Positions 1 to 32,830 of a DNA stretch of 32,830 nucleotides are shown one piece after another. Both the position numbers and the translations under genes were made by a program. Source of the stretch: Methanospirillum stamsii. GTDB lineage: Archaea > Halobacteriota > Methanomicrobia > Methanomicrobiales > Methanospirillaceae. The DNA lies in assembly GCF_003173335.1 (NCBI RefSeq), contig NZ_QGMZ01000009.1, forward strand, positions 1-32,830, read 5' to 3'. Position 1 is the first letter of the stretch, and each line of letters starts with the position of its first letter. A model generated the notes under the pieces. The model did not search any database and was not told where the DNA came from. It worked only from the letters and a program-made list of their open reading frames with translations.

Positions 1-13
1 TTATTTATATTAA

Positions 14-610
14 ATAGAAAAAGTAGGATTTCTTAGTGAATCACCTGATTTTTGGACACTGTCGGAAATTCTCGAGATAATTAAAAAAGAACAGAATGCT
101 GCTGATGCAATAACTCGAAACATAGAATTTACCCGGAATTATCAGGATATTGGAGTAAAGTCTCCAGTCTGGCATGATTTAGTCAGGCAATACAATGACA
201 TCCGGTCTACATTTCATCATCCTTCAATTACCTTGCATAGTGATCTAGAGCATGTTGAGGTGTATGCAGATCCTCTGTTTCCATTAATATGTCAGAATCT
301 GATAGACAACTCTCTCCGCCATGGCGAGCATGTAAAAAATATCCGGTTTAAATCTATTGAAAAAGGAGAAGATTTAATCCTTGAATATTGTGACGATGGT
401 ATCGGGATTCCGGACAGCGAGAAAGAGAAAATATTTGAGAGAGGGTATGGGAAAAATACCGGAATGGGTCTCTTTCTCTCCAGGGAAATTCTCGCCATCA
501 CAAATCTAGTCATGCAGGAGACCGGAACATTCGGAAAAGGAGTTAAATTTATCATTATCATTCCGAAAGATTCGTATCGTTTCCAGGAATCTGGTATCAT
601 ACCTGAATAG
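14..610 (+). pseudogene. 3' part of a sensor histidine kinase, broken or cut by the window edge
   Basis: The open frame encodes the second dimerisation helix and the whole HATPase domain of a histidine kinase. Visible are E-F-T-R-N-Y-Q-D-I-G with P-V-W shortly after, the N-box NLIDNSLRHG, the G1 box DDGIGIP and the G2 box GYGKNTGMGLFLSREI. It is a close paralogue of the C-terminus of the kinase at 5734-7995. An in-frame TAA at 11-13 falls about seven codons after the expected H-box His, which lies off the window. Frame 1 at bases 1-12 reads L-F-I-L, which could continue this frame after a one-base shift, so a frameshift near 12-17 is likely. The only start inside the frame is TTG at 233, which would remove the dimerisation helices. 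A degraded gene is more likely than a short functional ATPase, but an assembly error or unusual start cannot be excluded. Confidence 0.6.
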
Positions 611-759
611 TCAGAGACGATTTCTGAACAAAAGGTAAAATACATATATCCCCTTTCTCTATTATCAACTAGACAATCACAGGATCTTTCATCTATCTGA
701 CTCGGGGATATGATTACAGGCTTTTCTGTCTGAACTAATCCGGATTATTTCAGGGACTG

Positions 760-3291
760 ATGAGGAAACCACAGATGATATCAGTAATCTATGTTGACGA
801 TGAACCGTTCCTTCTTGAGATATGCAAATTATTCCTCGAGCGTTCCGGGGATATCCAGGTTACCACCTCTGTTTCTGCAAAAAACGCTCTTAAAATTTTA
901 TCTTCCAGATCATTTGATGCAATTATTTCTGATTACCAGATGCCCGGCATGGATGGGATAGAATTTTTAAAAGTAATCAGAAAAGACGACAAAATAATCC
1001 CATTTATAATTTTTACCGGCAGAGGAAGGGAAGAAATAGTCATTGAAGCCTTAAAAGAAGGGGCAGATTTTTATCTTCAAAAAGGAGGGGATCCAAAGGC
1101 CCAGTTTGCAGAACTGAGAAATAATGTTGAACAGATAGTCCGGAGAAGAAAAGCCGAGTCTTCTCTTGTGTACCGTGAAACATTATACCGGACACTTTTT
1201 GAGAGTGCGAATGACGCCATTGTTCTGATGGAACATGACCGGGTGATTGAGTGTAATCACCGGACAGAGGATCTGTTTTCTCTCAGTTCAGAAGATCTCA
1301 TCGGGCACAATCCGGTAGAATTCTCTCCTGAATATCAATCTGATGGAAGTTTATCCGCGAAGAAATCTGTTCATCTGCTTAATGAGGCTCTTTTAGGTAT
1401 TCCACAATTATTTGAATGGAGATTTTTAAAACCGGATGGTAATACTTTTGATACAGAAGTAAGTCTGAACCGGATTGAAATGATTGGAACGTTCTTCCTT
1501 CTGGCAATTATCCGGGATATTTCTGTTCATAAAAAAATACTTGGAGAATTGGAACAAAAAACCCAGGATCTCGCTGCTTCGTATGAAGAAATACTGGCAA
1601 CAGAAGAGGAATTAAAAACTCAGTATGATGCACTCTTTCAAAGTGAACGAGCAATGAGAATGAGTGAGGAAAAACTCCGTTCAACTCTTGCTTCCATGGA
1701 TGACCTGGTCCTGACACTGGATATGAATGGTGTTTTTCTTGATGCGTATAAAGAAAACCGGGGAGATTACTTTATCTCACCCGAAGTTTTCATCGGCCAT
1801 CATTATCAGGAAGTCCTACCACCCGACTTAAGCAAATCATTAGGCTCTGCGTTTGATCAGGTAATCGCTTCCGGAAAAACTGAGAAGATCACCTACTCCA
1901 TGAAGTTTAATGACGAAATTCGTTATTTTAATTCAAAATTGTCAATCCGGATGGATGGGGAAGGAAACCCTGCCGGAGTGACCATTGTTGCCAGGGATAT
2001 CACAGAAGAGAAGAAGATCCTACTGGAACTTGCTGAGAGTAAGGTAAAACTTGAGGCGGTAATTCAAAGTTCTCCCATTCCCCAGTTTGTAATTGATAAC
2101 AATCACCAGGTTATTCACTGGAATGCTGCTCTTTCTGAATATAGTGGTATTTCAGATACCGAAATTATTGGTACAAAAGATCAATGGCGTGCATTTTATC
2201 CCGAAAAACGCCCCTGTCTTGCAGACCTTCTCATTGATGAAAAACCTGAACTCGTGGATGAATGGTACAAAGGAAAATATGCTCGATCAGAACTGGTCAA
2301 AGGAGCTTTTGAGGCAGTAGACTTCTTCCCCCGGATGGGAAAGGCCGGGATATGGCTTTATTTTACCGCTGCAACGATTCGGGATAATAAAGGAGAGATA
2401 ATCGGTGCGGTTGAAACACTCGAGGATATCACCGAACAAAAAGAGGCCTATCGTAAGTTACAACATGAAGAGACAATATTAAATGCAGTTATCCAGGTAT
2501 CTCCGGTACCTGAATTTGTAATTGATAAAAACCACCGGGTTATGTTTTGGAATCAGGCTCTTTCCCGGTACAGTAACATTCCTGCAGAAGAAATGGTCGG
2601 TTCTAATCAGCAATGGCGCGCATTTTACCCGGAGGAACGCCCCTGTCTTGCCGATCTCCTGGTGGATAATGCAACAAAAGAATTCAGTACCTGGTACAAC
2701 GATAAGGTTTCACCTTCAAAACTGATTCCTGGTGCGTTTGAAGCCAGTGATTATTTTCCAAATCTGGGGGCGGAAGGGCGGTGGCTGTATTTTACTGCAT
2801 CTCCCATCCGTGATAAAAATGGGGAAATTATCGGTGCTGTAGAGATACTGGAGGATATTTCAGAGCAGAAGCGTGCCAGGGAAGAATTGTTGTCGGTATC
2901 CAGGTACCTTGAGAGTATCATTCAAAATGCACTGGTTTTTGTGATGGTACTTGATGTTGATACGAATGTGCTCATCTGGAATACGGCTGCTGAAGAAATT
3001 AGTGGCTATGCTGCCTCTGAAGTAATTGGTTCCAGGTGGATATGGAGTGCCCTCTATCCGGACCCGGAGTACCGGAAAAAAATTACCGGGGAGCTTGTCA
3101 GGATTATCTCAGAAAATCTCTTCCTGACCAATTTCACCACCCGGATCCGGGCAAAAGATCAGAGTGACCATATAATTACCTGGAATACCAGGGCACTTCG
3201 GAATGATGATGGTGATATAACCGGATATGTAGCAGTTGGGACTGAGTTTAAACCCTGTGTGTGTCCTGACAAAAAGAATCTCAATCCCTAA
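760..3291 (+). CDS. Response regulator with five PAS domains, no kinase domain
   Basis: Cytosolic protein of 843 residues. The receiver domain (residues 6-125) has acidic pocket D13-D14, phospho-acceptor D58 in SDYQMPGMDG, T86 in FTGRG and K108. Five PAS domains follow: about 138-255, 306-420, 430-562, 573-705 and 710-835, with a helical linker at 257-305. PAS3 and PAS4 are near copies of each other. The protein ends just after PAS5 with a Cys-containing tail (CVCPDKK), so there is no HisKA/HATPase output. It may pass signals by protein contact or receive phosphate from a nearby kinase. The start could be ATG 760 or ATG 775, which has AGGA nine bases upstream; M-I-S-V-I-Y-V-D-D from 775 fits the receiver family well. 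No membrane segment is seen. Confidence 0.9.
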   Translation: MRKPQMISVIYVDDEPFLLEICKLFLERSGDIQVTTSVSAKNALKILSSRSFDAIISDYQMPGMDGIEFLKVIRKDDKIIPFIIFTGRGREEIVIEALKEGADFYLQKGGDPKAQFAELRNNVEQIVRRRKAESSLVYRETLYRTLFESANDAIVLMEHDRVIECNHRTEDLFSLSSEDLIGHNPVEFSPEYQSDGSLSAKKSVHLLNEALLGIPQLFEWRFLKPDGNTFDTEVSLNRIEMIGTFFLLAIIRDISVHKKILGELEQKTQDLAASYEEILATEEELKTQYDALFQSERAMRMSEEKLRSTLASMDDLVLTLDMNGVFLDAYKENRGDYFISPEVFIGHHYQEVLPPDLSKSLGSAFDQVIASGKTEKITYSMKFNDEIRYFNSKLSIRMDGEGNPAGVTIVARDITEEKKILLELAESKVKLEAVIQSSPIPQFVIDNNHQVIHWNAALSEYSGISDTEIIGTKDQWRAFYPEKRPCLADLLIDEKPELVDEWYKGKYARSELVKGAFEAVDFFPRMGKAGIWLYFTAATIRDNKGEIIGAVETLEDITEQKEAYRKLQHEETILNAVIQVSPVPEFVIDKNHRVMFWNQALSRYSNIPAEEMVGSNQQWRAFYPEERPCLADLLVDNATKEFSTWYNDKVSPSKLIPGAFEASDYFPNLGAEGRWLYFTASPIRDKNGEIIGAVEILEDISEQKRAREELLSVSRYLESIIQNALVFVMVLDVDTNVLIWNTAAEEISGYAASEVIGSRWIWSALYPDPEYRKKITGELVRIISENLFLTNFTTRIRAKDQSDHIITWNTRALRNDDGDITGYVAVGTEFKPCVCPDKKNLNP
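2056..2876 (+). repeat. Tandem duplication of a PAS module inside the gene
   Basis: Two units, 2056-2447 and 2485-2876, lie exactly 429 bases (143 codons) apart. Both contain AVIQ-x-SP-x-P-x-FVID, QWRAFYPE-x-RPCLADLL and RWLYFTA or IWLYFTA-type segments, then IRD-x-x-GEIIGAVE and ED-I-x-EQK. DNA identity is high around 2182-2240 and 2611-2669, so this is an internal gene duplication of moderate age. Confidence 0.85.
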
Positions 3292-3314
3292 GAAATCATC
3301 ATAAAAAGAAAATC

Positions 3315-3337
3315 TTGGAAAGATGGCAATTTTCCAA
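3315..3337. terminator. Possible bidirectional terminator hairpin between convergent genes
   Basis: TTGGAAA (3315-3321) and TTTCCAA (3331-3337) form a 7-bp stem with a 9-base loop. It lies between the stop of the multi-PAS gene at 3291 and the end of the convergent flavoprotein gene at 3367. No long T-run follows, so the role is uncertain. Confidence 0.35.
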
Positions 3338-3366
3338 AATTTGTGTCTTCCGGTTTTCTGATAGTA

Positions 3367-3939
3367 TCATGACATTTTCTTAAGCAGCCATGCCATGTTC
3401 TGAGCAAGGTTTTTCATAATCTCAAGACCTTCTGTGTCATTTTTCGCTTCTCCAGGATGAAGGCCCATTCCGATGTTCCAGTAATTTGATCCTACGGTAA
3501 ACATCCCGCTAATCCCGAAAAGATGATTGATGGTGTCATATGCATGAATCGCACCTGCCCGTCTGACCGCAACGACTGCAGCTCCTGCTTTTCTGGTAAA
3601 TAATCCCCCATTTGCCATTGCGACAAATCCTGCACGGTCAATCAGCGCCTTTACCTCGGTGGAGACATCTGCGAAATAGGTCGGGGTCCCGATGATGATT
3701 CCATCGGCATCTATCATTTTACTGATACATTCATTCACAAAATCGTTATCGATAGTACAACGGTTATCCCGGTTTTCAAAACATTTCATACAGGCAGTAC
3801 AGCCATGAACTTTTTTACCGCCAACTTGTATGATTTCTGTTTCGATTCCTTCCTTTTGTAACTCATCACATACCGAAGTAAGTAATATGCTGGTGTTTCC
3901 TTCCTTTCTTGGACTTCCATTAAATGCGACAACTTTCAT
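3367..3939 (-). CDS. Iron-sulfur flavoprotein / NADPH-dependent FMN reductase family
   Basis: Protein of 190 residues with a flavodoxin-like fold. The N-terminus MKVVAFNGSPRKEGNTS is the phosphate-binding loop for FMN. C-T-A-C-M-K-C, then seven residues and another Cys, gives CX2CX2CX7C at about residues 47-61. This resembles the compact cluster motif of archaeal iron-sulfur flavoproteins (Isf), though Isf spacing differs slightly. GTPTYFADVS is the second flavin-contact loop. The likely role is electron transfer or reduction of a small oxidant. ATG 3939 is preferred because AGGAGG (complement of 3949-3954) lies nine bases upstream; a TTG codon immediately before it is not needed. The gene is divergent from the HxlR-family regulator at 4098, a common pairing in which the regulator controls the flavoprotein. 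Confidence 0.88.
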   Translation of the reverse strand: MKVVAFNGSPRKEGNTSILLTSVCDELQKEGIETEIIQVGGKKVHGCTACMKCFENRDNRCTIDNDFVNECISKMIDADGIIIGTPTYFADVSTEVKALIDRAGFVAMANGGLFTRKAGAAVVAVRRAGAIHAYDTINHLFGISGMFTVGSNYWNIGMGLHPGEAKNDTEGLEIMKNLAQNMAWLLKKMS

Positions 3940-3963
3940 CAATCATGTCCTCCTGATGTACTA

Positions 3964-3990
3964 AGTAATTCGAAAGTTTACTGATATAAC
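3964..3990 (-). promoter_or_regulatory. TATA box and candidate operator of the flavoprotein gene
   Basis: On the minus strand GTTATATC (complement of 3983-3990) is a plausible TATA box. Immediately downstream lies an imperfect dyad AGTAA (3964-3968) / TTACT (3978-3982) with a 9-base spacer. It would sit between the TATA box and the expected start near 3960, a position suited to repression by the divergent HxlR-type protein. This is an inference. Confidence 0.35.
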
Positions 3991-4097
3991 AGTCCTGAAC
4001 TATACAATTGAATTCAGGTGCTGTATCTAAACTGAGTGCCTTGATAATAAATCATGTGCAGTATCTTTTTTAAAACATAATCTCATAAATAATACTA

Positions 4098-4469
4098 ATG
4101 GGAGAATGTTCAGGAAAAAGAGAATACGGGTGCCCTGTTGAGGCTGCTATTGATATCATCGGAGGAAAATGGAAACCCGTGATACTCTGGCATATCAGGG
4201 ATAGACCTCTTCGGTTTACTGAAATCCGGGCAATCCTTCCAAATATCACGCAGGGTATGCTGACCCGTCAGCTCCGTGAACTTGAAGCTGACCTGGTTGT
4301 CAGTCGGACAATATTCGCAGAGGTGCCTCCACGAGTTGAATATTCCTTGACAGAGTTTGGAAAGACCGTAATTCCTATCCTGGATGACCTTTGTGAATGG
4401 GGAAAGGTATACCTGAAGATGAATCAGGAAAGAATAAGGACGCGAGAGACCTGCCCTTCTTCGAATTGA
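4098..4469 (+). CDS. HxlR-family winged-helix transcriptional regulator
   Basis: Protein of 123 residues. The sequence GCPVEAAIDIIGGKWKPVIL with FTEIRAILPNITQGMLTRQLREL and VEYSLTEFGKTVIPIL spans a typical HxlR winged helix. Helix-turn-helix residues lie at about 38-63 and the wing at about 70-85. Cys4 and Cys12 are present; the Cys in G-C-P-V-E is a conserved redox-sensitive position in several HxlR/YodB-type regulators. It is divergent from the iron-sulfur flavoprotein gene with a 158-base shared promoter region. I infer that it senses oxidative, quinone or aldehyde-like stress and controls the neighbour, but the ligand cannot be read from sequence. Confidence 0.92.
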   Translation: MGECSGKREYGCPVEAAIDIIGGKWKPVILWHIRDRPLRFTEIRAILPNITQGMLTRQLRELEADLVVSRTIFAEVPPRVEYSLTEFGKTVIPILDDLCEWGKVYLKMNQERIRTRETCPSSN

Positions 4470-4559
4470 AAAAATCTCTGAATAATCATGATCTCTCAAT
4501 CCGATGCATCATTATACCGGTCGGATTTTCCGGGATGCAGTCTTTCAAAAAGAGAATAT

Positions 4560-4578
4560 AAAGGAAAGTTCCTTTTTT
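4560..4578 (+). terminator. Possible terminator of the HxlR-family gene
   Basis: A short A/T-rich hairpin AAAGGA (4560-4565) / TCCTTT (4570-4575) with loop AAGT runs directly into a T-tract ending at 4578. It lies between the HxlR gene and the end of the convergent histone gene. Confidence 0.4.
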
Positions 4579-4590
4579 AATAATGGAAAA

Positions 4591-4800
4591 TCAGGCTATT
4601 TTTTCAGCAGCCATCTCAATGTCTTCTTCCTTGAGAGTTTTCCTTCCCGCATGAGCGGCAAGTTTGACTGCTTCCTTAACCAGTTTTCCAAGATAATCTT
4701 CAGTCTTTGCTACAAGGATCTCTGAGGCGTCGCTTCCAACACGCTCAGCACCACTGTTCTTTGCAACTCTTACAACTGCTGCAATCGGTAAGTCTGCCAT
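4591..4800 (-). CDS. Archaeal histone
   Basis: Protein of 69 residues, the standard single histone-fold length (HMfA/HMfB, 67-69). It begins MADLPIAAVVRVAKNSGAER, continues through VGSDASEILVAKTEDYLGKL to the third helix (HAGRKTLKEEDIEMAAEKIA). R11, the K/R-rich loops and the R-K-T loop are the usual DNA contacts. It dimerises and wraps DNA as chromatin. A TATA-like element (minus strand, complement of 4832-4842, T-rich ending TTATATGA) lies about 30 bases upstream, with an AGGT ribosome-binding element just before the start. There are no extra tails. Confidence 0.97.
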   Translation of the reverse strand: MADLPIAAVVRVAKNSGAERVGSDASEILVAKTEDYLGKLVKEAVKLAAHAGRKTLKEEDIEMAAEKIA

Positions 4801-4831
4801 AGTATTACCTGGAATAAATTATAGTACCACT

Positions 4832-4842
4832 CATATAAAAAA
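4832..4842 (-). promoter_or_regulatory. TATA box of the histone gene
   Basis: The minus strand reads T-tract-ATATGA here. The predicted transcription start would be near 4810, giving about a 10-base leader containing AGGT (complement of 4806-4809). Confidence 0.5.
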
Positions 4843-5014
4843 AATTGCATCGAAAGGGAGATCCGGCACCTTCGGAAGGGATGAAAGACCTGGTTTTTGA
4901 GAGGAAGTGAAGTGTCTGTACTCTCCCGGGACTTTGGGCGTTATTGTTCGGTTCATGTATTGTGGTCTTCCCTCCACCAACAACACTATAGGATTGCCTG
5001 TCTTATGATTATTT

Positions 5015-5563
5015 ATGGGACGAAAAAATATACTCCTCACACTTTGTGTGTTAATTTTTCTGTTCACTACGCAGTCTATGGCTTCAATGACAACGATGCC
5101 TGATGTTCAGTTACCACTTGGTCCACCCGCTTCTTATCCTCCATTTGACGATGAAGAATTTTTCAGGATGGCAAATAGCACCATCTCTCTCTTTTGCAAT
5201 GGTGAAACCCTGCCTGTCGGAAGAATGAATACTGCATTTCATGACAAACTTGCAAGTTCTTATTATTCGCTCATTCGGATGAATGTCAGTGAGGGGAATT
5301 ATACCCAGGCAGAGGATATCACCACTTTTCTTTCCTACACACTGACTCTGGTTGAACAATACGAGGATTATGAAACCGAAAGAACAAAATATTCCCCAGT
5401 GGATATGGGTCTAATAACCGATGACGACCTTGAGGAATGGTATGATGCTGCATCTGATGCCTGGAAAAAACTTGCACCTTTCTACCCGGACGCAAAGATG
5501 TATGGAATGCCCCCTGTGATTGAACGGGTAAACTGGATTCCCAGTCAGTTTCCAATAACATAA
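5015..5563 (+). CDS. Small exported protein of unknown function
   Basis: Protein of 182 residues. Residues 1-23 are a clear signal peptide (K4, hydrophobic 6-18, then T-T-Q-S-M-A with probable cleavage after S-M-A). The mature part is acidic and rich in Tyr, Asp and Pro, starting with a Pro-rich segment (PLGPPASYPPFDDEEFF). The centre and end look helical (residues about 70-160). It has one Cys in the mature part and no recognised domain. It is divergent from the histone gene and followed by a putative hairpin. I do not recognise a family. Confidence 0.72.
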   Translation: MGRKNILLTLCVLIFLFTTQSMASMTTMPDVQLPLGPPASYPPFDDEEFFRMANSTISLFCNGETLPVGRMNTAFHDKLASSYYSLIRMNVSEGNYTQAEDITTFLSYTLTLVEQYEDYETERTKYSPVDMGLITDDDLEEWYDAASDAWKKLAPFYPDAKMYGMPPVIERVNWIPSQFPIT

Positions 5564-5572
5564 TGCGTTTAA

Positions 5573-5642
5573 GATAACCAAAGAGAATTTCCGGAAAACC
5601 GCAAAAAAAGGTTATCCTGGATAATTTTCAATATTTCTTTTT
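5573..5642 (+). terminator. Inverted repeat and T-run after the exported-protein gene
   Basis: GATAACC (5573-5579) pairs with GGTTATC (5610-5616) around a 30-base loop that holds the palindrome TTTCCGGAAA (5588-5597). A T-rich stretch ends near 5642. It is a plausible transcription end, but the loop is long. Confidence 0.3.
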
Positions 5643-5733
5643 TGTCATCAAACAATCCTGGTGGTAAAGTTTTTTATCAGATCCCTGTCATGTGTAATAA
5701 AGAGACAACTGGAAGAGTTTAAGGTTTTCAGGG

Positions 5734-7995
5734 ATGCCTGAGATGATCAGGATATCTGGAATTTTTGGTTTTCATTCAGGAAACAGGATCATGTCAGAAG
5801 TGACGCAAGAAGATGGAGCCCTGGAGTTGATTTCGGTCCTCTATGTGGATGATGAAGAGGATCTTCTGGATATTTCTAAAATTTTCCTTGAGAGATCAGG
5901 GGAATTTCATGTAGATATCGTGAACTCTGCTGTCACTGCTTTACAATCTGATAAGATCCTATCCTATGATGCCATTATTTCTGACTATATGATGCCTGAA
6001 ATGGATGGTATTGCATTTTTAAAATCTGTCCGGACATTATCACGTGATATGCCGTTTATCCTGTTCACCGGCAGGGGCAGGGAAGAGGTTGTCATCGAAG
6101 CAATCAATAACGGAGCCGATTTTTATCTTCAGAAAGGGGGCAACCCAAAAGCACAGTTTGCCGAACTGATGCATAAAATTCGTCAGGTTGTCCGGAGAAG
6201 GCAGGCAGAAAAAGACTTAAGCGAACAGAGAATTTTCAATGATGCCATCTTTACCAGTGTACCTGGTCTTTTGTATATCTATGATGAAGATGGCCACCTC
6301 ATCCGGTGGAATAAAAACAATGAGTCTCTTACCGGGTTTACCACTGAAGAACTTCAGGGGAAACATTTTCTTGACTGGTTTGAAGATCCTGCAGATAAAG
6401 AACAGATAAAAAAGGCAGTGGAACAGACTTTTCGTGAGGGTTCCGGTAGTGCACAGGCAAATATCTCCACCAAAGACGGGAGGAAGATCCCTCATTTTTT
6501 AACCGCTGTGAGAGTTGAAATTGGGGATAAAAAATATTTTACCGGAATAGGCATTGACATATCACCTCTGAAAGAAGCAGAAAAAACAATACAGGAGCGG
6601 GATGAACAATATCGCCGGTTTGCAAGAAATGCACCGGATATGATTTACCGGTATAGTATTACCGAGGGACGATTTTTATTTGTAAATCCGGCATCATCTG
6701 TTCTTACAGGGTATCTGCCAGAGGATTTTTACCAGGATCCGGTATTGTTTGACCGGATTATTCATCCTTCCTGGAAAGAGGTGCTGGATGAAAAAAAGCG
6801 TGAATTATTTGAGGGGCACAGTCCGATCATTTTTGAATACCAGATTATCGACAAAGATGGGAAAAATCACTGGTTAAATCAAAGAAAAGTCCTGGTTAGG
6901 GATGAAGCCGGTAAACCGGTTGCCATTGAAGGAATCATCACCGATATCAGCTCGATAAAACAGGCAGATGAAGAACTCAGGAGAAGTGAACAACGATTTG
7001 ATGCCGTGACAAGGAATGCCGGTTCATGGATTTGGGAGATCGATACCGAGGGGATATACCGGTATTCAAATCCGGCAGTATTTGATATTCTTGGATATCA
7101 TCCGGATGAAATCGTTGGAAAAATGCATTTTCTTGATACATTCGACCCATCTATCCGGGATACTGTTGCAGAACTTTCATTGACGATATTCAGGGAACGT
7201 GAGAATTTTAAAAATTTTGAAAATCTGAACCGACATAAAGATGGTTCAATTGTCCTTCTCAGTACCTGTGGCTCTCCGGTCTATAATGAGAAGGGAGAGT
7301 TTAGTGGGTACTGGGGGGTTGATGAAGATATCACCGAACAGGTTAAAACCCGCGATGCTCTCAAGCAGGCAAATCAGAAACTTTCCATGCTTGCAAGTGT
7401 AACCAGGCATGACATTCTGAATAAGATTGCGGTTATTAAAGGATATCTTGCAGTTGTGAGTATGGAATTTGAGACTCCTGAACTCATGGAATATGTCCGG
7501 ATGATGAAGTCTGCTACGGCAAGTATCCAGTCCCAGATTGAGTTTACCCGCACATATCAGAATTTAGGGACCGAAGAGCCGGTGTGGATAAATTTACAGT
7601 CAATTCTTCCGGTATCACAGGTGCCTGATGAGATAATTATGTCGATACATCTCCCTGATGTCGCGGTGTTTGCTGACCAGATGATTGAAAAAGTCTTTTT
7701 TAATCTTCTTGATAATTCTACACGGCACGGAAAGAACGTAACTGAATTAGTGGTTTCCGGAAGAGAGCAGCAGGATGGTTTTCTTGTCACATGGGAGGAT
7801 AATGGTGTCGGTATTCCTGAAGAAGAGAAAAATCTGATTTTTGAACGGGGATATGGCAAGAACACCGGACTGGGGCTTTTTCTTGCCAGAGAAATATTGT
7901 CACTTACCGAAGCTGTAATAACTGAAACCGGAGAGCCTGGAAAAGGAGCAAGGTTTGAACTTCTCTTTTCGAAAGGAAACTATAGAATTTTATAA
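5734..7995 (+). CDS. Receiver-PAS-PAS-PAS hybrid sensor histidine kinase
   Basis: Cytosolic protein of up to 753 residues. The receiver domain (about 32-150) has D39-D40, phospho-acceptor D84 (SDYMMPEMDG), FTGRG, and the same long QKGGNPKAQFAEL stretch as the protein at 760. PAS domains lie at about 165-285, 290-410 and 415-540. The dimerisation helix has H559 in TRHDILNKI, then EFTRTYQNLG with P-V-W. The HATPase has N-box NLLDNSTRHG, DNGVGIP and GYGKNTGLGLFLAREI. It probably autophosphorylates at H559 and signals to receiver proteins. The start may be ATG 5791 (MSEVTQ, with AGGA upstream), since the first 19 residues are not family-like. It is a paralogue of the broken kinase at 14-610. Confidence 0.92.
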   Translation: MPEMIRISGIFGFHSGNRIMSEVTQEDGALELISVLYVDDEEDLLDISKIFLERSGEFHVDIVNSAVTALQSDKILSYDAIISDYMMPEMDGIAFLKSVRTLSRDMPFILFTGRGREEVVIEAINNGADFYLQKGGNPKAQFAELMHKIRQVVRRRQAEKDLSEQRIFNDAIFTSVPGLLYIYDEDGHLIRWNKNNESLTGFTTEELQGKHFLDWFEDPADKEQIKKAVEQTFREGSGSAQANISTKDGRKIPHFLTAVRVEIGDKKYFTGIGIDISPLKEAEKTIQERDEQYRRFARNAPDMIYRYSITEGRFLFVNPASSVLTGYLPEDFYQDPVLFDRIIHPSWKEVLDEKKRELFEGHSPIIFEYQIIDKDGKNHWLNQRKVLVRDEAGKPVAIEGIITDISSIKQADEELRRSEQRFDAVTRNAGSWIWEIDTEGIYRYSNPAVFDILGYHPDEIVGKMHFLDTFDPSIRDTVAELSLTIFRERENFKNFENLNRHKDGSIVLLSTCGSPVYNEKGEFSGYWGVDEDITEQVKTRDALKQANQKLSMLASVTRHDILNKIAVIKGYLAVVSMEFETPELMEYVRMMKSATASIQSQIEFTRTYQNLGTEEPVWINLQSILPVSQVPDEIIMSIHLPDVAVFADQMIEKVFFNLLDNSTRHGKNVTELVVSGREQQDGFLVTWEDNGVGIPEEEKNLIFERGYGKNTGLGLFLAREILSLTEAVITETGEPGKGARFELLFSKGNYRIL

Positions 7996-8047
7996 GCGGA
8001 AAATTTTCTCCAAATTTCATATTCACTTTTCTTTTGTCGTTAGATGG

Positions 8048-8057
8048 AATATATTTA
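8048..8057 (+). promoter_or_regulatory. TATA box of the ferredoxin-nitroreductase gene
   Basis: AATATATTTA lies about 38 bases before ATG 8090. The predicted start of transcription is near 8079, giving a short leader. Confidence 0.45.
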
Positions 8058-8089
8058 AGAATACGTGTAATGAATATTTGAGAAAAATC

Positions 8090-8905
8090 ATGACTGTATC
8101 CGTGGAATCTGATAGTTGTACCCGGTGTGGTATTTGCAGCACAATATGTCCTATGGGAATTATTACCCCGGCAGATAAAGATACGCTTCCAGGAATTATC
8201 CCTGGAATGGAATCATCCTGTATTGCATGCGGCCAGTGTGAAGCATTTTGTAAGACCGGAGCAATTGTTGTGGACAAGGGTTCCGGTCATGTGGTGCAGA
8301 AAGCCTGGGATGGCTCAGGCATAACTCCAGCTCTGCTTGATACATACATGAAAAGCAGACGTTCTATTCGCCAGTTTAAGAATGATCCGGTTTCACGTGA
8401 GACGATTCTTGCTATTCTTGACATCTGCCGGTATGCAGCTTCAGGATGTAATGGTCAGCCGGTTGAATGGCTGGTAATTCATAAACCGGAAGAAGTACAC
8501 CGAATTGCAGAACTTACCATTGAATGGATGCGGACTCTTGTTAATACCGATCACCCCTTGAGTCCGTTTGTACCTGGTTTAATTTCCGGATGGGAAGCCG
8601 GGATAGATGTTATCTGCCGTGGAGCCCCTCATCTGCTTATTCCGCACATCGAGGAGAAGAATCAGATGGCATACACTGACGGGATTATTGCTCTGACCCA
8701 TGCAGATCTCGCTGCTCCTGCTTTTGGAGTGGGAATGTGCTGGGCCGGTTTTGTTGCTGCAGCATCCGGGTCATATGCTCCTCTGATGGAACTCTATAAC
8801 CTTCCATCCGGTCGGATTCCCCTTTATGCCCTCATGTTCGGGTATCCAAAGTATAAGCCTTATCATATTCCGGAAAGGAAAAAATTACAGGTTATCTGGC
8901 ATTAA
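8090..8905 (+). CDS. Ferredoxin-nitroreductase fusion flavoprotein
   Basis: Protein of 271 residues. The N-terminus carries two [4Fe-4S] motifs: C10-x2-C13-x2-C16-x3-C20-P and C44-x2-C47-x2-C50-x3-C54. A nitroreductase domain (about 82-265) follows, with the FMN-binding start SRRSIRQF, then AASGCNGQPVEWLVI and the C-terminal GVGMCWAG segment. It probably uses ferredoxin-type clusters to pass electrons to FMN and on to an unknown oxidised substrate. This architecture is common in anaerobic archaea and clostridia. ATG 8090 is preferred: the frame is open back to 7955, but those codons overlap the kinase gene and lie upstream of a good TATA box. It is transcribed separately from the upstream kinase. 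Confidence 0.9.
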   Translation: MTVSVESDSCTRCGICSTICPMGIITPADKDTLPGIIPGMESSCIACGQCEAFCKTGAIVVDKGSGHVVQKAWDGSGITPALLDTYMKSRRSIRQFKNDPVSRETILAILDICRYAASGCNGQPVEWLVIHKPEEVHRIAELTIEWMRTLVNTDHPLSPFVPGLISGWEAGIDVICRGAPHLLIPHIEEKNQMAYTDGIIALTHADLAAPAFGVGMCWAGFVAAASGSYAPLMELYNLPSGRIPLYALMFGYPKYKPYHIPERKKLQVIWH

Positions 8906-8963
8906 AATTGCTTATAATGCATCAATCCATATAACTGATATCCAACTACTTTTTTGAATATTA

Positions 8964-8971
8964 TTTATATT
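8964..8971 (+). promoter_or_regulatory. TATA box of the beta-helix gene
   Basis: TTTATATT matches the archaeal box A. Expected initiation is near 8993-8997, giving a leader of about 80 bases before ATG 9075 that begins with a strong hairpin. Confidence 0.5.
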
Positions 8972-8998
8972 CGTGTAAATAGATTGTTTTTTGAAGTG

Positions 8999-9034
8999 CA
9001 TGATATATCCCAGAATTTCCTGGGTATTATCATG
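8999..9034 (+). promoter_or_regulatory. Stem-loop at the 5' end of the leader
   Basis: The outer stem CATGATA (8999-9005) / TATCATG (9028-9034) is perfect. The inner stem CCCAG (9009-9013) / CTGGG (9020-9024) is separated by a symmetric 3x3 internal loop, and the apical loop has 6 bases. This is the only such symmetrical structure in the stretch 8906-9074. It may protect the RNA or act as a regulator site. Confidence 0.5.
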
Positions 9035-9074
9035 TATACTCAAACGAACAAAAATTTCCCGGAATGATTATTCT

Positions 9075-10409
9075 ATGGCACTTAAATTCAAACATCTCAC
9101 GATTGCACTTCTGGCAGTCATGATACTTTTTACTGGTTTGTGCATTGCACAGCCCGAACCTCCCATGGGATAACCACCCGGAGGTATGAACCCGGAAAAT
9201 GAACAACAATCATCGTATACCCTTGCAGGAGTTTACACTGTGGATGGGGAAGTAGTATCATCCGAAAATGATGAGTTTACCTCCGATATGACTGATATGT
9301 CTGCCATTTTCGTAACCAATGGGGGAAGTCTCACCCTTAAAAACCCGACAATTATCACCAATGGAAATACCTCTTCTAATGATGCCAGCAGTTTTTATGG
9401 GTTGAACGGAGCCGTACTAGTAAATAATGGAAGTACTGTTTCTATCACTGGAGGGAGTATTACTACAACCGGATCCGGAGCCAATGGCGTAATTCCTACT
9501 GGAGAAGGAACTGTTGTTACTCTTTCTGATATGACAATTACTGCGTCCGGCGGGGGAGGACACGGGGTTATGGCTACCCTTGGTGGTTCTCTCATCCTTC
9601 AAAATGTGGACATTAATACAACCGGACGCAACAGTGCACCTATTGCAACAGACCGTGGATCCGGGAATGTTACCGTTACAGGAGGGACTATTACCTCTTC
9701 AGGGATAGATTCCCCTGGGATATATTCAACCGGACAAATTTCTGTTACCGATGCTGTAATCACCTCAACCGGAACTGAAGCAGCGGTAATAGAAGGAGTA
9801 AATACCATTACCCTCTCGAATACGACACTTACCGGCGGTGTGGCAAAAACCGGAGGAGTAATGATCTACCAGAGTTTCTCCGGTGATGCTGACATTGGAA
9901 CCGGAACATTCACCATGGAAGGCGGGTCTCTGACAGTGCCCGAAGGTCCGGTATTCTTTGTCACCAATACAGATGCAATAATTTCTTTAAATGATGTCGT
10001 GATTACTGCTGATTCAGGTGAACTTGTCAATGCTGCTGCCACCTCCCGATGGGGAACAGAAGGATCCAATGGTGGGCATGTGGCCATGACGGCAGATAAT
10101 CTGGATTTGTCGGGATCAATCATCGCTGATGAAATAAGCACCGTCATTGCAACCATTCAAAATGGTTCCAACCTTTCCGGAGAAGTACATCATGCGGGCC
10201 TTATTATTGATAGCTCGAGCACCTGGAATGTGACTGGAGATTCAAATCTTACCAGTCTGGTAATTCCTGGTAGTATATCCGGAGAAGAAGTCACTAATAT
10301 CATAGGTAATGGATATACGGTGGTGTATGATCCAACTCTTCAGGAAAACAGCCCACTTGAAGGAAAGACTTACAACTTACAGGAAGGAGGAGTTCTCACC
10401 CCTGAATGA
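9075..10409 (+). pseudogene. Exported Ser/Thr/Gly-rich beta-helix-like protein with an in-frame stop
   Basis: ATG 9075 starts a signal peptide (M-A-L-K-F-K-H-L-T-I then a hydrophobic run to C-I-A-Q), followed by PEPPMG and TAA at 9171-9173. The same frame continues without shift as PPGGMNPENEQQSS and stays open to 10409. CAA to TAA, a single base change, would restore a continuous P-P-M-G-Q-P-P-G-G linker. The downstream 407 residues are rich in T, S, G, N and I/V with repeated G-G-x-(I/V)-T-x-(S/T)-G turns, typical of right-handed parallel beta-helix surface proteins. Without the signal peptide the long part would not be exported. A downstream start at ATG 9186 follows GGAGGT with no spacing. 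It is either a recent nonsense mutation, readthrough, or a sequencing error. Confidence 0.75.
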
Positions 10410-10420
10410 AAAAGATAAAA

Positions 10421-12715
10421 TCAGAGATTTTCAACGAAATATCCCATCATTTTTTTCAGATAGTATGGATCGTAATTTAAATCATGGTTTTTATTCGTAA
10501 AAACAAACATCTCAAACTGCTTTCCTGCTTTTTGGAGTGCATCTGCGAGCTGCAGGGTCATTGACGGGTGAACATTATCATCCATGTCTCCGGTCAGGAG
10601 CATGAGTTTGCCTGCAAGGTTTTCTGCCTTTAATGCAGTTACCTGTTCTGAATATGCTTCGGTAACCGGATATCCTTCATATTTTTCTCCCCAGAATGAT
10701 CCATATAATCTGCAGTCATGGTCTCCTGATGCAGCAACTCCAACCTTATAAAAGTCCGGATATGTGAGCATTGCCTGTGCTGTCATGAACCCTCCGGCTG
10801 ATTTTCCATACATACCGACTCTGCTCAGATCCATGAACTGATACTTTTTGGCAAGTTCTTTCAGACCGGCAATATGGTCCGGAAGGCCGCAGTCGCTAAG
10901 ATGTCCATAACTGTAATTATGGAATTCTTTTGACCGGTATGCTGTACCAAGTCCGTCCATGGTAACAACCACATATCCAAGTTCAGAAAGCATCTGGCAG
11001 GTCCAGAAGATTTTTGAGTTCCATGAGAGGTCTGCCGGGTAGTGAGTGGCGGTTACAATGGTATAGGGGCCTGGATACACTACATCAATTACCGGATACT
11101 TTTTGGTTTCATCAAAATTGGTTGGTTTGAATACTAGTCCATATAGGTCAGTGGTACCGTCTCTTGCTTTAACCGTTACCCGTTCCGGTGATATAAATCC
11201 TTTTTTCTGAAGATCAGAATCATCTGCGGTTGCAAGCTGCATAAGCAGAGTTCCGTCCATTGATCTGAGGACAGTGACCGTTGGAAGGTCGGTTCTGGAG
11301 TATGCATCAATGAAACAAGAGAAATCCGGAGAGATTGAGATATTATGTTCGGCCTGGCCAGGTGTCAGAAGCTTCAGGTCATTGCCGTCGGTCTGGACCC
11401 GGTAAAGGTACTGGTAATAGGGATTTCCCCCTTCTTTTCCACTGGCAGTAAAGTAAATGTGACCGTTCTTCTCATCGACGGCTATTATCTTCCGGACTAC
11501 CCAGTTACCATTGGTTAATTGTTTTTTCAGGTTACCTTTTGCATCGTAGAGGTACAGGTGACCCCATCCGCTTCGTTCAGAAAACCAGACGATGTCTCCG
11601 TTTTTTAGAGTAACAATGTTTGGTTTGTCCGCATACTGGAGATTTGATTCGATGTAGGTTTGAGCGTTTTCACTTAATATCTCCCGGATTTCTCCGGTAT
11701 TTGAATCTCCTGCAAGTAATCGGAGTGTTTTTTCTCCCCGTTCAATAAAGAGTGAATAGGTAGTGTTACCAGTGCTGTCCCACCACTGGAGTACATCTTC
11801 ATCGGTGTCCATCATGCTGACTTCCGGCTGTGCCCTGAATTTCATGGGAACAACCCGTTTTTCATCCACATTGATGGTCACCGGTTCATACATCGGTACA
11901 ACCGCATCTCCAGGGTATGCAAACCGGTAACTATAGAGTATCGGTCTTTTCCCGGTTTCTGGAGCATTCTGAATGAGCCAGAGCGGGCTTACATTCCGCT
12001 GGTCAATCTTATATGTGGCGATTTTTTCAGAATCCATCGACCAGACCAGGTATGGGGTGGGGCATTCATTAAGTCGTGCTTCAGAAGCCGGATATCTCAC
12101 CGTATCTGATCGTTTCCCATAGAAATAGTCATCCGTTCCATCGATTGTAAGGGGAGATCGTTTCCCGGTTTTTGTTTCATACATCCAGAGATTTGATCCG
12201 TTAACGTATGCTACTGCGGAGTTATCCGGTGATGGAATACCTGCTTCAATCTCCGGTGGCAGGGTGATTTTCGTGATTGTGTAGGTAGAGAGGTCACAGG
12301 ACCACTGGTTGTCATATGCTGTAAAGGTCAGGGTTTTTTCATCCGGGGAGAGGGTCATATCCCTGACCGGAAGGCGGGCGGTTTTTATGGAACTCCCGGT
12401 TGCTTTCTCTAAGGCCCTGATGAATTTATCCGTGTCAAAAAGGCGTTTTTTCACTCCTTGAGAGACATTAATATAATAAAATGAGCTCTTGTCCCGTGCG
12501 GTATCTTCATACCAGAACGCACCCGGCCCTATCCACTGGGGGTTAATATCGGCATGATAAATGTGAGAGACAGCGTTATCCGGATAAAAGAACTCAGCCA
12601 TTGCGATTTCATGTTGCAGGACCGGATTATTGGTATCTTTTGCCAGTACCGGAGAGATAAAAAGGGTGAGAATGAGAAGAAAGAGTAATGATATGTGTAA
12701 TGTTTTAAACTTCAT
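10421..12715 (-). CDS. Exported S9 family prolyl peptidase (DPP-IV type)
   Basis: Protein of 764 residues from ATG 12715; the frame is open to 12787 but the signal peptide begins at MKFKTLHISLL. It is predicted exported: hydrophobic residues 8-22, cleavage near VLAKD. Residues about 40-500 form the beta-propeller region (DPPIV_N), followed by the alpha/beta-hydrolase domain. The catalytic triad reads about Ser639 in G-K-S-A-G-G, Asp713 in D-M-D-D-N-V-H-P, and His744 in N-K-N-H-D. GLGTAYRSKEFHN and VVYPGPYT are family hallmarks. It should release N-terminal dipeptides, preferably after Pro or Ala, from peptides outside the cell. It is convergent with the beta-helix gene, only 11 bases apart. 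A close relative in a methanogen probably serves peptide use or surface-protein processing. Confidence 0.92.
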   Translation of the reverse strand: MKFKTLHISLLFLLILTLFISPVLAKDTNNPVLQHEIAMAEFFYPDNAVSHIYHADINPQWIGPGAFWYEDTARDKSSFYYINVSQGVKKRLFDTDKFIRALEKATGSSIKTARLPVRDMTLSPDEKTLTFTAYDNQWSCDLSTYTITKITLPPEIEAGIPSPDNSAVAYVNGSNLWMYETKTGKRSPLTIDGTDDYFYGKRSDTVRYPASEARLNECPTPYLVWSMDSEKIATYKIDQRNVSPLWLIQNAPETGKRPILYSYRFAYPGDAVVPMYEPVTINVDEKRVVPMKFRAQPEVSMMDTDEDVLQWWDSTGNTTYSLFIERGEKTLRLLAGDSNTGEIREILSENAQTYIESNLQYADKPNIVTLKNGDIVWFSERSGWGHLYLYDAKGNLKKQLTNGNWVVRKIIAVDEKNGHIYFTASGKEGGNPYYQYLYRVQTDGNDLKLLTPGQAEHNISISPDFSCFIDAYSRTDLPTVTVLRSMDGTLLMQLATADDSDLQKKGFISPERVTVKARDGTTDLYGLVFKPTNFDETKKYPVIDVVYPGPYTIVTATHYPADLSWNSKIFWTCQMLSELGYVVVTMDGLGTAYRSKEFHNYSYGHLSDCGLPDHIAGLKELAKKYQFMDLSRVGMYGKSAGGFMTAQAMLTYPDFYKVGVAASGDHDCRLYGSFWGEKYEGYPVTEAYSEQVTALKAENLAGKLMLLTGDMDDNVHPSMTLQLADALQKAGKQFEMFVFTNKNHDLNYDPYYLKKMMGYFVENL

Positions 12716-12843
12716 AAAAAATGAGGGATTGATTAAGGTAAATAAGTGACTATACCATGCCAGGATACCGTATTTATGAGAAATCATCCTGGTGTGCCGG
12801 TTATGTCCCGGGATTACTCCAGATAGTCATGCATTACATTGTA

Positions 12844-13464
12844 TCAGACAAAAGCCCGCAGTACTGCAATGACTCCGAATATACAGAGTATGCAGCCTGT
12901 TATCCGATTAATTTTTGTAATACCTCCTGAAGAAATAGTTTTTTGAAATAATCCGGCACTACTACTGAGCAGGGACCACCAGAGAAGAGATCCAAAACAT
13001 ATCCCAGTTACCAGCAATGTCGGGCCATATAATGAATGACCCTCATCTCCGATGCCAAGTGCTGCAACCAGACCTGTAAACAGGAAAATTGTGAGGGGAT
13101 TTGAGATAGTCAGGAAAAACATGGAACTGTATGCAGCGAGATATCCTTTCTTTGTTGGAAGTGTTTCCATGGCTTGCGGTCTGGAAGTAATTATCCGGAT
13201 CCCCAGAAGAAAGAGGAATGTTCCACCGATTATCTGTAGTAATTCTGAATTTAAAAGAAGGATATGAGTGATGGTAGCAAGTCCGAATGCAGCAAGTCCT
13301 GCATATATCGTGTCTGCGGTTGTCACTCCAAGACCCAGGACCAATCCCATCTTCTTTCCTTCGGACAGCGTCCGGTTCAGGCATAATAAGCAGATGGGTC
13401 CGGGCAATGCGGCGATGATAAAACCTGCAACGATACCGGATATCAGAGTACCTGGTTCAATCAT
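12844..13464 (-). CDS. LysE/RhtB-family membrane exporter
   Basis: Protein of 206 residues with about six membrane segments. The N-terminus I-S-G-I-V-A-G-F then AALPGPICLLCLNRTLSEGKK is the LysE family signature, with further matches in GLGVTTADTIYAGLAAFGL and ISNPLTIFLF. This family exports amino acids and other small metabolites; the substrate is unknown. It lies 15 bases after the stop of the CDF-like gene, so the two are probably one transcript. Confidence 0.88.
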   Translation of the reverse strand: MIEPGTLISGIVAGFIIAALPGPICLLCLNRTLSEGKKMGLVLGLGVTTADTIYAGLAAFGLATITHILLLNSELLQIIGGTFLFLLGIRIITSRPQAMETLPTKKGYLAAYSSMFFLTISNPLTIFLFTGLVAALGIGDEGHSLYGPTLLVTGICFGSLLWWSLLSSSAGLFQKTISSGGITKINRITGCILCIFGVIAVLRAFV

Positions 13465-13479
13465 TACATTTTATTGCTT

Positions 13480-14430
13480 TCATGGTTGCTCTGGACAGGG
13501 TTCCCTGATACATCCGAATTTTCCGGTGCAGGGCATGATGATTACCGAACTGTGTGGAATTTCTTTCTCTAGTGATTCCTTTATCCGGTAGATACTATCC
13601 TGAATCTCTTTACATCTCTTTTCGCCATCAAATTCCAGGAATAATTCAATATAGATATAGTTACCTGACTTTCGGGATCTGACACCATGAAATGCTTCAT
13701 ATTCATCGAAGAAATCTGCGAGTGAACGGACTACAACCAGTTGTAATTCCTCCTCAATGGTTTTATCCAGAAGATCAGGAAGAGAGGTGGAGATGGTCCG
13801 GTATCCTGAAAACAGAAATGAACCGATTACAATAAATGATGCAAGCGGGTCGATGTATTCTGCCCAGGAATTATGTTCAAGGAGCATTGCAAGTATCAGG
13901 GCAATAAGAACAACAAGATCAGTCCCGGCCTTTGTTTTAAAGAGGGTGATCTGTGCTTCCATTACCGGAGAATATCCCATTTTAGCGATATGGACTTTCT
14001 CTCTCCAGAGGACGGTGCTGACACAAACCCCAATAAACATCACAATCATTGCAAGAATCGTGGATTCTTCATGAAGCAGACTGGGGTTTAAGAGTTTAAA
14101 AACAGTAAGGGCAAAGACCAGGATAAGTGAGAGAAACATAACGACCCCGGTTATAATGCCTGTTATATTTTCAAATTTACCCATACCGTAATCATAGGCA
14201 TTTTCTCCTCCTCCTACCATTTTTTTAAGGGCGTACCAGGAGAAGAAGGTTGAAAGGATTTCATTTCCTTTTTTTATAACATCGGTATACAGAGTTACAG
14301 ATCCGGAAAGAATTGCAAGAATTAATGAAGGGAACCAGAAAATGGTATCAATCACCAGACTTTTGAATATTACCTGCTCTTTAATGATTGCAGAATGAGC
14401 GTCTGATACCATGTTTTTTTCTTTACTCAT
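13480..14430 (-). CDS. CDF-fold membrane protein with altered metal-binding site
   Basis: Protein of 316 residues with about six membrane segments and a C-terminal cytosolic domain (about 215-300) of the cation diffusion facilitator family. TM1-TM2 align well (LSGSVTLYTDVIKKGNE), as does the TM5 start. The usual A-D-x-x-H-x-x-x-D pair reads D50, K53, E57, and the TM5 H-x-x-x-D reads K167-A-G-T-D171. Lysine therefore replaces the metal-binding His/Asp in both helices. The C-terminal tail has Cys residues in C-T-G-K-F-G-C-I-R-E-P-C. It may not transport Zn or Cd by the usual site and could move another cation. It leads the operon with the LysE-type exporter; the start is ATG 14430, with a second Met at residue 7. 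Confidence 0.85.
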   Translation of the reverse strand: MSKEKNMVSDAHSAIIKEQVIFKSLVIDTIFWFPSLILAILSGSVTLYTDVIKKGNEILSTFFSWYALKKMVGGGENAYDYGMGKFENITGIITGVVMFLSLILVFALTVFKLLNPSLLHEESTILAMIVMFIGVCVSTVLWREKVHIAKMGYSPVMEAQITLFKTKAGTDLVVLIALILAMLLEHNSWAEYIDPLASFIVIGSFLFSGYRTISTSLPDLLDKTIEEELQLVVVRSLADFFDEYEAFHGVRSRKSGNYIYIELFLEFDGEKRCKEIQDSIYRIKESLEKEIPHSSVIIMPCTGKFGCIREPCPEQP

Positions 14431-14559
14431 GAGTAGTGCCTTTTGCTAATACATGTGGGTAATAAGAATAGAAAAAACTCTGTTCTCATATCCGGGAGAA
14501 GAATATATGGAGGGATATCTGTAATGTTTCAGAGAATTGGATTGTAGCAAAAAAAGGTA

Positions 14560-15081
14560 TTATAATATCTCTAATGAAGAGAAGAACTGGTTCATCTCTT
14601 CTTGATACAGGGTCATTATATCTTCATTTGGATATGCAAACCAGAGATACACGATGGTCTTTTTTGAACCAGCAAGGATTAAATTCAGTTTTTCTCTCGT
14701 TTGCTGATTATCCCAGTATGATATTGAAAAATACGGGCGTCTTGTGTCAGATCCATATTCTGTTGTGCCGGTTTGTATGAAATCCGGGTAATCTTTCATC
14801 AGTGTTTCTTGTAATTCGTTCAGTATGTCGCTATCTGGAATCTGCATGACCGGATTATCAACTATCATTACGATAGCATACAGGCCGGCGGTGTTTGGAT
14901 CTCCGAACAGATATGCCTTCATCCAGTTATAGTTCATTTTTATCTCCTGCCATTTCCAGTCTGATGGAAAGTTAAAAGTTGTCCGATCATCTGCACGAAA
15001 TGTTGTCAGGTCTTCCTGAGCCTCTGCTCCGGAAAAAAGCAGTATGAGACTGATGATTAGGAGAAAGAATACCCACTTCAT
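14560..15081 (-). CDS. Small exported protein of unknown function (PsbP-like fold possible)
   Basis: Protein of 173 residues. A signal peptide covers residues 1-21 (MKWVFFLLIISLILLFSGAEA, cleavage after A-E-A). The mature part contains F-N-F-P-S-D-W-K-W, then a segment that resembles the PsbP/DUF1795-like fold (V-M-I-V-D-N-P, F-S-I-S-Y-W, Y-L-W-F-A-Y-P). That assignment is from pattern only. Its TATA box is so close (CTATATAG, 15103-15110) that the mRNA is probably leaderless. There is no operon partner; a 129-base gap separates it from the CDF-like gene downstream. Confidence 0.75.
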   Translation of the reverse strand: MKWVFFLLIISLILLFSGAEAQEDLTTFRADDRTTFNFPSDWKWQEIKMNYNWMKAYLFGDPNTAGLYAIVMIVDNPVMQIPDSDILNELQETLMKDYPDFIQTGTTEYGSDTRRPYFSISYWDNQQTREKLNLILAGSKKTIVYLWFAYPNEDIMTLYQEEMNQFFSSLEIL

Positions 15082-15102
15082 ACCCTTTGCTCTGTTTTTC
15101 GT

Positions 15103-15110
15103 CTATATAG
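15103..15110 (-). promoter_or_regulatory. TATA box giving a probable leaderless transcript
   Basis: CTATATAG is palindromic; read on the minus strand it sits about 22-29 bases upstream of ATG 15081. Initiation would fall on or next to the A of the start codon. Confidence 0.5.
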
Positions 15111-15507
15111 TTGTATTCCCAGTCAAATAGTGAGTGATAAACGTTGAATCTATTATAGCGTCTTGATATATATTTCGGCCATTATAAATATCGGAAATTT
15201 CGTGAACTGTTATTGGACAAGCAGCATGGTATGATCACCTGATGTGCCTGAAACTGAAGAGTTTCCCTTAACAATCCGGTTTTATGATGATTCGTCAGGA
15301 TAACCTGAATCATGCGAATAGAACTTTGGTGATGGTAATTATTCGATAGAGCAAAACCCTCTCTCCACATACACCGTTCGGGAGATTATGACGTAAATTT
15401 ATCCATCTCCCGTTAATTGTAAAAAACTTTCAGTCCAAAACTTTGAAAAAAACCGTGAAAAATGATATCCTTTGGCAGGTGCAATAGCAAACAGAAGAGG
15501 TTTGAAT
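15111..15507. other. Non-coding stretch with three inverted repeats
   Basis: No convincing gene lies here. Three perfect inverted repeats stand out: GAAACT (15250-15255) / AGTTTC (15260-15265) with loop GAAG; CGAATA (15315-15320) / TATTCG (15340-15345); and CGGGAGAT (15379-15386) / ATCTCCCG (15405-15412), whose 18-base spacer holds the palindrome TAAATTTA. It may hold the upstream control of the hydrolase gene or a small RNA. No tRNA-like cloverleaf is recognisable. Confidence 0.45.
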
Positions 15508-16179
15508 ATGGGATGTTTTGTTTTTGTTCATGGTGGAAATATGTCTGTAAAGACATGGAATGAACTGGCCAATTCTCATATCTCTACTCCTGATGGATTA
15601 ATGGGAGGAAGGGTATGGGATCCGGTTATGCAGTACCTCCCCTCTGAAAATGTGAGTTTTGCTCCGACATTAGGCGATGAAAAATCGCACAATCTTACGG
15701 ATCATATCAATCAGATATGTGATTTGATTATGAGGCATGACCTCAATGCAGTACGTCTGGTCGCTCATAGTTATGGCGGAATGGTAATCAGCGGTGTTGC
15801 AGCCCGGATGCCTGAGAGAATTCATCAACTGGTATATGTGGATGCAGCATTTCCTGATCCTGGTCAGTCATTATATGACATCATTCGTAGAGGCGGGTGT
15901 GACCCTTCATCATTCCAGGGATTAGAACCTGAACCCCCATATATTGAAAGACTTACCTATGATATGGCTGTCCTTTCTTCTTTTCCGAAAGTGTATATCG
16001 TTTGCACCAGCAGTTCATTTTCTCCGGTAACTGAGGTTGTTCTAAAAAAAATCCAAGAATCTACTCGTGAATGGACAATTTTCACGTTATATTCATCGCA
16101 TGTCCCCATGGCATCAATGCCTGAAAAGCTGGCATCAATCTTACTGGAAACAGAAAAGATAGTCCTTAAGAAAGAATAG
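15508..16179 (+). CDS. Alpha/beta hydrolase (esterase-like)
   Basis: Protein of 223 residues. FVFVHGG at residues 4-10 is the oxyanion loop. The nucleophile elbow A-H-S88-Y-G-G and a late His198 in S-S-H-V-P-M are the expected catalytic Ser and His; V-Y-V-D-A-A-F-P follows the strand where family members have conserved contacts. The layout resembles small plant methylesterase-like or salicylate-esterase-like alpha/beta hydrolases. The substrate is unknown. ATG 15508 is preferred over the upstream open frame because AGAGG (15496-15500) lies seven bases before it. There is no signal peptide, so it is cytosolic. Confidence 0.85.
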   Translation: MGCFVFVHGGNMSVKTWNELANSHISTPDGLMGGRVWDPVMQYLPSENVSFAPTLGDEKSHNLTDHINQICDLIMRHDLNAVRLVAHSYGGMVISGVAARMPERIHQLVYVDAAFPDPGQSLYDIIRRGGCDPSSFQGLEPEPPYIERLTYDMAVLSSFPKVYIVCTSSSFSPVTEVVLKKIQESTREWTIFTLYSSHVPMASMPEKLASILLETEKIVLKKE

Positions 16180-16204
16180 GTTTTATGATCCGGTTTAGTC
16201 CTGG

Positions 16205-16498
16205 TTAAATCTCTCTAATCTCAAACCAGGGGAGGTCATCTTCCGGATGAGTAGGATGGTTTTCTGTCGGATATATGGTATTTTTATTAATCTCAAACCA
16301 TGCAACGCTCTGATCCGGATTATCCGGATGACCTGAAGCAGGGTAAATATTGCCATCGCGGATCTCAAACCAAGGCTCCGGTTCCTGGGGATTGGTAGGA
16401 TGATAAAGCGTAGTATAGATCTCATTTTCGATTATCTCGAACCATGGGACAGGTTCTGACGGGTTTGTCGGATGAAAGGATGTGGTGTAAATATTCAT
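16205..16498 (-). CDS. Mini-protein of four 24-residue W-F-E-I repeats
   Basis: Protein of 97 residues made almost entirely of four repeats of about 24 residues. The consensus is I-Y-(P/T)-T-x-x-H-P-T-N-P-x-x-x-x-P-W-F-E-I-(R/x)-(D/E/x)-x-(N/x). Each unit has one invariant H-P, a P five residues before or near W, and the W-F-E-I end. It is Pro- and acid-rich with no Cys and no signal peptide. It may form a four-bladed or four-fold closed beta structure. I do not recognise a family with certainty. It is convergent with the hydrolase, 25 bases apart. The weak ribosome-binding site (AGAGG about 13 bases upstream) leaves the start slightly uncertain. Confidence 0.75.
   Translation of the reverse strand: MNIYTTSFHPTNPSEPVPWFEIIENEIYTTLYHPTNPQEPEPWFEIRDGNIYPASGHPDNPDQSVAWFEINKNTIYPTENHPTHPEDDLPWFEIREI
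16208..16495 (-). repeat. Four tandem coding repeats of about 72 bases
   Basis: The units encode residues 2-24, 25-48, 49-72 and 73-97 of the mini-protein. They are diverged at DNA level but keep the 72-base phase, with I-Y near the start and W-F-E-I near the end of each. Confidence 0.8.
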
Positions 16499-16650
16499 TG
16501 ATATACAAAAAACCTCTTACGTGAAAAAACTATTCTAGAGAATTTTACAAAAAAATTAAAAATCGTTTGGATACTCAATCATTAAGACAAAAAGACTATG
16601 ACTGAAGGACCATTTGGAGTTACAATTATTGGTATTCTCTGGAAAATATG

Positions 16651-16658
16651 TTTATATT
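16651..16658 (+). promoter_or_regulatory. TATA box of the exported HELTH protein gene
   Basis: TTTATATT lies 45-52 bases before ATG 16703. Predicted initiation near 16680 argues against use of the open frame that begins at 16598. Confidence 0.5.
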
Positions 16659-16702
16659 CTGATACCAACAATGAAAAGAATACTGTGTATTGTATCACTA
16701 TA

Positions 16703-17695
16703 ATGAAAAATATTATGAGTTTTCACTTCTGGAGGATTTTCCTGGTGGTTTTTTTATGCCTCTTCGCTGTGATGATGGGAATATGTTCCGGAACCATTAC
16801 CGATGGAGGAGAGGAGTCTGATGAAGGCTTTCTTATTCCAGAAGGTTTTGTCTCAACAGGTTCATTTGGCCGGATCATGTTTGCCGAAGGGGCAACAGAA
16901 GAATGTGCACCTATTGGGGAGAATGATGTATTTGAAGAAGGAATTTTAGAAATATTTCTGATAATTCCTTATTTTGAAATGACTGACGGAGAAACCTGGC
17001 GAAGGGAATGGCTTTTGGATGGAGAAGAGATAGCATCATCAGAAGAGGCCTGGTACGAAGGATCAGAGGGTATTACATACCGGTATCTTACCAGTGGAGA
17101 TGATGGCCCGTTATCGGAAGGGACATATACGGTAAACCTGTACCTGGATAACCAGATCGCCCGAAGTGCCAGTTTCGAGATCGTCGGTCAGGAGGTTGAA
17201 CCGGAGCAGCAGGGGAATTCTATCGAAGAACTGGTTGATCCTGATTTAATGAAGGCATATGATATTCTGGCAAATTCAGATAATAAAGCTCTTCGCATTC
17301 TTTCATCACAGGTTCCGGAAGAGGGGATAACCATTGAATTCTCTGATGAAATCCCCGGAACGGGTCAGTTCAGATACTCCGGGTCTGATGATCCGGGTAG
17401 AGTATATATTTCACCTGATTATTGGAATGAAGCAAGCTGGGAAGAAGTTGCGGGAACAATCGCCCATGAACTAACACATGCTCTTCAGCGTTCAGCCAAA
17501 GGAGGAGAAGTGGATTGTACGGTGGAGAATGAATATCTGGCTTTTTTATTTGAATTTTATACCCTGCAGGAGTCAGGCAGGTCAGATATTATCTATGATA
17601 AGTTTGGTAATTTGTATGCAGCTGATGGATCATTTGATCATAATAAACTCTGGAATGTTGTAAAAAAAGTATATTCTGACTGTCCGGAATACTAA
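16703..17695 (+). CDS. Exported putative zinc metalloprotease
   Basis: Protein of 330 residues from ATG 16703. The signal peptide covers about residues 1-30 (basic F-W-R, then VVFLCLFAVMMGICSG). An acidic linker precedes an all-beta domain (about 70-163) with W-R-R-E-W-L-L-D-G and L-S-E-G-T-Y-T-V-N-L-Y, similar to Ig-like accessory domains. The C-terminal domain carries A-H255-E-L-T-H259, the HExxH zinc/catalytic motif. E-N-E (275-277), about 18 residues on, could supply a third ligand as in gluzincins. A proteolytic role outside the cell is inferred. The mature protein is strongly acidic. It is convergent with the histidine kinase gene, 18 bases apart. Confidence 0.82.
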   Translation: MKNIMSFHFWRIFLVVFLCLFAVMMGICSGTITDGGEESDEGFLIPEGFVSTGSFGRIMFAEGATEECAPIGENDVFEEGILEIFLIIPYFEMTDGETWRREWLLDGEEIASSEEAWYEGSEGITYRYLTSGDDGPLSEGTYTVNLYLDNQIARSASFEIVGQEVEPEQQGNSIEELVDPDLMKAYDILANSDNKALRILSSQVPEEGITIEFSDEIPGTGQFRYSGSDDPGRVYISPDYWNEASWEEVAGTIAHELTHALQRSAKGGEVDCTVENEYLAFLFEFYTLQESGRSDIIYDKFGNLYAADGSFDHNKLWNVVKKVYSDCPEY

Positions 17696-17713
17696 ACAAT
17701 TATTTTTTAAGTA

Positions 17714-18601
17714 TTATGCCGTAAATCCCCGGTATTTTCCTTCCGGAATGGTCATTTCAAATCTGACTCCAACTCCCGGTTCTCCTTTTTCCACGATGGT
17801 AATCCCGGTTATTGATAAAATTTCCCTGATAAGAAAGAGTCCAAGACCGGTGTTTTTTCCAAATCCTTTCTCAAATATTTTCTCTTTTTCATTACCTGCA
17901 ACTCCCCCGCCATCATCCTCATAGGTCACGAGAAGGGTTTCTCCCTCAGTCCAGGATGAAAACCGGATTTTTGTGAGATTCATTCCATGCCGGATGGAAT
18001 TTTCAACCAGGTTATATATCACTTTCTCAAGCATCCGGTCGGCATAGATTTCAAGCCGTCCAAGTTCTGAAGTAAGCGTGAATCCTGAAAGAAGGCTTTT
18101 TATTATAGGAGATTGTATGATAGCCTCAATATTTTGCCATGCCGGAGCTTCCACTCCAAGATCCTGATATAGTCCGGTGAACTGAATGATATTTTTGATT
18201 TCTTCACTAGATTTCATCACCGCTTCAAGCTGCCTCTTGAGTTCCTCATCGGTTATGCTGTCACGAACATTTTCACTGTAAAAGGATGTTATCATCACAC
18301 GGTTTAGGATATCATGCCTTGTTATGCTTGACAGGATCTTTAACTTATTATTAACCTGAGTTATGGCATCATGGGCTTTTTTGATCTCATCACGGGATTT
18401 TTTCAGTTCCTCGTTTGAATGAATCAGGTCTGCCTGGTACCGGTCTGCAATTCCCATAACTCTGTCAAATCGCTCCTGCAGTTTCAGATAGGCGCCTAGT
18501 GCCTCTTCCAATTCCCTGGCTAAAGGGGAGTTACCCCCCTTCAGTTCCTCTATTCTCTGGGGAATCATCTCCGGATGAAAAAGTGGATCTTCTTTTGTCA
18601 T
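17714..18601 (-). CDS. Cytosolic histidine kinase, proposed output of the Sia-like switch
   Basis: Protein of 295 residues with no membrane segment and no PAS domain. Residues about 25-88 form a long helical stalk with a Y-L-K-L-x-x-R-F-x-R-V-x-x-I-A-D-R-Y-Q pattern. H96 in I-T-R-H-D-I-L-N-R-V is the phospho-acceptor. FTGLYQDLG with P-A-W matches the paralogues at 14-610 and 5734-7995. The HATPase has N-box NLVENSIRHG, D-D-G-G-G-V and GFGKNTGLGLFLIREI. Its ATG overlaps the stop of the SiaC-like gene (ATGA), so translation is coupled. It occupies the place of the diguanylate cyclase SiaD in the Pseudomonas operon. I infer that the DUF1987 protein binds its stalk and controls kinase activity. 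Confidence 0.9.
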   Translation of the reverse strand: MTKEDPLFHPEMIPQRIEELKGGNSPLARELEEALGAYLKLQERFDRVMGIADRYQADLIHSNEELKKSRDEIKKAHDAITQVNNKLKILSSITRHDILNRVMITSFYSENVRDSITDEELKRQLEAVMKSSEEIKNIIQFTGLYQDLGVEAPAWQNIEAIIQSPIIKSLLSGFTLTSELGRLEIYADRMLEKVIYNLVENSIRHGMNLTKIRFSSWTEGETLLVTYEDDGGGVAGNEKEKIFEKGFGKNTGLGLFLIREILSITGITIVEKGEPGVGVRFEMTIPEGKYRGFTA

Positions 18602-18981
18602 GATTGCCCTGACTGATCTTCCGGTTTAATGATAAAGGGTATGCTCACGTCTTCTCCGAATTCCAGGGCGATTTCATGTGATCGTTCATTTTCAGGATCA
18701 TAATACCAGATAGCAGAGATATTGGATCCCTTTTCTGCAGCTTCTGCAAGCATGTCCATGATATCCAGCAGACATTTAGTACTGCTTGAATTCATATACC
18801 TGATATTGACTTCGATGGTGACCTGGTCATAATTTGGTAATTCAGTGTTAAGCCAGGTAAATACCGGTTCAAAGAACGCAAATGTGTTCTCCGGGTATGA
18901 TTCTCCGGAAATTTTCAGTTTTTTAGATTCCTCTGAAAAGAAAATCCGGGGTGAGGTTTTTGTTGCCGGAATATCAAGCAT
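18598..18981 (-). CDS. SiaC-like DUF1987 regulatory phosphoprotein
   Basis: Protein of 127 residues from ATG 18981 (MLDIPATKTSPRIFF). It matches the DUF1987/SiaC family: P-A-T-x-x-S-P-x-I-x-F, I-S-G-E-S-Y-P-E-N, F-F-x-P-V-x-x-W-L, and I-R-Y-M-N-S-S-S-T-K-C-L-L-D. With this start, Thr falls exactly at 68, the residue phosphorylated by SiaB in Pseudomonas aeruginosa SiaC. The open frame extends to 19005, but the start at 18981 has A-G-G-G-G-G-A upstream and overlaps the end of the SiaB-like gene by eight bases, which fits coupled translation. Unphosphorylated SiaC binds and activates its partner in Pseudomonas; here the partner is probably the downstream histidine kinase. Confidence 0.92.
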   Translation of the reverse strand: MLDIPATKTSPRIFFSEESKKLKISGESYPENTFAFFEPVFTWLNTELPNYDQVTIEVNIRYMNSSSTKCLLDIMDMLAEAAEKGSNISAIWYYDPENERSHEIALEFGEDVSIPFIIKPEDQSGQS

Positions 18982-19531
18982 CAGGTTCCCCCTGGATTGT
19001 AACAATCAAACTGAAAAAGTCACAATTCTCATCAATTTCATCAAACTGATAGTCCAGTTTTTCTTTTGCATGCCGTGCAATTTCGATAAGTCCGAGTCCG
19101 GCTCCAAGAGATACGGGATTTCGTTCTTTTCTTAATTGTTCCTTGTAGAGCTTTTTCAAACCTGCCTGATCAAGATTATTTATCTGTTCCAGCCGTGCAA
19201 GAAGAGTTGGGACATCCTGTTTTCGTATACTGTTTCCTGATGAGACCTGGTAATTACCGTCTTTATTGCTGATGACCAGAATCGTTGACCAGTATTTTTC
19301 TTCTAACCCGGATATTTTCAGATAATTCCTGACATTTTGTGTCTGTTCGATATATACTGCAAAAACATCAGAGATAGTTCCTTTTCCATGCTTATTATCT
19401 ACAAGGTACTGCCTGATTGCATTTCCTATCTCTTCAATGATACTGTTGGTAAGTGAACCATTGAAACTGATGAGAACGCCTTTCCGGTTGAATATTTCTT
19501 TTAATTGTAACAAATCACACATGTCCCTCAT
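18974..19531 (-). CDS. SiaB-like protein kinase (DUF6272 family)
   Basis: Protein of 185 residues of the SiaB type, a GHKL-fold kinase distantly like anti-sigma factor kinases. F-N-G-S-L-T-N-S-I-I-E-E-I-G is the early segment; the C-terminal half has P-V-S-L-G-A-G-L-G-L-I-E-I-A-R as the ATP-lid-like G-box. It should phosphorylate the SiaC-like protein encoded next, at Thr68. It overlaps the upstream phosphatase gene by 17 bases and the next gene by 8. The start may be ATG 19531 or ATG 19522 (M-C-D-L-L-Q), which has a better spaced GAGGGG upstream. There is no membrane segment. Confidence 0.88.
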   Translation of the reverse strand: MRDMCDLLQLKEIFNRKGVLISFNGSLTNSIIEEIGNAIRQYLVDNKHGKGTISDVFAVYIEQTQNVRNYLKISGLEEKYWSTILVISNKDGNYQVSSGNSIRKQDVPTLLARLEQINNLDQAGLKKLYKEQLRKERNPVSLGAGLGLIEIARHAKEKLDYQFDEIDENCDFFSLIVTIQGEPDA

Positions 19532-21440
19532 CCCCTCTTACCATGAATCCGAATATCAGGAGGTCATCTTTTTGTATCCAGTTATTCTGGTATTCAATCA
19601 GATTTGAATATAGTTGTTCTTTCTGACCCGAGAGTGGTATATCAATCACCCGGAGAAGGTTTTTAAAACCTTTTCTCCCAAGACCAAATCCCTTTTCCCC
19701 TCCCGGGAGGTCAAATACTCCATCGGTTACCAGGTAAAACCGGCTTCCTGGATTGATTGTAATCTCCTGGTTGGATAGGGCAAACGCTCTTTTATTAGAC
19801 GAAAAGCCCAGATGGACATGCTCTCCATCTATTTCTTTCACCTCTCCATCATTCATCACAAAAAGAGGTAGCCCGGCTCCGGAAAAGATAAGCCGGTTAT
19901 TGTCTGGGTATACTTTGCAAAGAGCAATATCCAGTCCGTTTTGCAGGTGACTGCTTTCAGACTGGCTTTTGAGGGTTTCCTGGACAAGGATGTGAAGTTT
20001 ATTCAGAATGAAAGCTGGTGTCTCATCCGGATGCGTTTCAATTACTCTTGAGAGGAGGGCATTTACCATCATCGTCATGAATGCTCCCGGAACCCCATGA
20101 CCGGTGCAGTCAATAACTGCGATGTAATAACCGTCGTGTACTTCTTTGAAAAAATAAAAATCCCCGCCAACGATGTCCAGTGGCAGTGATAAGATGAGAT
20201 AATCTGAAAGATGTGTGTCAAGTTCAGCTTTTGCAGGCAGAATTGACTGCTGAATAAGCTTTCCATACTGGATTGAATCTACCAGTCTTTCCTGAGTTTC
20301 AGATAACCGGCGGTTCACGTTTTCAAGTTCGTTTTTTGATGTCAGAAGAGCTTTTTCACTCTCTCGTACCTGAACCAGTGCATGAACAAGGTCTTTTTTC
20401 GTTTTCCAGGTATAGATGAGCAGAAGAGACAGAACGGTGACTCCGATAATAATACCCAGGATAGTCTGCCAATAATGCTTTAATATTTCCTGTATGGTTG
20501 GTTTTGTTGTCTGATCATATGGAGGCAGATTGAGGGTTTTAAGTAATTCATGGACCGCTGTGTGATCCTGGGCAATGGCCCATCCTGATCCATGTAATGC
20601 AATGGCAGCAGGATCGTCTTTATCCATCTCAAGGAGGACTGTTGCAACCTTTTTACTCAGGTTAGGGTCAGTTCCGGTACCAGCAGCAAACGGCCATTCC
20701 GGGTACAGACTGGTTGAAAGGAGGTAGGGGAATCCGGGATAGGTATCATGCATGTCATTGAGGACTTTAATCTGGCTGGAATTTATCTTTCCTTCACCTG
20801 CCATCCGCTCTATCTGTGAACTCCGGACAGTTCCGGCATCCGCATCATTGTTAAGGACAGCAAGTACTGAATCATCCTGATTACCGGTAAACCGGAGCGA
20901 AGAAAAATCTGTAAGCGGATCAATTCCTGCCGTTTTTAATTCTTTCCAGGCCGCCTGCCATCCACCGAGAGAATCCTGGTCAACAGCAACAAAACGCTGT
21001 CCTTTCAGATCTTCAAGTCTTATGATGTCATCACGGTCAGACCTTGTAAAAATAACCCCGCCAAAATAGGTTTCAGGTTTGGTTTTACCAGGTACCTGCA
21101 GGTTTACTATTCTCTGGGCCAGACCATGATATTCAAGATATGAATATACTGAGGGGTTCGTTGCTACAAATGAGATTTCTCCAATTTTTGATGCATTCGT
21201 AATCTCATTAAAGTTAAATGGGACAATGCTAAAGTGGAGAGGGGCCAGGTTTTTCTCTAAGTACTCTGCAGTCGGTCCCCATTCCTGAAGGGCAATTTCA
21301 TCTCCCCGGTTTGCAAGCACCCCGATAAGGATAGGTGGCTGTTCTTCTTTCTCCTGAAAATCTGCAATACTTCCTGTAGCGAGCAGACTAAGAAGAATGA
21401 CAATGATACAGTATTGATACCCGGAGTGTTGTAATGACAT
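19515..21440 (-). CDS. SiaA-like membrane PP2C phosphatase with a PhnD-like sensor domain
   Basis: Protein of 641 residues. A signal anchor covers about 10-26. Residues 36-305 form a phosphate/phosphonate-type periplasmic binding domain (PhnD-like: V-A-T-N-P-S-V-Y-S, L-E-D-L-K-G-Q-R-F-V-A-V-D, D-A-G-T-V). One membrane helix covers about 326-345, a coiled coil about 350-390, and a SpoIIE/PP2C phosphatase 390-635. Metal-binding residues are visible in G-G-D427-F-Y-F, V-I-D444-C-T-G-H-G-V-P-G-A, V-T-D-G-V-F-D and K-D-D-L-L-I-F. The phosphatase and its S-I-Q-Y-G-K-L-I-Q-Q-S-I-L-P lead-in match the SiaA family. It should dephosphorylate the SiaC-like protein when an extracellular ligand is bound or lost; the ligand is unknown. 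It is first in the operon, with GGAAGG before ATG 21440. Confidence 0.92.
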   Translation of the reverse strand: MSLQHSGYQYCIIVILLSLLATGSIADFQEKEEQPPILIGVLANRGDEIALQEWGPTAEYLEKNLAPLHFSIVPFNFNEITNASKIGEISFVATNPSVYSYLEYHGLAQRIVNLQVPGKTKPETYFGGVIFTRSDRDDIIRLEDLKGQRFVAVDQDSLGGWQAAWKELKTAGIDPLTDFSSLRFTGNQDDSVLAVLNNDADAGTVRSSQIERMAGEGKINSSQIKVLNDMHDTYPGFPYLLSTSLYPEWPFAAGTGTDPNLSKKVATVLLEMDKDDPAAIALHGSGWAIAQDHTAVHELLKTLNLPPYDQTTKPTIQEILKHYWQTILGIIIGVTVLSLLLIYTWKTKKDLVHALVQVRESEKALLTSKNELENVNRRLSETQERLVDSIQYGKLIQQSILPAKAELDTHLSDYLILSLPLDIVGGDFYFFKEVHDGYYIAVIDCTGHGVPGAFMTMMVNALLSRVIETHPDETPAFILNKLHILVQETLKSQSESSHLQNGLDIALCKVYPDNNRLIFSGAGLPLFVMNDGEVKEIDGEHVHLGFSSNKRAFALSNQEITINPGSRFYLVTDGVFDLPGGEKGFGLGRKGFKNLLRVIDIPLSGQKEQLYSNLIEYQNNWIQKDDLLIFGFMVRGDEGHV

Positions 21441-21583
21441 TAATCCTTCCTTCTGTTATCTCATTTTACATCGTATCGTTCTTTTAAAACCGGAAAAAGA
21501 ATCATGTGTGTGAATAAGTGAAGGTAACAGATTTATTATAATGTTTCCTTTTTTCCGTTCAAATCATTTGAGAGATATCCCCT

Positions 21584-21611
21584 AAAAAAGGAGTGAAGTC
21601 TTTTTAACTCC
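21584..21611 (-). terminator. Terminator after the chemoreceptor gene
   Basis: On the minus strand GGAGT (complement of 21607-21611) pairs with ACTCC (complement of 21590-21594) and is followed by six T. A second stem, CTCCG/CGGAG (21608-21612 with 21621-21625), shares the GGAG arm, so the two are mutually exclusive. The structure separates the receptor gene from the Sia-like operon. Confidence 0.5.
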
Positions 21612-21627
21612 GGATTTAAACGGAGGA

Positions 21628-23667
21628 TTATGATATCGAGAACTGCTCCATTCCAGTTGCAATCCGCTGAACTGCTCCGGCAGCCTCGGTAATTGCCTTA
21701 CTAATCTGATCGATGGTAGCGGTTACCTCTTCGGTCGCAGCTGCAGAATCGACCGCCTCTTTAGCGGTATCCTGAACAAGATTTCCAACTTCATGAACAC
21801 TTGCGGTTATCTCTTCAACGGCAGCAGCCTGTTCCTGTGCAGCTCCGGCAACTTCGGTAAGATTATTATAGACTGTATTAATTGCCTGTACAATTTCATT
21901 GAATACATCAAGTGTTTCAGAAACAGCTTCATTTCCGCTCTTTACTTCCGTTTCTGATACTTTCATTGATTCAGTTACTTTTTGAGACTTTTTCTGGAGA
22001 TTGCCAATGATCGTTGCGATATTCTCCGCGGATTTTTGTGATTCAAGTGCAAGAGACTTGACTTCATCGGCAACAACAGCAAACCCAAGCCCTGCATCTC
22101 CAGCTCTTGCTGCTTCGATTGCAGCATTCAGGGCAAGAAGGCCTGTCTGTTCTGCAATGCCGGTAATAACATCTACAATTTTACCAATCTCTTCCATCTG
22201 GCCGGCAATATCAGTAATTATCACTCCGGTTTCATCTATTGATTTGATGATTCCCTGCATTCCCTCTTCTGCTTTCCCGGCTAGCCTGACACCTTTTTCA
22301 GATAACTCAACCGTCTGTTTAGCCATACCTGAAGATTGTTCAGCTTTTGATGCAACAGAACTGACCGTACTGGAAAGATCTTCCATGGCTGTCAATGTCT
22401 GTTTAATGCCACTCCCACTTCGTTCTGCAAGGACACTTACCGATGATGAACTCTGGGCAATCATGTTTCCGGTACTTGCAACCTCTTCTATACTGGCGCT
22501 GGTCTCTTCCATGGATCCGTTGAGAATTTCAATCTCATTTTTAACTTCTCCGATAGCATCAGAGACGCATTTTCCACTGTTGTCAAGGGATTTTTTGAAT
22601 TTTTCAAAATCGCCCATCACGGAAGCATGGGTATCATACCTGACGGCAAAATTTCCTTTTGCAAACTCATTTACGATATTCATTGCTTCTTTTAAGGGAT
22701 GAACAAAAGCCTCAACCAGGTCATTCACACTCTGAACGGTTACTAAAAATTCTCCATCATATTCATCAGTAGTAATTTTTGCATTAAGATTGCCGTTTTT
22801 TACATCACCGGCGGTTTTCATGATAGCAGTATTTGCACGTTTAGATTTTTCCAGGTTCAGATTGATTTCATCATTCTGTTTTTCCAGGTTTTTAGTCATC
22901 TGGTCAAATGAAGATCCTATCTGAGTGATTTCATCATTTCCGGTAAGGCCAATCCGGTATGTAAGATTTCCTCTTCCGACTTCATCCATTCCTTTGAGCA
23001 GAAGATTGAACCTCCTGTTCAGGTTTCGTATGATAAACCAGGAAATAAAAAGAAGAATAATTGCACAAACGATGGTGATAATAATGGTAGCAAGAAGGAT
23101 ATTTACATACATCACATTGGAATCAACATAATACTGGTAGGCACTCTGGTTATTCAGTTCAACCAGTTTCTGTATCTCTCCCATAGTTTCAAGCCGTTTT
23201 GCGCCGGCTTTTGCATCTCTTAATTCAGATGCCTCTTTTGTTTTTCCTTCAAGAGTCAGAGTATTTACTCTTCCGACGATATCAAAATATTCTAATGAGT
23301 ATTGTTTTAATTTATCAATAACCTGTTTTTCTTCTTCGTTCATTGGAATGGATTCATATGCCGCTATTTTTTCATTGTATATGTCGATTTTTGGCAGCAT
23401 ATTTTCATTCAGCATCTGTTCTTTTTTCTTCATGTCTGATTCAAGACTGAATTTATAGCCTTCCACAGCATAATTGAGCATTTCATTGTAGGTCTGGATG
23501 GCCAAAACTGAATGTGAATATTTATTCTGGTATAACTGGGTCAGTTGTGAATTTATCTTATCAGTACTGTATATTCCAACAAATCCGACTATAGAGATGG
23601 CAAGGATCCCAACAATTACTAAAATTAGTAATTTTTTACCCATGGTTAAGTCATCTAACTGAATCAT
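21628..23667 (-). CDS. Methyl-accepting chemotaxis protein with four-helix-bundle sensor
   Basis: Protein of 679 residues: TM1 about 11-33, an extracellular helical sensor (4HB_MCP-like) about 34-186, TM2 187-213, HAMP about 213-265 and a further HAMP-like region to about 390. The signalling hairpin has its tip at about 504-535. The tip reads [16 protein letters not shown] then [13 protein letters not shown]; the usual T-N-L-L and G-R-G are T-G-L-L and G-L-G. It should control CheA with CheW, steering archaella-driven movement. There is no CheR-binding pentapeptide at the C-terminus. The sensor has no recognisable ligand pocket. A perfect 9-bp palindrome overlaps its TATA box. The start is ATG 23667, with a second possible start at residue 9. 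Confidence 0.93.
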
Positions 23668-23713
23668 GATTATCTCTCAGGTGTATTGATAATGTTCTCT
23701 TCATCGTTCATGT

Positions 23714-23737
23714 ATAAAAAGTTAGGTGACTTTTTAT
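23714..23737 (-). promoter_or_regulatory. Perfect palindrome over the chemoreceptor TATA box
   Basis: ATAAAAAGT (23714-23722) and ACTTTTTAT (23729-23737) form a perfect 9-bp inverted repeat with spacer TAGGTG. On the minus strand the downstream arm gives CTTTTTATA, a likely TATA box about 50 bases upstream of ATG 23667. The geometry suits a dimeric repressor. Confidence 0.5.
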
Positions 23738-23903
23738 GTCCTGGCTAAAAAATTAACGATTTTAAGATTTACATGAATTTTTTTGTATTCTTTTACCGTA
23801 CCAATATTACTGAAAATGAGTATGCTGTATGACCTTTAGTCATAGAGTATAGTAAAAAATAATAGATGGATTTCACAAATCTGAAACGGGATTTTAACTC
23901 TGT

Positions 23904-24224
23904 TTATATGACCGGAAGTACCAGGCCGACAACTGAAGTTACAATCCAGATGACAACTGCAATAAGTAAAGATTTCATCCAACCGATGGAATAGAGTTTT
24001 TGCAATGCAATGAGCCATACTATTCCTGCAATGAATGCAGCAATCAGTCCCTGACCGATAATTGCATAGATTATTGTGTAAATAATCGTTCCAACAAGGG
24101 CAGCAATAATTGCTGTTTTTATGTCCTCAGTCTCTCCAAAAAATTTCGTTATTAAATAGATAATAACAGCAGAGACAATCAGAGCAAGAATAAACATCAG
24201 AACAGCAGTCAGTGTTAGTTCCAT
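23904..24224 (-). CDS. Small membrane protein of unknown function
   Basis: Protein of 106 residues with four predicted membrane segments (about 5-27, 36-58, 60-75 and 82-105) rich in Ile, Ala and Val. The loop F-F-G-E-T-E-D-I-K-T is the only clearly polar part; K-L-Y-S-I-G-W-M-K-S joins the last two helices. It has no Cys and no known motif. A TATA box (TTATATATAT around 24247-24256) lies about 25 bases from the start codon, so the mRNA is probably leaderless. The gene stands alone between the two chemoreceptor genes. Confidence 0.75.
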   Translation of the reverse strand: MELTLTAVLMFILALIVSAVIIYLITKFFGETEDIKTAIIAALVGTIIYTIIYAIIGQGLIAAFIAGIVWLIALQKLYSIGWMKSLLIAVVIWIVTSVVGLVLPVI

Positions 24225-24246
24225 ACAGCTTTGATAAGGTCCAATG

Positions 24247-24256
24247 TTATATATAT
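24247..24256 (-). promoter_or_regulatory. TATA box of the small membrane protein gene
   Basis: An alternating T/A run is centred about 27 bases upstream of ATG 24224; initiation would fall at or next to the start codon. Confidence 0.45.
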
Positions 24257-24462
24257 CAATTTATTGTGGTAGGTAAAATACAATTCATTCTTAAAGGTCT
24301 GTAATATGAAGGTTTAAATCAGGATTATAATCCCAAAATAATCTCCAGTTCATTTGAATTTTCCTGTGTCTTATAATTATTAACCTGATGGGAATGTAAT
24401 GGGCCTTCGTGAACGATACCATTTTCATGTCTTATGTGCAGTAATGATTTGAGGTAACAAAC

Positions 24463-24693
24463 ATGGGATTACTTGATGGTATCGGCGGTGCCCTCGGCGG
24501 CATGCTTTCATCTCCGGAAGGTAAAGAACAGATTATGAAATATATCTCATCTCCGGAAGGAATGGCAATGCTTTCTCAGTTTCTCAGTAGTCCGGATGGG
24601 AAAAAAGTTGCTGCACAACTGCTGATGCCAATTCTAGGAAACCTGGGTGTTCCGGATACAGTGAAGCAGTCAATTGAGCAGTATATAAAGTGA
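24463..24693 (+). CDS. Small Gly-rich protein with 13-residue SSPEG repeats
   Basis: Protein of 76 residues. The N-terminus G-L-L-D-G-I-G-G-A-L-G-G-M-L is a glycine-zipper-like amphipathic segment. S-S-P-(E/D)-G recurs at residues 16, 29 and 42, exactly 13 residues apart, each followed by a short helix. The first two repeats share a 14-base identity (24508-24521 and 24547-24560). The C-terminus is amphipathic and helical. GAGGT (24451-24455) lies seven bases before ATG 24463 and gives a strong start. No known family is recognised, and no export signal is seen. A hairpin terminator follows. Confidence 0.8.
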   Translation: MGLLDGIGGALGGMLSSPEGKEQIMKYISSPEGMAMLSQFLSSPDGKKVAAQLLMPILGNLGVPDTVKQSIEQYIK

Positions 24694-24733
24694 TGAGATA
24701 ATTTCTTTTTTCATTATCCCTTTTTTGAACCAA

Positions 24734-24771
24734 CCTGAAGTGATATCCGGGTATCTTCAGGAAGTTTTTTT
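24734..24771 (+). terminator. Intrinsic-type terminator
   Basis: CCTGAAG (24734-24740) pairs with CTTCAGG (24755-24761), extended by ATA/TAT after a two-base bulge, and is followed by a run of seven T. It is placed 40 bases after the stop of the SSPEG-repeat gene. Confidence 0.65.
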
Positions 24772-25102
24772 CACAAAGGCAGATTCCTGAACCTGATCCG
24801 AAATAAAGCATATTCTAATAACATGGATTCTTTTTTTAGATCTCATCAAATACTCATACCATTAAAAGGTACAATCAGTACGCCATAATATCAGATTGTC
24901 TGATACAGTAAATGCCTGTAAGCAAATATTTCTTTATTAAATTAATTATAATGTGTTTTTGAACCCTTCATCTTAAAAAATTTTTGCCATTAACTATAAC
25001 TGATTTTAACGATAATCATCAGTTCGTATTCTTTGGATGATGAGAACTGACAGATAATTTCGTGATATTTATATTGATAATGCCTGTAGGATGTGATATC
25101 TC
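24772..25102. promoter_or_regulatory. Upstream region of the dCache chemoreceptor gene
   Basis: This non-coding stretch is A/T-rich. TTTATATT at 25068-25075 is the likely TATA box of the gene at 25103, giving a leader of only about six bases. Upstream, AACTGA (24998-25003), TCAGTTC (25019-25025) and GAACTGA (25043-25049) form one direct and two inverted repeats, and ATCATC (25015-25020) pairs with GATGAT (25037-25042). These could be half-sites for a regulator. No gene is seen between 24772 and 24990. Confidence 0.5.
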
Positions 25103-27613
25103 ATGAATTTTGCCCGGATGGAATTTACATCAATCAAACACAAAATTCTCTTTTTTGGAGGAATAGCCTTATTATTGGTAGCGATAGGGATTATCGGGTA
25201 TGCGGCATACACGCTGAATTCTACCGCTGTAATCTCTGCTGAAGAGGGGCTTCAAAGTCTTGCAGAACATGAAAGTGCCCGTGTTTCTGCAATTCTTGAT
25301 GAACCATATACAACCTCTTCAGCTGTTGCAGCCCTTTTAGAGGGAGTCAGAAAGACAAATACAAATTTTCCCCGGTCTCAGGTTGTCCCGATGATAGAGG
25401 GTGTTCTTGCCGACCGTCCTCTTTACAATGGAGTATATACCATATGGGAACCAGGTGTGTTTGATGGGAGAGATGAAGAATATAAGTTAAAGGACGGATA
25501 TGACAAGACCGGGCGACTCCGGATTTACTGGTACCGGGATGCATCCGGTTCTATGGTCCGGAAAATCTATGATGAAACCAGTTCAGATCCCGGCAGTTAC
25601 TATGATGTACCCAAAAAGACCTTGAAAGGATCGGTCATTGATCCGTACATTGAGACCATGCAGGGAGATCCGGTCCTGATGGCATCACTGGTGACACCAA
25701 TTATCCGGGATGGACAATTTAATGGCATTGTCGCTGTGGATGTTGCGATACAGGACATTGAAGAGATTGCGGATTCTCTCGACATTTATGACGGGAATGG
25801 AAAACTTCTGGTTGTAAGTAATGGTGGTCTTATCGCTGGTGCAACAGGTGACCTTGATGTTGCAGGAAAACCCCTGGATGAGGTTGCTCCAGAGTTTAAT
25901 TTAGATCCCGGACTCATAACTAAGGTAATCTCCTCCGGAGAAACAAATACATTTGATGATGGAACCCACCTTGGTTCTATTGTTCCTATCTCGATAGGAG
26001 ACTCTGAAACACCCTGGGCGGTTGTGGTTTTTGCTCCGAAAAGTGTTGTTACAGCAGAAGCAACAGCCCAGACCTTTACCCTAATAGTAATTGGTCTTAT
26101 CATCTCCCTGATTGGTATGGGAGTGTTATATTTCGTAGCCCGTTCAATTGCACAACCAATTATTCATATAACCGGTGTTTCACAGGCTATTTCTGTGGGT
26201 GACCTGGAAACCCACATCGGTATCAATCAGAAAGATGAGATTGGAAAACTGGCAGATGCATTCCGGAATATGAGGCAGGGGCTGAAAGATAAAGCAAGTT
26301 CTGCAGCAGAAATTGCCCGGGGAAATCTTGATATAACAGTTCCTGTAGCCGGAGACAAGGATGTTCTTGGCCAGTCCATGATACAGATGGTATCATCCAT
26401 CGCTGATGTAACCTCGACTATGACCCGGCTTTCAGATAATGCATCGGTAGGAAACCTCTCCATCCGGGGAGATTCTTCTTTATTCCAGGGTGAGTATGCC
26501 CGGATAGTCGAAGGTGTCAATTCCACACTTGATGCCGTGATGGATCCATTGAACGAGGGTATGCGGCTAGCCGGTGAATATGCCCGGAATAACTTCAAAG
26601 CTCGTTTTAATCCGGAAGTGACTGTGCAGGGTGATTTTGTCAGGTTCAGGGATGCCATGGATGAAATCGGCATACAGGTTTCAGGGACGCTCCGGACGAT
26701 AACTGATAAGATGTCTGAACTGACTGCAAGTGCAGAAGAGGCACAGGCATCTGCAAATGAGGTTGCCCGGGGAGCGGTTGAGGTCGCAACGAATGCTGAA
26801 GCGGTATCACATAATGCGGACCGGGGAAGTGATGGAACCAGTCAGGTACTGAAAGCTATGGAAGATCTCTCGGTTGTGGTATCTGACATCTCAATGAAGA
26901 CCGATCAGGTCTCCCGTCTTGCAGCTGAAGGAAATCAACTCAGTAATGAAGGGCAGACCCTTGCAAAGAAAGCAGGGGAAGGAATGGAAGGCATCAAATC
27001 TGCAACTTCAGATATCGGAACTCTTATCAATAGTATAAAGGACCAGATGGAGCAGATAACAAGTGTTATTGCTATTATCACTTCGATTTCTGATGAAACA
27101 AATCTGCTTGCCCTTAATGCAGCAATAGAAGCGGCAAGAGCTGGAGAAGCAGGAAGAGGTTTTGCTGTCGTTGCTGATGAAGTAAAAGAACTTGCCACGG
27201 AGAGTCATCAATCCGCTGAAAAGATAGAACAGATGATTAATACCCTCAGCCGTGAATCAGCCCGGGCCACGGATATCATGAGTAAGGCACAAAATGAAGT
27301 CTCTGAGGGGTATACCGATGTGTTAAAGACACTGGATATCTTCCAGAAAATTGTGGTGATGCTCTCCGATGTAGCTCAGAACATCAGTGAAGTCGCTGCT
27401 GCATCAGAAGAACAGGCTGCTTCAGTTGAAGAAATCACGGCAAGTATCAACGAGGTCCATCAGATGATAAAAACCACCGCAGAGAACGCCGTTTCAAATG
27501 CTGCAATTTCTGAAGAATCGTCTGCTGCAGTCGACCAGATTCAGCGGGTTGTTGAGAATGTGAACGGGGTTATCACGATATTACAAAGAGAAATTGATAA
27601 ATTTACAATATAA
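25103..27613 (+). CDS. Methyl-accepting chemotaxis protein with dCache sensor
   Basis: Protein of 836 residues: TM1 about 15-36, an extracellular double-Cache domain about 45-310 ([38 protein letters not shown]), TM2 about 325-347, then a chain of HAMP-like modules to about 530. The signalling hairpin tip is canonical: [17 protein letters not shown] with [11 protein letters not shown]. The Cache pocket with the Y-W-Y-R-D and Asp pattern is of the class that often binds amino acids or other small organic ligands, but the ligand is not readable. The C-terminus ends D-K-F-T-I, with no pentapeptide. It partners CheA/CheW encoded elsewhere. A decayed sensor-kinase fragment follows directly after its stop. 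Confidence 0.95.
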
Positions 27614-27937
27614 TCCGGGATATAACCAAACGACGAACACAAGAACAAGAAAGTACTACTGCAATCGATCAGATACAAAAATAATGGCTGAATTGTCAAT
27701 CTTCAACAGCGGGATAAGAAACCCGCTGATGGTAATCCTGGCTTTAACAGAAAGAGAATGTCCGGATGCCTTTGATGAGATTGAAAGAAGTGTGAATTAT
27801 ATCGATTGCACAATTAACCAGTTCGACAAAGGGTGGGATGAATCCAATAAGATATTTTCATTTCTAAAAAACATCATGGTATTGCTATTCATCGGGAAAA
27901 TGACAAAACTAAAAATCATTTTATTTTTCCGGAATAA
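27604..27937 (+). pseudogene. Frameshifted remnant of a PAS sensor protein
   Basis: Three frames join into one recognisable protein end. Frame 1 (27604-27681) reads [16 protein letters not shown], a typical PAS end and linker. After a TAA at 27682 the next frame reads M-A-E-L-S-I-F-N-S-G-I-R-N-P-L-M-V-I and later I-D-C-T-I-N-Q-F-D-K-G-W, the usual linker and helix of methanogen PAS proteins. At the six-A run 27866-27871 the frame must shift again to read K-K-H-H-G-I-A-I-H-R-E-N-D to TAA at 27935. The start of the gene is missing: the PAS end begins within the last codons of the chemoreceptor gene. It is a truncated, twice-shifted remnant with no likely function. Confidence 0.7.
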
Positions 27938-27944
27938 CTAATAT

Positions 27945-28799
27945 TTACGCTTTTATTGCTCTTCGTGTTCTCACCGTTTTCTCATTATGGTGTCCTTCAG
28001 GGTAGGTTGGAGATATTTGTAATGCCTGTTCATAAGCGTCAATTGCCTCAGTATATCTGCCAAGTTTGCTGAGAGCAACTCCCTTGTTATTCCATGCACT
28101 TACGTGTCCGGCGTCAAGTAGTAATGCTTGTTCATATGCTTCTAAAGCTTCTTCATATCTTCCGGCTCTGCTGAGGGCTACCCCTTTGTTATTCCAGGCA
28201 CGGATGTATCCGGGAGAGAGTAGGAGTGATTGTTCAAATGCAGAGATGGCTTTTTCGTGTTTTCCGATTCTGCTTAAGATAACTCCTTTATTATACCATA
28301 CGGTAGCAAGATTTGTATCCTGTTCAAAAACCTTAGCATATTCAGTAAATGGTGTATCTTCTTTACCCTTGATTTCCTGGAATCTCTCCGGTGCATACTC
28401 TGATTTCAGGGTGTCCGGATTACTAATGCTCTCGTGGATAGGGCTCCTGATTGTTGTCTGTGTTTTTGCTGTACCTGAAATAGCGGGTCTTTTTTTGTGA
28501 ATTTCCGGTTCTTTCACGGTTTTCCGGATAGGTTCGGGTGAAAAGTCAATTGATAAGGGTTCTGTTATTGTATCTTCTGGTTTGTTGGAACTTTCATCCC
28601 CCTGTTTTGGTTGAATGGTTGTATGTACAGGGACATTATTTTCCATGTCATCTCCATAAAATTTTTCATCTTCGATATTTCTTGAATCTATCTCGTTAAA
28701 ATCAATATTGTCAAACAGTTGATTGAATTCATTGATGTCATCTTCAAGATCACTTTCCAGGCTTTCTGTTTTGGTTTTTCGTAAGTTAATTAATCCCAT
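27945..28799 (-). CDS. Cytosolic TPR protein with acidic N-terminus
   Basis: Protein of 284 residues. Residues 1-60 are acidic (D-L-E-D-D-I-N-E-F-N-Q-L-F-D-N-I-D-F). Residues 60-150 look disordered, with many Pro, Thr and Lys. Three TPR units with a partial fourth follow (about 150-272), each with W-(Y/N)-N-K-G-V-x-L-S-x-x-G-(K/R) and A-(I/L)-x-A-(F/Y)-E-Q-(S/A)-L. It is probably a protein-protein adaptor. It has no signal peptide. The DNA repeats about every 102 bases because of the TPR units. It is unrelated in arrangement to the exported TPR protein downstream. Confidence 0.87.
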   Translation of the reverse strand: MGLINLRKTKTESLESDLEDDINEFNQLFDNIDFNEIDSRNIEDEKFYGDDMENNVPVHTTIQPKQGDESSNKPEDTITEPLSIDFSPEPIRKTVKEPEIHKKRPAISGTAKTQTTIRSPIHESISNPDTLKSEYAPERFQEIKGKEDTPFTEYAKVFEQDTNLATVWYNKGVILSRIGKHEKAISAFEQSLLLSPGYIRAWNNKGVALSRAGRYEEALEAYEQALLLDAGHVSAWNNKGVALSKLGRYTEAIDAYEQALQISPTYPEGHHNEKTVRTRRAIKA

Positions 28800-28913
28800 A
28801 TTAACTCGAATTACTTCACCATTTCTCCTTATTAAGAATCCTCATACCATTTGGTTGAATATTCGTGAATTTTTGTGCTCATTATGAAAGAAAAGTAATG
28901 CAATAGGAATATT

Positions 28914-29639
28914 ATGTCATCTGCTATAATGGTCAGGAGTTACAGAATTGTTGAAATCACATTATGTTCAAACCTGATACAATATTCTGGTGCTGTTTTG
29001 AAATACCTCTTTTTAGATACTGAAACAACTGGGCTTCCTAAGAGGAAGGCGAATCCAATCACGAATCCGGAACTCTGGCCACGAATGGTACAGATCGCAT
29101 GGATGCTGTGTGACGAGGATGAAACCGTCCTGGACGAACAAAGCCACATTATCTACCCGGATGGGTATGAAATCCCCGGACTTGTTGCGATGATACATGG
29201 GATAACAACTGAACGGGCTAGGAAAGAGGGTTTACCACTTTTGGATGTTCTCTCCCGGTTTACGGGAGTTCTTGTTCAGGCGGAACTTATTATCGGACAT
29301 AATATTGAATTTGACCGTGGGGTTATTGCAGCTGAGTATGTCCGTAATGGTCAGGATGCTCACATTTTTAATCCTACATATTTTTGCACGATGAAAAAAA
29401 GTGCAGATTTTTGCAAAATTCCATATCCCTCCGGAAGAAAAGGGAACAAGTGGCCAAAACTCATGGAACTCCACCAAACCCTCTTCTCCTGTTCGTTCGA
29501 AGGAGCCCATGATGCACAGGCAGATGTCCGGGCCTGCGCAAAATGTTATTTTGAGCTTTTGCGACGAGGGATGTTAATTGAAGAAAATAATTCCGAACCT
29601 GATAAGATACCCAAAAAGAAAAAAGCAATAAAAAAATGA
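28914..29639 (+). CDS. DEDDh 3'-5' exonuclease (DnaQ/epsilon-like)
   Basis: Protein of up to 241 residues. All exonuclease motifs are visible: Y-L-F-L-D-T-E-T-T-G (D and E of motif I), I-I-G-H-N-I-E-F-D-R (Asp, motif II) and G-A-H-D-A-Q-A-D-V-R (His and Asp, motif III). The insertion P-K-R-K-A-N-P-I-T-N-P-E-L-W-P-R-M-V-Q resembles stand-alone exonucleases common in Bacteroidetes. The basic tail P-K-K-K-K-A-I-K-K may bind DNA. The start is unsure: ATG 28914 adds about 28 atypical residues, while TTG 28998 (L-K-Y-L-F-L-D) would fit the family length. The likely role is trimming of single-stranded DNA or RNA ends or proofreading. Confidence 0.88.
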   Translation: MSSAIMVRSYRIVEITLCSNLIQYSGAVLKYLFLDTETTGLPKRKANPITNPELWPRMVQIAWMLCDEDETVLDEQSHIIYPDGYEIPGLVAMIHGITTERARKEGLPLLDVLSRFTGVLVQAELIIGHNIEFDRGVIAAEYVRNGQDAHIFNPTYFCTMKKSADFCKIPYPSGRKGNKWPKLMELHQTLFSCSFEGAHDAQADVRACAKCYFELLRRGMLIEENNSEPDKIPKKKKAIKK

Positions 29640-29667
29640 CCGGATGACAAAATCCAAACCCTTTTTA

Positions 29668-31590
29668 CTATCCGGTCTCATTCACTGCTAATGCATCAGA
29701 AGCATTTTTTATACCCGATACCCCGGATATGTTATCCGGGTCCCGTTCAAGTGCTTCTTTGTAGGCGGTAATTGCATCTTCAAATTTTTGTAATCCGGAT
29801 AGTGCATCTCCTTTTCGTATCCAGATCTCTGCTTCATCCAGGTTTATTTCAATTGCTTTGTCATATGCTTTTACCGCTTCATCATAGTTCTCAAGGGTCA
29901 GGTAAACATTTCCTTTTGCTTTCCAGTACTCAGGTTCCAGTGAATTCATAGAAATGGCTGTTTTGTATGCATCAATTGCGTTATCAAATTGTTGCAGTCC
30001 ATAATGTGTATCCCCCTTCTTTTTCCATAAGTCCGGATCATTGGCACCTAATTTTAATGCCTGCTCATATGCATCAAGAGCACTCTCCTGTTCACATAAT
30101 TCCTGGTAAACATCCCCGATGCTGCTCCAGAATTGTGCATTGTCCGGGTTTTTACCAATTGCGATTCCATATGCAATTTTTGCTTCGGTTTTTTTCCCAA
30201 GTGTGAGGAGTGCATCTCCCTTAGCTTTCCAGAACTCCGGTTCATCAGGATTTATGATGATGGCCTGACCATATGCAAAAAGTGCTTTTTCTCCTTTTTG
30301 TTGTCCGAGTAGTGCATCCCCTTTCTTCTTCCATAATCTGGCATCCCCGGGATTAAGTGTGATTGCTTTATCGTATGCGTTAGTGGCATCTTCATATTTT
30401 TGTAATATTTGCAGGAGATCTCCTTTACTCATCCAGAATCGTGGTTCATCAAGATCCATCCCGATAGCCATGTCATATGCATCCATCGCCGAGTCATACT
30501 CCATAAGTCCGGAAAGTGCATCTCCTTTCCTGCTCCAGGACTCTGCATTGTCTGGATTAATTCTGATTGCCTCTTCGTATGCTGCCAGTGCTGCCTGGTA
30601 ATCCTGGTTCGAAAGAAGAATGTCTCCTTTTCGAGTCCAGAAATTGTAGTCTTCAGGGTTAATTTCGATAACTTTGTTATATGTATCAATCACCTTACCA
30701 TATTCCTGAAGGTTTTCTAAGGCAGTCCCTTTCTGTTTCCACAATTCAGAATTATCCGGGTTTATCTCAATGGCCTCGTCATAGGCATATAATGCCTCCT
30801 TAAATTTTTCCAGGCTGCATAATGCATCCCCCTTCTGTTTCCAGATGTCTGCATCGGTAGGGTTTATTCCGATTGCCTTATCACATACAAATATTGCTTC
30901 TTCGAATTTTTCTAAATTCAGCAAAGCATTTCCCTTGGCTTTCCACAAATTCGGATCATCAGGCTTTAGTGTTATGGCATGTTCATAGATCTGCAAAGAT
31001 TCTTCAAATTTCTCTAATTTTTCTAATGCATCTCCCTTCCCTTTCCATATGTCCGGGTCGTCCTGGTTTAATTTTAGAGCTGTATCATATGACTGAATCG
31101 CTTCTTCGAATCTTTGCAAATTCTGCAGAACATCTCCCCTGGCTTTCCAGTATTCAGGCGCAGTCTGGTTCAAATCAATGGCCGCACTATACGTTGTAAG
31201 TGCCTCGTTGAATTTTAATAGATGACTGAATGCATCTCCCTTCTTTTTCAGGATATCCGGTTTATCTGATGACAAAGAAATAGCGGTATCATATGCCTGA
31301 ATAGCATCTTCGAACCTCTGTAATCCATATAATGTATCACCTATTCCTACCCATGACGATGCATTTGTCTGGTTATTTTGCAGAACTAACTCGAAAACCG
31401 GCAGTGCCTCTTCAAATTTTTCCTGCTGTAATAAGAGATCCGCAAAAAGCTCTGCATTCTCCAGGAGTTCTGCATCAGAGCAGGAGATTATCGGTATAAT
31501 GCAAAAAAGGAAACATAATATCAGATGCAAGCATATTCGGAAAATTTTAGATTTTTTACATATATGAAGGTATACTGGAGTAAAACCCAT
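29668..31590 (-). CDS. Exported protein of about 17 tetratricopeptide repeats
   Basis: Protein of 640 residues. The N-terminus has a basic start and a long hydrophobic stretch (about 18-36) ending I-I-S-C37, which resembles a lipobox, so it may be a lipoprotein or simply secreted. Nearly all the rest is TPR of 34 residues with a very regular W-x-x-K-G-(D/N)-A-L and (F/Y)-(E/D)-(E/D)-A-(I/L)-x-x-Y-(D/E)-x-A-I, then N-P-(D/E) turns. The superhelix would form a large peptide-binding surface outside the cell. A divergent promoter region separates it from the rubredoxin gene. The function is not assigned; scaffold roles in surface assembly are possible. Confidence 0.9.
   Translation of the reverse strand: MGFTPVYLHICKKSKIFRICLHLILCFLFCIIPIISCSDAELLENAELFADLLLQQEKFEEALPVFELVLQNNQTNASSWVGIGDTLYGLQRFEDAIQAYDTAISLSSDKPDILKKKGDAFSHLLKFNEALTTYSAAIDLNQTAPEYWKARGDVLQNLQRFEEAIQSYDTALKLNQDDPDIWKGKGDALEKLEKFEESLQIYEHAITLKPDDPNLWKAKGNALLNLEKFEEAIFVCDKAIGINPTDADIWKQKGDALCSLEKFKEALYAYDEAIEINPDNSELWKQKGTALENLQEYGKVIDTYNKVIEINPEDYNFWTRKGDILLSNQDYQAALAAYEEAIRINPDNAESWSRKGDALSGLMEYDSAMDAYDMAIGMDLDEPRFWMSKGDLLQILQKYEDATNAYDKAITLNPGDARLWKKKGDALLGQQKGEKALFAYGQAIIINPDEPEFWKAKGDALLTLGKKTEAKIAYGIAIGKNPDNAQFWSSIGDVYQELCEQESALDAYEQALKLGANDPDLWKKKGDTHYGLQQFDNAIDAYKTAISMNSLEPEYWKAKGNVYLTLENYDEAVKAYDKAIEINLDEAEIWIRKGDALSGLQKFEDAITAYKEALERDPDNISGVSGIKNASDALAVNETG
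29725..31450 (-). repeat. Coding TPR array with 102-base periodicity
   Basis: About 17 units of 34 codons, diverged but in constant phase, each carrying the same turn and W-x-x-K-G signature. They are coding TPR units, not a CRISPR or satellite array. Confidence 0.85.
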
Positions 31591-31702
31591 GAATGGTAAT
31601 TATTCTTTAAAATTAATAAATGTTTAATACTGGTGTTTGAATAATCTATACAAAATTCATTTCATACAAGGATATATGTACCTGAATATTCCAATTCATG
31701 TT

Positions 31703-31867
31703 ATGTCAAAGTGGTATTGTTCACGATGCGGGTTTATGTATAATGAAGCAGTTGGAAATGAAAAACTGGGCATCCCACCAAATACTCCATTTGCATCATT
31801 CGATCCCTCCTGGGTTTGTCCCCAATGCCAGACTCCGAAAGATAAATTCATTGAAGTAGTCGGGTAA
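31703..31867 (+). CDS. Rubredoxin
   Basis: Protein of 54 residues, the usual rubredoxin length. The four iron ligands are C6, C9 (C-S-R-C-G) and C39, C42 (C-P-Q-C). It retains Y5, Y13, P34 region F-x-x-x-D-P-S-W-V-C-P and K46-D-K-F. It carries single electrons at low potential, typically to superoxide reductase, rubrerythrin or flavodiiron proteins in anaerobes. ATG 31703 is preferred over the longer open frame that begins at 31637, because the longer start adds 22 residues not found in the family. Confidence 0.95.
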   Translation: MSKWYCSRCGFMYNEAVGNEKLGIPPNTPFASFDPSWVCPQCQTPKDKFIEVVG

Positions 31868-31890
31868 TCTGTATCAGGATAATCAAATAT

Positions 31891-31936
31891 CCGGAGAATG
31901 AAATAATTCCGGTTATTATTCCAGAAAAAAAATTTT
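31891..31936 (+). terminator. Possible terminator between convergent genes
   Basis: CCGGA (31891-31895) and TCCGG (31908-31912) form a short stem, followed by A/T-rich sequence with A8T5 before 31936. It lies between rubredoxin and the convergent membrane-protein gene. The stem is short. Confidence 0.3.
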
Positions 31937-32148
31937 TAATTTGATTCCTTCGCCTTAGAATACGCATCAAACATGCTATAAATCCAGACGATCAGGTAGA
32001 ATGGAATTCCTATTAATATGGTTGAAAGTGCACCGAAAATCACCGCCGCAACAAATAGGATAATTGCTTTTACGAGCTGGCCTGTATAGAACTGGCCAAG
32101 ACCTGGGATGAAAAATGAGAGAATTACTGCAATCAAAGGTGATGCCAT
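31936..32148 (-). CDS. Small TM2-domain-like membrane protein
   Basis: Protein of 70 residues with two membrane helices (about 4-25 and 28-56). F-F-I-P-G-L-G-Q-F-Y-T-G-Q followed by K-A-I is the hallmark of TM2/DUF5683-type small membrane proteins, and the C-terminal Y-S-M-F-D-A-Y closes the domain. The function of these proteins is unknown. The start has a T/A-rich region about 25 bases upstream, which would give a very short leader. It is convergent with rubredoxin. Confidence 0.82.
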   Translation of the reverse strand: MASPLIAVILSFFIPGLGQFYTGQLVKAIILFVAAVIFGALSTILIGIPFYLIVWIYSMFDAYSKAKESN

Positions 32149-32329
32149 GCGGATCTAATTTTATTCGAGAGTATTTATTTTTTCTTACCAATATGGCCTG
32201 TTCGTTTTTTGGTACAAATATTTCGTAAGATGGATTCTTCTCTTTCGGACTATTACGGCAAGGTAGTACCTGAATCTTTTAGATAGTTTTATGAATTGAT
32301 ATACTGTAGTATCTCATAGGTGGTTATCC

Positions 32330-32698
32330 ATGTTTAATCCGCCGGAGAAAATTGAAGATGAAATAAATGAATTAAAAGGGTATATCCAATGTGCAGAAAA
32401 AATTCAGAAAGAAATATTCTCACTGAAACAGAAACTTGAAAAATCAAGAATTATTGAGAAAGAAATCAACGATTTAAAGGCAATCTGTGGCGATCCAGAT
32501 ACTCCTGAGGATAAAAGAAAAATATCGTTTGAAGATTTATTAAAACGGGTTAAAACTTATGAAAGCCCGGGTCTGATACAGGAAAAAATTGATTTATTAA
32601 ATGAAAAGCTAAAAGATCCCTGCATCTCACCAGATAATCATGCACGATATCAATCCCTCATTTATAAAAACACCCATGAGGCTCCGCCTCATGCTTAA
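32330..32698 (+). CDS. Coiled-coil protein of unknown function
   Basis: Protein of 122 residues that is almost entirely charged helix. Heptad-like spacing of I, L and E/K appears at about 5-40, 40-60 and 78-98 (I-E-D-E-I-N-E-L, I-Q-K-E-I-F-S-L-K-Q-K-L, I-D-L-L-N-E-K-L). Two similar D-P-(D/C) plus later loop segments break the helices. It has no signal peptide and few aromatic residues. AGGTGG lies six bases before ATG 32330, and T/A-rich sequence further up may be its promoter. A perfect 8-bp stem covers the last codons. I do not recognise a family. Confidence 0.75.
   Translation: MFNPPEKIEDEINELKGYIQCAEKIQKEIFSLKQKLEKSRIIEKEINDLKAICGDPDTPEDKRKISFEDLLKRVKTYESPGLIQEKIDLLNEKLKDPCISPDNHARYQSLIYKNTHEAPPHA
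32675..32693 (+). repeat. Perfect inverted repeat across the end of the coiled-coil gene
   Basis: CATGAGGC (32675-32682) and GCCTCATG (32686-32693) pair perfectly with loop TCC. It overlaps the last codons. No T-run follows, so it may stabilise the mRNA end or belong to a dispersed repeat family. The last 130 bases of the window beyond it hold no gene I can support. Confidence 0.5.
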
Positions 32699-32830
32699 CT
32701 CATGAAAAACTGTAACCTCCAGTCTCCCAATATTAATCTGGGTAGTGAAGGTTGTTTTCTTTTTGGGTTTCAAATCCGTTAAAAAAACTAACCCTTGAAT
32801 TGCCATCGAAGGCTGAACTGTGACCTAGAT

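Follow-up and report, generated by a model that had tools for sequence, protein, structure and literature searches.

A predicted Sia-type partner switch with a histidine kinase effector in the archaeon Methanospirillum stamsii

In the SiaABCD system of Pseudomonas aeruginosa (PMC8457831, PMC7647112) the genes of a PP2C phosphatase, a DUF6272 kinase and SiaC are followed by the gene of a stalk-bearing effector, the diguanylate cyclase SiaD. A contig of Methanospirillum stamsii carries the first three genes in the same order, but the fourth gene encodes a histidine kinase (HK). This raises the question whether the HK is the effector of an archaeal Sia switch, and by what means SiaC could act on it. 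The DNA analysed, referred to below as the window, is one entire contig of 32.8 kb from a genome (G000) that is 99.9% complete. An initial annotation had proposed four overlapping genes and assigned a family to each of them; all four were found in place (Table 1), and Pfam searches with the DUF1987, DUF6272, SpoIIE/PP2C and HATPase_c models bore out the assignments. The overlaps in the siaA-siaB-siaC-HK operon are 17, 8 and 4 bases, in this order, values whose exactness depends on SiaC starting at the ATG at 18981; the mechanically called open reading frame begins at an upstream TTG, at 19005.

Table 1. Features of the siaA-siaB-siaC-HK operon in the window
Feature	Coordinates	Strand	Product and evidence
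SiaA-like gene	19515..21440	minus	641 aa; Phosphonate-bd PF12974, 5.1e-37, and SpoIIE/PP2C PF07228, 6.4e-19 (Pfam)
SiaB-like gene	18974..19531	minus	185 aa; DUF6272 PF19788, 4.3e-40 (Pfam)
SiaC (DUF1987) gene	18598..18981	minus	127 aa from its ATG; PF09345, 5.5e-36 (Pfam)
Histidine kinase (HK) gene	17714..18601	minus	295 aa; HATPase_c PF02518, 2.2e-14 (Pfam)
Predicted SiaC-docking stalk in HK	18398..18538	minus	residues ~22-68, core RFDRVMGIADRYQ; profile matches

SiaC scored above the family cut-off in five of the 12 Methanospirillum genomes, and the gene order siaA-siaB-siaC-HK is identical in all five, the window's genome included. The samples of the family, class and phylum (108, 232 and 393 genomes) contained no further Halobacteriota genome with SiaC above the cut-off. 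All four operon proteins have positional counterparts in the related loci. Flanking genes common to these loci were not seen, and the proteins flanking the operon in the window have no positional counterpart there. That four further Methanospirillum genomes repeat this gene order shows that the arrangement is not due to chance. Such a patchy distribution within the genus, in combination with the fact that the window makes up an entire contig by itself, could also be accounted for by contamination of an archaeal bin with bacterial DNA. We consider this extremely unlikely: the operon was found in four independent assemblies, once on a 73-kb contig, the core of the HK is that of a Methanospirillum-type kinase (see below), and further archaeal HKs of the HDILN type are encoded elsewhere in the window.

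All three components of the core of a Sia-type switch were recognized: a PP2C/SpoIIE phosphatase, a DUF6272 kinase and a SiaC protein with a serine at the acceptor position. The SiaA-like membrane protein combines a PhnD-like (Phosphonate-bd) sensor domain at its N-terminus with a transmembrane segment, a coiled coil and a SpoIIE/PP2C domain, in which the motifs GGD, DCTGHG, TDG and KDD, including the acidic metal-binding motifs, are present. The same architecture was found in Methanospirillum hungatei M59 (L008). In contrast to the window's SiaA with its PhnD-like periplasmic domain, the five bacterial SiaA relatives tested have HAMP domains, one of them with a sub-threshold Cache match. The motifs YIExTQN and GAGxGL are near-invariant among 20 SiaB proteins, and the window's SiaB shares the motif residues; the protein is predicted to be the Ser/Thr kinase of SiaC.

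SiaC matched the structures PDB 6kko, 6kkp and 7e6g at 1.5e-24 and shares 39% identity with the solved chain of P. aeruginosa SiaC. Of the 14 SiaC positions that contact SiaD, eight are identical and five conservatively replaced in the window's protein, the sole exception being I71, which corresponds to T68. In the NTS/NSS loop Y-M-N-S65-S of the window's protein aligned with Y65-L-N-T68-S of the Pseudomonas protein. Ser65 is thus the predicted phospho-acceptor of this STAS-like switch protein, equivalent to Thr68 of P. aeruginosa SiaC.

The HK is a complete, cytosolic kinase: the H-box (TRHDILN) and the N, G1, F and G2 boxes could be recognized by eye, the H-box histidine and the HATPase_c domain are both present, and the protein is homologous to the KdpD and EnvZ structures. 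Its DHp and ATPase core (residues ~70-291) is 50-63% identical to that of Methanospirillum HKs that are not linked to SiaC, cytosolic archaeal kinases of the HDILN type (for the two-component census see PMC5847659). These alignments start near residue 70, where the stalk ends. The SiaC-linked HK differs from the other HDILN-type kinases by an N-terminal SiaD-type stalk, which replaces PAS domains or precedes them: a PAS domain is situated between stalk and DHp in three of the five SiaC-linked HKs, and the stalk is N-terminal in these, too. Taking into account that the alignments to unlinked kinases begin at the end of the stalk and that the stalk keeps its first position despite the PAS domain, it is a separate module, a predicted SiaC-docking handle placed on a native archaeal kinase. 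When a single graft was tested for both archaeal HK types, the tree favoured two origins, but not significantly over a single one (AU p = 0.18).

The helical stalk of SiaD has two motifs to which SiaC of P. aeruginosa binds, and the SiaD residues in contact with SiaC include R74, K77, V78, R80, I81, S82, D83, R84, Y85, Q86, M88, R90 and D91 (PMC8457831). The N-terminus of the HK (ERFDRVMGIADRYQADL) aligned with the SiaC-binding stalk of SiaD in PDB 7e6g (RRLEKVARISDRYQQMM), at residues described as contacts of SiaC (PMC8457831). In our alignment nine of the 13 contact positions are identical or similar in the HK (R, R for K, V, I, A for S, D, R, Y and Q); the differences, counting the replacement of S82 by A, are R80 to G, M88 to D, R90 to I and D91 to H. 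In the archaeal HKs with PAS domains the position of Q86 is occupied by Y. With the HK N-terminus alone, a PDB search returned SiaD (7e6g) at E 1 (domain 2.7), ranked below apolipoproteins. Because this match was too weak by itself, a profile of the stalk family was built from the stalks of 33 bacterial GGDEF proteins (SiaD) encoded after siaC, and was searched against the 7893 open frames of the collected loci. All five archaeal SiaC-linked HKs were matched, with E-values between 5e-6 and 1.7e-4 (2.6e-5 for the window's HK), and strong bacterial HK outputs were matched at 1e-17 to 2.5e-9. The profile also matched bacterial genes following siaC irrespective of their type of output. Apart from siaC-adjacent genes nothing scored below 0.8, the frames of some 25 loci that encode other HKs of the genus included. 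When the 12 Methanospirillum genomes were searched with a second profile (A3), the top five matches were exactly the five SiaC-linked HKs (6e-10 to 6e-6); in the search of its own genome the window's stalk was found at 18398-18526 with an E-value of 3.6e-8. The match next after the five HKs (G078, E 0.009) sits in an ABC transporter and was rejected as a chance hit. The stalk of the window's HK scored 21.4 bits, compared with a maximum of 4.7 across 200 shuffled sequences, and the archaeal HK N-termini as a group scored 19-24 bits as opposed to 4.3-6.7 after shuffling.

These scores bear on the possibility that the operon contains the HK as a mere bystander, unconnected to SiaC, and that the likeness of this native kinase to the SiaD stalk is that of any coiled coil. 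The similarity is short (~45 residues), the SiaD domain match in the PDB-wide search was as poor as given above, and unrelated coiled coils such as apolipoprotein scored alike in that search. However, the five SiaC-linked HKs were the only clear profile matches in 12 genomes rich in coiled-coil HKs, shuffled sequences scored far lower, and stalk and siaC occur together over several phyla irrespective of the output domain. A generic coiled coil is therefore a highly improbable explanation. Compared with the SiaD family, the HK has the N-terminal helical stalk with the SiaC-binding motif, and the kinase replaces the C-terminal GGDEF domain. These observations support the conclusion that the HK bears a SiaD-type SiaC-docking stalk, binding itself being predicted. 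The suggestion of the initial annotation that the fourth gene encodes a SiaC-controlled output had been drawn from gene order; the stalk supports it beyond that.

We consider it very likely that the operon encodes a Sia-type partner switch with an HK effector, in which unphosphorylated SiaC binds the stalk and turns autophosphorylation on. A signal perceived by the PhnD-like periplasmic domain would set the PP2C phosphatase activity of SiaA, and Ser65 of SiaC would be phosphorylated by SiaB and dephosphorylated by SiaA. Unphosphorylated SiaC would dock on the N-terminal helical stalk of the HK, as it does, with a Kd of about 50 nM, on SiaD in Pseudomonas, and would fix a parallel coiled coil running into the DHp helix, thereby switching on autophosphorylation, whereas phosphorylated SiaC would release the HK. 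The HK would then signal onward to an unlinked receiver protein. In this model we infer that SiaC binds the HK and with which sign it acts, and also the response regulator and the signal. In the predicted structure of the HK, a low-confidence model (mean pLDDT 60), a continuous helix (residues 26-115) runs through the stalk into DHp, which suggests that a SiaD-like clamp could set the kinase. The spacing between the stalk motif and the phosphorylatable His is 45 residues in the window's HK (by count) and 45, 51, 58 and, with a PAS domain, 179 in bacterial HKs, too small a set for deriving a conserved heptad register. No response regulator is encoded within the operon or beside the HK gene, an absence that agrees with the many unlinked receiver proteins known from archaea of this kind (PMC5847659).

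Histidine kinases work as parallel dimers, and minor changes of the helices in the coiled coil that precedes DHp switch them between kinase and phosphatase states. Owing to this property SiaC could act with either sign, and it could bind the stalk but inhibit the HK, or favour its phosphatase state, so that release upon phosphorylation would be the activating step. The binding surfaces are conserved just as the activation model would have it. In the one characterised case, however, SiaC binding stabilises the active SiaD dimer, likewise a parallel one, and activates the enzyme (PMC8457831). By analogy, activation of the HK by SiaC is more likely, and we regard inhibition as rather unlikely. 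Gene order itself does not fix the direction of the pathway either, and the HK could be an input that acts from upstream or from the side, with SiaC as the scaffold that holds it, and could alter the activity of SiaA or SiaB. A stalk-bearing PP2C follows siaC in two bacterial loci, and stalk proteins of this kind could feed back on phosphorylation. We consider an input role very unlikely, because the stalk protein of SiaABCD is an output, and the presence of the stalk on GGDEF proteins, class III cyclases, HKs and PP2C phosphatases is best explained by swappable outputs.

A survey of gene neighbourhoods found DUF1987 genes adjacent to HK genes in the five Methanospirillum genomes and in several bacterial groups. 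Loci in which the gene of a stalk-bearing HK comes after siaC were found in Geobacteraceae and in Desulfuromonadales (L016, L019, L022), in Opitutia (L012), in Spirochaetota and in other bacteria. In the samples of Spirochaetota and Verrucomicrobiota, in which the phylum of a genome was taken from its centre locus, the gene following siaC encodes an HK (L179 and the L186-L191 region set), a class III cyclase with or without GAF (L175-L178, L180-L182), a PP2C phosphatase (L183, L185) or a GGDEF protein (L193, L194). Most of these outputs carry the stalk consensus Y..L......K[ILMV]..[IL][SGAT]D..Q..L. Stalk scores were clear for two cyclases (L180, L181), three HKs (L179, L187, L188) and one PP2C (L183), and weak for L186, L178, L076 (Blastocatellia) and L185, the last falling within the range of shuffled sequences (10.2 bits vs 10.8). 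Scoring of the genes after siaC detected no stalk in L192. L076, L186, L185 and L192 were excluded as stalk evidence.

The initial annotation had explained the HK output by the general lack of c-di-GMP signalling in archaea. Its premise agrees with our finding that the window's genome has no GGDEF domain detectable by a search that was positive in 8 of 14 control genomes. The explanation itself was not supported: stalk-bearing HKs follow siaC in several bacterial groups, and some of these groups have outputs of the GGDEF, class III cyclase or PP2C type as well. The stalk seems to be a portable tag for the docking of SiaC, and the archaeal operon one case of its use. It seems probable that SiaC is a general, exchangeable clutch, controlled by phosphorylation and docking on one standard N-terminal stalk. 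Diguanylate cyclases, HKs, PP2C phosphatases and class III nucleotidyl cyclases, at least four enzyme classes unrelated to each other, would have been given this stalk in evolution, and so would a native archaeal kinase once the switch had been transferred to archaea. One input switch could then govern Ser/Thr dephosphorylation, two-component phosphorelays, cyclic nucleotides or c-di-GMP.

In a tree built from SiaB plus SiaC the archaeal proteins formed one clade (98/90), nested within a larger one of proteins from spirochaetes and Opitutia (99/98), and this nesting points to a single transfer from bacteria. Most simply, siaBC would have been acquired once from bacteria and then fitted with an archaeal kinase and, on SiaA, with a PhnD-like sensor. 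The nearest row of the tree, with weakly supported placement (93/64), is the Opitutia locus L012, whose HK output is a PAS-HATPase-REC protein. The donor lineage may thus already have had an HK output, in which case the archaeal core would be a replacement.

The archaeal operon shares with P. aeruginosa SiaABCD, besides gene order, the conserved phospho-acceptor position and contact surface of SiaC. It differs in having an HK in the place of the diguanylate cyclase, one stalk motif (as in several bacterial outputs) and not two, Ser for Thr as phospho-acceptor, the PhnD-like sensor of SiaA and a host without GGDEF proteins. In evolution, the effector and sensor parts of the Sia switch are most simply seen as swappable modules. 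In HsbR-HsbA-HsbD and BgrSTUWV (named in PMC8457831) a phosphorylation-regulated STAS-type protein likewise governs an adjacent signalling enzyme, but the switch proteins are ordinary STAS proteins and the output is c-di-GMP. RsbU/RsbV/RsbW and SpoIIE/SpoIIAA/SpoIIAB also direct a PP2C phosphatase and a kinase at a STAS-like protein; there, however, the kinase itself holds the output, a sigma factor, whereas in the archaeal operon the SiaB kinase and the HK effector are separate proteins and no sigma factor is involved.

DUF1987 proteins have been suggested to modulate adjacent proteins in bacteria (PMC8457831), and SiaABCD has been mentioned as a system in which Ser/Thr signalling merges with that by c-di-GMP (PMC9239204). 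In agreement with the initial annotation, which knew of no description of the combination, no paper treating DUF1987 together with a histidine kinase was found in the open-access literature searched. Nor did this literature describe a Sia switch in archaea, or HKs, class III cyclases or PP2C phosphatases with a stalk that docks SiaC. If binding is confirmed, the operon would be a Sia-type partner switch outside bacteria, would link Ser/Thr phosphorylation to two-component signalling and would be a natural case of a regulatory handle grafted onto a new enzyme. Beyond this locus, the survey suggests a docking tag transplantable over four enzyme classes; the search for a stalk encoded after siaC is a simple rule by which targets of DUF1987 proteins can be predicted, and the SiaC-docking stalk is a possible part for engineered signalling.

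Among siaC loci from other genomes, the gene following that for the switch protein varied. In seven loci of the Spirochaetota sample (L175-L178 and L180-L182) siaC was immediately followed by a gene for a class III nucleotidyl cyclase, in some cases with a GAF domain, and these cyclases carried a stalk similar to the N-terminal SiaC-binding segment of SiaD. The position of these stalk-bearing cyclases directly 3' of siaC suggests that cyclic-nucleotide synthesis is under SiaC control in these loci.

Two loci (L183 and L185) had a second PP2C/SpoIIE phosphatase gene as the next gene after siaC. The stalk was clear on the L183 copy, which could permit a phosphatase cascade. In L046 and L139 the gene after siaC was porin-like and no stalk protein followed; L046 had a PP2C gene farther downstream.

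In the Methanospirillum stamsii window, the two chemoreceptors differed in type (4HB_MCP, and Cache with HAMP), and the two REC proteins are possible two-component signalling partners encoded on the same contig. The units of the repeat frame resembled IYTTxxHPTNPxEPxPWFEI, and the frame had no Pfam match.

Features accompanying the sia operon in the window
Feature	Position	Strand	Remark
REC protein with several PAS domains	760-3291	+	
REC-PAS-histidine kinase	5734-7995	+	
97-aa frame	16205-16498	-	four repeats of ~23 residues each
Chemoreceptor (one of two)	21628-23667	-	just upstream of operon
Chemoreceptor (one of two)	25103-27613	+	just upstream of operon

In a Geobacteraceae operon (L016) two stalk-bearing proteins were encoded after siaC: a GGDEF protein, which had two stalks, and a histidine kinase, which had a single one. 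One switch may therefore drive two outputs here.
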